Positions 1 through 64,000 of a stretch of DNA of 64,000 nucleotides are shown piece after piece (within the stretch, counting starts at the first letter, position 1; every line of letters begins with the position of its first letter). This DNA is from an uncultured Mycoplasma sp. (GTDB lineage Bacteria > Bacillota_I > Bacilli_A > Mycoplasmatales > Metamycoplasmataceae): NCBI GenBank assembly GCA_947039505.1, contig CAMQYZ010000001.1:62001-126000 (forward strand), written 5' to 3'. The notes under the pieces are model-generated. The model did no database searches, was not told the DNA's origin, and saw nothing but the letters and a program-made list of their open reading frames with translations. The translations under genes and the position numbers were made by a program.

Positions 1-274
1 ATGTATTACCAACAATCATAAAAGTTACTAATGTAAATATGTATGGGCCAACACGATCTATTCTTCCTTCGGTTGAAGCAGCAAACTCTGAATCAAATAC
101 TCCAACATATTGTTCAGCAATTAATGCTATTCCCTTTGGAGATTCATCAGGTTTGACTTTCTTCACTTTAAAATACACCACTATTGACAAAACAGAAACA
201 ACAACAACAACATAAATCAATGTTATTAATTGTGGTTGAATTCATTCAAATAAATTACTCCCTAATTGTCCCAT
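1..274 (-). CDS. atpB: ATP synthase F0 subunit a (5' part, runs off the left edge)
   Basis: This is the N-terminal 91 residues of the membrane-embedded proton-channel subunit a of the canonical F0F1 ATPase. The readable part starts MGQLGSNLFEWIQPQ and has one membrane segment near residues 15-35. It continues into a segment with EGRIDRVGPYIFTL, which matches the start of mycoplasma AtpB. TGA codes Trp at residue 11. The start is supported by AAGGA about six bases upstream. It lies 19 bases downstream of an AtpI-like gene, the usual head of the ATP synthase operon. The remainder of atpB and the other atp genes lie outside the window. The assignment rests on the N-terminus and context. Confidence 0.85.
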
Positions 275-293
275 GTTGTTCCTTTTTCTTTTT

Positions 294-719
294 TCATTTT
301 TGAATCAAATAATCTAAAATATGATAAATTAATATACTTATTTGAAATGTCAATAATCCTACAAATACTGTAAAAAAATTGAAAATTCCATCTATATTTA
401 GCGAAGAATCATTACTATTATTAAAAGCTTTGTTAATAAAGATAATAGATATCAAAGTTCCTATCAATAAACAAGATGTTAATAAAAATTTTATAAATGA
501 AATAATGAATGTTTTTTTGAATGTTTTTTTAGTACTTAATAACTTTCCTAAAAAAAATCTATTAGCAAAAAAAATTGATATTGATACTAATGAACCTAAC
601 AAAAAACCTGTTAAATATGTATAACTAACAATCGAAGCAATAGCAAGCGCTATAGAAATCGTTATTACTAGTATTAATCATACTTTTAAGATGTTTTTTT
701 CAAGATTAATATACTTCAT
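294..719 (-). CDS. AtpI-like (MG406-type) membrane protein of the ATP synthase operon
   Basis: This 141-residue protein has four predicted membrane helices (about residues 10-30, 33-55, 65-90 and 105-135). The start at 719 (MKYINLEKNILKVW) is upstream of where a standard-code reading begins, because a TGA Trp codon falls at residue 14. It immediately precedes atpB, where bacterial operons carry atpI, and in mycoplasmas the MG406-type gene. AtpI proteins are thought to help c-ring assembly or ion uptake. Sequence similarity within the family is weak, so the call leans on size, topology and position. An inverted repeat in the leader (728-746) abuts the ribosome-binding site. Confidence 0.72.
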
Positions 720-727
720 AAATATCC

Positions 728-746
728 TAGGTAAATAAATTACCTA
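728..746 (-). promoter_or_regulatory. Inverted repeat in the leader of the ATP synthase operon
   Basis: A perfect 7-base inverted repeat, TAGGTAA / TTACCTA with a 5-base loop, ends about nine bases before the AtpI-like start codon. In the minus-strand RNA the 3' arm runs directly into the GGAT that would serve as ribosome-binding site. No U-run follows, so it is not a terminator. It may modulate translation or bind a regulator; this is inference. Confidence 0.45.
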
Positions 747-813
747 TTATTATTTTACTCTTACTTTATAATATTTTTTAAATAATATTTATATTAAAAA
801 TCAAAAGATAAAT

Positions 814-1359
814 TTAGGCAAATAATCTGGCTCTCACTTCATCACTTTTATTTTTTGAAATTAAAATTTCAATAACTTTTAAGCCTAATTCCAAAGACGA
901 AGAAGGTCCTCTTCCTGTTATATATTTACCATCAACAGTTATTGGCGCTTGATTTTCTCTATTAGAACATGCTTTTAATTCAATTCCTTCAATAGGGTAA
1001 GAAGAATATTTTTTATCACATAATAATTTGGCATCACAAATAGCATTTCCAGCATCACAAATGGCAATAATATATTTATTATTATTGATGAAATTTTGTA
1101 TTACTTCAATAGCTTTTTGATTAACACGCAATTCTAATGCTGATTTTCCTCCAGGAATGAAAATTGCATCATAATCCTCAACATTATATATAGATGTTGT
1201 TGTAATTGAACCAATATTATTAGAACCAAAAATATTTGTTTTCCCATCAGGATTAAAATATGTATTTTGCTCTAGTTGTCCAGAACTATTAATTGCACCA
1301 AGAACGCCTGATAATTCAATGTCTTGGTAACCATCCAAGATTAATGTTAATATTTTCAT
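814..1359 (-). CDS. DJ-1/PfpI (ThiJ) family protein
   Basis: A 181-residue single-domain protein of the DJ-1/PfpI superfamily, typical in length. The N-terminal beta strand is followed by YQDIEL, with Glu15 where the family keeps an acidic residue near the active site. FIPGG (residues 67-71) forms the central turn, and AICDAG carries the candidate nucleophile Cys101 at the elbow. The family includes deglycases, chaperones and stress proteins, and the sequence does not say which applies. AAAGGAG precedes the start at 1359. It reads toward the ATP synthase operon but a promoter-like gap lies between, so co-transcription is uncertain. Confidence 0.85.
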   Translation of the reverse strand: MKILTLILDGYQDIELSGVLGAINSSGQLEQNTYFNPDGKTNIFGSNNIGSITTTSIYNVEDYDAIFIPGGKSALELRVNQKAIEVIQNFINNNKYIIAICDAGNAICDAKLLCDKKYSSYPIEGIELKACSNRENQAPITVDGKYITGRGPSSSLELGLKVIEILISKNKSDEVRARLFA

Positions 1360-1446
1360 AATAACTCCTTTAAAAAAATAAAATATTTTTATAATTCTTA
1401 ATATCTAAATAATACTATATTTACTTTATTTTGCATTAAAAATAAG

Positions 1447-2940
1447 TTACATCAAGGGAGCAAAAATTTTTATTAAGAAAACTTCAATAATTTTAATTGG
1501 TGATTTGCTTTTTTTCAATTTAGGCAACAAAATTGTAGAATATTGTTTATATTCATCAAATATTTCATCCAATTCTAAAACAACGCTTCCGGAAACAAAA
1601 TTTAATAACTCATAGTTAGAATAAAGTGTTCTCATGTCTCAATTTATTGTTCCTAAATATCCATAAGAATTATCGAATGTTCCGATTTTAGAATGAAGAA
1701 ACATATCTTTTAATTCATACACTTTTGCGCCAAGCAAAATAAGTTCATTCAAAAATAAATGAGTTGCTTTCAAAATATATTTTTTATCAGCTTTTCCTGG
1801 AATAAAAATTTCTACTTCAACACCCTCTAATAAAGCAAACTTAAATTGTTCAATAATTTTCTTTGAAGGTACAAAATAAGGCGTAGCAATTCTAATTTTT
1901 TTATTAGCAAAAGAAACGCAATTAATTAATGTTTTTTCCAATATATATTCAGATACATTTGGTCCTTCTTCAAACATTAATGATTTTGAATTGGTGACTA
2001 ATTTTTTTTGTTTAATAATATATTTTTCAACATCTAAAGTTTCTTGCGAAATTTGAAATCAATTAAATATAAATAATTGTGAAAAGTCATTAGATATTTC
2101 ACCAGTAACTTTGGCATTAATATCTACTCAATAACCATATTTTTTATCAAAAGATGAATATTCATCACTAATATTCATTCCTCCTGTGTGTGTAATATTT
2201 CCATCTATGATAATCATTTTTCTATGAAGTCTAAATGATTGTTTAATGTTGATGAAAGGAAATGTTATTTTATTAAATATTTTAATTTGAATTCCTTGTT
2301 TTGTCATATCTTTGATTTCATAATCATCAAAAGATCATTTACCAAAATCATCAAGAAGAATCCTAACTTCAACACCTTCTTTTACTTTCTTGATTAAAAG
2401 ATCTTTAAATTGATCATAGGTTTCTGACGGTTTGACAATATACATTTGAATATGTATATGATGTTTTGCATCCTTAATATCCTTAAATAGTGATTTGTAT
2501 GATTCAAAACCATGTTTATAAATTTTAAATAAAGCTGGTTTTCATTTTCTTTGAGTTATAGAAGAAATTTTATTTTCAGCATAATTTTTAGCAGATATTG
2601 CGTTGTTGGTTTTAATTTTTGTATTAGCAAACTTTTGAAATTTTTTTTCATATTCTTTTTTCGAAATTTGCAATATGTTTTTTCTACCCAAAAATAAAAA
2701 TGTAACATGCCCAATTATCGGTATTAAAATTATGAAAAGTAATCATGATATCTTAGTTTCAAAATTTCTTTCATGAGCAAATATGTAAATAGAAATAGCA
2801 ATATTTAAAACATAAGAAATAATGAGAGTTATTATGAAACCCATTATTCCGATTTTTCCCATTAAAATTAATAAAGATACTGTTGTAAGTGTAATTATTA
2901 AGATTAAGATTTCTATTATTCAACGTATGTTTTTTTTCAT
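1447..2940 (-). CDS. cls: Cardiolipin synthase (phospholipase D family)
   Basis: A 497-residue membrane enzyme that joins two phosphatidylglycerols to make cardiolipin. Two membrane helices occupy about residues 6-65. Two phospholipase D signatures follow: HRKMIIID with GGMN, and HSKIGTFD followed by GTINWD. Both HKD motifs are intact. The gene looks split into fragments under the standard code, but every break is a TGA read as Trp, for example at GTIN-W-DMRTL. The length is normal for bacterial Cls. The start at 2940 gives a lysine-rich N-terminus before the first helix. A TATAAT lies nine bases upstream of the ATG, so the leader is very short. Confidence 0.95.
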
Positions 2941-2987
2941 TTAATGATAATTATATTTCAATATCTTCAAAAAAAAGCAAAAAAAAA

Positions 2988-3078
2988 TGGCGGGGAAGAG
3001 AGGATTTGAACCTCCGCGGGGATTGCTCCCCCTACACCCTTAGCAGGGGCGCCTCTTCAGCCACTTGAGTACTTCCCC
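2988..3078 (-). tRNA. tRNA-Ser (anticodon GCT)
   Basis: A 91-nt class II tRNA with a long variable arm. The seven-base acceptor stem GGGGAAG/CTTCCCC is intact, the anticodon loop CTGCTAA gives GCU, the T loop is TTCAAAT, and the 3' CCA is encoded. It stands alone between cls and mgtE. Confidence 0.97.
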
Positions 3079-3122
3079 ATTTTTTTAAAATTATATCAAA
3101 CAATTAAAGCAAATATCAAGAT

Positions 3123-4553
3123 TTATATTAATAATAATAACATTAAGAGTGTAACCCCAAAAAATATTAGTGTTGATAGTGCGTCAATTAATGTTGTTAA
3201 TACAGGTGATGCCATAACAGCGGGGTCTTTTTTTAGTTTTACACCCAATATAGGTACTACAGATCCAGCTATTTTAGAAAGCATTATGACTATAAATAAA
3301 GCTACAGAAGAAGCGGCGGATATTACCAAATAAATTTCAAAATCTTCTCCTAATAAATCTCCGGTTATTAAGTAATATATCATCAATCTAATAAAATTAG
3401 AAATCATTAAAATCACCCCTAATATAACACCGACTTTAAATTCCTTCAAAATAACTTTTGAAGGTTTGGTATTTTTTAGTTCATTTAATGCAATGGATCT
3501 GGTAATAGTAGAACTAGCTTGCGATCCAGCATTACCTGCAGAAGAAGAAATAACAGGAATAATTGCCAAAATACCACCCATAAGAGCTGTCGATGTGATT
3601 GTAACACTTATGGCATTCTTTAATAAAAATTGTTCTGTGATTTGATAAAAAGAATCTATAATCATTTGAGATAATGTAGCTCCTATCATTAGCATTAATA
3701 ATCAAAAAACACGACTTTTAACTATTGACAATATTTTGGCTTTCGGATAATTAGTTAATTCTTTAGAACTAATTCCTGAACCTTTATAAATATCTTCAGT
3801 AGCCTCATCATTTATAATATCAATTACATCATCATGAGTCAACATACCAAGAACAATATTGTTATCATTGACAACAGGCAGTATTGGAGATAGTTCAGAA
3901 ATAAATATTTGTGCAGCCTCTTCTTTATCTTGAAAATTGTTAACACTTTCAATGGGTTTAATATTTTCTAAAATTATTTTATCTTTAGTTGCAAAAACTA
4001 TATCTTCTAAAGTTATACTTCCCAATAATTTATTTTCATTATCAACAACAAAAAATATTTGTGAAATTTCTGATTCTTCACGCTTTTCCTTTATTTTTTG
4101 TAAAGCTATTTTATTAGTATATTTTTTATTTAACAAGATAATATCAACAGACATAATTGAACCAACTTGGTTTTCTGTATATTTAAGTAATTCATTAACT
4201 TTTGTTCTTGTTTCTTTTTTGACATTTTTCATTATTGCTTCAGAAAGATAAGTGGGTAATTCTTCTATCAAATCTACTATTTCATCTGTATATAATTCAT
4301 TAATGATTGAAGAGGTTTCTTTTTGTGTTAAATTTTTAATTATATTTTCTTGCATATCTTCATCTAAATGAGAAAATACTTCAGAAGCTTTTTCAGTTTT
4401 TAAGAATCTAAAAAATAAAATACCTTGATTATCATCTAATTGATTTAAAATTTCTGCAATTTCAGACATTGTTGATTGTTCAGAAAAGGCTCTTATAGAA
4501 TCAATATCTTTTGTATTTATTAATTCTTTTATTTTATCAAAATTTTTTAACAT
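3123..4553 (-). CDS. mgtE: MgtE-type magnesium transporter
   Basis: A 476-residue protein matching the full MgtE layout. An N-terminal helical domain (about 1-130) is followed by a tandem CBS pair (about 135-260) and a connecting helix. A C-terminal membrane domain has about five helices, with GSAGNAGSQASS and later SVVPILG. MgtE imports Mg2+ and is gated by Mg2+ bound between the cytosolic domains. The cytosolic and membrane halves are joined through a TGA Trp codon near 3700. A serine tRNA follows downstream. Assignment is by domain order and characteristic membrane motifs. Confidence 0.93.
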
Positions 4554-4606
4554 ATAAAAATAGCCTTTCTTTTTTTAGTAATTATTTAATAAATTTTAAA
4601 TATTTT

Positions 4607-5191
4607 TTAATCACGAAGAAAAAAGATTAATTTTTCTTGAAACTCGTTTATATCAACTTGCGTCAAAACAGAATTTTTAGCAATAGTTACTCCACCTGTT
4701 TCTTCAGAAACAATAATTGTGGTTGCATCACAAATTTCACTAATACCCATAGCCGCTCTATGTCTTGCGCCATATTTATTATCAATTGATTTTTTAGTAA
4801 TTTTGTAATATGTTGCCGCATATAAAATCTTATTATCTCTTATAATAATTGCTCCATCATGTAATGGAGAATATTTATTAAATAAAGAAATAATTAAAGA
4901 GGAAGAGATGTTCGCATCCAAAATAATTCCATCTGTTCTAAAGTTGTCAATAACATCATGGTTTTCAATAGTTATAATCGCTCCTGTTTTAGTTTTAGAT
5001 AAAAATTCAACGGCTTCACGAACTTGATTTATTAATCTTATTTTGCTACTTGTTCCAACTTTATTTTTCTTTTTGTCAAAAAATATTTTTTTAAATAAAG
5101 AAAACAAAACAGGAGATACAACCACTAAAAAAATAATAGATAAAAATATTAAAATTATTACCAAAAATGTTGTTTCTGTATTATTTCTCAT
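4607..5191 (-). CDS. cdaM: Diadenylate cyclase (c-di-AMP synthase, CdaM type)
   Basis: A 194-residue enzyme that makes cyclic di-AMP from two ATP. It has one N-terminal membrane helix (residues 8-33) and a DAC domain with both signature motifs: DGA (112-114, in SPLHDGAII) and RHR (143-145, in GARHRAA). A single membrane span, rather than the three of firmicute CdaA, fits the Mollicute CdaM form. The start has a strong AAGGAG. The stop of the upstream tail-anchored gene is about 14 bases away, so they may be co-transcribed. The matching phosphodiesterase GdpP is encoded at 34.2-36.2 kb. Confidence 0.95.
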   Translation of the reverse strand: MRNNTETTFLVIILIFLSIIFLVVVSPVLFSLFKKIFFDKKKNKVGTSSKIRLINQVREAVEFLSKTKTGAIITIENHDVIDNFRTDGIILDANISSSLIISLFNKYSPLHDGAIIIRDNKILYAATYYKITKKSIDNKYGARHRAAMGISEICDATTIIVSEETGGVTIAKNSVLTQVDINEFQEKLIFFLRD

Positions 5192-5205
5192 TTACATCTC
5201 CTTAG

Positions 5206-6348
5206 TTAGTTCTTTTTCAAATTCTCAATAGGTACAAATCATAAAACAATTGCTGTCATCAATAGCATTATAAGTATTGACAAAATAACTGTTAGCAATC
5301 AAAATTTTGTATTCTTACTCTTCGCTTTATCAACAGTTTTTGCAGAAAAATCTTCTTTTGTTGAAGAATCATTTTGAAAGTTTTGAATTTGTGTTTTTTC
5401 ATAATCAGTATATTCTTTAATTCTTCCATAATCAACACTTTTCGTATTTGAATTTTCTGTTTTATTATCAATAATACTCTCAATAGTTGATGTTTCTTTC
5501 GTCAAAGGATCATCATTAAAAGATATTTTTTGAGAATTAATAACAATAGGTTTTTGAACTTTGTCTTTAATATAAATAGTGTTTTCTATAGTATCTGTGT
5601 TTTCAAAATCTTCTTCTCCAGAATCTGTAAAATCTTCTGTTCAAGAATTTTCAACAACACTTTTCCTATTTAATATTTCATCAATGATAGAAGTATTAAG
5701 CATATCTTGTTTTTCAAATTCATTAATTCTGGCTTCATCCAATTGTTCTAATTCCAAAAATAAACTCGAATCTCTGTCCAATCCTTTATTTGCAACTTTA
5801 TTATCTTCAATTGTTTTTAACAAACTTGCTAATTCTTCATCAGTTATTACTTCTCCAGTATTTGAGTCTATTTTTACAATCTTATCAACATAAATTTCTT
5901 TCACTATAGGTTCAGCTTGAACAACGATAACTCTTGGTTCTGGTTCAACAGTAACTACTGGCTCTGGTTCAACAGTAACTATTGTCTCTGTTTTTTCAAT
6001 AATTTTTTTAGGTTTCTTCTTAGTTTCTAATGTTTTTGTTTTTATTTTCGTCTCATCAAAATATTTATCACTATCTTCAACAATTTGATGTTCAATTGTT
6101 TTAGAGGCTGTTTTCATTCCTCTTTTCGACATTTCTTCAATAGTATAAACTATTTTTGTAAACTTATTTCCATCAGCTTGTTGAACCATCATTTGCGCGC
6201 CAGTTTTCAAAGGTTTAAAATAAGCAATAGCTAATGATTGAGTTTTAAAAATACGATAAAATTTTTTATCATTTTCAATAACTACCCATATTTTTCTGCC
6301 CTCTTTATTCACTCTTCTTGTACAAGTGTATTGTCTTGTTTTTTTCAT
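5206..6348 (-). CDS. Tail-anchored protein with DUF2188-like N-terminal domain
   Basis: A 380-residue protein of unknown function. Residues 1-75 form a compact basic domain (YTCTRRVNKEGRKIWVV, then KTQSLAIAYFKPL) with a layout like DUF2188 (moderate confidence). A long charged middle follows, containing three EPEP-type repeats near residues 125-150. The protein ends in one membrane helix (about 350-372) with a short tail. There is no signal peptide, so it would be tail-anchored with the bulk in the cytoplasm. The C-terminal third is reached through TGA Trp codons. The same N-terminal domain occurs in the gene just upstream, so the two are paralogs. The stop lies a few bases before the cdaM ribosome-binding site. 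Confidence 0.8.
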
Positions 6349-6451
6349 GAGGTTCTCCTAGGTAAATATTAAATAATTAAAATTATAAAGCATTTTACTT
6401 AAATATTAAATATTTACTTTAATTTGTAGTTAATAATATCTTAGAATTGTC

Positions 6452-7090
6452 TTATTTAAGCTTATCTTTTTTTTCACGATCTTGGTTAAATTTATCTCCA
6501 AAAACATAGTAACTTAAATCTAAATCACTTTGATAAATTTTAATAGAAGATTCATCACTAACAATTTTTTTATTAAGTTTGGCTTGCTTGCTAGTGTCAA
6601 TCAATATATTAAATGGTTTTATTAAAGGTTCTTTTTTAGGAAAAAGATCATCTACAAAAGAAAAATCATAAATTATTTTAGATTCATTTTCCTTAATATA
6701 CTCATTTTCATTTTCTGAATTTTTTTTAGATTTTTTATCAAAATTAAACATATCCTCATCAAACAATGTATCACTATCTTCAACAACTCCACCAAAAAAA
6801 TCTTCAAAATCCTTTATCAAACCTTTTTTAACTGTTTCCAATTTAGTGAAAACAATTCTAGAAAAAACATTCTCTATTAAATCTTGCACCAACATTTCAG
6901 CGTATATAGTTTTTAATTTTACAAAATAATTTATTGCCGATGAACGATTTTTAAAAATACGATAGAACTTTCTTCCATCTTCTAAAACTACTCATATTTT
7001 TCTTCCTTCTTTATTCACTCTTCTTGTACAAGTATATTTTCTAGCAACTTTTTGTTTCATGCTATTAGTGTATTTTTGTTTGGTCTTCAT
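6452..7090 (-). CDS. Paralog of the DUF2188-like protein, without membrane anchor
   Basis: A 212-residue protein starting at 7090 (MKTKQKYTNSMKQK). Residues 17-62 repeat the domain of the neighbour at 5206-6348: both contain YTCTRRVNKEGRKIWVV, KFYRIFK and a following SxAIxYF segment. The remainder is acidic and low in complexity, with no membrane segment or recognisable enzyme motif. The near-identical first 20 residues of the domain suggest recent duplication or strong constraint. Function is unknown; nucleic-acid or protein binding by the basic domain is only a guess. Confidence 0.78.
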
Positions 7091-7156
7091 AATAATATTT
7101 CCTAAAATCTATATTTTTAAAATTATAACAAAAAAAGCAAAAAAAGCAAAAAAAAA

Positions 7157-7232
7157 TGGCAAGGGTGACAGGACTCGAACCCACAACATGCGGGGTTGAA
7201 GCCCGCTGTTCTACCAATTGAACTACACCCTT
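7157..7232 (-). tRNA. tRNA-Trp (anticodon TCA, reads UGA)
   Basis: A 76-nt tRNA with anticodon stem GCGGG/CCCGC around loop CTTCAAC, giving anticodon UCA. The acceptor AAGGGTG/CACCCTT is fully paired, the discriminator is G and CCA is encoded. This tRNA decodes UGA (and UGG) as tryptophan and directly supports genetic code 4 for the window. Confidence 0.98.
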
Positions 7233-7241
7233 ACAAAAAAA

Positions 7242-7457
7242 TTATTTATCTTTAATAATCTTAAACAGATCATCAATGGTTTTAATATTGGTTAATTCTT
7301 CGTCAGGAATCTTAATACTTAATGTATCTTCAATTTCCATGACCAACTCAACTAAATCTAAAGAATCAAGACCAAGTAATTTAATTTCTGTTGAATTGTT
7401 AAATTTTTTGTCTGTTCTTTGCTTAATAATATTGAAAACTTTTTCTTGATTAATCAT
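7242..7457 (-). CDS. acpP: Acyl carrier protein
   Basis: A 71-residue acidic four-helix carrier protein. The phosphopantetheine attachment motif is [10 protein letters not shown], with the Ser as modified residue. A longer reading from 7475 is possible, but its first codons are the TATAAT promoter box itself (7464-7469), so the start is taken at 7457 (MINQEK), six bases after the box. That implies a leaderless mRNA. No fatty acid synthesis genes are nearby. In mycoplasmas a lone ACP may serve phospholipid or lipoprotein acyl transfer. A tRNA-Trp follows ten bases downstream. Confidence 0.92.
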
Positions 7458-7463
7458 ATAAAA

Positions 7464-7469
7464 ATTATA
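7464..7469 (-). promoter_or_regulatory. -10 box of acpP inside the end of the preceding gene
   Basis: On the minus strand TATAAT lies six bases before the acpP ATG, with a CTTACA-like -35 about 18 bases further upstream. The box overlaps the stop codon (7465-7467) of the upstream 139-residue gene. Confidence 0.65.
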
Positions 7470-7884
7470 GAGCATTTATTAGAATAATGTAAGTTTTTTT
7501 TATTTCTTTTTCTTGATAAACTCATTTAAAATAAATTATTTTTTCCACATCACTATTTTCCTTTATGTAAAATTTAATATCTCCATTAACTGTACCTAAT
7601 CTCGTTACAATATCTTTTATAATTGCAGCCATCATTTTATTTCCTATAAATGGTTTTCCGTTTTCAAACTCAATCAAATGATAAAAATCACTTGATTTAA
7701 TTATCGGAAAAACATCTTTATTCTCTTCTGTATTGGGTGATTCAATATTTAAAATGGGGGTTTTGTTGTTACTTTGATTTTTGAACATAAAATAACAACT
7801 TACTGAAACACCAACTATTATTATTGGCAAAGAAATCATTAATATTTTTTTATAATTAATATTAATTTTTTTCTTTTTAAACAT
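7465..7884 (-). CDS. Bitopic membrane protein of unknown function (third gene of a coupled operon)
   Basis: A 139-residue protein with a lysine-rich cytoplasmic N-terminus (1-14) and one membrane helix (about 15-35). A roughly 100-residue outside domain contains [18 protein letters not shown]. The last 19 codons follow a TGA Trp codon at 7522-7524 and end in a TAA that overlaps the acpP promoter. Its ATG overlaps the stop of the preceding gene by eight bases, so translation is coupled. No recognised family. The topology would suit a bitopic partner in a small envelope complex with the two upstream gene products. Confidence 0.78.
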
Positions 7885-9001
7885 TTTTCTCCAAATTTAT
7901 AATTTCCATTAATGATAAAGTTCCTGAAATTATATTAGCGAAATTTGCATTTGAAATTATATTTTGATTTTGGTAATCATTATCATACAAATCTGTTGAT
8001 TCGTTTATATTTAATTTTATTACACCACTTTCTTTATCTAAATAAGCATTTTTTATAGGATTAGAAAATCCAATTAAAATATTTGTTATTGAATCAATGT
8101 CTATATTTAATATTGGTATCATATCTCCTTTAAAATTGTAAGGAACTATGTAACCTTTTTTTGAATTCAATCCAATGCCAGAATATGTATTTTCATTTTT
8201 AAAATCATAGTAAGTATTTTCGACAAAAGATATATTACCTAAAATTCCTTTTACAGAATCTGCTGAATTATTTGATTTAACAAAAATTATTTTATTCTTT
8301 TTTGAAGTATTGTGAATTTTTAAACCTTCAATAGTTTTTGCTAAAATCAATGGAGCTTCAGTTTTTGATACATTCATAACATAACATAAATTAATATTAT
8401 GCTTTCCTGAAATAATTTTTATTGGCAATATTTTTATTAGTGATTTAACATTTTCCACACTTACTTTATTTATATCTTGAATAAAAATAATTGAAGTATA
8501 TGTTTCAACAAGCAATCCTTCGTCATTTACTAAAAAGCTTTTGTTGGATAAATCATTCTTTTTAAGTTTAATATTTAATTCAGATATTCTTTCTCAATGA
8601 GTACCTTTATTAAGTCTATTAAATGGAACATATGTATCATACAAAGATACCTTAGCGTTTATAGCTATTGCTATAGTAGAAACATCCTTAAATAAAGTGC
8701 CTTTTAAATTACTTGAAGTGATGATAATGTCGCTTTGTGATTTACTTTCAATATCAGGACTCATATAATTTATTTTATTATTTAAAGATACAACAAAACT
8801 TTTATTTACAAATGGAACATTTTTAATAATAATTGTAAATTTTCCATCAACTGAATTTTTTTTCAATATGGTTGTAATTTCTTGCTTATTTCTCCATCAA
8901 ATTTTTGTTATCATTTGCTTGTATTCTATTTCCTCAAAAGATGATATCTTTTGAGGCTCTATTTGCAAAGGTTCTTTATGAACTATAGGAACATTAAGCA
9001 T
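7877..9001 (-). CDS. Protein of unknown function (second gene of the coupled operon)
   Basis: A 374-residue protein without signal peptide or membrane helix, probably cytoplasmic. It starts MLNVPIVHKEPLQIEPQ. The chain is rich in beta-prone Ile/Val/Asn stretches such as KFTIIIKNVPFVNKSFVVSL and KNKIIFVKSNNSADSVKGI. I see no nucleotide-binding or catalytic motif. The start overlaps the end of the upstream coiled-coil gene by eight bases and the end overlaps the next gene by eight bases. These tight couplings argue for a stoichiometric complex. The order helical protein, soluble protein, bitopic membrane protein recalls small pilus or secretion platforms, but there is no sequence match to support that. 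Confidence 0.75.
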
Positions 9002-9341
9002 AAAGATAAAACAAAAATGTATTTATTGCATCATTTTTTCTTTTATAAAATGTTGATTTTGATCAATAATCATTACTTCAATCTTCCTTAATATTATCTA
9101 AAAATTCTTTTTGAATAATTAATTGTTGATTTTTGTCTAGTAAATCAAAAATGCTTTCAAATATTGATCTTGATTTTAATATTTCCATTTTCTGTTCTTG
9201 TATTTTGTTTTCATTCATTAGTTTTTTTCCATTTTTTTGATTTATTTCTAAAAGTTTTAATTTTTTATATAAAAGGCACATTTCTTTCACAATAATTTTC
9301 TTTTTCGATAATGGTATCGATTCTATTTCTTTTATTTTCAT
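8994..9341 (-). CDS. Small helical/coiled-coil protein (first gene of the coupled operon)
   Basis: A 115-residue Lys/Glu-rich protein, mostly helical, with heptad-like stretches (about 10-90). The start at 9341 (MKIKEIESIPLSKKK) is preferred over an upstream TTG because GGGAG sits seven bases before it. The C-terminal 30 residues are read through two TGA Trp codons, and the TAA overlaps the ATG of the next gene. No family is recognised. As first gene of a tightly coupled trio it is likely a partner of the 374- and 139-residue proteins. Confidence 0.7.
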
Positions 9342-9407
9342 TTTTTTCTCCCACACATTAATTCCAAAAAAAGGCAAAATTTGAATAAAAAAAATAAATT
9401 ATTAAAA

Positions 9408-9427
9408 TTCATTCATTTATGAATGAA
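9408..9427. promoter_or_regulatory. Perfect hairpin upstream of the three-gene operon
   Basis: TTCATTCA / TGAATGAA with a 4-base loop. On the minus strand it is followed by a T-rich stretch, so it may be a second terminator for transcripts leaving the tRNA cluster, or an operator for the 9341 operon. Which one cannot be decided here. Confidence 0.4.
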
Positions 9428-9451
9428 AAAAATAAAGATAAATAATTTAAA

Positions 9452-9479
9452 TGTTGATAACTAGCAAAAATGTGTATAA
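9452..9479 (-). other. Pair of DnaA-box-like nonamers
   Basis: On the minus strand TTATACACA (9471-9479) and TTATCAACA (9452-9460) each differ by one base from the DnaA box TTATCCACA. They have the same orientation and lie in the short intergenic stretch between the tRNA terminator and the 9341 operon. In DNA this AT-rich chance matches are likely. No dnaA or dnaN is in the window. Confidence 0.25.
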
Positions 9480-9507
9480 CTTCAGTATTTTATAAAATAA
9501 AATGGCA

Positions 9508-9532
9508 TAAAAAAACTATTCCATAAGAATAG
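9508..9532 (-). terminator. Terminator of the eight-tRNA transcript
   Basis: On the minus strand CTATTC-TTATG-GAATAG is followed directly by seven T. It lies 35 bases after the last tRNA (Phe) and is a convincing intrinsic terminator. Confidence 0.8.
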
Positions 9533-9566
9533 CATTAATTCAATCATTAATTGGACATGAATGATA

Positions 9567-9642
9567 TGGTGGCCCCGGTAGGAATCGAACCAACGACACA
9601 CAGAGCTTCAATCTGTTGCTCTACCGACTGAGCTACAGGGCC
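9567..9642 (-). tRNA. tRNA-Phe (anticodon GAA)
   Basis: A 76-nt tRNA with anticodon loop TTGAAGC, complete cloverleaf, acceptor GGCCCTG/CGGGGCC (one G-U pair) and encoded CCA. Last of the eight-tRNA operon. Confidence 0.97.
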
Positions 9643-9648
9643 TAAATA

Positions 9649-9724
9649 TGGCGGTCCAGACGGGGATCGAACCCGCGATCTCCTCCGTGACAGGGAGGCG
9701 TATTAACCACTTTACCACTGGACC
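9649..9724 (-). tRNA. tRNA-Asp (anticodon GTC)
   Basis: A 76-nt tRNA with anticodon stem CCTCC/GGAGG around loop CTGTCAC, acceptor GGTCCAG/CTGGACC, discriminator G and encoded CCA. Confidence 0.97.
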
Positions 9725-9725
9725 A

Positions 9726-9801
9726 TGGTTGCGGAGACAGGACTCGAACCTGTGACCTTTGGATTATGAGCCCAACGAGCTACCAACTGCTCCACTCCGC
9801 G
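9726..9801 (-). tRNA. Initiator tRNA-fMet (anticodon CAT)
   Basis: A 76-nt tRNA. The first base C faces A at position 72, the unpaired end typical of bacterial initiators. The anticodon stem is TTGGG/TCCAA, so the three conserved G residues are present, but the third pair is G31-U39 instead of G-C. CCA is encoded. It lies between the Ser(TGA) and Asp tRNAs, as in other Mollicute and Bacillus clusters. Confidence 0.95.
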
Positions 9802-9879
9802 ATATTTAAAATAGAAATAAAATTTTCTATTATTTTGAAAGGCAAAAGCTATAAGTGGGTTAAACTAATAACTTTTAAA

Positions 9880-9972
9880 TGGCGGGCAATGAGGGATTCG
9901 AACCCCCGCGGGCGGTAAAGCCCCTGCTAGTTTTCAAGACTAGTCCCTTCAGCCAGACTTGGGTAATTGCCC
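9880..9972 (-). tRNA. tRNA-Ser (anticodon TGA)
   Basis: A 93-nt class II tRNA with long variable arm, anticodon loop CTTGAAA, acceptor GGGCAAT/ATTGCCC and encoded CCA. A gap of about 78 bases separates it from the initiator tRNA downstream. Confidence 0.97.
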
Positions 9973-9977
9973 TTAAT

Positions 9978-10054
9978 TGGTGGACCCAGCTGGGCTCGAA
10001 CCAGCGACCTACCGGTTATGAGCCGGGTGCTCTAACCAACTGAGCTATAGGTCC
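9978..10054 (-). tRNA. tRNA-Ile2 (CAT anticodon, lysidine type) by similarity
   Basis: A 77-nt tRNA with anticodon loop CTCATAA between CCGG and CCGG. The gene encodes CAT, but the body (GGACCTATAGCTCAGTTGG, then a TAGGTCG variable/T-arm junction) resembles the bacterial Ile tRNA whose C34 is converted to lysidine by TilS to read AUA. Initiator and elongator Met tRNAs are both present separately in this cluster, which supports the call. Confidence 0.85.
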
Positions 10055-10086
10055 ATTCTTCTACAACGAATATGGAATTCCAAATT

Positions 10087-10163
10087 TGGTGGCGCCAAAG
10101 GGAGTCGAACCCTTGACCTTCCGGGTATGAACCGGATGCTCTAACCAGCTGAGCTACAGCGCC
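10087..10163 (-). tRNA. Elongator tRNA-Met (anticodon CAT)
   Basis: A 77-nt tRNA with anticodon stem TCCGG/CCGGA and loop TTCATAC. The acceptor GGCGCTG/TGGCGCC ends in a perfect first pair, unlike the initiator. The loop and stem match the Bacillus elongator Met pattern. CCA is encoded. Confidence 0.93.
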
Positions 10164-10167
10164 ATAA

Positions 10168-10244
10168 TGGTGGAGAGGAAGGGAGTCGAACCCTCTACCT
10201 CCTGCGTGCAAGGCAGGCGCTCTAGCCAGGTGAGCTACCCCCCC
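10168..10244 (-). tRNA. tRNA-Ala (anticodon TGC)
   Basis: A 77-nt tRNA with anticodon loop CTTGCAC. The 5' acceptor strand is seven G, paired with CCTCTCC, which preserves the G3-U70 pair that marks alanine identity and adds a second G-U pair at position 5-68. CCA is encoded. Confidence 0.97.
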
Positions 10245-10251
10245 ATAATAA

Positions 10252-10328
10252 TGGTGAAGAAGACAGGATTCGAACCTGCGACCACTACGTCCCAAACGTA
10301 GTGCTCTACCAAGCTGAGCTACTTCTCC
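10252..10328 (-). tRNA. tRNA-Pro (anticodon TGG)
   Basis: A 77-nt tRNA with anticodon stem CTACG/CGTAG and loop TTTGGGA, acceptor GGAGAAG/CTTCTTC with one G-U pair and encoded CCA. It is the first tRNA of the operon. No other tRNA is visible upstream, and 10329-10493 is AT-rich without features. Confidence 0.97.
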
Positions 10329-10493
10329 ATAAATTTAACATTAATAATAATGCTTTTTAATTATATATAAAAAAGATTGTTTTTAAATTAAATTATTGAA
10401 ATAAAAACATAATTTTTTATTTAGATATTAAAAAAATAAATTTGAATAATAAAATAAAGCAAAAAAAGACATATTAAAAATGAATTACTGTGA

Positions 10494-13283
10494 TTAATTC
10501 TTGTCTATTTTTCAATAACCTTTTTGTAAAGATTCAAAAATTATTGTTTTTTTATTATTCAATTTTGAAGATGTATCATCCTCAAAATCACATGTTTTAA
10601 TATGTCAAAGCATACTTTTCTTTAAATCTTTTTCATTATAATAAGAGCTTGTCATATTATCTATAAACACATCTCCAAAAATAAAATTAACTAGATCTTC
10701 TCGTTTTTCATTATTGGAATTTCCCATAGATAATTTGTGAATTTGATTGACGATACTTGGCAAAGATTTAAAAATTCCTTTTTTTGTAATTCAAAAAATA
10801 TTAATAGAAATATCTTTTTGAAATAATCTATAACCAATTCATAAACTTGAAACTACAAAACGATAATAAGATTTGTAATAGGGATTAAATTCATTTTCAA
10901 TTTTAGGATTTATTTTTTTGAATTCTATAAATGAATTATACAGAGTATTTGCAATAGCTAAATATAGTTTTTCAATTTTTAATATTTTCTCCACTACATC
11001 CTTTGCAATATTGAATAAATTTGATGTTAAAGAATTTTCTTTTAGTTTGGGATTGTGTATGTTTAATAAAATATTATAAAAGTCACTATTGGTTATTGAT
11101 GATTTTTCAAATATTAAATTTATTACATCTGCCAAAATAAAAACATCACTTTTGTTTGTTCATATTTTGACCACCTTAGAAGATTTAAAAATATTTCAAA
11201 AATCATTACCTGCAAAAGACCAAATGAACTCAAACAAAGATATTGAATTTTTTTTGTCAACAAATTGCACAGCAATCTTACTAAAAAGATTAATGATAAC
11301 TTCTTGGTTATTGATTTTTGCAACAATTAATTTAATAAATTTTTTAAATAGTAAAACATCTTGAATTGAATAGTCTTTAATTTCCAGTATATTAAAAATT
11401 ATTTCAGAAAAAGCATATTCAACTTGATCATGACCAATAATGTTTTCTAAAATTGATTTTAGTTCAATTTTCTTAAAAAAATTATTAATAAATTTAGTTA
11501 AAAAAACATTGATACTTTTGATATCACTAATTGTTGATAAACTATAAAAATATGTTTTTATTAAATTTATAATTATTATTTTCATCTCTATTTCTAAAAA
11601 ATTTTCAACCAATATATCAATTAATTCATTTTCAATAGATTTGAATCTTTTGCATAAAATATTAACGGCTTTATTCTTGATATTTTTTTTGAGTACTTCA
11701 CTGTATTTTTCAGAATTGCTAATATTTAATAAAATTGAAATTGCAGCTTTTTCAATCAACTTTAAAAGTGTTTTATGATTGGGAACCTTGGTTATTTCTT
11801 CACCAAAATCTCTTAATAAATAAAATATATTGGTTACATCAAATAACTTACTAATTAAAATGTCTTGGAACATGGTTAAACTAATTTTTATTTTTAATTT
11901 ATTATTCTTATCAATTTCATCTTGAATTTGATTAGTTACAATATCTATATAATCACTTTTAATAAAGGTGCTCAATAAAACAGAAAAATATTTTTCATTG
12001 TTTAAAATTGCCTTAATTTTATTCTGAGGATCAAAATTGTTTTGTTCAACAAATAATAAAATTGAATTTATAATACCTTGAACATTATTCGTAGAAATCG
12101 AAGTTTCATTATAGTAAAAATATTTTTTTACACTTAACTTTCTTTTCAAGTGTAAAAATTCTTTTTCATGTGAATTATTTGACCAAAATAATTTTTCATT
12201 AGCAATTTTTGATAATTCTATTAATTTTTTGTCAGTTAAATGAATTTTAGAAAAATCAAATATATTGGAAAATGTTTTATAATCACTTTCCAAAAAATCC
12301 TGATTTACGTTGGGTAAAAATGTTTTTATTTCATCTAGTGATTGATCATAAAAATTATTAGACAAAGAAGTTTTAGCGAAAATTTCATGAGCAATTTTTT
12401 TATAACCATAATATGTTGGATGAACATCAAAAAAAACTGTTGCTAAATTATCGCTATTCTCTTCCCAAAATTTCTTATTTTCAAAATTTATATATTGAAT
12501 GTCATTTTTTTGTGCAGCTTTAAAAATCACTTGATTTAACAAATGAACATATTCTGAAATAATTATTCCATTTTTTTCATTAAATAAATCTTTATCAAAA
12601 CTAAAAAGAAGTGATAAAGTTGTAGGATAATTTATAGCAACTATGTTTGCTTCAGGATTAATTCTTCTAATCTCAGCAAACATATGTTTCATGTTAACTA
12701 ATAATTCACTATTTTTTATATGGATTATTTTATCAAAATCTTTTTTTGATAAAACATTTTGTTTAAGTGATGAAATTTCAAAAATGGGGAAATTCGCCAA
12801 TCAATCATTACCACCAATTGTAATAGTAATAAAATTTGCTTCTTTAATTTTTTGTTTCAATTTATCAAAATCACGTGCATCACTTCTTCCGAACATACCA
12901 AATTGCTTATATGCTCGTGACTTTTGCGGATTATTTTCTTTTTCATCATATTCTTGATCTTCCATAATTTGTTTTTTAGAGTTTTCATAATTATATTTTT
13001 TTGGTTCAATACCCAAAAAATATAACCAATCCACAACTCTTGTCCCTGTTAGAGAAAAATTATCAAAGGTTTCAATTAATTCAGGATTTATATCATTTAT
13101 TATTTTTGATAAAATTGCAGGAAAACTCATTCCGGTAATAGTTTTTGTGTTATCCACATCATTTATTTTAATTTCTCCTGGAAAGCCCACACCATATCTA
13201 GAGTTGAAACCTTCAGAAATAGAGTCTCCAATAGCCAAATATCTAATTTTTTCTTTTGACAAATCAATAGATTTTTTTGACAT
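10494..13283 (-). CDS. Large SGNH/GDSL-hydrolase-like protein
   Basis: A 929-residue protein. The first 300 residues form an SGNH hydrolase domain. Block I is AIGDSISEG with nucleophile Ser21, block III is ITIGGNDW (Asn159), and block V is FFDVHPTYYGY with Asp286/His288. The catalytic triad thus looks intact. The remaining roughly 620 residues are helix-rich, Ile/Lys/Asn-rich and match nothing I recognise. There is no signal peptide or membrane segment. The gene appears in four pieces under the standard code, joined by TGA Trp codons. AGAGGTG precedes the start. The family are esterases or lipases; the substrate is unknown. Confidence 0.88.
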
Positions 13284-13300
13284 ATTACACCTCTTAAAAA

Positions 13301-13861
13301 TTATAAAATATTATTAAGAAAAATAATCATTGTTTTGCCATATTTTTTATTTTTTTCAATAATTAGATTTTGAGGAACTAAAATTAATGGCAAATTTTCT
13401 TCTTGCGTTTCAATTATAATTTGACCATATTTATTTAGAAATAGTTCTCTAGATAAAATCTGTAAGATATTGTTTAATAAATCAACATTTTTGTAAGGAG
13501 GGTCTAAAAAAATGAAATCATATTTTGTGCCCTTTTTAGAATTCAAAAAATTTATTGCATCTTGATTATAAACATCGATATTACTAATCGATAATTTTTC
13601 AATATTATTCTTAATTATGGCAACTGCATCTCGTGAATTATCATTGCAAATTGATTTCATAGCACCCCTTGAAACAGATTCAATTGCCATTGCTCCTGAA
13701 CCTGAAAATAAATCTAAAACAATCGCTCCCTCAATTTCATATTGGATACAATTAAAAATAGATTCACGAACTCTATCTGTAGTTGACCTAGTGTTTTTAA
13801 TATCTGGTTGATTTAATATAGATTTTCTATATTTTCCGGCAATAATTCTTAACATAATCAT
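13301..13861 (-). CDS. rsmD: 16S rRNA (guanine-N2)-methyltransferase RsmD
   Basis: A 186-residue methyltransferase that modifies G966 of 16S rRNA. It has the RsmD N-terminus (LRIIAGKYR, then TRSTTDRVRESIFN), the SAM-binding VLDLFSGSGAMAIE and the catalytic FLDPPYKNV. Length is typical. Two ATG codons compete (13861 and 13855); the second gives the family-standard start MLRIIAGKYR, so the true start may be 13855. A TATAAT lies at 13873-13878, back to back with the upp promoter. The SGNH-like gene follows after 17 bases and is probably co-transcribed. Confidence 0.93.
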   Translation of the reverse strand: MIMLRIIAGKYRKSILNQPDIKNTRSTTDRVRESIFNCIQYEIEGAIVLDLFSGSGAMAIESVSRGAMKSICNDNSRDAVAIIKNNIEKLSISNIDVYNQDAINFLNSKKGTKYDFIFLDPPYKNVDLLNNILQILSRELFLNKYGQIIIETQEENLPLILVPQNLIIEKNKKYGKTMIIFLNNIL

Positions 13862-13881
13862 TAAATAATAACATTATAAGT

Positions 13882-13887
13882 TATAAT
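13882..13887 (+). promoter_or_regulatory. -10 box of upp
   Basis: TATAAT lies 33 bases before the upp ATG. AAGGA then lies eight bases before the start, so upp uses a conventional leader, unlike several neighbours. Confidence 0.5.
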
Positions 13888-13920
13888 AAATATTAATTAA
13901 TAAGACCTAAGGAATTAATC

Positions 13921-14544
13921 ATGTTAAAAATAATCGAACACCCACTAATCAAAACCAAATTAAGTGTTATGAGAAATTCTGAAACAGATCATACAATTTT
14001 TAGAAATAATTTGAATGAAATAGCATCTCTTATGGTTTATGAAATATTACGAGATTATAAAACAAAAGAAGTTAAAATAACCACACCAACTAACCACAAA
14101 ACAATTGGCTATGACTTTGACAAAGAAATAGTTATTGTCCCAATATTAAGAGCCGGAATAGGAATGGTCCATGGAATTCAATCATTAGTTCCTCAAGCTA
14201 GAGTTGGTCATATCGGAATTTATAGAAATGAAAAAACTATGGAAGCAAATGAATATTTCTTTAAAATGCCTGATGTCAAAAATGATTCACATATTCTTGT
14301 TGTTGATCCTATGTTAGCAACTGGAGGAAGTGCTTATTATTCAATTAAGAAATTAAAAGATGAAGGATTTACAAATATTCAATTAGTTTGCATTGTAGGA
14401 GCACCTGAAGGTGTTGAAAAAATAAAAAAAGAGTTCCCTGATGTAACGATTTATTTAGCTGCCTTGGATGAAAAATTAAATGAAAACGGATATATAGTTC
14501 CAGGCTTGGGTGATGCTGGTGATAGAATATTTGGAACTAAATAA
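13921..14544 (+). CDS. upp: Uracil phosphoribosyltransferase
   Basis: A 207-residue salvage enzyme converting uracil and PRPP to UMP. Clear motifs are PILRAGIGMVHG, the PRPP-binding VVDPMLATGGSA and the C-terminal uracil-binding GYIVPGLGDAGDR. Length is typical. The gene starts the plus-strand block and is followed by the ECF module after a gap of 77 bases with a new promoter. In mycoplasmas, which lack pyrimidine synthesis, this is a main UMP route. Confidence 0.97.
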   Translation: MLKIIEHPLIKTKLSVMRNSETDHTIFRNNLNEIASLMVYEILRDYKTKEVKITTPTNHKTIGYDFDKEIVIVPILRAGIGMVHGIQSLVPQARVGHIGIYRNEKTMEANEYFFKMPDVKNDSHILVVDPMLATGGSAYYSIKKLKDEGFTNIQLVCIVGAPEGVEKIKKEFPDVTIYLAALDEKLNENGYIVPGLGDAGDRIFGTK

Positions 14545-14607
14545 TATTTTGTGACCAACAAACATAACAAAAACTTAAATTAATTTAAGTTAAATATTTT
14601 AATAATA

Positions 14608-14613
14608 TATAAT
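14608..14613 (+). promoter_or_regulatory. -10 box of the ECF module, very close to the start codon
   Basis: TATAAT ends eight bases before the ecfA1 ATG and no ribosome-binding site lies between, which suggests a leaderless or near-leaderless transcript. Confidence 0.5.
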
Positions 14614-14621
14614 TTTAAATT

Positions 14622-15413
14622 ATGATTGAAATAAAAGAATTAAAATTTAGATATGATGGAGCAATCGAAAATGCTTTGGATGGAATTAATGTAGTTATGC
14701 CTAAGGGCAAATACATTGCTATTCTTGGTCATAATGGAAGTGGAAAATCAACACTATCAAAATTATTAGTAGGTCTTTACAAACCCACTGAAGGTGAAAT
14801 CATCATCGATGGTATTAAAATGAGAATTAATTCAATTAGTGATATAAGAAAAAAAATCGGAATTATTTTTCAAAATCCAGACAATCAATTTATTGGTTCT
14901 TCAGTAGAAGATGATATTGCTTTTGGATTAGAAAATAATTGTATTCCAAGAGAAGAGATAAAAGAAAGAATAATGACATTTTCTAAAAAAGTGAGTATGA
15001 GTAATTTTCTTGAAAGAGAACCTCATACATTATCTGGTGGACAAAAACAAAAAGTTGCAATTGCTTCAGTATTAGCATTGAATCCTGAAATAATTATATT
15101 TGATGAAGTGACATCCATGTTGGACCCCAAAGGTAAAACAGAAATATTAAAATTGATTAAAGAAATTCAAGAAAAAAGAAATAAAACACTGATTTCTATA
15201 ACGCATGATATGGATGAAGCTATACAAGCAGATCATCTTTTAGTATTTGCTAAAGGAAAATTGATTGCTGAAGGTAGTCCTAAAACTATATTGAAAAATA
15301 AAGAAATTATAGAAATTGCGAAAATAGATTCTCCATTCATATATAAGTTATCTTCTAAAATAAAAGGTATTAAACCTACTTTTAATGCTAAAACATTGCT
15401 TGGTGAAATATGA
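14622..15413 (+). CDS. ecfA1: ECF transporter ATPase EcfA1
   Basis: A 263-residue ABC ATPase of the energy-coupling-factor module. Motifs are Walker A GHNGSGKST, Q-loop FQNPDNQF, signature LSGGQKQK, Walker B IIIFDEVTSMLDP and switch His in SITHD. FQNPDNQF is characteristic of the A1 subunit. Its stop overlaps the start of ecfA2 by four bases (ATGA type). With EcfA2 and EcfT it energises vitamin or micronutrient uptake by separate S components, none of which are encoded here. Confidence 0.95.
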   Translation: MIEIKELKFRYDGAIENALDGINVVMPKGKYIAILGHNGSGKSTLSKLLVGLYKPTEGEIIIDGIKMRINSISDIRKKIGIIFQNPDNQFIGSSVEDDIAFGLENNCIPREEIKERIMTFSKKVSMSNFLEREPHTLSGGQKQKVAIASVLALNPEIIIFDEVTSMLDPKGKTEILKLIKEIQEKRNKTLISITHDMDEAIQADHLLVFAKGKLIAEGSPKTILKNKEIIEIAKIDSPFIYKLSSKIKGIKPTFNAKTLLGEI

Positions 15414-16261
15414 AAATAATAATTAAAGAGATAAGCCAAGAATTCCTTTCTGGTATGAATAATAAATTTAAAGCTATTGATTCCATTTCTGCAGAAATTA
15501 ATCAAGGCGAGTTCATTGGTGTCATTGGACACACCGGTTCAGGTAAAACAACTTTCATAGAGCACTTAAATGCTTTATTAATTCCTACTAGTGGAGAGTT
15601 AATTATTGACGATAAAGTTATTAAAAAATCTTGACGCAAAATTAAAAATGTAAAAGATATAAGAAAAAAAATTGGTATTGTTTTTCAATTTGCTGAATAT
15701 CAGTTGTTTGAAGAAACCATTGAAAAAGATATTATATTTGGACCAATAACCATGGGAGTAAGCAAAGAAGATGCAAAAGAGATAGCTAAAGAAATAATAG
15801 TTGAAGTAGGACTTCCTTTAGATTATTTATCAAAATCTCCTTTCCAATTATCTGGTGGACAAAAAAGAAGAGTGGCGTTGGCTGGAATAATGGCCATGAA
15901 ACCAGATTTTTTAGTTTTCGATGAACCAACAGCAGGACTAGATCCCGCAGGGGCTAGAGACATATTACAATTATTTAAGAAAATGAATGAAAATGGTAAA
16001 ACAATTATTATTGTTACTCATGATTTAGATAATGTATTAGAATATACAAATAGAACTTTGATGTTATGTGATGGAAAACTGGTAAAAGATGGTCCTACAA
16101 TTGATGTCTTGGAAGATACTGACTTTTTAATAGAAAAAGCCTTAGAGCCACCAAAATTATTAGCCTTTGCTAATGAATTGAGAAAAAAAGGTGTTCCTAT
16201 TTCAAAAGTAAAAACAATTGATGAACTTGCAGAAGAAATAAATAAATATATGGAAAAATAA
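15410..16261 (+). CDS. ecfA2: ECF transporter ATPase EcfA2
   Basis: A 283-residue second ATPase of the ECF module. Motifs are Walker A GHTGSGKTT, Q-loop FQFAEYQLF (typical of A2), signature LSGGQKRR and Walker B FLVFDEPTAGLDP. It looks like two fragments under the standard code because of a TGA Trp codon at 15632-15634 (KKS-W-RKI). It is translationally coupled to ecfA1 and separated from ecfT by 27 bases containing AAGAAAGAGGGGG. Confidence 0.95.
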
Positions 16262-16288
16262 AAACCAATAAAAGAAAGAGGGGGTCAA

Positions 16289-17164
16289 ATGAAAATAAAT
16301 ATTGGGCGTTATGTTCATTCAAATTCAGTAATACATAAATTAGATTCAAGAGTAAAACTTTTTGGTGCAATAGCTTTTATTGTTTTAATTTTATTATCTG
16401 ATACATTCTTTACTTCCTTCATCTTATTAACTCCTTTAGTTATTGTTTTTTTAATCGCCACAAAAAAACCCTTAAAATTAATTGGAATGATGTTAACTCC
16501 TTTGTGAATTGGAATATTCATATTTATAATAAATATTTTCACAAATCATGCCCCACCTATAAGTGAGTGAAAATGAAACATGCACATATGAGTAAATGAA
16601 CCCTCTTGATCAATCCAAATTTCTTGAAAAACAATTGTTGACACACTGAATATAACTTTAAGAATATACTCTATTTTATTAGTTATGACCATTTTAACAT
16701 TAACTACCAAACCTGTCTTATTAACTAAAGCTCTTGAATTTTATTTTATGCCATTAAAGTTAATGAAAATTCCTGTCAATATTTTCATTCAAATAATAAC
16801 AATTGCATTAAGATTTATTCCAACGCTATTAGACGAAGCTAGTAGGATACTAAAAGCTCAAGCCTCTCGTGGTGTTGATTTTTCAAATGGAAATATGAGA
16901 ACAAAAGTAAAAGCAACTATAGTTTTAATAGTGCCCTTATTTGTATCGGCATTTGCAAAAGCAGATGATTTATCAAATGCCATGGAGACAAGAGGATATG
17001 ATCCATATGCTAAAAGAGTTTCTTATAGAACTTGAAATGCAACAATTTTAGGAGGAGTTTGCTTTATGTCATTAATTGGCATAATAGTAGTCATTAGTTT
17101 AATTTTGCATGGAGTGATCCCGATTCCTCAATGATGACAAAATATGCCAACAAGTTTGAATTAA
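16289..17164 (+). CDS. ecfT: ECF transporter transmembrane scaffold EcfT
   Basis: A 291-residue membrane protein with about five to six helices that couples the two ATPases to interchangeable S subunits. The two conserved Ala/Ser-Arg-Gly motifs that contact the ATPases are present: KAQASRGVDF and AMETRGYDP. Many TGA Trp codons split it under the standard code, notably between residues 72 and 132. AGAGGGGG precedes the start. The stop is seven bases before ligA. Confidence 0.93.
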
Positions 17165-17171
17165 TATAATT

Positions 17172-19148
17172 ATGAATGAAATTAAAAAAGAAATAAATTT
17201 ACTAATTGAAAAAATTAATAAATGAGATGTAGAATACTTTGAAAATGATTCACCAACTGTAAGTGATCAAATTTATGATGCAACTCTTAGAAAATTAGTA
17301 AAATTAGAAGTACAATACCCACAATATTTAATGCCTAATTCACCAACAAACAAAGTTGGATCAAATATTATAAATAAATTTAACAAAATTACTCACAATA
17401 AAAAAATGTTATCTTTGGATAAGGCTTATACTAAACAAGATATTGAAAAATTTATCAACAACATCTTAAAGACAACACTCAATGCAAAAGAAGTTTTTTA
17501 TGTTGAGCCCAAAATTGACGGATTGTCAATTGCATTACAATATGAAAACGGAAAATTGATTAAAGCAATAACTAGAGGAGATGGTTATATAGGGGAAGAT
17601 GTAACAGATAATGTCTTAAATGTCATTAATGATATTCCATCTTCTATAAATTATCAGAATAATATTGAAATAAGAGGTGAGGTATTTATCACTAAATCTG
17701 GTTTTCAAGAAATAAATAGTATTGAAAATAAATTTTCAAATCCTAGAAATATGGCCAGCGGAACATTAAGGCAAATGGATAAAAAAATAGTTAAATCAAG
17801 AAATCTTTCTTGTTTTGTTTATGAAATAGTATCTCCTGAATTGCATTCCATAAATAATTTCAATGATTCTTTATTGTTTTTGCAAGAAGAGGGATTTAAA
17901 ACAATATCAACAAACTTATTGACAAATAACATTGAAGAAATTATGGAATACATTAATGAATTTGAAAAAGATAGAGAAACATTGGATTTTGAAACCGATG
18001 GAATTGTTATTAAATTAAATAATATTTCCTATTATGAAAAAATAGGTTTTACTTCTAAGTTCCCAAAATATAATATCGCTTATAAATTTAATGATGAATT
18101 AGCTTCTACAAAATTAATTGGTATAACTATTTCTATTGGAAGAACCGGAATGGTAACCTATAATGCACAGTTAGAACCAATACCTCTAAAAGGCACAATT
18201 GTTTCTGCGGCAACTTTACATAATTTTAATTACATTCATAAATTAGGAATCAATGTTGGTGATGATGTTTGAATTAAAAAAGCAGGAGAAATAATTCCTA
18301 AAGTATTTTCTCTTGCTAAGAAAAATAATCACAATGAAGTTCAAAAAATATTAGATTGTAATTATTGTCATCAAAAATTATTTGATAATGAATTAGAAAC
18401 TGATCAGTTTTGTAAAAATAATTTATGTCCCGAAATTAATGTTCGTAAAATTATTCATTTTACTTCAAGAAAAGGAATGGATATTTCTGGCTTGGGTGAG
18501 TCATGAATCAGAAAATTTTATGAACTAGGAATTATTCAAACATACTCCGACATCTATCTATTAAATGAAAAAACTACAGAAATAAAAAAAATATCAAGAA
18601 TTGGAGAAAAATCTTTACAAAATCTTTTGTTGTCAATTGAAAATTCCAAACAAAATAGTTTGAGTTCTACCCTATTTGCAATCGGGATAAATCATTTAGG
18701 TGATAGAAATTGTAAATTGGTAGCATCTGAAATAAAATCATTATCTAATTTTGTAGATTTTGATTTTACTAAATTAAGCAACATCAAAGATATAGGACCT
18801 ATTACAACAAATACTTTAATTGAATTCCAATCTAAAAAAGAAAATATACAAGATATTCAAAAAATTATTTCATTAGGAATAAATCCTCAAGATCAAGTTA
18901 AAATTATTAATCAAAACACTTTCTTTACTAATAACACTTTTGTCATTACAGGAAAGTTTGCAATGAATCGACATGAAATAAAAAATTTAATTGAAAATAA
19001 TGGAGGGAAAGTCGTATCAACAATATCAAGTAAAATAACTTATTTAATATGTGGAAGTGATTTTGGAAGTAAAAAAAGTAAAGCTGATGAGTTAGGAATT
19101 ACAATAATTTACGAAGAAGCATTAATAGAATTAATAAAACAAATATAA
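17172..19148 (+). CDS. ligA: NAD-dependent DNA ligase
   Basis: A 658-residue ligase of normal length. Order: N-terminal Ia domain with YPQYLMPNSPT, then nucleotidyltransferase with adenylated Lys114 in EPKIDGLSIAL. Next come the OB fold, a four-cysteine zinc finger (CNYCHQKL and a later C-x4-C), HhH repeats (GIGEKS-like, IKDIGPIT) and a C-terminal BRCT domain (FVITGKF). It starts seven bases after ecfT. A TGA Trp at 18270-18272 splits it under the standard code. It seals nicks in replication and repair. Confidence 0.96.
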
Positions 19149-19203
19149 AAAATGTTAAAATTTTAAATAATCAACAAAATTAGAAAAAAACAAGGACAAC
19201 ATA

Positions 19204-19941
19204 ATGGCAGGACATTCAAAATGATCAAATATCAAACATCGTAAGGGAGCCCAAGATGCAATTAGATCTAAAATATTTGCAAAATTTTCAAAGGAAATAA
19301 TGGTTGCTGCTGCATTGGGTGGACCGGACATGAATTCAAATTCATCTTTAAGATTAGCAGTTACAAAAGCTAAAGCAAAATCAATGCCTAAAGCCAATAT
19401 AGAAAAAGCTATTGAAAAAGGTTCTGGAACTGGTTCTGCTGGAGCAAATTTTAAAGAAATAATTTATTCTGGAAATCTTAGACACGGAATCATTTTGTTG
19501 GTAGTTTGTTTGTCGGATAATTATAATCGTGTTTCTTCTGAAGTTCAATTTTTATTTAAAAAAGCCAATGGTTCAATTGGTAAAGCTGGTTCAATTCCTT
19601 ATAATTTCGAAAGAAGTGGTGTTTTAGAGTTCGACCTTACAGATAAAGATGAAGATGAGTTGACGATGATAGCAATTGATGCAGGAGCTTCTGATGTTGA
19701 AACTGAAGATGGTTATTTGTCAATATATACTCAACCTGCTAAATTTAATAATATAAAAGAAGCGCTAGAAACTAATGGTGTGGAGAATTTTGAAACTGCT
19801 GAAGTAACATATATTTCTCAAGAAAAAATAAAGCTTTCAAAAGAAGATACCGAACAATTTGTTGCAACACTTGAAAGATTTGAAGATAATGAAGATATTC
19901 AAGATGTCTTTCACAATGTTGATTTATCAATTTTAGAATAA
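19204..19941 (+). CDS. yebC: YebC/PmpR family protein (TACO1 family)
   Basis: A 245-residue protein with the invariant N-terminus MAGHSKWSNIKHRKGAQDA, where the Trp is a TGA codon, so the real start is upstream of the first standard-code Met. Later conserved parts include AKAKSMPKANIEKAI and ERSGVLEF. Members act as DNA-binding regulators in some bacteria, and the group also includes the translation factor TACO1 and ribosome-rescue-like roles. The function here is not decided. AAGGA precedes the start. Confidence 0.93.
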
Positions 19942-19983
19942 ACTTGCTTTGCTTATATATTTTTTTATGGTATATTTATTAAT

Positions 19984-21813
19984 ATGAATTATTTAGTTAT
20001 AGTGGAGTCACCCAACAAAGAAAAGACAATCAAAAAATATCTTGGAGATGATTATGAAGTTTTAGCTTCTGTTGGTCACATAGTTAAAATGTCAACTTCT
20101 GGGGAAGGAAGACTGGGAATAGATTTTGAAAATTGAGAACCTAAATATTCAATTGAACCAAGTAAAAAAGATGTTGTTGAAAGATTGAAAAAACACTCAA
20201 AGAAAGCAAAAATTGTTTATATAGCAACCGATTTAGACCGTGAAGGTGAGGCTATTGGTGATAATTTAGTGGAATTTTTAAACATTAAAGATAAGTACCA
20301 AAGAATAAAATATAACGAAATTACCAAAGAGGCCGTTTTGAATGCAATCGCAAATCCAACTGTCATTGATGAAGATTTAGTCAAAGCACAAAAATCAAGA
20401 AGAATGTTAGATCGAATTATAGGTTTCAAATTAACTAATTTAATAAAAACTAAACTTTCAAATTATCCAATTTCTCCGACAGCAGGAAGAGTTCAATCTA
20501 TTGCATTAAAATTAGTAGTTGATCGTGAAAATGAGATAAAAGCTTTTATTCCTTTTAAATATCATTTAATTGATGCTGTAATTAACGAAGAAATAATTGC
20601 AACTTACTTTAACCCTAATAATAAAGATATTGACAAAAAATGAATTATTCCTGAAGATATTGAGGAGATTTACAATTCTCTAAAGGGACCTTTAGAAGTT
20701 GTTGAAATAACAACAACAATTAAAAATGATGCTAGTATAACTCCTTTGAAGCAAGCTGTTTTGTATAAAAAAGCTGATATGTCTTCTAAAAGCACTCAAT
20801 CAGCTTTACAAAGATTATATGAAGGTTTTGGTGATGGCGGTCTTATTTCTTATCCTCGTACTGATTCTACAAGATTATCACTTCCTTTTTTAGTAGGTGC
20901 ACAATCTTATATTAAAAGTGTTTTTGGACCCGAATATGTTTCAAAGACTATTAAGGGTATTGCAGGTGATCAAGATGCCCATGAAGCCATAAGACCAACC
21001 GATATTGGATTAACTCCAGAAAAAGCCAATGCTAAATATTCTTTATCTTCTTCAGAAAATAAAATATATTCTTTAATATACTATACAACAATGCAAGCCA
21101 TTATGACAGTTCCTAAAAGAGAAATATTAAGATACAACCTTATGAACTCTGGACACCTATTCAAACTATCATCTTCCAAAGTTATTTTTGATGGATATTT
21201 AAAACTTAAAGGATATGAAAATTCAAAAGAATTACCAAAATATGAAAAAGGTCAAATGATTGATGTTAAAGAATATATTGCTACTGCTCATGAAACAAAA
21301 CCACCTGCAAGATACAATGATGGTTCGCTTATTCAAAAATTGGATGAAATAAAAGTTGGTAGACCTTCTACTTTCGCCACAACTATTAGTAAAATAGTTG
21401 ATCGTCAATTTGTTGAAAAAGAAGGAAAAGCTTTAAAGGCTACCGAATTTGGAGAAAAGGTTATTGCAAAACTAATAGAAGGTTTTCCCAACGAAATTAC
21501 TGAAGGTTATACTGCTCGTGTAGAAGCAGACTTAGATTTAATTGCTGAAGGTAAACTTGATTATAAATTCATTATGGAGCAATTTTGAAATCGATTTAAC
21601 GCTTCTTATAAAACTGCAGAACTAACACTAGAAAAAACTATTTTAATGCCAAAATTTGTTGGTGAAACTTGTCCTGAAGATAAAGGTGAATTAATATTTA
21701 AAAATTCAAGGAGCGGAGAAGAGTTCATTGGATGTAACAATTTTCCTGAATGTAAATTTACTAAAAATCCTAAAGCTAAAAAAAGATTTGCTTTTCTTAA
21801 AAAAATTAATTAA
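19984..21813 (+). CDS. topA: DNA topoisomerase I
   Basis: A 609-residue type IA topoisomerase. The Toprim domain starts at [19 protein letters not shown] with [10 protein letters not shown] as acidic motif. The active-site Tyr lies in [15 protein letters not shown] single C-terminal zinc ribbon (two Cys pairs, CPEDKGEL and CNNFPEC) follows, fewer than in E. coli and as usual for small genomes. A TATATT box with a TG extension lies seven bases before the ATG, which points to a leaderless transcript. It relaxes negative supercoils. A strong bidirectional hairpin follows. Confidence 0.96.
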
Positions 21814-21847
21814 TTTTTTTAATATTTATTGTCAAAAACGAAATATA

Positions 21848-21871
21848 AAAAACTCTTTAATTAGAGTTTTT
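21848..21871. terminator. Bidirectional terminator between topA and the FtsZ-like gene
   Basis: AAAAACTC / GAGTTTTT with an 8-base loop, with A/T runs on both sides. It follows topA by about 35 bases on the plus strand and the 373-residue gene by eight bases on the minus strand. Confidence 0.8.
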
Positions 21872-21879
21872 ATTAATAA

Positions 21880-23001
21880 TTATTTTTGTTTAATTTTTTC
21901 TTGAGGATTTTCTAAAATTAATGTTCTAGTTCCTTCATCTCTAAATAATTTTTTAGATTCTTGTACTTGTGACAGTATATTTTTTATATGTGCTTCAATA
22001 TCTTCAGATTCTAAAATCATTTTTGACTCATCAACATTTAAAGCCAAAATAGTAATTTGACTATAAATATCAATATCAAATTCACCAATGTATTTACATA
22101 TAATAAATTCTTTATCTTCTCCGATAATAGAAGTTAAGATATATCTAATTCTATCAATCATCTTCTTGGTGATGTAAGGCGTTTTAATTGTTACTATAAA
22201 TGTTTTTGAAGCTTCAAATGAACCATGGAATATAGGATTTGATAAAGCTTGGACAATTGATAGATCCAATCAATCAATTTTAGAATTTGAAATTCCAATA
22301 GTAGGAATTATCTTATTGGCAAAATTTTTCTTATCTTTATAAAATAAAGATTTAATTAGTGAAAAGTGATTGGGATTTAAATCGGGTTCTACAAACGGAA
22401 CTACAAATGACTCAACTAAATCTAAAACAAACCTAGAAATAAAATGTTTTCTATTAACTAAATTTGCTTCTTCATAAGCTTCAATAATTGTTGATTCAGC
22501 AATTGGAATATAAGGTTGAGAAAATTTAATTGCTTCTTTCTTTAATCTATTATAAATTTTATCTTCTGAATTACTTGTAATAAAGTTTTCTACTACACAA
22601 TGAAAAGAAAATACATCATAACGATTTAATATATAGGCCAATTCAATAACATAAGAAAGCATAAAAGAATTTTGTGATTTATACAAAATAATTGCTAAAT
22701 CAGCATTTGCAACAATGCTCTTTATTTCTTCAATATTATTTTGAAAAAATGTTGGAGCAGGAATTATTTTTTCATTTTCTCTTGGAGAACTTCAAGATAA
22801 AAATGATTCTTCAAATTTATTTTTAACATTTGAGTTATTTGAAAAGGTTTTTTCTGTTCCTATTTTAAAGAACCTTGTGTTGGCTCTAATAGATTTATGA
22901 ATATTTTCAAAATTTCCTAATTCAATATCTGAAAAATATATAATTACGGTATTTGCAACATAATCTTTCTTGACATTCTTTATTTCTTTTTTATTAAACA
23001 T
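21880..23001 (-). CDS. Divergent FtsZ/tubulin-fold-like protein with a lost GTP-binding loop
   Basis: A 373-residue protein whose order of segments follows FtsZ although the sequence is far diverged. RFFKIGTEKT stands where FtsZ has the strand before its switch. EEIKSIVANADLAIILY corresponds to the strand before the GTP signature loop. A long helix follows, then the roughly 60-residue C-terminal domain (QALSNPIFHGSFEASKTFIV, then FDIDIYSQITILALN), which parallels AxxSPLLxxxIxGAxxxLxN and DEIRVTVIATG. The GGGTGTG loop is replaced by SQNSFML, and the T7 catalytic acids are not evident. It probably cannot hydrolyse GTP in the usual way. AAGGACGG precedes the start. Confidence 0.55.
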
Positions 23002-23100
23002 ATAATCCGTCCTTATTTAATGCTATCATAATTATGTTTAATGCAAATGATGATAAATTATCTTTTAATTATAAATTAAAATTCATTATTAGCATTAATT

Positions 23101-24027
23101 TTATTTAATTTTATTTCCAATTACTTTACCTGCTATTGAACCATCAGATGCCGCAGTAACTATTTGTCTAATCTTTTTTTCTCTAATATCTCCAACTGCA
23201 TAAATACCACTTTCACTAGTTTCCATATCTTCATCAGTAATTATAAAACCATTCGAATTAAAGATATCAAGATGAGAAGCAAAAGAGGCTACCGGCAAAA
23301 ATCCTATATAAGGAAATAAAGCATTTACTTTCATATCCACTTCTTTACCTTCGATATTAACTTTTATTTCTTCCAAGTTTGGAGTTCCACTCAATTTCAT
23401 TACAAAAGAATTATAGTAAAAATTAATGTTTTTAATTTTAGTTGCTTTTTCTAAAATAATTTTTTCAGCAATAGATTGACTGTCTTTAATGAAGATATTT
23501 ACTTCACTAGCTAGTGAAGATAGATAAATGGCTTCTTCAATGGCACTATTTCCGCCACCAACTATTGCAGCAGGTTTACCTTTATTAAAGGGACCATCAC
23601 AAATAACGCAATAAGAAACACCTTTATTATCATAATCCTTAATACCTTCTATATCATTTGGAATTCTATTGATCATTCCAGTAGCAATAACCACAGCTTT
23701 ACATTTTAAAACAATATTATTTTCCAAAATTACTTCTTTATCTAAAGCAGATTTTGATTCTATCTTAATAACATTTCCATATCTATGCTCAACACCAGTT
23801 TCTTTTGTGTGTTTCAACATTCTTAACGCTAATTTTGCTCCAACAATTTCTTCATCACCTATTCAATTTTCAATTCTAAATGTTGAAGTCATTTTTCCGC
23901 CAGGAGCTCCTTTTTCAATTACTAATACTTTTAAATTAGCTCTTGCAGCATAAAGAGAACAATTCAATCCACCAGGACCTGCTCCAATAATTATTAAATC
24001 ATATATTTCTGAGTTTTCTTTATTCAT
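23101..24027 (-). CDS. trxB: Thioredoxin reductase
   Basis: A 308-residue FAD/NADPH flavoenzyme that reduces thioredoxin. FAD-binding LIIIGAGPGGLNCSLYAAR is at the N-terminus. The redox centre is YCVICDGPF, so the cysteines are kept but the usual CATC is CVIC. NADPH-binding AIVGGGNSAIEEAIYL follows, and the C-terminal FAD motif is IYAVGDIR. The N-terminal part is read through a TGA Trp (IEN-W-IGD). The ATG overlaps the lgt stop by one base, so translation is coupled to lgt. Confidence 0.95.
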
Positions 24028-24935
24028 TATTCATTAATTCACTTTCTACCAACAGCTACTAATTGTGCTTTTTGTTGAGTTTTTAAAATATATTTTTTTG
24101 TTTTACCAATAATTTCAATATTATATAATTTAAATGATTTTTTATAGAAATAAAACACTAATACCAATCCTAAAAGAATAGATAGAACAGAAAGAATTGT
24201 ATAATAAGCATAAGATTCTTCACGAAGAGGTTCCATTGAAACCCTTGTTAATCCATATCAAATCAAATATAATGCTCCTGGAGTTCCTGGTTTTGTTAAA
24301 CCTAAATTCAAGATTACTCACACTATTAATACATAACCAATAAGTGATGAAATAGATTCATATAAGAACAACGGCGCTCTAAATTCAGGGGTTCCACCTG
24401 CTTCAGAAGCAATAAACATATGCGAAGAAATAAAAGGACCTAATCAAGAAACTTCTCATTCTTGAACTATTTTTCCATAAACTTCATGATTAGCAAAATT
24501 TCCTCATCTTCCAATTGCTTGACCAACTAAAACTGTTGGAAGAATGATTCCGAAAGTTTTTCTAATATCTAATACATCTTTATGTCTTCTTATAAACAAA
24601 AGATTAAGAATTGTAGGAACTACTACTCCACCTTGGATTGATAAACCACCTTCTCAAACTGCATATCAAGCAGAGCCAGGAAAGGGATCACTAGGATTAT
24701 AGATTAATCTTTCAAAAATATAAAATAATCTTGCACCAAGAATAGAGGTAGGGATAGTAATAATAATTATTTTTAAAAGTAAATCTAATGGATAATTTTC
24801 TTTCCTTCAAAAATAAGCAACCGTCACAATAGAAATTAATATACCTATGATAATACAAAAGGGGTACAAAGGAATAAGGCTATTCATAGAAACCCCTTGA
24901 ACATAACCATCAGAAATTTTATTCAAGTTTCCCAT
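24027..24935 (-). CDS. lgt: Prolipoprotein diacylglyceryl transferase
   Basis: A 302-residue, roughly seven-helix membrane enzyme that lipidates the lipobox cysteine of prolipoproteins. The family signature GRWGNFANHEVYG is present, as are GGLSIQGG and a late GLTR. Many TGA Trp codons obscure it under the standard code. Two starts are possible: 24935 (AAAGGAG eight bases upstream) and an internal ATG 15 codons later with AAGGGG. It overlaps hprK by 17 bases, giving an uvrA-hprK-lgt-trxB operon. Lipoprotein clients occur at 48.3 and 56.8 kb. Confidence 0.95.
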
Positions 24936-25869
24936 TAGCAATACTCCTTTCTTCAATAATCTTTAAAACATCAACTCCACTTTGCTTAGAAATTAATAAA
25001 TTTGCTGCAGCAACAACTAATGAAGAGGCGCTTCTTCCAGCCTTAACTGGTATACTCATTTTACTTATTTTACCACCTAAAATAGAATATGATAAATTTT
25101 TATCACCAATTCTGTCAAAATCAACTATATCTTTTGAATGAATCAATTCAACAACCAAATCAATGTTTGTTTTAGTTCTTATTGCTCTATCACCATAAAT
25201 TGTTCTTATATCCAACAAACCCAATCCTCTGGCCTCAAGAATATCTTTTGTAATTTCTGGAGAATATCCTATAAAATTATTGCCAATTCTTTTAATGAAA
25301 ATAGCATCATCAGAAACAAATATATGCTCTTTTTGAATCAATTCAAGAATTACTTCTGATTTTCCTATTCCACTTGCTCCAATGATCATTACTCCAACGC
25401 CATTAATAATAATCAAAGAACCATGAACAAATTCTGTTTGGGCAAATTTTTCTGCCAAATATACGCCAATGGTTGTTGTCAATGAAGATAATGGGATGTC
25501 AGACAATACAACAGGAACTTCATATTTAGTAGCAATTTCTATAATTAGTTTTCTGTTTTCTTCATTTACTCCTGAAGAACAAATAATCAAAGGTGGTTTT
25601 TTGCAAATTAAAGTACTTAAGGCATTTTCTCTTTCCTTATTTGATATTGATAACATTCAATTTGATTCACTAGTTCCTCAACCAATTATATTTTTAGAAA
25701 TTGAATTTTCTCTATAAAAATAACCTTTTAACTCCAAACCAGCTCTATTAATTGCCGGTCTTTGAATATTTGATCATTTTTTAATAGAGTTTCGATTGAC
25801 AACCTCAAATTTGTTTTCTTGACAAAATTCCAAAACATCAATATTTGTTTGTAACTCATTATTTTTCAT
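24919..25869 (-). CDS. hprK: HPr kinase/phosphorylase
   Basis: A 316-residue enzyme that phosphorylates and dephosphorylates HPr on Ser46, linking sugar PTS activity to metabolic state. The catalytic region has FVHGSLIIINGVG, the P-loop GASGIGKSEV and the signature LEARGLGLLDIR. The N-terminal 70 residues, read through three TGA Trp codons, form the usual HprK N domain. The ATG (25869) lies inside the end of uvrA with an 11-base overlap. Confidence 0.94.
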
Positions 25870-28696
25870 TTTCCATAACCTCCTTCAAATATTTTGCTGT
25901 TAATGAATGTTTATTATTAATAATTTGCTCTGGGGTTCCAGAAACAATTATCTTGCCACCTTTGTTTCCGCCACCTGGACCAAGGTCGATAATATAATCA
26001 CTAGATTTTATTATATCAAGATTATGTTCAATAACAATAACAGTATCTCCATTATTTACAATTTTATTTAAAATATTTAATAAGTTTTGGATATCGTATG
26101 TATGTAAACCGGTTGTTGGTTCATCAAGAATATAAATTGTTTTTCCGGTGGCACTTTTTTGAAGATGTGTTGCAAGCTTAATTCTTTGAGCTTCACCACC
26201 AGATAAAGTTGTTGCATTTTGTCCTAACCTAATATAACCTAATCCCACTTCTTCCAAAATTTTTAATTTTTCTCTAATTTTGGGTTTGGATATAAAGAAA
26301 TTTAACGCTTCTTTAACACTCATTTCTAAAACATCAGATATATTTTTATTTTTATATTTTACTTCAAGTGTTTCTAAATTATATCTCTTACCTTCACAAT
26401 GATCACAAACAACATAAACATTTGGTAAAAAATGCATTTCTATTTTGATCGATCCGTCTCCATTACATTTGTCACATCTTCCACCCTTAACATTAAATGA
26501 AAATCTGCCTTTTTCATAACCTCTAGCTCTTGACAATTCAACCATAGTAAAAACATTTCTTATATCATCAAAAACTGTTGTATATGTTGCGGGATTAGAT
26601 CTAGGTGTTCGACCAATTGGAGATTGCGAAACTTTAACAATTTTATCAATGTTATAAATTCCATTTATTTTCTTAAATTTTCCTGGTTTGATATTTGGGT
26701 TAGTCAATTCTTTTTGAAGAGCTTTTATTAAAACATGATTAATTAAAGTTGATTTACCACTTCCAGAAACTCCAGTTACAGAAATTAATTTACCTAAAGG
26801 AAATTTAACATCTATATCTTTTAAATTATTTTCTTTAACTCCTATAATTTCCAAGACTTTTCCATTACCACTTCTTCTAATTTTAGGAGTTTTTATTTGT
26901 TTTACCTTAGATAAGTACTGTCCAGTTATAGAATTGGGATTTGACATAATATCTTGCAAAGTTCCTTGAGTGACAATATTTCCACCATCTTCACCAGCAA
27001 GAGGTCCAATGTCAACAATATAATCAGCTTTCATAATTGTTTCTTCATCATGTTCTACAACAATTAAAGTATTACCAATTTCCACCATATGTTGTAATGT
27101 TTTTATAAGTTTGGCGTTATCGCTTTGATGCAATCCAATTGAAGGTTCATCAAGCACATAAAGAACACCAACTAATTTGGATCCTATTTGTGTTGCTAAA
27201 CGAATTCTTTGGGCTTCTCCACCCGATAAAGTTTCGGCCGTTCTATTTAAAGTTAAATAATCTAATCCAACATCTTTTAAAAAAGTTAATCTATTGGAAA
27301 GTTCTTTCAAAATCAAATTTGCAATTTGTTGTTCTATTTCATCAAATCGAAACAACAATAAATTTTCAATCGCTTGGTCTATTGATAGCGATACAAAATC
27401 ATTAATATTCATGTTATTAATTTTTACTGATAAAGCATATTTATTTAATCTTTTACCTTTACAAAAATTACATTTAATTTCGGACATCTTTTTTTTATAA
27501 TATTCCCTAACATCATCACTACTGGTATCTAAATATTTACGATCAAGTTTGACAAAAACTCCTTCAATGATATTATGTTTTTTATAAGTGTTTTTTTTGG
27601 AAAAAATGCTATAAGAAATTTCTTCTTCAGAACCATATTTTATTATTTCTAAATCTTCTTCAGTCATATCTTCTATAGGTAAATCTTTATCTATTTTGTA
27701 ATAATTTAAAAGAGCATCAAATTCTTGTCATTCTAGTCCATCTTTACTTGGTATAAAACCACTAAATTCAATTGCACCTTGATTAATAGTTAAAGCTTTA
27801 TTAGGGATTAATAAATCTATATCAGGTCTCAACATTAATCCAATTCCTTTACATGACTCGCACATTCCATAAGGGCTATTAAATGAAAATAATTTAGGTT
27901 CTATTTTTGGCATTTCAAAATCCTTATTAATACAAGAATATAATTGAGAATATTTCGCTTTTTCTTTTCCAACAATCTCTACATTGACCAAACCCTTTGA
28001 ATATTCTAAAGCAATAACTATTGCCTCTGAAATTCTGTCTCTAGTTTCTTCAGATAAAACTATTCTGTCTACAACTATTTCTAAATCATATTTCTTATTT
28101 TTAGGTAATGAAATTTCTTCATCTAAATTATAAAAAATATCATCTACTTTAATCCTTAAAAAACCTTCTCTCTTAAGGTTCTCAATTAACTTTTGATTTT
28201 CACCTTTTGCTCCGGTTAAAACAGGAGAAAGAATAACCATTTTAGATCCATCTTCATTATTCATTATTGAATCCAAAATATCTTTTAATGTTTGTGCTGA
28301 TATTTCAATATTATGTTTAGGACAATAAGGTTTTCCTAATCTTGCAAATAGCAATCTTAAATAATCATATATTTCAGTAATTGTACCAACTGTTGATCTT
28401 GGATTATTATGTGTTGTTTTTTGTTCAATACTAATGGCTGGAGAAAGTCCCTCAATGGAATCAACATCAGGTTTTTTAGTTCCTCCTAAAAATTGACGGG
28501 CATAAGAAGAAAGAGAATCAATGTATCTCCTTCTTCCTTCCTCATATATTGTATTAAATGCTAGAGATGATTTACCACTTCCAGAAAGACCTGTAAAAAC
28601 AACCAATTTGTTTTTTGGGATTACAACGTCTATATTTTTTAAATTATTTTCTTTAGCACCTTTAACGATAATAAAATTCTTTTTGTCTAAATTCAT
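25859..28696 (-). CDS. uvrA: Excinuclease ABC subunit A
   Basis: A 945-residue damage-recognition ATPase of nucleotide excision repair. Two ABC modules are complete: Walker A GLSGSGKSSLAF near the N-terminus and GVSGSGKSTLIN in the second half. Both have signatures (TLSGGEAQRI twice) and Walker B sites (YVLDEPSIGLH, YILDEPTTGLH). The CDKCNGDG...CDHCEGKR zinc module is intact. A TGA Trp at 27726-27728 splits it under the standard code. The length is normal. uvrB and uvrC are not in the window. Confidence 0.97.
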
Positions 28697-28725
28697 ATAA
28701 CAATTATAAATTAATATTCTTTTAT

Positions 28726-28953
28726 TTAATAGTTTGTTTTGGTAACACTATATAAACCAGGATTAATTTCTACACAATGCAAATTATCATATTCATCAAT
28801 CATGTTCAAAAAAGTAATTTGCATAGCACCCATTCCTCTTCCTGTAATGACTAATAACTCACTTTCATACTCATTAGATGTAAAAGAGAACAACTCTAAT
28901 GAAATTTTGCTTGTTGCCTCTTCAACACTAAGTCCGTGTAAATCTAATTCCAT
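28726..28953 (-). CDS. Small Smr-domain protein
   Basis: A 75-residue protein consisting of one Smr domain: LDLHGLSVEEA at the start, ITGRGMGAM in the middle, and a C-terminal strand. The start ATG at 28953 has GGAGG five bases upstream, so it is preferred over a GTG at 28965. Smr domains occur at the end of MutS2 and alone; many are DNA or RNA endonucleases. A stand-alone domain this short cannot be assigned a target. It ends 30 bases before uvrA. Confidence 0.82.
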   Translation of the reverse strand: MELDLHGLSVEEATSKISLELFSFTSNEYESELLVITGRGMGAMQITFLNMIDEYDNLHCVEINPGLYSVTKTNY

Positions 28954-28978
28954 AAAAACCTCCACACAAATAATGTGT

Positions 28979-28984
28979 TATAAT
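28979..28984 (+). promoter_or_regulatory. -10 box of tsaC
   Basis: TATAAT ends seven bases before the tsaC ATG with no ribosome-binding site between, which predicts a leaderless mRNA. The region is the divergent spacer to the Smr gene. Confidence 0.55.
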
Positions 28985-28991
28985 TAATTAT

Positions 28992-29453
28992 ATGTTAAAA
29001 AAAGATGAAATCTTCATTACTACCACAGATACTTTAATTGGTATTGGTTCTAAAATCAACAATGATAACCTCAAAGCTCTTTATCAACTCAAACAAAGAC
29101 CATTGAATAAAAAAATTGTTATTGTTGTTGGTTCAATTGAACAATTAGAAAAATTAGAAACAATAGATGATAAAACAATGGAATACATTTCACAATATTG
29201 GCCAGGTGCCACAACATTGATTATTAATCATAATTCGTATAGAATGCCAAACAATAAAGAATTGTTAAATTTGATTGAAAAGGAAGGTCCATTCTTTTTA
29301 ACTTCTGCAAATATTTCAGGAAAAGATAATTGTCTAACGATTGAAGAAGCAAAAAAAATCTTTCCATCCATAAAAAAAATATATAATTTTGGATATGGAA
29401 CAAATGTTGGCTCATCAATAATAGATGTTGCAACTGGAAGGAAATTAAGATAA
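28992..29453 (+). CDS. tsaC: Threonylcarbamoyl-AMP synthase (YrdC/Sua5 domain)
   Basis: A 153-residue short YrdC-domain protein. It has TTTDTLIGIGS, LYQLKQRPLNKKIVIVVGS and PGATTLII, with SANISG in the C-terminal half. All are family motifs that bind ATP, bicarbonate and threonine in the first step of t6A modification of ANN-decoding tRNAs. It is shorter than E. coli TsaC, as in other Mollicutes. It overlaps rpiB (TAATG). Confidence 0.9.
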   Translation: MLKKDEIFITTTDTLIGIGSKINNDNLKALYQLKQRPLNKKIVIVVGSIEQLEKLETIDDKTMEYISQYWPGATTLIINHNSYRMPNNKELLNLIEKEGPFFLTSANISGKDNCLTIEEAKKIFPSIKKIYNFGYGTNVGSSIIDVATGRKLR

Positions 29454-29878
29454 TGAAATTTATATTAGCAAATGACCACGGAGGTTATGAATTAAAAAAT
29501 GAAATTAAAGACTATTTATTATCTAAAAATTTTATTGTTGAAGATTTGGGTTCTGACGGAAAAAGCGCCTCATACGCTGAATATGGAAAAAAATTAGCAG
29601 AACAAGTATTAAAAGAAGAAAGTTCTTTAGGAATCGGAATTTGTGGAACAGGTTTAGGAATTAGTTTTGCAGTAAATAGATTCAAGGGAATAAGAGGGGC
29701 TAGATTAACATCTGTAGAAGATGCTAAAATGGCTAAAATGCATAATAATGCCAATATTTTATTATTTGGTGGTAGACAACAAAAAATTGAAGAAGTTATT
29801 GTAATGATAAACGAATTTGTTGAAAATAAATTTGAAGCAGGGCGTCACATCTCAAGATTAGAAGAATTAGATAATTAA
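29453..29878 (+). CDS. rpiB: Ribose-5-phosphate isomerase B
   Basis: A 141-residue RpiB/LacAB-fold sugar-phosphate isomerase. ANDHGGYELKN starts the protein, SLGIGICGTGLGIS holds the active-site Cys and GTG phosphate loop, and NNANILLFGGR follows. LacA/LacB galactose isomerases share this fold, but the lone gene next to tsaC fits RpiB, which interconverts ribose- and ribulose-5-phosphate for the PRPP supply. It ends overlapping the convergent yitT-like gene by four bases. Confidence 0.93.
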   Translation: MKFILANDHGGYELKNEIKDYLLSKNFIVEDLGSDGKSASYAEYGKKLAEQVLKEESSLGIGICGTGLGISFAVNRFKGIRGARLTSVEDAKMAKMHNNANILLFGGRQQKIEEVIVMINEFVENKFEAGRHISRLEELDN

Positions 29879-30885
29879 TCTATTCTAGAATAATCAAAAT
29901 TACCAGATTGATCTTCTATTTTGGTTCTCGTGATTCAAGCATTTGGATCAATTTCAATAACTTGATTTTGGATATCTTTAAACTCTAGCAATAATAAAAC
30001 GGTTTCAATTGTATATACCTTAACATCTGTATATCCAGAAATTGATTCTGTAATTTTAAAACCATGTCAATAATTTGTATCTCTAAAATGTTGAACTATT
30101 TCTTTGTGTTTTTTAGAATCTATCTTCATTACAACTTTTTTGTATTTAGGATAAAGTTTATTGATAATAAAAGAACTAAATAAAATATAAAATAATGAGC
30201 AAATTGTTCTGATTCCAAATAATGAATCATATTGTCCACCAAGGTGTAATGCAATAATTGAGCAAAATGATAAACACATTGAGATAATTCATAAAAAATT
30301 ACCTACATCTTTCTTGCTTTTAGTAGAAAAATAATAAGCAACTATATCTGTTCCTCCAGTAGAAGCACCTGATTTTCAAGCAACACTAGCTGCAACTGAA
30401 TTAATAAGTAATCCTAAACTTACATAAACAAAAATAGGTCATGTAGAATACCCTGGTGTATCTATAAGAGCAATGTCTCAACCTTGAATAACAATAAACC
30501 AATCATTGATTGGTTCACCAAATTCTCCAAGAATAAATCCTCAAAAAGAATTAAATAACATAAATAAAAAAGATAAGAAAATAAATTGTTTTTTAACCTT
30601 ATTTCAAAAAAAGACAATCAACGGAATGTTTAAAGCAAAATATATTAATGTTACATATGGTTTTAATTCAGAAAAAAAATATAACAAAGTTTGAGAAATC
30701 GAAGAAACTCCTGAAGGAATAGTGTTTGCTTGTACTAAAAAAATAACAGTTCCAAATGCATAAAAAAACGCTGCAATAAATAATATTAAAATTTTTTTTC
30801 ATTCTTTAACTAAAAATTGGATTATTGAAAATTTAATTTCTTTGTCTTGTTTTGTAGATAAAGTTTTTTTTTCGTTAGCAATCAT
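29875..30885 (-). CDS. YitT family membrane protein
   Basis: A 336-residue membrane protein with about five helices. It has SGASTGGTDIVAYY, a hallmark of the YitT/DUF161 family, and the C-terminal DUF2179 soluble domain with KVYTIET. TGA Trp codons are frequent. The protein is common in firmicutes and Mollicutes but the transported substrate is unknown. Its end overlaps rpiB convergently with no terminator between. A TATAAT lies seven bases upstream of the ATG. Confidence 0.88.
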
Positions 30886-30892
30886 GTTTTTT

Positions 30893-30898
30893 ATTATA
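30893..30898 (-). promoter_or_regulatory. -10 box of the yitT-like gene
   Basis: On the minus strand TATAAT ends seven bases before the ATG at 30885 with no ribosome-binding site, another likely leaderless start. Confidence 0.55.
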
Positions 30899-31182
30899 AT
30901 ATATTTTGCTAAAATTAAGATAAATAATAAATTCCCAATAGAAAATTATGTTGCTATTTTAATAATGATAAAATACAAAACTTTCATAACGAATCAACAG
31001 AACAATTACTTTTATTTGAAAACTAGGTTTTATTATTTGAACTCATCATTTTTTCTCTCATTTTGTTATCAATAGATTCAATTCCTAAATCATATAATTT
31101 TCTAGGATTAAAATTAAGAGATTTTTATCTTTTGCACTCTAATCTTTTTGCACTTTAGAAACACTTATTTTAATATCTTTTT
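30899..31182. other. Intergenic stretch, possible gene remnant
   Basis: No convincing gene is present. On the minus strand 31115-31023 reads as 30 uninterrupted codons ending in TAG and containing KLYDLGIESIDNKM, which looks more protein-like than background. It has no upstream start and a stop just before it, so it may be the decayed end of a lost gene. Two TTTTGCACT copies lie near 31132-31156. The rest is AT-rich without structure I can support. Confidence 0.35.
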
Positions 31183-32406
31183 TTATGATTTGATAATTAT
31201 TTCAAATTTAGGTATTTGTTTTTTCTTATTTTTAATAACTTTAAAAATAACTTTACCTTCTCAATTGTAAACTAAATCGATTTTTATATTTTTATTTGTT
31301 TCATTCATAAATCAATTTGTTAATGTTTCATTAGATGCAAATTCAATATTTGTGTCATTACTAACTTTAGTCATTAAAGTATTTCCTAAAACTATGAATT
31401 TATGATCTTCTATTTTTTGGATTTTTGTTTCTTTGTCATGTTCATCATATATTTCACCAACCAATTCTTCCAAAACATCTTCTAAAGTGATTAACCCAAT
31501 AATGCTGTTTTCGTTGTTACTTTTTTTAACAAAGGCCATTCCCACAGCACTCGATCTAAAAACATCTAAAACATGGTGTAAGTTATTATTAATTGTAACT
31601 GTAGGGACTTCAACAATATAATTTAATATTGAAGTATTTTCAGGTAAATTAAAAATATCTTTTAAAAGCAAAATACCAATAAATGTTTTTTTATTTTTAA
31701 CTGGTAATCTAGAAAATCCTGTTTTTTGGAATATTTCTTTAGCCTCTTCTAATGTTGCGCCTTTTTTTAAATATGTTATTTTTTCAATTTTAATATAATG
31801 TTTTTTTATCTTAGTAGAATCTAAATCTAAAGCTCTAGTTGCTAACGACAGTTCTCTATGCTCTAAAACTCCTTCTTTGTATCCCATTTTTAAAATGGTT
31901 TTCATTTCGTCTTCAGTATTTGTGATATTTGATTCAAATGCAAATTTAGAAATAAAAAATGTTATGGGATAAAAAAATCATCGAAATCCTTCTAAAATAA
32001 ATACTACTTTTTGCAAATAACCTCAAGCATATTTTTTAGCCAATATTTTTGGAAAAACTTCTCCAAATACGACAAGTAGAGGAGTGGCTACAAATATTGG
32101 CAATAAAACGGTTAAATAACTATCAGCACCTAACATACTGGTAAATAAAAAAGTAATGATAGTAGAAATGGCAACATTAACTATATTATTACCAATTAAA
32201 ATGGTAGAAATAGTTCAACTAAAACTATTAACATGTTTTTTAATTAACTTCCCTGTTTTGGGGTGTTTTTTTAAATTAGTTTCAATAGATGCTAATGATA
32301 ACGAAGTGTAAGCTGTTTCTGCCGCTGAAAAAAGGGCTGATAAAGCAAATAAAAGTAAAAGTAAAACTATTAACAAAATTAAAATAGGTAGTGGTAATGC
32401 TTGCAT
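31183..32406 (-). CDS. CNNM/CorC (HlyC) family membrane protein with CBS pair
   Basis: A 407-residue protein. An N-terminal DUF21 membrane domain (about 1-190; SALFSAAETAYTSLSL and FGEVFPKILAKKYA) is followed by a CBS pair (TGFSRLPV and GLITLEDVLEELVGEIYDEHD) and a CorC/HlyC-type C-terminal domain. Family members are linked to Mg2+ or Co2+ efflux. It starts two bases after the dnaB stop, so it belongs to the gdpP-rplI-dnaB operon. The start at 32406 (MQALPLPILILL) is preferred over an upstream one inside dnaB. Confidence 0.92.
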
Positions 32407-32407
32407 A

Positions 32408-33748
32408 TTATTTAGTCCTATCTGTAAATTTACCTTTTGCAAGGTTAAAACCTAATTCAATGGTTCCAACAGAGCCATTTCTATGTTTGGAAACTATAAA
32501 GTCTGTTTGTTGCAACATAACATCATGAGCAGCTTCTTTGTCCTTATTATAATAATCTTCTCGATACAAAAAACCAATAATATCGGCATCTTGCTCAATT
32601 GCTCCTGATTCTCTTAAATCTGACATCATAGGTGTTTTATCTTCGCGTTGCTCAACTTTACGACTTAATTGAGAAAGAGCAATTATTGGAATTTCTAATT
32701 CTCTTGCTAATTGTTTTAATGTTCTTGAGATTATAGAAACTTCTTGCTGTCTATTATCAGAATTTGATTTATGTGATAATGGAATCAATTGTAAATAATC
32801 AATAATAACCAAATCTAATTTTCCCTTGTTTTTGAGTCTTCTAGACTTTCAAACTATTTCACTTAATTTAACAGTCGGGGAATCATCGATAAATAAATTA
32901 ATTTTTTCAATTTTGTCTTGTGCCAAGTATAATCTTTTTCAATCTGTTTCATCCATTTTGGAAGGGTTTTTTAATTTATTTCCATCAATATTTCCTTCAA
33001 TAGAGATAATTCTGGTCAAAAGTTGATCAGAAGGCATTTCTAAAGAAAAAAAGGCTACATTGTGTGATTTAGAAACATTATTTGCAATATTAAGAGCAAA
33101 TGCCGTTTTCCCCATAGATGGACGAGCAGCAATGATTATCAAATCTCCTTTTTGCAAACCAGATGTCATAGAATCAAAAGAACTAAATCCAGTAATTAAG
33201 CCGGTTAATTTTTTATCATCTTGTCGACTAACAATATCCTCAATTATTTTTTTAACCAATATTTTTGATTCAACAAATTCATGTGTTTGTCTAGATCTTT
33301 CTAATTCATACATAGTTGCTTGAAATTCTTCAATTAATTCTTCATAATTGACAGAGGGTAAATCAAGTTTATTTAAAATAACTTTCGTGGTGTTATCAAT
33401 TTTTCTCAAATTTGCTTTTGAAGCCAAGGTTTCAAAATAATTAGTAATATTTGTTTCATAACCAGATGATTCAATAAGATATTGAATATACTTTCCGTTG
33501 TCTACTTGGTCAAAAAGTTTTTTTTCTTTTAAGTAATTAATTAAATTTGCACTTTCTATTAATTGATTTTTTTCAATAAGAAAATAAATTGCTTCAAAAA
33601 TGATTTTATTTTTTGGATTATGAAAATCTTCATTAGTTAAATAGGCAACCATTTTAGTAGCAACAGAATTATTTTGAATAGCCAACCCAAGGAGGGCTTC
33701 TTCAATTTCAGGAGAATTATGAGTTTTTTTAGTTTGTATATTATTCAC
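32408..33748 (-). CDS. dnaB: Replicative DNA helicase DnaB
   Basis: A 446-residue hexameric helicase. The N-terminal DnaG-binding domain begins [14 protein letters not shown]. The RecA-like C-terminal domain has Walker [15 protein letters not shown], Walker B VIIDYLQL and [11 protein letters not shown]. It is read through a TGA Trp at 32937-32939. It begins with GTG at 33748, which overlaps the end of rplI by eight bases (GTGAATAA), so initiation is probably coupled to rplI. Confidence 0.96.
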
Positions 33749-34178
33749 TTTTATTCACCACTACTTTTAACATAGCTTCTATTTTATCAAAAATTTTAAT
33801 TGGAACATAAGTTGTTCCTAACGATTCTATTTGAAGATGTGGGACTGAATGTTTGCTTAAATTAAAGCCCAATTCTTTCAATTTTAAATTTACTTTTTTT
33901 GTAGTGATTGATCCGTGAATAACCATATTCGTAACTTTGAGTTCAAACTCCAAAGCAAGCTTAGAAAGTTCTTCTCCCAATAAGATTGCTTCTTTTTGTT
34001 TTTCTTCAAAAATTTTATTTTTATCATCTAATCTTTTTTCTAATTTTGAATTAGATAATTTATTAACTGGCTCCGCAAAACCATTCTTTATTAGAAAATT
34101 TGTTCCATATCCAGACGAAACTTCAATAACATCATTTACTTTACCATCTTTACAATTTTTTATTATAATAACTTTCAT
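33741..34178 (-). CDS. rplI: Large ribosomal subunit protein bL9
   Basis: A 145-residue protein. It starts MKVIIIKNCKDGKVND with the conserved SSGYGTNFLIKNGFA N-terminal RNA-binding domain, a charged connecting helix (about 45-80) and the C-terminal domain containing GSITTKK. An in-frame extension upstream runs into gdpP, and AAGGA before 34178 decides the start. The gdpP-rplI-dnaB order is common in firmicutes. Confidence 0.95.
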   Translation of the reverse strand: MKVIIIKNCKDGKVNDVIEVSSGYGTNFLIKNGFAEPVNKLSNSKLEKRLDDKNKIFEEKQKEAILLGEELSKLALEFELKVTNMVIHGSITTKKVNLKLKELGFNLSKHSVPHLQIESLGTTYVPIKIFDKIEAMLKVVVNKSE

Positions 34179-34188
34179 TTTTCTATCC

Positions 34189-36168
34189 TTAATTTTTATT
34201 ACTAATAATTGCTTGAATAACATTATCAGTGAAAACCTTGATTGTTTCTTTGTTCTTGAAATCAGAAATGGCTGCCGACGCTGAGAAATGACCACCACCA
34301 CCAACTTCTTCAGCAATTATTTGAACATTAGTTTTGATTCCTCGAGCAGATAACTTAAATATGTCGTTATCTGAGCTGTGTTGTTTTTCTTGCTTAGCAA
34401 TAACAAATGCGGCTCTTCTATCATCAATTCTTAAAATTTCATCAGCCGCCATAGAAACAACATCACTAGGCACAACTTCATCATATGAAGTTAATCAATA
34501 GCCTGGCTTGATTTCTCTTAGGTTATTTAATATCTTAATAATTAATTCATGAATATCATTTGATATTTTTAAAATAGAAATTGACTTTTCAGATTTAGCA
34601 CCTCATTCCCCCAAGAGAGAAGCAGCAAAAAAGGTTTTTGAACTTGTTGATTTTTGAAATTGATTTGAATCCATATACAATCCATCCATTAACATTTGAA
34701 TTGCATTATTTGTTAAAATTGATTTCATATCATTAAATGCAATTAATTCTGTTATTATTTCACAAGTTGAAGAAGCAGTTGATTCCACAAAAACATTTAA
34801 ATCAACAAGGATTTCATCTAATTTTGAAATCCTATGATGATCAAATATAAAAATATTATTAGGAAGTGGTTTTAAAAATATTTTTGGATTCTCAACTCTC
34901 GATGAATCAGCACAATCCAATACTACAACTAATGTTTTTTTATCAGTAATAGAATTGGCCTTTGATGCAGATATAAAAATTTTTGATTCATTAGGAATAT
35001 ATTTGCTAATTGATTTTTTTGCAGTATTATCAAAAGTTTGATTTTGGATATAAGCTTCTTTATCAAAATATTTTGCTATTTCATATATAGCCATTGAAGA
35101 ACCTATGGCATCAAGATCAGCAAACTTATGACCATAAATAATAACTTTATCAATTGATTGATCTAATAATCTTTCTTTTAAGTTTTGAGAAATATGTTTA
35201 ATTCTTGTTCTACTTTCATTAACAGAAATTTCAGATTTAGAACCATAATATCTTGGTTTTTCTTTTGCAGAAATAATTGTTACTTGATCACCACCACGTG
35301 TTTGAGATTGTCTAATACCAACTTTAGCCATTTCATTTAATTTATCAAATTTATTTGAACCAATTCCAAATCCAACAGAAACAGAAACTTGAACATTTTT
35401 TAAATTATCATTATTTTTTAATGATTCGAATTCATAAAAGTTAGTTTCAATCATTTTATCCAAATGAGATTTATTAGTAATTAAAATAAATTTACCATTT
35501 ACATATTGACGAAAAGTTAAATTATATTTTCTGGAAATAGAATCCAATAAATTAATTACCATTGATTGAACAATGAAGATTTCTTCTTCTGAAAGAATTG
35601 ATTGAAATTGTTGAAAATTATCAATATCTAATTCTCCAATTACTGTTTTTTCTAGTTCATGATATTTAATAGCTGTTTGTTCTTCTGTAATGTCCTTAAA
35701 TGTTAGCATTAATTGTTTAGGGAAATATTTCACTTGATAAAATAAATTATTTTTGGAAATAATTGTTTCATATTCTTCCACAATAGTAGCGATGTTCAAT
35801 GAAGGAATTAATTCAATAATAGATTTATCTATAATTTTTTTATTAAATCTAGAAGAAATAAAATCAGAAATTCAAATTATTTTTCCTGAAGATGATAATA
35901 CAATAATTCCCATTCCTGAGTTAGAAACAACATTTTCAAAATAAAAATTAACAGATTTTTTAACACCAAAACTTCTTTCTTTATTTCATTTGTAATTTCA
36001 AACTACAAAAAACAATATGGCAGGAGAAAGAAATGATAGCAATATGACTATAGGAAGTTTAATTGCGATATCAAAATCCAATGAACCAATTAAAATAATG
36101 GTCACCAAGATTAATGCAACAAATATAATTAATGTGGTAATTCAGAATGCTTTTATATTTTTTTTCAT
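34189..36168 (-). CDS. gdpP: Cyclic di-AMP phosphodiesterase GdpP
   Basis: A 659-residue membrane phosphodiesterase. Two N-terminal helices (about 8-28 and 36-57) are followed by a PAS-like domain (about 70-150), a degenerate GGDEF domain (about 155-300, with SQTRGGDQV in place of an active site) and a DHH domain. The DHH domain has GHKFADLDAIGSS (346-358), VLDCADSS and FDHHR (443-446). DHHA1 with GGGGHFSASA ends the protein. The whole is read through several TGA codons. It degrades c-di-AMP made by CdaM at 4.6-5.2 kb. It heads the gdpP-rplI-dnaB-CorC operon. Confidence 0.95.
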
Positions 36169-36224
36169 AATTTATAATATATTATAACAATTTTATTGTG
36201 AATATTAAGCATAAAAAGACAAAG

Positions 36225-36247
36225 AAAAACAACTCATAGTTGTTTTT
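36225..36247 (-). terminator. Terminator of the rpsF-ssb-rpsR operon
   Basis: AAAAACAACT / AGTTGTTTTT with a 3-base loop, 20 bases downstream of the rpsR stop. T-rich sequence follows on the minus strand. It separates the operon from gdpP. Confidence 0.82.
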
Positions 36248-36266
36248 TGTGTTCTTATTAAATATT

Positions 36267-36521
36267 TTATTTTCTAACTCTTTCAGAAATGAAAGGTATT
36301 AGAGCCATAATTCTAGCTCTTTTGATGCTTGTAGATAATAATCTTTGGTGTCTTGAACAAGTTCCAGTAACTCTAGAAGGCAAAATTTTACCATGTGAAT
36401 TGATAAATCTACCAACCAAAGCAACATCTTTAAAATCGATATACTCAATTCTTTCTAAACAGAAAAAACATGGTTTCTTTTTGAAAATTTTTTTTGTTGG
36501 TTTTTTATTAAAACTATTCAT
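36267..36521 (-). CDS. rpsR: Small ribosomal subunit protein bS18
   Basis: An 84-residue protein. It has KKPCFFCLERIEYIDFKD (a cysteine pair at the N-terminus, as in zinc-type S18), then SHGKILPSRVTGTCSRHQR and a basic C-terminus. Third gene of rpsF-ssb-rpsR. It binds the 30S platform next to bS6. Confidence 0.96.
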   Translation of the reverse strand: MNSFNKKPTKKIFKKKPCFFCLERIEYIDFKDVALVGRFINSHGKILPSRVTGTCSRHQRLLSTSIKRARIMALIPFISERVRK

Positions 36522-36552
36522 AATTTACTCCTTTTTTTAATTTTTTAATTTT

Positions 36553-37008
36553 TTATAAATCTAGTTCTCAAGGAACATCATCTTGCTCATTTTCATCTTG
36601 AGAAAATGTTGCTTCTTGAAAATTAGAATTTTTTGGTTTTGTCTCAAATACAGCTGTACTATAGTCATCATTAGTTTTTCCTGATGTTCTAGCCAAAACT
36701 ACACTTCTTGGTTCTAAGTGTTTCACTGCTATTGGAACAACAGAAAATGAATTAATTATTTCACCTTTATCATTCTTATAACTAGAAGTTTGAATAGAAC
36801 CATCAACTGATAATAAATCTCCTTTATTAACGTATTTACTAAAATACTCTGCAGTTTTTCCAAAAATAGTTAAAGGTATAAAATCAGTGGTGTCTTTTGA
36901 AAATTCTCTATTAACTGCCAAAGTTGCCCTTGCATATGTATTTAAATTTTTTGATTCAAACATTGATGGAGTAGATGAAATTCTTCCCACTAATAAAACT
37001 TTATTCAC
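36553..37008 (-). CDS. ssb: Single-stranded DNA-binding protein
   Basis: A 151-residue protein with an OB fold (NKVLLVGRISSTP, ARATLAVNREF, DFIPLTIFGKTAEY). A disordered acidic tail follows, ending DDVPWELDL, read through a TGA Trp. The usual tip in related bacteria is DDDIPF-like, so here the Pro-aromatic pair is kept but three residues follow it. The GTG at 37008 is preferred because upstream codons overlap rpsF and the domain begins there. The gene is coupled to rpsF. Confidence 0.93.
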
Positions 37009-37009
37009 C

Positions 37010-37444
37010 TTATTCTTCTTCCGAAACAAATGGTTTTGGTTTTCTTACATATGGTTTTTTAGTTGTTGAATCACTTGATGTTTCAGAATTTTCATTTTCT
37101 TCTCTTTTAACATATGGTTTTTTAACAAATGGTTTTTTAATTTTTTTAGGATTAGCTTTTCTGTTTAAACCTTTTTCAGAATCTAAATTAATAACCATTT
37201 GTCTTCAAATAACTTTTGTTATATTACATTTTCTTGTGAATTCAATAACTTCTTCACCGGTTGCTGAAACATTAATTAAAATGTAAATAGCATTTTTTGA
37301 TTTATTGATTTTGTATGCTAATTCAGTATTTTCTAATTTTTCAACTTTTAGATCTTTTGATTTAAAAGTTGATTCACACATTTCTTGTGCAATTTGAGAA
37401 TTTGAACTAGGGTCTAAAATCAACATTATTTCATATTTTGACAT
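37010..37444 (-). CDS. rpsF: Small ribosomal subunit protein bS6 with charged tail
   Basis: A 144-residue protein. Residues 1-95 are a normal bS6 domain (MSKYEIMLILDP, then LAYKINKSKNAIYILI). The last roughly 50 residues form a low-complexity tail with repeated KKPFVKK, KKPYVRK and KPKPF units, then EEE. A TGA Trp at 37202-37204 hides the join. The tail is basic where E. coli S6 has polyglutamate. AAGGAGG precedes the start. A hairpin in the leader may serve autoregulation. Confidence 0.94.
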
Positions 37445-37471
37445 GTTGACCTCCTTATGGTCTATAATCTG

Positions 37472-37488
37472 GACTAATGTATTTAGTC
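37472..37488 (-). promoter_or_regulatory. Leader hairpin of the rpsF operon
   Basis: GACTAA / TTAGTC with a 5-base loop lies in the roughly 60-base leader between the -10 box (37513-37518, TATAAT) and the rpsF ribosome-binding site. Many rpsF operons carry an S6:S18-binding leader RNA, but I do not see that motif's conserved core clearly, so only the hairpin is claimed. Confidence 0.4.
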
Positions 37489-37553
37489 AAGGAGTTTAAT
37501 TACTCAATAAACATTATAATCTATATTTAATATAAAATTCTAAAATCTATTAT

Positions 37554-38123
37554 TTATTCGTTTTTTAGAGAATAAATAAATTCTTGTAATTTGTCAATGT
37601 TTTTATTTTTTTGAGATGAACACAGAAATAAATTTTCAGAACCAAATGATGCAATGATTGGATTTTGCTTAATTTTATGTCTTTCTGATTGTGTAGTACG
37701 ATCAATCTTGGTTCCTATTAAAATAATTTTGAAATTCTTCTGAGATATATAATTAAAAAAGGCAATGTCTTCTTCAAGCATTCCGTGTCTTGTATCAAAT
37801 AGTAAAAAAACATGTGATAGTTTCGTTGAATTACTAAAATATTCATCAAGCATAATATGCATTTTTTCTTTTTGACTTTTTGACATTTTTGCAAATCCAT
37901 AACCAGGTAGATCCACTACCATAATCCCTTTATTTGTATCAAAGTAATTAATAAGTTGGGTTCTACCAGGAGTTTTTGAAGTTTTAGCTAATTTGTTATT
38001 ATTGGATAAAGCATTAATTAAAGAAGATTTTCCAACATTACTACGACCAATAAAACAAACTTCTGGAAAGTTGTGTTCTAATCAGTTTTCTTGAGATGAA
38101 GATGATTTAATAAAGTTTCACAT
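37554..38123 (-). CDS. engB: Ribosome biogenesis GTPase EngB (YsxC/YihA)
   Basis: A 189-residue small GTPase. It has the G1 loop GRSNVGKSSLIN, KTPGRTQLINYF at G2, VVDLPGYGFAK at G3, GTKIDRTTQSE at G4 and a C-terminal helix. The N-terminal half is hidden by TGA Trp codons (MWNFIKSSSSQENWLEHNF). It is needed for large-subunit assembly. It starts 18 bases after the coaD stop. Confidence 0.94.
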
Positions 38124-38141
38124 ATATTTAATAATACTTTA

Positions 38142-38567
38142 TTAATTAATTTTCAACAATTTTTTATGTCGAATCAATGTGGATGAAATATTTTTATAAT
38201 GATATTCAGGGAAAAATAATATTGTTTCCAAATTGTTATTAACAAAATTATTAGTATTAGCAAGATTTAATTCATAATCGAAGTCTATTTTGGTTCTTGA
38301 GCTGCGAATCAAAAAACCAGCTCCTAACTCACTTGCTAGCGTCGCTGTTAACTTTGTTTTGTTAATCAAAATAACAACTTGATTATTATCTTTAAAAATG
38401 TTTTGAATATTTTTTTTATTTGCTTCAAAATCATTTTCAATTGCTTTATCAGGATTAAGAGTCACCACAATATATATTAAATCAAAAAGTTTAAGAGCTT
38501 TTTTAATTATAGATATGTGACCTTCATGAAGGGGATTAAATGATCCAGGATAAATTGCTATTTTCAT
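38142..38567 (-). CDS. coaD: Phosphopantetheine adenylyltransferase
   Basis: A 141-residue nucleotidyltransferase. Nucleotide-binding AIYPGSFNPLHEGHISII carries the HxGH-type motif. RSSRTKIDFDYELNLANTN matches the CoaD RxxSDFxYE segment, and NISSTLIR is the C-terminal ISSxxxR motif. It makes dephospho-CoA from phosphopantetheine. NadD shares the fold, but the second motif fits CoaD better. Confidence 0.92.
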   Translation of the reverse strand: MKIAIYPGSFNPLHEGHISIIKKALKLFDLIYIVVTLNPDKAIENDFEANKKNIQNIFKDNNQVVILINKTKLTATLASELGAGFLIRSSRTKIDFDYELNLANTNNFVNNNLETILFFPEYHYKNISSTLIRHKKLLKIN

Positions 38568-38632
38568 ATTTTAATTTTACAATAAAACAAAAAAAACAAA
38601 AATTTTTGTTTTTTATGGTTATATAAAATTTT

Positions 38633-41600
38633 CTAGAATAATCCCGGAATTACTAATCCACCAATTAATCCTAAAGACGCAATACTTATTAATATTACAA
38701 TAATTAACATTGTTTTAACAACAGGTTTACTTGATAATTTTAAACGCTTTTGTGTTCCAGCTAAAGAAATTGATGAAACAACAATCATTCCGACAGCTAT
38801 TAATCCAACCAATATAGGTCACACTATTTGAACATTTATAAAAGGATTTATTTGAAATAAAGCTGATTCTTCTTCAATAATTCTATCCAAAATATCTATA
38901 CTTGTTTTTATTTCATCTGACAATATTTTTGTTTGAGATAAATTCATAGAAAAGTCAGTTGTATATACTTCTATATCATTACCAATTTTTTGAATACGAG
39001 ATCACACAAAGATATTTTTATAAGAAGTTATTCCAGCATCTAGTATATTCATAATTTTTATTAAGTCTTTTTCTGGAGACACAACTCCTATTGGAGTGTT
39101 TTCTTTTCTAAACATTAAAGAATTATAAATGTTTGAAGAAGTAATCAAAGAACTAAGTATGTTATATTCATAATTTTTTTCTAAAATATTAACTTTTTCT
39201 CTTGAACTAGGATTTAATTTTTGGAAAATTGTATCAATTGCTGTAGCAAAATCAACTTCTCCTCACTTTAATTCAATTGCATTTCCTGTTTCTAAAGAAT
39301 TTTCTGTAATATTATTAATTCCAAATCCAAATGTTGACAATAATCTATCATAAATATTAATTGAATTTATCTTAGTTTGTGACGCTAAAGAATTAAAGCT
39401 TGATAAAGTTTCTTGATTAGAAGCAAAACTAGTAAACAATTCCAAAACTGATTGTTCTCCACCATTAGTAGAAATAGCACTAAAGATTGAATTTCCAAAA
39501 TATGTTATTTTTGAATTATACTCCTTTTCACCAAAGTACAATAAATCAAATAATGATTTCATTTTTTGAGATCCAGTTAAAACATCTGCTGTTTCTAAAA
39601 CTTTTGGATTTGAACTTGTTCAATTAAATAATCCTGCTGTTTGATCAAATTTTAAAAATGAATTAACATCAGTAATTTTCATTTTATTATCCACATTTGA
39701 ATCTAAATATTTCTTAATTTCTTTATAATAAAATTCATTTATTGGATTAATTAATACATCTTTCATTTCTGCAAATTTAATTTTTATTAGTTCTGCAAGT
39801 TGTTTTTCAACCAACAAATCTTTATCTTTACTTGTACTATCAATAATTAGTTTGACATTATCTAAAATCAATTGTCTTTGAGCTTTATTTTCAATTGACA
39901 ACAATCTTTCTTTTACAATATCATTTGCAGTTCCGCCAACACCAATCTCATAAATATTTTTAAGATTTCATGGTTCAGAGGGCATTAATTGTTCCATTAT
40001 TTCTTGATATATAGAATACTCATCTACAATACTAGAATACATTTCTCTTCCTGTATAATCATTAGATTCGCTTCTTCAAGAAATATCTTTATAAATTTGA
40101 CCCTCTTGAGAATAAGTTATTTTATTATAAAGTTTTTGTCCTAACTTTGTAACTCCAACACCTTGATCTTCTTTTGATCATGATTCATAAATTTTAGCTA
40201 AATAAGCAATAACTTCACTTTCTGAATTAATTCATTTAGATGAAATGGCTGTTGATACAGCAGGCTTTACTGTGGTATCTGAAACAAAACCAGGATCTTC
40301 AAAGAATATTTTTTTAGTCAAAATAGTATTTAAAGATATAACAAACCCTGTTCTTGAAGGAATAGGAACACCAGATACAGAAAATCCCATTAAATCATTA
40401 AAGTAAAGACCTTGTTTGTAAATATTTTTAGTTGTTGAAGTTTCGGTTTTTAAAGAAACAGATAATTGAGATAAATCATCATCAGAAACTCCAATTTCAG
40501 CCATTACTTCATCAGAAAATTCAATTTTTGTAGAACCTATATTACTAATTGCACCTTCAAGTACACCCAAAATTAAAGATTGTTTTTTGGTAGCGGAAAC
40601 TTTATCACCTTCAAAACCAAAAAGATCTTTATATGCTTGGTCTTGTTTATTTTTGTAAAATAAATTTAAATTGAATTCTGTATCATTACCTAAATAATAT
40701 TCATATTTTTTGTTTATTTTTGTATTTGAAGTTCCACCAACATCTGTATAACTAGCATTTGAAACCAATAAGTCTGTTGAGAAAAATTTAATGTTTGTTA
40801 TTGTATCATCTGTTGGATAAGTTGGAACAGTAGAATCTATTGTAGAATTTACAATTCCAAAATTTGAAACACCAGAAACTTTTATATTACTAAATTGATC
40901 TCCATCTCTTAATTTAACTACAACAAAAAGTTTACCATTACTTTTAGATAATACAAAATTATCCATAACTTGTTTAAAGTTATTTGCAGGATCTTCCAAT
41001 GAATTCATTCCTAAATTAGTTCATCTACCGAAAATTTCTAAATCTGTTTGACTTTTTGATAATTTAATACTTGGATCTGTGATTTGTTGATTACTATTTC
41101 TAATAATTAAACTACCTCTTGCTGTCATACCAGTTAATGATGAATTAGAAAAATCAAAATCTAATTTAATATCTTCCGAAACTGATGCTAAATCAATTTC
41201 CGCAATTGTTATTTCCGTTTTATAATCACCTGTCAAAGCAACATCAGTCATTATACCTGTTACAAGATCAACAACTTTAGATGGCTTGTTACTCAAAGTT
41301 CTTATTCTATGAGAATCACTTGAACCTGAAACAAAACCTGACAACATTTTTATATTGGTATCTAATTCTTCTTGCGTACCTGAAACTGCTACAAATTCTT
41401 TTCAACCAAGAGTATCTTTAATTGTTTCTCAAATAGCAATATTACCTGATGAACGCAATGATTCTCTAACAACCAAAACATCAGATCATGCAATTAAATC
41501 ATTAATTTTTGAAACTATATATTTAAAAGATGCTATTTCTGAAAATTGAGAAAAGTTTGATTCCAAGTTTGTTTTAATGTCTATTCATTGTTTTTTTGCA

Positions 41601-41875
41601 ATTACTAATTGTGCTGTTGTACCTGCATCTCCTGTATCTGGATTTATAAATGTAAAATTTTTAAAATAAAATTCTGAATTTGTCAAAGCATCTTTAGAAA
41701 CCTCGTTCAAACTTCTTGAATTATAAGAATTGTTTGTCATTTGATTATTAGATAATTGATTAATTGATGATCCAACAAAACCTGCTGATGATAACAATAA
41801 AGTGGTTGCAGAAGCAGCTATAACTCCAAATGTTTTTAAAACTGAATATGCTTTTTTATTTTTTAATTTATTCAT
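38633..41875 (-). CDS. Large membrane-anchored surface protein of the F1-like ATPase neighbourhood
   Basis: A 1080-residue protein. One helix lies near the N-terminus (about 14-35, with no lipobox cysteine), then a roughly 960-residue Ser/Thr/Asn-rich part expected outside the cell. Two membrane helices end the protein (about 1020-1043 and 1056-1078), so both ends are membrane-bound. At least nine TGA codons split it under the standard code. A segment near residues 215-255 resembles the beta module seen in the neighbouring surface proteins. It starts two bases after the stop of the multi-spanning gene upstream, so the two are co-expressed and probably assemble together. Family not recognised. 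Confidence 0.8.
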
Positions 41876-41877
41876 AA

Positions 41878-43362
41878 TTACGCCCCAATCTTATCTTGTG
41901 TTCCAGCACTTTGTTTTTTCGCTTGTTCAGCTTCAATTTCTTGAGTATTTCTCATTCCCTCATTCTTATTAACTTTTTTATCTTCATAAACTATCTTTGA
42001 ATAACTCAATAGTTTAATTCCTAAATTCATTGAAGAAGCTATTAAAGCTGGTAGTAAAGTTAAAATTATCATTTCCACTCCTTCAAAAATATTTGTCGCT
42101 GATTCTTGAGGGAATGTTGATTGAAATAACACCATTCCTGATACTCCTAAGTAAGCAATAATATTTATGATGGTCGATGTTGTGTTTTTAATATTTGGAA
42201 AATTAACACCAATTAAAATTGTTGAAATATTAATTACAAATATCGCAATGAAACAAGTAGATAAAGACATATAAACAGATATATCAACACCTTTAGCCAA
42301 TCCAGCAATAATAACAGTTTTAATTAATATAAATCATGATATAAAATCCATCAATATTGAATTATCAATACTTGATATCAACATATTCGTTTTACCTTTT
42401 TTACCCATTTTCTTGAATCATATGATTATTGCTACATATACAAATAATATAATAGCGTCTATAGACATAGAAACAATAGATAAAATTTCAATTTTATTTC
42501 CTGATCATACCGATAAAATTGGCAAAGCTTTTGTAATACCTAGAATTATCAAAGATAAAGCAGGCATCAAAACCATCAAGAAAGAAATATTTCTAAAGAA
42601 ATCTATTTTTTGGATTTCTTGTTCTGTTTTATTAAATAATACTAATTCTTTGAAAGTTTTAACATATGAAAATGAAAATGAAGTATACAATAATCCTATT
42701 GAAAATATAACCAATTGAATTATCAAAAAAATAGTTGACATTTGAGGCATAATTGAAACTCCTCATGATACCATTGCTAAAATTGGAAAAATAAGCATTG
42801 TAAATAAAGATAACTTGGTTTTAATTCACGAAGAAGGGAAAGCGCCCTTTATTTTGAAAGCATTAAACATTAATGTTGAAGCCATAAAAATAAATCAAAA
42901 AATTAATCCAATTCCAAAAATTAATGAACGAATTTGTGACACTTGACTAATCTCATCTATTGATCCTTTTGCAGGATAAGCAAATGGAGGAATAGACATA
43001 ATTATGATTATTAACGATAATATTACTGCATTAATCAAATGGATAATGTAATAATTAATAATAAAAAGTTTTTTCAAAGAGCCTTTATATATTCAAGAAA
43101 TTAAACCTATTGAAAATAAAGCCAAAAATAAACCTATAAAAATATTGATAAAATCTATATATTGAAAATCCAACTCTGGAGCTTGTGCTCCTGAAAACAA
43201 AAAAGAAAGAGATAATAAAGAAATGAATAGTGAGTACATAAAATAAGAAGCTGCCTTCAAATAATTATCTCACCTTATTTTTTTAGTTAAAATATCTTTA
43301 TTTTGAGTGATGTAACCTTTGTTTTTTTCCAGGTCTAAAGATTGTGTTGCTTCGTATGCCAT
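41878..43362 (-). CDS. Multi-spanning membrane protein of the F1-like ATPase neighbourhood
   Basis: A 494-residue protein with about twelve hydrophobic helices and a hydrophilic acidic tail (about 460-494, NKNEGMRNTQEIEAEQ). The start at 43362 (MAYEATQSLDLEKNK) has AAGGAG. It has no motif of a known transporter family and no conserved charged residue suggesting an F0 a or c subunit. It is first in a two-gene unit with the 1080-residue surface protein. As the only polytopic protein near the F1-like genes it is the best candidate for a membrane sector (X0), but that is inference from position. Confidence 0.78.
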
Positions 43363-43483
43363 AGTTTTCTCCTTATTAATAATTTTTTTTATAATTATAA
43401 CACTTTAAATGTTAATTATTTTTATTTTTAAGTATTTATATTTAATACTTTTTTATATGGTTTTTTTAAAAATTATCTTAATT

Positions 43484-44887
43484 TTATGAGGGTTTGAAAC
43501 CTTTTGTAATGTCTTTTGTATAAGAATATTTAGCTTCAGGATTAATTTTACTTTTTATATAAATTTCAACAGAAATGGCCGGTTTTCCTGATAAAACTAT
43601 TTCAGAAGCCATAGTGACTTGGTATTCAAAATCTGGGTATAGTGTTTTTGTGAATACAAATGCCTCAAAATTATTAGATTCTATAATTTCTTTAATTGTT
43701 TTATTTTTGTAAATTGGAGAAATTGTGGGTTTTATCGCTCATTCATTATAAGGATTGTTAGCAATTATATTGTTCAATTCATTTTGTTGAACTGATAGCA
43801 ATCCATCTAATTTAGTTTCATATGTTTTTGTATTAACACTTTCACTTTGTCAAACAAGAACTTTTATTATTAATGACTCTTGTTTGATATCATTTTGTTG
43901 GGTTTCTGCTGATATTATTTTGTAATTAAATTTAGGTATAGATGGTAAATCTTTGAAAACTAAGTATTTTTGAGAATTATTGTCATTAATAGACTGTATT
44001 ACATCAGCTGCAGTGGGGTGAATAAAGGGATCATTTAATTCAACAGATAATTCATCAGCATTTTCTATAAAATTAGAAGAATCTAAATTATAAAAATCTT
44101 TTACCATAACAGTACCTGAAGAGGTTTCCGATAATCCATCATTAATTTCAAACAATATAATTGTTTTCCCTAAAACAATGTTTGATGCAATTTGACTATT
44201 TAATTGTTCATCAGTCAACATTGTACCTAATTCTTTAAATTTTGTTATAAAACTCTCGACTTGTTCAGTAGTAGAATTACCATCTATTGTTAGTAATGCA
44301 TTTAATTTTGCTCCATTATTATTGTATATAAAACCTAAAGATTCTGCTTTAGAAAAATAAGGTGAATTGATAGCAATTGATTCTGGAGTTACTGTAGTTC
44401 CAGGTTCAGGAAGTTTGGTTGCATCAACACTTGAAGAATAACTAGGCAAATCAACAATTGTTTCTTGAATAACTGTTTGCGCAGAAATTTCAGAAGTGGC
44501 AAATATATTGGTTAATTTTGTTGTATATTTAAGACTTTCGTTGTTTTTATTAGTTATTTCAACTTCAACTTCTAAGTCTTTATTTCCTAATGATTTTTTA
44601 GATATAACTTCATAAGTTAAACTAGAATCATAACCTTTTACTTTTTCAAAAATAAAATCTTTATCTGTAGCATATAATTCCATTCATTCAGAAGAATATT
44701 TAGTCATTTTTTCACCAACATTAGGTGCTATCTTCATTTCCATAGCTATATTTAGATGTTCAGATGGAGTTTTTGTATTCTCTTTGTAATAACTTATTAC
44801 TGCTCATCCACTAAACGATGCACCTACACAAGCTAATGTTGAACCAACACCAATAATTATTCATTTTGCTTTTTTTGATATATACAT
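43484..44887 (-). CDS. Bitopic surface protein with lipoprotein-associated beta modules
   Basis: A 467-residue protein. An N-terminal helix (8-32, TLACVGASFSGW) may be an anchor or an atypical lipoprotein signal with Cys20. Three repeats of a beta-strand module are visible: near 75-120 (LTYEVISKKSLGNKDLEVEV), near 340-385 (FNYKIIS) and at the C-terminus (FEYQVTMASEIVLSGKPAIS, ending DITKGF). They follow the pattern of the mycoplasma lipoprotein-associated type-17 repeat. It forms its own transcription unit with a TATAAT in the leader and AGAGGT before the ATG. Confidence 0.75.
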
Positions 44888-45002
44888 TAAACCTCTTTAA
44901 CTAATATTTAATTCATAAATTATAATACTTTTTCAATCTTTTTATTTAAATTTATCAATATTCCTAAATTAAAATTAATTATATATTATTCTTAAGTAAA
45001 TA

Positions 45003-48000
45003 TTAAATATCAGTCATTAAATCAAGTCCTGAATTAATATCATTATATATAACGTTTGAACTACTTCCAGGTTTTATAGTTAGATTATTTCCAATAAATG
45101 AATTATCATTAATAACTAAGATATTGGATAAGTCAATTTCAAATTGGTTATTAGAAATTTTTAAATCCTTCAAAAAATTAGAAGGTATAAAATAAATATC
45201 TTCACCAAATTTTATTTTCTCAATTTTTAAACCATTTAAATTTTTAATATTTCTAATTATTAACTCTGAACTTGAAATCATCTCTTTAAAATAAAGCACT
45301 CCATTTTCTAAACTTCATGGTAATTTATTTGAAGCAATAGAGTGAGCAGGAGTTCTATCAACAAATTGTCATTTATTTATAGAAAAAGCACCTCCCGAAA
45401 CATACAAAATAGAACTGGGTATAATGATTTTTACCAAATTATCATTTCGAATAAAGGAATTTTGTGTTATTTCAGCTTTTACACCATTTTCAAAAATTAA
45501 ATGAGTAATATTATTCCCTTCGAATGAATTAGCATCCAATATTTCTAAATTTGAATTAAATCTTAATTCTCCTTCTAAATTATTAAATTTTTGTATATAA
45601 GAATTTTGAAACACAGCTTTTCCTATTATTTCAACATTTTCAAGACCCACAACTTCATTTATTTTAATATTTTGAAATAAATAATCATGCAACTTTCTTT
45701 CTCTATAATTTGTTTCTGGCTGTTTAATCGTTAATTTGTTAATAGATGCTATATTTGTTTGTGAAAACCCTGTAATAGACGATTCATTTTCAGGGATTAA
45801 ATCTAAATCTCAAATAACCTCTTCTACGTCAACTTTTTTTGTTAATAAAATATTTATTTGATTAATAGCTTTTGCATAAGAATAAGGTTCTGGTCTTGCA
45901 TGACTAAAATCAATAATTATGCCATTCGAACTACTTAATGAAATTAATTCTGGAATAAATGTTAATTTATCATCTATATTAATTTCAACTCCTTGATCAA
46001 AAGAAGTTTTTGTAATTTCAGGAACAATATTAAAATTAACTGATTTTAACTTTTCATTGTTTGAAAATGCATTTGACCCAATAGATTGTATATCAAACAA
46101 AGAAATTGCTGTTAATAAATTTTTATCAAATGTGTTATTCAAAATAACTGTTATTTTTGGAATAAATATTGAAATTAGTTTGTTATTTTGAAAACCTCCT
46201 ACACCAATGGAAATGACTTCAGGAAGATTTATAGAAGTTAGATTGTTGTATGAAAAAGAGTTTTGACCTATTTTGTTAACAAAGGACATATTTAAATTTC
46301 CCTTTAATGAAGATTTATAGAAAGCAAAGTTTCCAACTTCTTCAATACTATTTAAAATATTTATGTCAATTTTGGAAAGATTAATATCATAAAATGCATA
46401 GCTTGGAATTGTTTTGATATTTGTAGGTAATGTTAATTTTGTTATATCTGTTTTTAAATATTTAATATTAGTGTAAAAATTATCAACAAATATGTCTGCT
46501 GAATTTTCCAAATTTAAGTGACCATCAACTAATAATATATTCGTTAAATTTTCTGGCATAACTCTATCTACTTCTGCTTTTGAATTAGTTATTGAATTTA
46601 TCAAATCATTTGTCAATAAATTAGTTTTACCATATATAAAAATTTTAATAGGATTTGCATGATCAAATGTTTTAAAAATATTATGAAAGTTCAAAGATGT
46701 AGGAATAGCCTTATTTTCTAGATGTAAATTTTGGACAATATTATTCTTGGGATCTCCAGAATCAAAGTAATTATTTAATTTAAAATTTGCTTCTTCATAA
46801 CCAGGAATGTTTGGGATTGCAGAATCTAAATCAAGACTACCATTCTTTACCAAATTACTAATTTTTGAATTAAATTTCCTATCGATAACTCTCTTTTTCT
46901 TGATGGCAATCATATCGATTGACAAAATATTTTCTAATATAGTTATTTTTTTAATTTGTCATTTGTCTAACGATAATTCATTATCTATAGAAGTATCTAC
47001 ATTTCCAGCAAAAATTACTTCATCAATAGTTAGAGTTAATTTATTAATGTCTTTTATAAGTTGATTTGATTTCTTTGATTGATTAAATAACTCACCATTC
47101 AATTTTATTGCATTAACTATTATTGAATCTGGTTTATGAATTAATAATTTTAATACATCTAAAAGTTCTTGCAATGATTTTATGTTTTCATTTATAAAAT
47201 CCATTGTTTTAGTTTTTTCGTCATAATACAAACTAAGTCCAAGTGAAAGCAAGTTTTCAAACTTTACATTGGAATCAAAGGAATTATTGTGTATTTTTTT
47301 TATTTTATTTTCAGTATCAAAAATTAATATCTTATTGGATAAAAATAAACTGTCTCCCAATTCAATAACTTCTTTCGGTAATTTAATATGCGTAATAAAA
47401 TTTGATTGAAAGTAACCTGTGCCAATTTCTTGGTTTTTTAGCTCTCAATTTTTGAATTCAGAAAGATCAAGTTCTCCATAGACAGCTTTACCCAATCATT
47501 TTTCATTAAATTTAATAATGTTGTCGCTTGTTCTATTAATAAAAACTACTTCAGCATTAATTCCTAAATTGTCTTCTGAATTAATTTTTACACCTTCGTC
47601 AGTTACAACAAAAACATAAAGTGGTTTTTGTGCACTTTTAAAGTTATTTGTAATTGATATCGATAAATCTTGATGTCGTTTTTTGTCTTTAATTAAATAG
47701 AAATATCCAATAACTAATTTTTGATTATTAAAATCATACCTAGTTGTTTTAATATCATTATTGAATTCAAAACCAAATCCTGGTGGACATTTAATGTCCA
47801 ATATATTCATTCATTCTTTGGTTTCATTTTTTTTTGGTAAAAAATTTTTCAAGAATTCTTTCAAAGTATATTTATTTTTATGTTCTGTGTTTAAATTTAA
47901 AGATTGAAAATATGATGTTACTGATCTAGCATAACTATGTCAAGTTACAAATCCAGAAACTACAGAATTAGTTTCTATCACTTCATTTCCAATTACAATA

Positions 48001-48338
48001 GAAATATTAAACTCAAGTTTAGTGCCATCTATTATTTTGGAATAATTGAATTTTACATCAACATCTTTACCTTGAATTAAATTTTCAAAATCTGAAGATA
48101 ACTCAAAATTAACCAAAGAACTCGAGTCATTATCAATATATAATTGAGCAGGGTATTGTAATATTTTCGATTGTTGTTCTTCAATCGGAACAACAATTTC
48201 TGAATTTTCTTCTAAAAAATCATTTATCAAATCATTTAATAAATCATTGGAACTACTGCATGAAGATAGTAAAACAATTGGAGATATAATAGTTGATGAC
48301 AACATTATTGTTTTTAATATTTTTTTTTGTCTAAGCAT
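45003..48338 (-). CDS. Large leucine-rich-repeat (BspA-like) lipoprotein
   Basis: A 1111-residue lipoprotein. The signal peptide ends PIVLLSSCSSS (lipobox LSSC, Cys27). Two beta modules like those of the neighbouring proteins follow (about 90-130 and 195-240). A long region then carries BspA-type leucine-rich repeats (about 620-790), for example IPSYAFYDINLSKIDI, IGQNSFSYNNLTSINLP and IGSNAFSNNEKL, each with a xxIGxxAFxxNxLxxI pattern. A second short LRR group lies near 910-1000. Such repeats in bacteria usually mediate adhesion. The gene is read through about eight TGA codons. It is last in a unit with the 36- and 150-residue membrane proteins. Confidence 0.85.
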
Positions 48339-48362
48339 AATTCATTCTCTAAAATCTAAAAA

Positions 48363-48815
48363 TTAATCAAATTGTTTATATTTATCAAAAGAATCCATAT
48401 ATTCTGAATAAAATTGACTAACTCTTGATATTTTAACACTTGGATCAATGATTGAATAAATTACATAATCAAAAACTAAAGTTCGACTTTGTGATGTAGG
48501 TATAACTTTAGTTATTTCAATTTTATAAGAATAATTTTTTAATTGATTTTCCTTAGAAAAGGTAATATTTTTTGTAACTACATTTTCTACTAAATGCTGA
48601 CCACTAAGATTTGGTTCTGGTTCAGAAATAATAAAATTATTCTTTTGAAATAAAGAGCTTTCCTCTGCTTCAAAAAAATCAATTAAATCTTTTTCTTGGG
48701 GTGTCATTTTAGATGTATTATAAGCATAAATTGATCCAATTACAATTGCAGGAGTTCCAATTACAATAATTGAACCTAATGTTATTAATGCTAATTTGGT
48801 ATTTTTGTTTTTCAT
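48363..48815 (-). CDS. Small bitopic surface protein with one beta module
   Basis: A 150-residue protein. A basic N-terminus and one helix (about 8-31) are followed by a roughly 118-residue outside domain. Its second half, starting YSYKIEITKVIPTSQ, has the alternating beta pattern shared with the 467- and 1111-residue neighbours. No lipobox. AGAGGT precedes the start. It sits between the 36-residue peptide and the LRR lipoprotein in one unit. Function unknown. Confidence 0.75.
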   Translation of the reverse strand: MKNKNTKLALITLGSIIVIGTPAIVIGSIYAYNTSKMTPQEKDLIDFFEAEESSLFQKNNFIISEPEPNLSGQHLVENVVTKNITFSKENQLKNYSYKIEITKVIPTSQSRTLVFDYVIYSIIDPSVKISRVSQFYSEYMDSFDKYKQFD

Positions 48816-48862
48816 GTTAACCTCTATTTTATATTATTAAAAAAGTATATTTTCTTTAACAA

Positions 48863-48973
48863 TTAAATTGCTAAAAAAATCAGCAAAGTAATTGTAAATA
48901 TCAATACTACTATAAATACTAATCCACTAATTAATATATTGTTTTTTTTCTTATTTTTGTTTTTTTCAAACAT
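48863..48973 (-). CDS. 36-residue single-span membrane peptide
   Basis: A very short gene: MFEKNKNKKKNNILIS followed by a run of hydrophobic residues to the end. It therefore has a charged cytoplasmic N-terminus and one helix of about 22 residues. AAGGA lies five bases before the ATG and a promoter with TATAAT (49026-49031) lies upstream, which argues for a real gene. It is first in the unit that follows the beta-like subunit. No homolog is recognisable at this size. It could be a small subunit of the membrane part of the F1-like machine. Confidence 0.6.
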   Translation of the reverse strand: MFEKNKNKKKNNILISGLVFIVVLIFTITLLIFLAI

Positions 48974-49010
48974 GTTAAGTCCTTTAAGTACTTGTAAATT
49001 ATATTTATTT

Positions 49011-49031
49011 TTTTAAATATTTAAAATTATA
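49011..49031 (-). promoter_or_regulatory. Promoter with 16-base palindrome upstream of the surface-protein unit
   Basis: On the minus strand the -10 box TATAAT (49026-49031) runs directly into the perfect palindrome TTTTAAATATTTAAAA (49011-49026), placed around the expected transcription start. The palindrome could be an operator or simply AT-rich chance. Confidence 0.4.
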
Positions 49032-49077
49032 TCATAAATTAAGCGTTATAACATTCTTTTAAATATAATATATTATT

Positions 49078-49102
49078 AAAAAAACACCTTTGAATAGTGT
49101 TT
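49078..49102 (-). terminator. Terminator of the F1-like ATPase operon
   Basis: On the minus strand AAACAC / GTGTTT with a 9-base loop is followed by seven T, about 48 bases after the stop of the beta-like gene. It separates the F1-like operon from the surface-protein unit. Confidence 0.78.
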
Positions 49103-49149
49103 CTTCAATAATATATCTTTAATCAATTTTGACTAATTATGTATTTAAA

Positions 49150-52786
<3,637 letters not shown>

Positions 52787-52802
52787 AAATACCCCTTATT
52801 TT

Positions 52803-53396
52803 TTATTTCCTTATCTCTCATGCCACTATTGACTTTAATAATACTTTTTTCGAAACTTTAATTACACTATCTTGATGTTCTAAAAGTTTAAAGACATTAT
52901 TATTTTTAGAATAATTCTCTGCCGAGAAATAATTCGATAATCGACTATATTCTTTCAATGCAGGTTGATTTTTAGAAATTTCTAACATATCTTCCAATTC
53001 TTCCAAATTAATGGTTTTCAAATTTGAAAAGTTTTTGTAAATTTGAATTAGCATCTTATCCGGAATTATATCAAACTTACCATTTAACATAACCAAATCT
53101 CCTAGTTGATTTGATACTCTCATTACATCTTCAGCCATAACAAAAGATGTTTTTTCTTCATTTGTTGAAGATTCTCTATCTTTATATTTTATAACCAAGG
53201 CAGCTACATCATAAATTGTTATAACATCAGAAGTATTACCTTTTACCTTAAATGGCATACCTAGTAATAATTCAACAGGTTTGTAATCTACAGTTAATAT
53301 TGTGATGTCAGTCACTATTTGACTTTCATCTAAATATATTAATTTAAGTAAATCAGGATTGATGGCTGTAGTTAGCGTTAATTCTCTTTTTTCCAT
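52803..53396 (-). CDS. Unknown subunit of the F1-like ATPase operon (197 residues)
   Basis: A 197-residue soluble protein between the gamma-like and alpha-like genes. The N-terminal half is beta-rich (RELTLTTAINPDLLKLIYLD and PVELLLGMPFKVKGNTSDVI). The second half is helical with a Lys-rich end reached through a TGA Trp. The position is where ATP synthase operons do not carry a gene, and no epsilon or delta signature is visible. The start overlaps the preceding stop (TAATG), so it is made in step with the gamma-like subunit. Probably a structural subunit specific to this ATPase type. Confidence 0.78.
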
Positions 53397-54418
53397 TATT
53401 CCACCACCCCTTTTACTTTAACTAAGGGAAACTCTTCTTCTTGCTCTCTTACTTTAAATGCTGCATACAGCAATAGAGATTGCATTGTAGATTCTTCTTT
53501 TCTAGTTCTATTATAAAGCATTTTTAAATCAAATTGTTGTTCAGATAATTTATTTTTTTTCTCTTCAAGTAATTGAAGTTCTAAATTAAACTGTTCAATA
53601 TTGCTAAGAATTTTAGTTTCATAAATGTTTTGCCTAATAATTGTTTTAGTTAATTGTTCGTACAATACATAAATGTTGGGATTTCATTCAGCTTTATCAA
53701 TGTTAATGCTAGACATAATCTTCTTATGATGCAATATATATTCTTGCACAGATTTTAATTGATCTTCATTAACTGGTTCATCATTACTAGTTCTTAATTT
53801 TTGTTTTTTCTCATTAGAATTTGACAAAATATTTTCAAAAGGTAAAATTTGTTTAGAGACAACTGGTTCACTATTTAAGTTAGATGCTTGAGTAATTAAC
53901 ATCAACGCTCTACTGAACAAATTATTCTTTAATCCTATTTCAACTAATTCACTAACTTTTTGAGAAAGTCCTTCTAAATCTTCAAATAATGAATATTCAA
54001 AATGCTCAATAACATTTAATTCCAACTTTTGACAAATCTTATTAACATTATTTCCAAAAGTAATAATATAATCATTTGGAGTAACTACTTTAACAAGGGT
54101 TTCCTCTAATTTGTCCAACATATTTTTTGAATATATGTCTAATTTCTTTGGATCAACCAAGAAATACATAGTAGAATCAATTTTAGTTTTTTCAATTTTT
54201 TCATTATCTCTATCAAAAAACATCATTCCTCTTTTAAGAAATCAACGTTCTTCCACTGCATTCAATAAATTTAAATTAACTGTTTTTAAATTTTGAATAT
54301 TTTCTAACTTACTTACTTCTTGATTTAATAATTGCAAAACACGTATTTTAGATATTTCAACAAAATTTAAAAAGAAAGTTAATTTTTCTGATTTATCTTT
54401 GACTTCTTTTAATTTCAT
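53396..54418 (-). CDS. F1-like ATPase gamma-type stalk subunit
   Basis: A 340-residue protein with the architecture of F1 gamma. The N-terminal helix (about 1-60, VEISKIRVLQLLNQEVSKLE) is followed by a central alpha/beta domain (65-160), an inserted low-complexity segment (about 190-235) and a long C-terminal coiled-coil helix (252-325). The C-terminal helix includes DLKMLYNRTRKEESTMQSLL, which parallels the conserved LxYNRxRQAxITxE end of gamma. Under the standard code it appears as two unrelated small proteins, joined here by a TGA Trp at 53684-53686. GAAGGGG precedes the start. The C-terminal helix would rotate inside the alpha/beta ring. Confidence 0.82.
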
Positions 54419-54443
54419 ACAAAACCCCTTCTTTTCTTAATAT

Positions 54444-55265
54444 TTATTTTTCTTTTTTAGATTTGTTACCCAAAGAAATTACAAGTTTGTTAAAATTATT
54501 TGCTGCTTTTTCATCAATAAATAACGAAGTAATTCCACTAACTCCTCTAACTAATAAAGTTCCTGCAAAAAATTCAACTTCATGTCCATTATTAAGAGCA
54601 TTATCTAATAATTTTATAAATGAATCAACAATTAAAAAATTGTTTCCTTCATTTTCTACCAAAGAAGTTCACTCAACTATTCCAATTGGCGGCAATAACT
54701 TTGGATTTGCAATAGCAACTGGGATTATTTTAGATTTATCAAAACGAATAACATCAATAATTAGAATTGGATTTAATACAACTGGATATCCTAAAATAAT
54801 TTTTTGCATTATTGAGTCTAAAAATTTATTTAATGTTTTTTCAACTTCATCTATAGTAATAATTACACCATCATAAATATAAATATGTGTTTGTAAAACA
54901 ATGTCTTTAATAGAAAACTTTGTATTTCTTTGAAAAACTTCATTATAGTTTCATACTGATTTGTTTAATACTAAATTATAGCTTTCATATGAATCAATTG
55001 AAGACAATGGTTTAGCATTTAAATCATTGAAATGTTCTTCCAATGCATTTATTTTTTCAATTCTCATTTTTGAATCTTCTTCAATAAGTTCTTTTTCTGT
55101 TCTAACTACTGAAAAAGCTATTTCTTTTGTTTGTGAAATAATATCTTCATAAGATAATGTTCCTGCAAACTTTTTTCCCTCTTGCACAGATTTTGGTTCA
55201 AAAGAAACATTGTTCTCCAAATTATTTTGTTTATTTTCTTCTAAGTTTCTATTTTTTTCTTGCAT
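54444..55265 (-). CDS. Unknown first gene of the F1-like ATPase operon (273 residues)
   Basis: A 273-residue soluble protein. An acidic, disordered N-terminus (1-45) precedes a helix (about 50-85, IISQTKEIAFSVVRTEKELI). A mixed alpha/beta C-terminal domain contains PVVLNPILIIDVIRFDKSK and ANPKLLPPIG. No TM segment and no known motif. It leads the operon, 26 bases before the gamma-like gene. GAGGG precedes the ATG and a TATAAT lies at 55328-55333. It may be a connector or regulator of the motor. Confidence 0.78.
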
Positions 55266-55327
55266 ATAATTCCCTCGTCTTGATTTTTCAAAAATATTTT
55301 AATAAAATAATAAAATAAATTTTCTCA

Positions 55328-55376
55328 ATTATAACATAATATTATTTTAAATACAAACATTTATTTTAAATACAAA
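55328..55376 (-). promoter_or_regulatory. Promoter of the F1-like operon with tandem 16-base repeat
   Basis: TATAAT on the minus strand at 55328-55333 gives a leader of about 55 bases. Just upstream, TTATTTTAAATACAAA occurs twice (55342-55357 and 55361-55376), with a 19-base period, covering the -35 region. This could bind a regulator on two helical faces or simply stabilise the promoter. The rest of the 204-base spacer is AT-rich without a gene. Confidence 0.45.
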
Positions 55377-55469
55377 TAAATATTTTTTAAAATTTTCTTC
55401 ACCTTATAAATAAATCATTTTATATTATAAATCATTAATTAAATTTAATCTTAAAAAAGAAACAATAAA

Positions 55470-56792
55470 TTACAGTAATTGCTTTATGTTTATTGTTTTA
55501 CTAACGGTTTTTGACATTTCAAAATTTGAATTACCAACTTTGATCAACATAGAAAAAGTTAGGAGTGCATCAGAACTAGAAGTTACAGAAGAAATGTCAA
55601 TAGAAATTGACTTTATTGGTTCAATACTATATTGTCTTTGGAAAAAAGGTGGAACAAATATTCCTCCGGGTGTTTCTGTATTTATTTTTAAAATTTCTTC
55701 AGCATTTTTACCGATAATTAATCCCGGATTTTTTACAACAGGCATAAAAGCAAGCGAGCTGGATTCAATTCTTTGCCCAACTTCAGAAGCTATTGAAGAG
55801 TTTTTGTTTTTATGTGTTGTTATATTGCTTTCTGTAGGATTTTTAAAAATAATGTTTGGTTCAAAAAAATAATAAATTTTACTAAATGAAAGATTGTATT
55901 TTTCTTTAGCATAAGAAATTGCAGCACTATTAAAATAATTGTCATTAACTGGAGTAACTTTAATTTTATAAATACCTTTTCTTGGATTGGTTTCATCAAA
56001 ATCTGCAGATTCAATATTAAAGTTATATCGAGTATTATTTACCAAGGCACGATTAGGTGGCTCAATTAATCTTTCTATTGAATGAGCATCAATAGCAGAG
56101 AAATTAGCAGCATTTTCTTTAATGATAACTGGTCTATTGTTAATTATTGAATCCTTTGAATAAAAATCTATATTAAAATTCTTGCTTTTCTCAAAAATAT
56201 CTTGCCTTATAGCTTGAAATTCATATTTTTTATTTTTGTTATTTTCATCAATTCCATTATACACATACATAGATGCTTCTAATTCTTTTGGTTCTTCTGC
56301 AGAATCATTTTCTACAATAATAGTTTTCTCTATATTAATAGTAAAAATTTTAGATTTGGTAATAAATTTATTCGAGTTTCTTAATCCAACATTAACGTTA
56401 ACTTCAAAATAAATATTTCCATCAAGATCAAAAGAAACAATATCTTTTTTCGTAAAATCTCATGAATAAAAAATACCATATTCATCATTAGTTTCTGCAA
56501 CTTTAGGCTCAGGTAAAATAAAAATATTAGATAATTGTTCATTATTATTAATGTCGATTCCTGAATTAGTAATTTGTTCGTTATTCGCACCTAAATCTAA
56601 TAAATTTATTTTTTTCAAATTTAAGTCGTTACTAATCTTTAATTTGGTTGTATTTTTTAACTCTAAATCTAATAATTGATTTTCAATGGTATTATTTGAA
56701 TTATTTGAGCAAGATAAAAAAAATGTAATAGGAGTTATGGAAATAATTGACATTCCTAGAAATAATATTTTTTTCGCAAATTGTTTAGTCAC
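55470..56792 (-). CDS. Surface lipoprotein with beta modules
   Basis: A 440-residue lipoprotein. The signal peptide ends PITFFLSCSNN (lipobox FLSC, Cys28). The mature part is Asn/Ile-rich with repeated beta patterns, near 260-295 (YNFNIESADFDE, GIYKIKVTPV) and at the C-terminus (SIDISSVTSSSDALLTFSML). These recall the modules in the proteins at 43-48 kb. The start is GTG with AAGGAG. It lies just upstream of the F1-like operon with its own stop 205 bases away, so it may be part of the same surface system. Function unknown. Confidence 0.8.
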
Positions 56793-56851
56793 TCTGGCTC
56801 CTTTTTAAAATATTTTAAAATTATATCATTATTGTTGTTTCATTGGAAAAA

Positions 56852-57595
56852 TTATCTCAATGCTCTAGCCGCAAACATAAGAACATTAACAAAATCTATG
56901 AATAAACGAATTCCAAATATCAAACCTAATCTTATTAAATCTTGGCTTGTCATACCACCTGACGATTCTATTTGATCAGATGTTCTTTGAATTCATCAAA
57001 TATCAAAACCTATTCATAAAGAAAATATTACAATACCGATTAGTGAGTATCATTTTTCAGCTCTGCTACCACCAAAGAAAATTAAGAAAATAGAAAAAAT
57101 CATCAATCCTATTGTTGCAAACATTAAAAATGGACCAATTTTAGAAAAATCAAATATTTGAAAAAAACCCAATATACCCATCAACACAAAAATACTTGAA
57201 GGCACCAAAAATAATAAAAATACATTTTTCATTCCTTCAGCTTGAACACTAAAGCCTGAATAATATAATGTTGATGAAACAAATAACCCTTGAATAAACA
57301 CAAAAACCATGTACATTAAAATCAATGTTGGTAAATTTAATTTTTGAACTAAAAATGATATTCCTATTACTAAACCAATGTTAACAACCAATAAAATTGG
57401 TCATCCTTGTGATGATGCTATTTTTGAAACTATATTACCTATTGATGGGACAGACATAACCAAATATGTCATTAAAAAAATAATAGCCACACCTAATCCC
57501 ATTCACATTAATGAATAAGATATTAACCTATTTTTAGTTGAGGCTTTTTCTGCAGATTTTTCAAAAATCTTTGGAAAGCTTTTATTTGAGTTCAT
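56852..57595 (-). CDS. Bax inhibitor-1 (UPF0005/YccA-type) family membrane protein
   Basis: A 247-residue protein with seven predicted helices. The last helices contain LIGIVIFSLWIGFDIWWIQR, matching the family's conserved Asp in the penultimate helix region. The C-terminus is FVNVLMFAARALR. Family members are linked to Ca2+ leak and membrane stress. Five TGA Trp codons. Its start overlaps the end of the DegV gene, with GGGGGG before it. Confidence 0.85.
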
Positions 57596-58487
57596 CTGTT
57601 GACCCCCCAACTTTATCAAAATCATATTTTTCAATATCATATTTTAACTTTAAAAAACAAGGAGTAATAGCTTCTAAACCGGTATGTATCGAAATTACGG
57701 GAGGAATAAATAATTCTATAAATGGTTTTTTTTGTTTAGTTAATGTGGAAATTTCCTGCATCAACAAGTTTTTATCAACATTATTAGAGTGACCAAACAT
57801 AATTATTCAATCTTCAGATGATGAATTTAACTTTTTATAAATATCAAATGTTGTATTAACTACTGTTTTGTTAAAAATTCTACCTTTTCCATATTTTTCT
57901 AACTTACCGTTTTTCAAAGTTATTATAGGAACTATTTTTAATAATTTTGCAAGTTTAGCAGATGATGGAGACAATCTTCCCCCTCTAACTAAATTATCAT
58001 TAAATTTTGGGAAAAGAGTCATATTATTTAAGTCTCTAGGTGTTTTATTTTCAATAATGTCTATTCCTTCTTCAATAGTAAATTCTTTATTATTCACACC
58101 AATTTCTAATTCAACCATTTCTTTGATAATAGGAATAGAAATATTTTCAGAATTAATAACATGAACATTTTCATATTTCTTAGAAGCTAATAGAATATTT
58201 TTGTATTGAGATGATAAATGCTTTGAAATAGAATAAAAGACAACAAATGTATTTGGTTTAGATATTTTCTTCAATAAATTATCAACTTGAAGAACTGAAG
58301 AACAAGAAGTAGAAACTGTAGATTCCACTTTACATATATCAAAAAAGTTCTTTGAAGTAATTTCTACTCCATCTTCATATTCTTTGCCATCAATAGTTAT
58401 ATAAAGTGGTAAATAAAATCACCCTCTTGCTTCGGCTTCTTTTTTTGTTAATCCTGATGAAGAATCTACTACTATTGCTAATTTCAT
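57582..58487 (-). CDS. DegV family fatty-acid-binding protein
   Basis: A 301-residue protein. It has LAIVVDSSSGLTKKEA at the N-terminus, the VSTSCSS segment (usually TSQPS) that binds the fatty acid carboxylate, and LVRGGRLSPSSAKLAKLLKI typical of the domain junction. In firmicutes such proteins (FakB) present fatty acids to FakA kinase. Mycoplasmas use host fatty acids, so this role fits. A TATAAT lies six bases before the ATG, giving a leaderless start. Confidence 0.92.
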
Positions 58488-58493
58488 ACAACA

Positions 58494-58499
58494 ATTATA
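58494..58499 (-). promoter_or_regulatory. -10 box of the degV-like gene
   Basis: TATAAT on the minus strand ends six bases before the ATG (58487), with no ribosome-binding site between. This separates degV from the hpt-greA unit upstream. Confidence 0.55.
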
Positions 58500-58508
58500 C
58501 AAAATACT

Positions 58509-59072
58509 TTATAATTTTTCTAAATATTTTTTATTAAAAATTCCAATAAATGGAATGTTTCTCATTTTTTCTTTAACATCAAGACCAAAACCAACCAAAA
58601 ATTCATCCGGAACTACAAATCCAGAGATGTCAGCTTCAATTTTTGATTTGCGATTAGCAGGTTTGTCAAGTAGAGTTACAATTTTTAAAGATTTAGGATT
58701 CCTTAAAATCAAGTTTTCTTTAATTTTTTCTAAAGATCTTCCACTATCTATAATATCTTCCACTATCAAAACATCTTTATTCCTTATATCTGTAATTAAA
58801 TCCATAATTATTTTAATATTTCCAGAATTTGAAATTTCGCCACCATATGAAGAAATAGTCATAAAATCTAACGTGTGTTCTGTTTTTATTGTTTTGATTA
58901 ACTGCGCCAAGAAAGGGACAGAACCTTTTAATAACCCTATTAAAACAAGATCCTTAGAATCACTATATGTTTCATCCACTCATGTAGATAGTTCAACTAT
59001 TCTTTTTTCAATTTCTGCTTGTGTTAAAAGTATTTTAGTAAATCTTTCATCTTTAATATCTTTGGTATTCAT
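58509..59072 (-). CDS. hpt: Hypoxanthine-guanine phosphoribosyltransferase
   Basis: A 187-residue purine salvage enzyme. LVLIGLLKGSVPFLAQL is the pyrophosphate loop, VLIVEDIIDSGRSL the PRPP motif, and VPDEFLVGFGLDV the C-terminal purine site. The flexible loop with SSYGG is intact. It begins four bases after greA and is probably co-translated with it. It makes IMP and GMP from host bases. Confidence 0.95.
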
Positions 59073-59076
59073 CTTG

Positions 59077-59547
59077 TTATATTGTAATATTTATAATTTT
59101 AACTTCATATTTATCAGGAGCTTCAACGATAACTACATCACCTTTTTTAGATCCCATTAATGCAATTGCTAATGGTGACTGATTGCTTATTTTATTTTCA
59201 AACGGATTAGTTTCATAAGTTGTAACAATTGTAAATTTTTCAGTTTGGATAGATTTATCTCTTTGAATTTCAACAGTTGATCCAATTGAAACCATTGAAT
59301 TAGAAGATTGTTTTGTTAAAATATCAGAATTTTCCAATAAATCTTCAAGCTCTATAATTCTATCTTCAATTACACCTTGTTTCTCTCTAGCTGAATCGAA
59401 TTCTGCATTCTCAGATAAGTCACCTTGAGCTCTTGCATCTTTTATTTCTTGAATTACTTCAACTCTATCTTTTTCTATTAATTTTTTTAATTCTTGTTGA
59501 AGTTCCTGTATTTTTTCTTTAGTAAGTAGTGTTTTTTCCATTTTCAT
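59077..59547 (-). CDS. greA: Transcription elongation factor GreA
   Basis: A 156-residue factor. The N-terminal coiled coil carries ARAQGDLSENAEFDSAREKQG with the acidic tip (Asp and Glu at DLSEN). The C-terminal FKBP-like domain ends NQSPLAIALMGSKKGDVV. It rescues backtracked RNA polymerase. GAGGAA precedes the start. Length is normal. Confidence 0.96.
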   Translation of the reverse strand: MKMEKTLLTKEKIQELQQELKKLIEKDRVEVIQEIKDARAQGDLSENAEFDSAREKQGVIEDRIIELEDLLENSDILTKQSSNSMVSIGSTVEIQRDKSIQTEKFTIVTTYETNPFENKISNQSPLAIALMGSKKGDVVIVEAPDKYEVKIINITI

Positions 59548-59566
59548 ATTATTCGTTCCTCATATT

Positions 59567-60262
59567 TTATTTTACAATTAAAATAAAACCCTTATATCAA
59601 TTAAGAATATCATAATTAAAATTACTTTTACTTATTTTGCTTATTATTTCTTTTTTTCAAACTTTATTTTTAGTTACATTTGCAATTATAAACATTCCTT
59701 TTTCTCTTAAATTATCAATATATGTTTCATAAGTTGGCAATCAATTTGTTTTCGCTGATAACAACAAAATAGCATCATATTTCTCTGATTTATCAATTTC
59801 TTTTAAAATATTTAATTTATGAGTAAAATTTAGTTTTTTATTTGAAATAACTTCATTGTATTCTACTTCATTAAATTCATTTACCAAAATATCAACAATA
59901 GCATTGGATTTATTTGATATAGCAATAATTTCATATGATGTTTTACTACCTAACATTAAAATTTTTTCAAAATTATTTTTAATAATTGTATTAATGCAAA
60001 ATTCTACTATTTCATCATCCAAAGGATTTGATATAGCATCTCTTAATTCAAAGATAGGTTCTCCAAAATCTGTTCTTTCAATTACTTTTAAATGACCATT
60101 AGTTATTGATTCTTGACTCAGAATATCCATTTTATCTTTTTTAATTGTTTTTTTTATTTTATAAACTTTAAATAAAACTACTGACAAAAATATTAAAGCA
60201 ATAATAACAAAAGCTACAGCTGAATAAATAAGAATATTTTTAGTTAAGTCTGATATTATCAT
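59567..60262 (-). CDS. Membrane-anchored putative methyltransferase (BC85_0335-like)
   Basis: A 231-residue protein. One N-terminal helix (about 9-33) is followed by a cytosolic domain with a Rossmann-like pattern (EPIFELRDAIS, FEKILMLGSKTSYEIIAIS, YDAILLLSAKT). GLGTS-type glycine spacing is poor (MLGSKTS), so SAM binding is uncertain. A similar gene type occurs in mycoplasmas and is annotated as a putative methyltransferase. The C-terminal part is read through TGA codons. It starts three bases after the DUF1292-like stop. Confidence 0.6.
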
Positions 60263-60265
60263 GTA

Positions 60266-60532
60266 TTATTCTTCGTCTTCAAAGATATCATTTTCTTCAT
60301 CTTCCATAAATTCATTAAATATTTTTTCAACTATTTCTCATTCATCATCTTCAATCATTATTAATGAATCATCTTCAGCTATTTTTGCAGGATGAACCAT
60401 ATCATTAATAGCATACAAAATAAAAGTATCTCCATTTTCTTCAAACGTAAATACTACTTCAGCTTCTACTGTTGTATCATCTTCTAAAGTGATTGTTACG
60501 AATTTTGATTTTTTTTCTAAATTGTCTTTCAT
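60266..60532 (-). CDS. Small acidic DUF1292-like protein (YrzB type)
   Basis: An 88-residue protein starting MKDNLEKKSKFVTITLEDDT. The beta pattern TVEAEVVFTFEENGDTFILY matches the DUF1292/UPF0473 family, followed by an acidic tail rich in Glu/Asp (NEFMEDEENDIFEDEE) reached through a TGA Trp. Function unknown. It lies after dnaK and before the methyltransferase-like gene. Confidence 0.8.
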
Positions 60533-60616
60533 ATATTAAAACAGCTCTCCTTCAATTTAATAAACCTTGTTAGTTAAATAACAAAAAACATAAAATTAAT
60601 TATGTTTTAATAACTA

Positions 60617-62494
<1,878 letters not shown>

Positions 62495-62505
62495 TTACCA
62501 TAAAA

Positions 62506-62532
62506 TTAGCAGACTAAACAAAATATTGCTAA
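62506..62532 (-). promoter_or_regulatory. Degenerate CIRCE element (HrcA operator) of dnaK
   Basis: A 27-base site with arms TTAGCA and TGCTAA at the exact spacing of CIRCE (TTAGCACTC-N9-GAGTGCTAA). The inner triplets of each arm are changed (GAC and TAT) and no longer pair, so six of nine bases per arm remain. It lies between grpE and dnaK, and hrcA itself is 1 kb upstream on the same strand, which supports HrcA control. Confidence 0.65.
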
Positions 62533-62574
62533 AAAAATAAAAATGTTTTAAAAAAGTTTTACAAATGATAAGTT

Positions 62575-63459
62575 CTATTTTTTAGATACCAAAACATTGG
62601 CAGGTATAATCACACGACCATTTAATTTATATCCTCTATTTCTTAATTCAACGATTTTATCTTTTTTAAATTCTTTAGATTCAATTAATTCAACAATATT
62701 ATGTAAAGCAGGATCAAACTCATCTCCTATTTTAGGTTCTATAGGAGAAATTCCAGAAGACTCTAGAATAATAAACATTTGATTTACCAATAACTCAAAA
62801 CCCTTAACATATCCAACAAGTTCTGGATTATCATTATTTTTTGTACCAAATTCTACAGCCATATATAAATTATTTAATGGACTTAAAAATTTTTCAAAGA
62901 AACTTTGAAATTGAAAATCTTTAGCATCTTTTAATTTTATTTCAAATTGTTTTTTATAGTTTTCTTTAAAATCATTTATTTGCTTTTGTGCAGTTTCAGA
63001 TATTTCAATAATTTTTTTATTCAATAAATCTTCATTTTTATTCATTTCGTTTAATTTATTTTGTAAATTATGGATTTCTTTTTGCAAATTAGAAACTTCT
63101 TTTTTTAAATTTTTATCGTTTTTGGCATTATTTTTGACTACAACATTGTCGTTTTCATTTGGTAAAACTGTATCTGGTTCATTATTTTCAAAGCCATCAT
63201 AACTAAAAATTTCTAAATCTAATTCAACTATTTGATATGTTGAATTAATTGGATTGTGATAATCAAAATCCACTCTTTGATTTTTAATTGTGTAATCCAA
63301 ACCCAATAAGACATTAGATAATCCAGGTAAAATAGTATCACTACCTACAACCATAGTAACAGGACCTGCTGAAGATACTCAATTGTTACTTTTGTCATAC
63401 ATGTCATATTTAAAGGTTATTACACCATTTTGTTTAATTTCATTATTATTTTTATTCAT
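62575..63459 (-). CDS. grpE: GrpE with N-terminal FKBP-like domain
   Basis: A 294-residue nucleotide exchange factor for DnaK, longer than ordinary GrpE (about 180-200). Residues 12-85 read like an FKBP/trigger-factor PPIase domain: VGSDTILPGLSNVLLGLD parallels the VGxGxxxPGxExxLxGM motif, followed by VDFDYHNP. A coiled-coil dimerisation helix (about 115-190) and the GrpE beta domain (PKIGDEFDPALHNIVELI, ELRNRGYKLNGRVIIPA) complete it. The N-terminal start is read through a TGA Trp. It lies between hrcA and dnaK. Confidence 0.88.
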
Positions 63460-63490
63460 ATAACCAATATTTTACATTAATATATTAATT

Positions 63491-64000
63491 TTATTCCTTT
63501 AAATATTTTTCAATCATGTTTAATATATTTTTAGCCTTTGAATAATCCATTCTATGAGTTCCTACAATTGACATTTCTTTTGAAGAATCGCCGATAGTTA
63601 TTTTTTTAGAAAGCATTGATGATTTGTCTTGACCAATATCTATTTTTAGATTTTCTCCATAGAGACTACGACCCTCTATAGAATCTCAAATGGATTCATG
63701 TTCTATCATATTGATTAATTTGGCTAAGTCCTGTCTATTGATATCTTCCGATTCTATTATGAAAGATTTTCCATAAATTTTTCTATTATGATTAATTGCA
63801 AAATCAAATATTTCATTTACAAAAGTCACAATTAATTCTTCAGCATTTTTAATTTCATTTTTAAATATTTGAGACAACAAAGATAGCTTTTCACCCAAAA
63901 CATTAATTGGTGTATCAATTAATCTTTCTTGAATTAATCTAATTGCAATTTTTAAATCTCGAGATTTTATATTATCACTTAATGAAAAAACTTTAGTTTC
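63491..64000 (-). CDS. hrcA: Heat-inducible transcription repressor HrcA (3' part, runs off the right edge)
   Basis: The C-terminal 169 residues of HrcA. KSRDLKIAIRLIQERLIDTP and the end ISIVGTHRMDY-like (here MSIVGTHRMDYSKAKNILN) are family features. It is split by a TGA Trp at 63686-63688. The DNA-binding N-terminus lies beyond the window. The order hrcA-grpE-dnaK, with a CIRCE-like site before dnaK, indicates autoregulated heat-shock control. Confidence 0.9.

Follow-up and report, generated by a model that had tools for sequence, protein, structure and literature searches.

The product of the gene at 21880-23001 on the minus strand of the window, the whole stretch of 64,000 nucleotides analysed here, has been shown to be an orthologue of the gliding protein P42 (Gli42) of Mycoplasma mobile. 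Profile comparison and structure prediction show that P42 derives from FtsZ and keeps the complete FtsZ fold, and alignment across the family shows that its GTP site and T7 catalytic acids are replaced; its sequence also lacks the tail peptide of FtsZ. The constant evolutionary companion of P42 is the internal motor, now named G1-ATPase in M. mobile (PMC11864180), and not the Gli349/Gli521/Gli123 legs, which were undetected in this genus. The P42 family is already known, and the present orthologue does not add a new kind of protein. Three findings are new: the loss of the GTP site described residue by residue across the family, a set of genes for the motor with P42 and without legs that 11 genomes of a single genus share, and a P42 gene detached from the gli operon. 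P42 clearly exemplifies how a protein descended from FtsZ can lose its nucleotide site and keep its fold beside a normal FtsZ.

Identity of the gene and descent from FtsZ

Translated with code 4, in which TGA is read as Trp, the open reading frame reaches 373 aa, against a maximum of 121 aa by chance in 500 base-shuffled copies of the region. The dN/dS ratio towards three close relatives is 0.076-0.078, comparable to that of FtsZ (0.056-0.072); the gene is under purifying selection, and the ratio of about 0.08 together with the shuffle control rules out a pseudogene or a chance reading frame. The NCBIfam model NF045859 (M. mobile gliding protein P42) is matched at 411.4 bits with a cut-off of 280, residues 9-372 covering model positions 1-364 of 365. 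A Pfam search with the protein returned no family at E<=10, the Tubulin family included, and a scan for promoters and terminators gave nothing beyond shuffled controls. Coordinates of the gene and of the other features are collected in Table 1.

Table 1. Features of the window, with the evidence for each
Feature	Position	Strand	Evidence or remark
Eight clustered tRNA genes	9570-10328	-	
topA (type I DNA topoisomerase), convergent to P42	19984..21813	+	Pfam PF01131
P42/Gli42 orthologue	21880..23001	-	NF045859 (NCBIfam); 373 aa; FtsZ fold, GTP site lost
AAGGA, ribosome-binding-like site, 8 nt 5' of P42 ATG	23010..23014	-	read from sequence
trxB-like pyridine nucleotide-disulphide oxidoreductase, immediately upstream of P42	23101..24027	-	Pfam PF07992
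MMOB1650-like, 1080 aa, C-terminal TM pair	38633..41875	-	BLASTP 22-23% to G121/G119/G122
MMOB1610-like membrane protein, multi-pass (8 or more hydrophobic segments)	41878..43362	-	BLASTP 25% to G121/G119/G122 motor-cluster genes
Protein of 467 aa, hydrophobic N-terminus, no family above cut-off	43484..44887	-	matches in G129 and G128 only
Lipoprotein, 1111 aa, LRR_5 repeats	45003..48338	-	lipobox; Pfam PF13306 E=2.3e-33
Membrane-anchored protein, 150 aa, no family, in motor cluster	48363..48815	-	family and orthologue searches
G1-ATPase beta (MMOB1670 orthologue)	49150..51189	-	NF045858 1051 bits, cut-off 850; PDB 9io5_A 2.9e-224
G1-ATPase alpha (MMOB1660 orthologue)	51179..52786	-	NF045863 824 bits, cut-off 600; PDB 9io5_D 1.2e-201
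MMOB1640 orthologue, internal gliding complex protein	52803..53396	-	NF045864 241 bits, cut-off 100
G1-ATPase gamma (MMOB1630 orthologue)	53396..54418	-	NF045862 364 bits, cut-off 250; PDB 9io5_G 3.9e-62
GliD (MMOB1620 orthologue), bridge subunit of G1-ATPase twin motor	54444..55265	-	PDB 9io5_R E=1.3e-83
Lipoprotein-like, 440 aa, upstream of gliD	55470..56792	-	conserved across leg-less genus

Comparison of 14 P42s with 23 mycoplasmal FtsZs by hhalign gave a probability of 98.2% (E 3e-14) over 337 columns. The AlphaFold model of the window P42 (pLDDT 84.4, pTM 0.85) was used for a Foldseek search of the PDB, in which the top matches were all FtsZ (E 2.8e-15, TM up to 0.79). Likewise, the P42 encoded in the gli operon of G121, modelled at pLDDT 83.8, had FtsZ as its top matches (E 6.8e-18). 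These two lines of comparison rule out that P42 lacks a tubulin fold, and the predicted fold and order of secondary structures are those of FtsZ (PF00091). The FtsZ-like order of segments recorded in the preliminary description is thereby confirmed, as is the match to the tubulin/FtsZ fold for which it had proposed to look; the trxB neighbour that it recorded is also present. It had cited M. mobile P42 as an analogy; the protein is in fact a P42 orthologue itself.

Sequence searches of the PDB with a single P42 or with the profile of 14 sequences found no FtsZ. The link between P42 and FtsZ is apparent only via mycoplasmal FtsZs, by profile-profile comparison or through the fold. The P42 model reaches FtsZ in many mycoplasmas (best E 3.6e-14), and in 13 FtsZ-bearing control genomes it detected no FtsZ at E<=0.001. 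Weak matches of the P42 profile in genera other than the two that bear P42 proved to be full-length FtsZ genes at all 15 loci examined, nearly all with GGGTGTG and NxDFAD. An origin of P42 by duplication inside the mycoplasma lineage would fit this pattern of matches.

Replacement of the GTP site beside a canonical FtsZ

Mapping of residues through the alignment of the 14 P42s to FtsZ revealed that all 14 have other residues at nearly every position that contacts GTP and in place of both T7 acids, and the cluster of GTP-contact glycines is gone from every one of them. In T1, GVGGCGTN of FtsZ corresponds to YFSDIELG of P42, where S24 is Gly in four P42 sequences; in T2, NTD corresponds to GTE, with G48 invariant among P42s. 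The GTP box of T4, AGMGGGTGTGA, is replaced by YKSQNSFMLSY with an invariant Y117 (AGMGGGTGTG aligning with YKSQNSFMLS). The Glu of T5 has no counterpart and its Arg is mostly Glu, Leu or Gln. The Asn of the guanine pocket (N166 in the organism's own FtsZ, N165 in E. coli) has become an invariant E169, and R184 is invariant in the T6 region. In T7, INLDFADV corresponds to NPNHFSLI, so that NLDFAD aligns with PNHFSL; the two acids are H/L/A and L/R/K/I/S across the family, and N209 is invariant. The C-terminus of the window P42 reads ENPQEKIKQK, in contrast to the tail peptide DDDEIPFFLK of the own FtsZ. Since the loss of the GTP signature is common to all 14 P42s, including the one in a gli operon, it is a trait of the family and not particular to the window gene. 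With the GTP site, the T7 acids and the tail peptide gone, P42 would be unable to act as a GTP-switched FtsZ.

Alternatively, P42 may be an NTPase with a rebuilt pocket, its specificity changed and not lost, whose nucleotide turnover regulates gliding. NTPase activity was reportedly found for M. mobile P42 in an earlier biochemical paper, which speaks against a fully dead pocket, and the invariant residues E169, R184, G48, Y117 and N209 all lie near the old one. Nevertheless, these residues could equally serve folding or contacts with partners, neither T1 nor T4 holds a Gly-rich phosphate loop, T5 has lost its Glu and Arg and T7 its two acids, and we regard a rebuilt pocket as unlikely.

The same genome (G000) encodes a canonical FtsZ of 377 aa on contig C4, with GGGTGTG and NLDFAD, which is also under purifying selection. 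P42 is only 13% identical to it and, in contrast to it, has no Pfam match, GTP box, T7 acids or C-terminal tail peptide, and its gene sits outside the division locus. The canonical gene rules out P42 as the organism's only FtsZ, and the FtsZ that serves division here is not P42. The preliminary description was correct about the lost GTP box and the missing pair of T7 acids, and its question whether the genome holds another ftsZ is answered by the gene on contig C4; its suggestion of a sole, non-canonical FtsZ fails. As to its other suggestion, a pseudo-GTPase scaffold, the FtsZ-fold pseudo-GTPase is upheld by profile, structure and residue mapping, and the scaffold part is what we infer.

In the sister subclade, the FtsZs (L069, L070, L071 and L072, from G124, G125, G133 and G132, respectively) are degenerate at T7, where NLDFAD has become NVSKSD, NISTND, NLTITQ or KVSWSE. 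Two of the four also have a changed GTP box (GFGGLTGT, GFGGKTGT), and all retain the tail DDDIPFFLK.

The G1-ATPase motor and the undetected legs

The window contains a G1-ATPase motor cluster 26 kb from P42. It has alpha, beta, gamma, GliD and MMOB1640 in common with the M. mobile G1-ATPase (Type 2 F1-like ATPase, PDB 9io5), and counterparts of MMOB1610 and MMOB1650 are probable, given BLASTP identities of 22-26% to genes of G121, G119 and G122 and similar TM counts (M. mobile MMOB1610 has 12 TM and MMOB1650 has 2; PMC11864180). In leg-bearing genomes the counterpart of the MMOB1610-like gene adjoins gliD and that of the MMOB1650-like gene sits between MMOB1640 and alpha. Here, unlike in the M. 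mobile cluster, both are shifted downstream of beta, extra lipoproteins are interleaved and no surface legs were detected; fast-evolving lipoproteins and membrane-anchored proteins lie among the motor genes.

Of the 320 genomes searched in the order, 14 gave scores above the cut-off of the P42 model, all of them in the organism's own genus (g1, 12 genomes) and one other (g13, 4 genomes), and a further copy cut by a contig end brings the total to 15. MMOB1630 was above cut-off in 16 genomes, namely 12/12 of g1 and 4/4 of g13. P42 occurs in 15 of the 16 genomes with MMOB1630, the sole exception being an assembly that is 84% complete, and in none of the rest of the 320. The Gli349 model exceeded its cut-off in g13 only (4 of the 16 motor-bearing genomes); in all 12 g1 genomes it yielded nothing above cut-off, only fragments of repeat domains. 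These short pieces at model positions ~2660-2770, which belong to the LRR_5 region of Gli349, were rejected as legs. Queries with Gli123-like and Gli521-like proteins matched the four g13 genomes and, one marginal fragment (3e-4) aside, no others, although very divergent versions could escape single G121 sequences used as queries, the Gli521-like one being a 1666-aa piece. With 8 contigs and 97% completeness for the own genome, and legs undetected in 12/12 g1 genomes, loss in assembly is unlikely. Eleven g1 genomes thus carry the motor and P42 without detected legs, and the twelfth carries the motor with P42 undetected. In a published analysis, Gli349 was missing from salmon-gut MAGs of the M. 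mobile clade (PMC10886447), and for the Arctic char MAG AC_MYC01 (relative L005) F-type ATPase genes were noted, possibly for gliding (PMC11092275).

The informative contrast is that the presence of legs varies and P42 stays: found in 15/16 motor genomes, of which only 4/16 have legs, P42 persists with the motor and not with the legs. The confinement of both P42 and motor to two related genera means that their co-occurrence may reflect shared ancestry instead of shared function. It could also be argued from the undetected legs that gliding has been lost and that P42 survives only by chance as a relic; this is already disfavoured as highly improbable, for the reading frame is intact in 13 relatives with dN/dS ~0.08, and intact motor genes accompany it that show high conservation, with 96-99% identity of alpha between close relatives.

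Trees of P42, G1-alpha and G1-gamma from 10 genomes share one topology. When M. mobile is added, it joins g13, the genus with legs, at support values of 76 and 89, and with F1-alpha as outgroup the leg-less g1 is the sister of g13 plus M. mobile. The placement implies that the common ancestor of g1, g13 and M. mobile had the motor and P42. The legs may have arisen later in the one lineage, or the other lineage may have lost or exchanged them.

The match of the window protein to the family of M. mobile P42 (MMOB1050) is full-length, and the homologue in the gli operon of G121 has the same fold and has likewise lost the GTP signature. In M. mobile, P42 ends the gli123-gli349-gli521 operon, whereas the window gene, in a genome where Gli349, Gli521 and Gli123 were undetected, stands beside trxB among lgt, trxB and topA, which do not form a gliding operon. 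The gli123-gli349-gli521-gli42 setting is a trait of M. mobile and M. pulmonis and not of NF045859. P42 adjoins trxB in the own subclade and in G132/G133, and lies near polC in G124. Large reading frames near P42 in G124 and G133 were rejected as gliding proteins, being polC, rpoB and rpoC, and so were those of G132, which has the layout of G133.

In g13, P42 follows a large lipoprotein, and the genes of G121 are arranged much as in M. pulmonis: gli349, gli521-like, 1128-aa lipoprotein, P42. In G119, G120 and G122 (L044, L046, L041), P42 comes right after a Gli123-like lipoprotein of ~1190-1230 aa, which has Lipoprotein_17 repeats in G122, and gli349 is found on another contig than these two genes. 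In a 2020 paper, gli42 was described as absent from M. agassizii and M. testudineum; if G119, G120 and G122 include these species, that statement needs revision.

Intermediate matches to the G1-gamma model (cut-off 250) occur in two other genera, at G001:C37:3114-4037 and G123:C1:200553-201425, with 88 and 56 bits, and the same genomes score 622 and 642 bits on the G1-beta model (cut-off 850). They may represent P42-less outliers related to the Type 2 motor.

Function of P42

The present genomes split the motor and P42 from the legs. P42 is absent from the published list of proteins of the internal structure of M. mobile (PMC7052211), the cryo-EM paper on the twin motor does not mention it (PMC11864180), and a 2020 paper describes its localisation as not clarified. 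The best explanation, to which we assign about an even chance, is that P42 is an FtsZ-derived, non-GTPase, cytoplasmic partner of the G1-ATPase motor system with a structural or regulatory role. In such a role, P42 would use the surfaces inherited from FtsZ for protein-protein contacts and might, for example, place or cap the motor array beneath the membrane.

Another explanation is that P42 serves division or cell shape as a second FtsZ relative; gliding would then not be its job, and it would have entered the gli operon seen in M. mobile and M. pulmonis only secondarily. P42 is kept where legs are undetected and adjoins trxB outside a gliding operon. M. mobile is listed as being without FtsZ (PMC4164004), and together with the T7-degenerate FtsZs of G124, G125, G132 and G133 this suggests that functions could have shifted between FtsZ and P42. 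However, a canonical FtsZ is retained here under purifying selection, P42 lacks the FtsZ tail peptide, and it is restricted to genomes that also bear the G1 motor, so that a role in division or shape seems rather unlikely.

A broader scenario can be proposed tentatively: the G1-ATPase and P42 would be the older core, with the Gli349/Gli521/Gli123 legs as an exchangeable front end. The fish-associated genus would then pair the same motor with other surface proteins, such as the 1111-aa LRR lipoprotein encoded shortly after G1-beta, for gliding or other mechanical work at the surface, P42 being the constant non-GTPase cytoplasmic part. Orthologues of this lipoprotein, at 74-21% identity, are confined to the leg-less genus among the genomes compared, and it may be regarded as a candidate surface effector. 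Should the motor here drive something other than Gli349 legs, this would bear on how a rotary ATPase was harnessed for movement.

An LRR_5 stretch also occurs near the C-terminus of Gli349. The N-terminal ~100 positions of the MMOB1670 model, the region that binds phosphoglycerate kinase in M. mobile, are left unmatched by G1-beta in the own subclade (G000, G128, G129 and G131) and are matched in G127 of the same genus.
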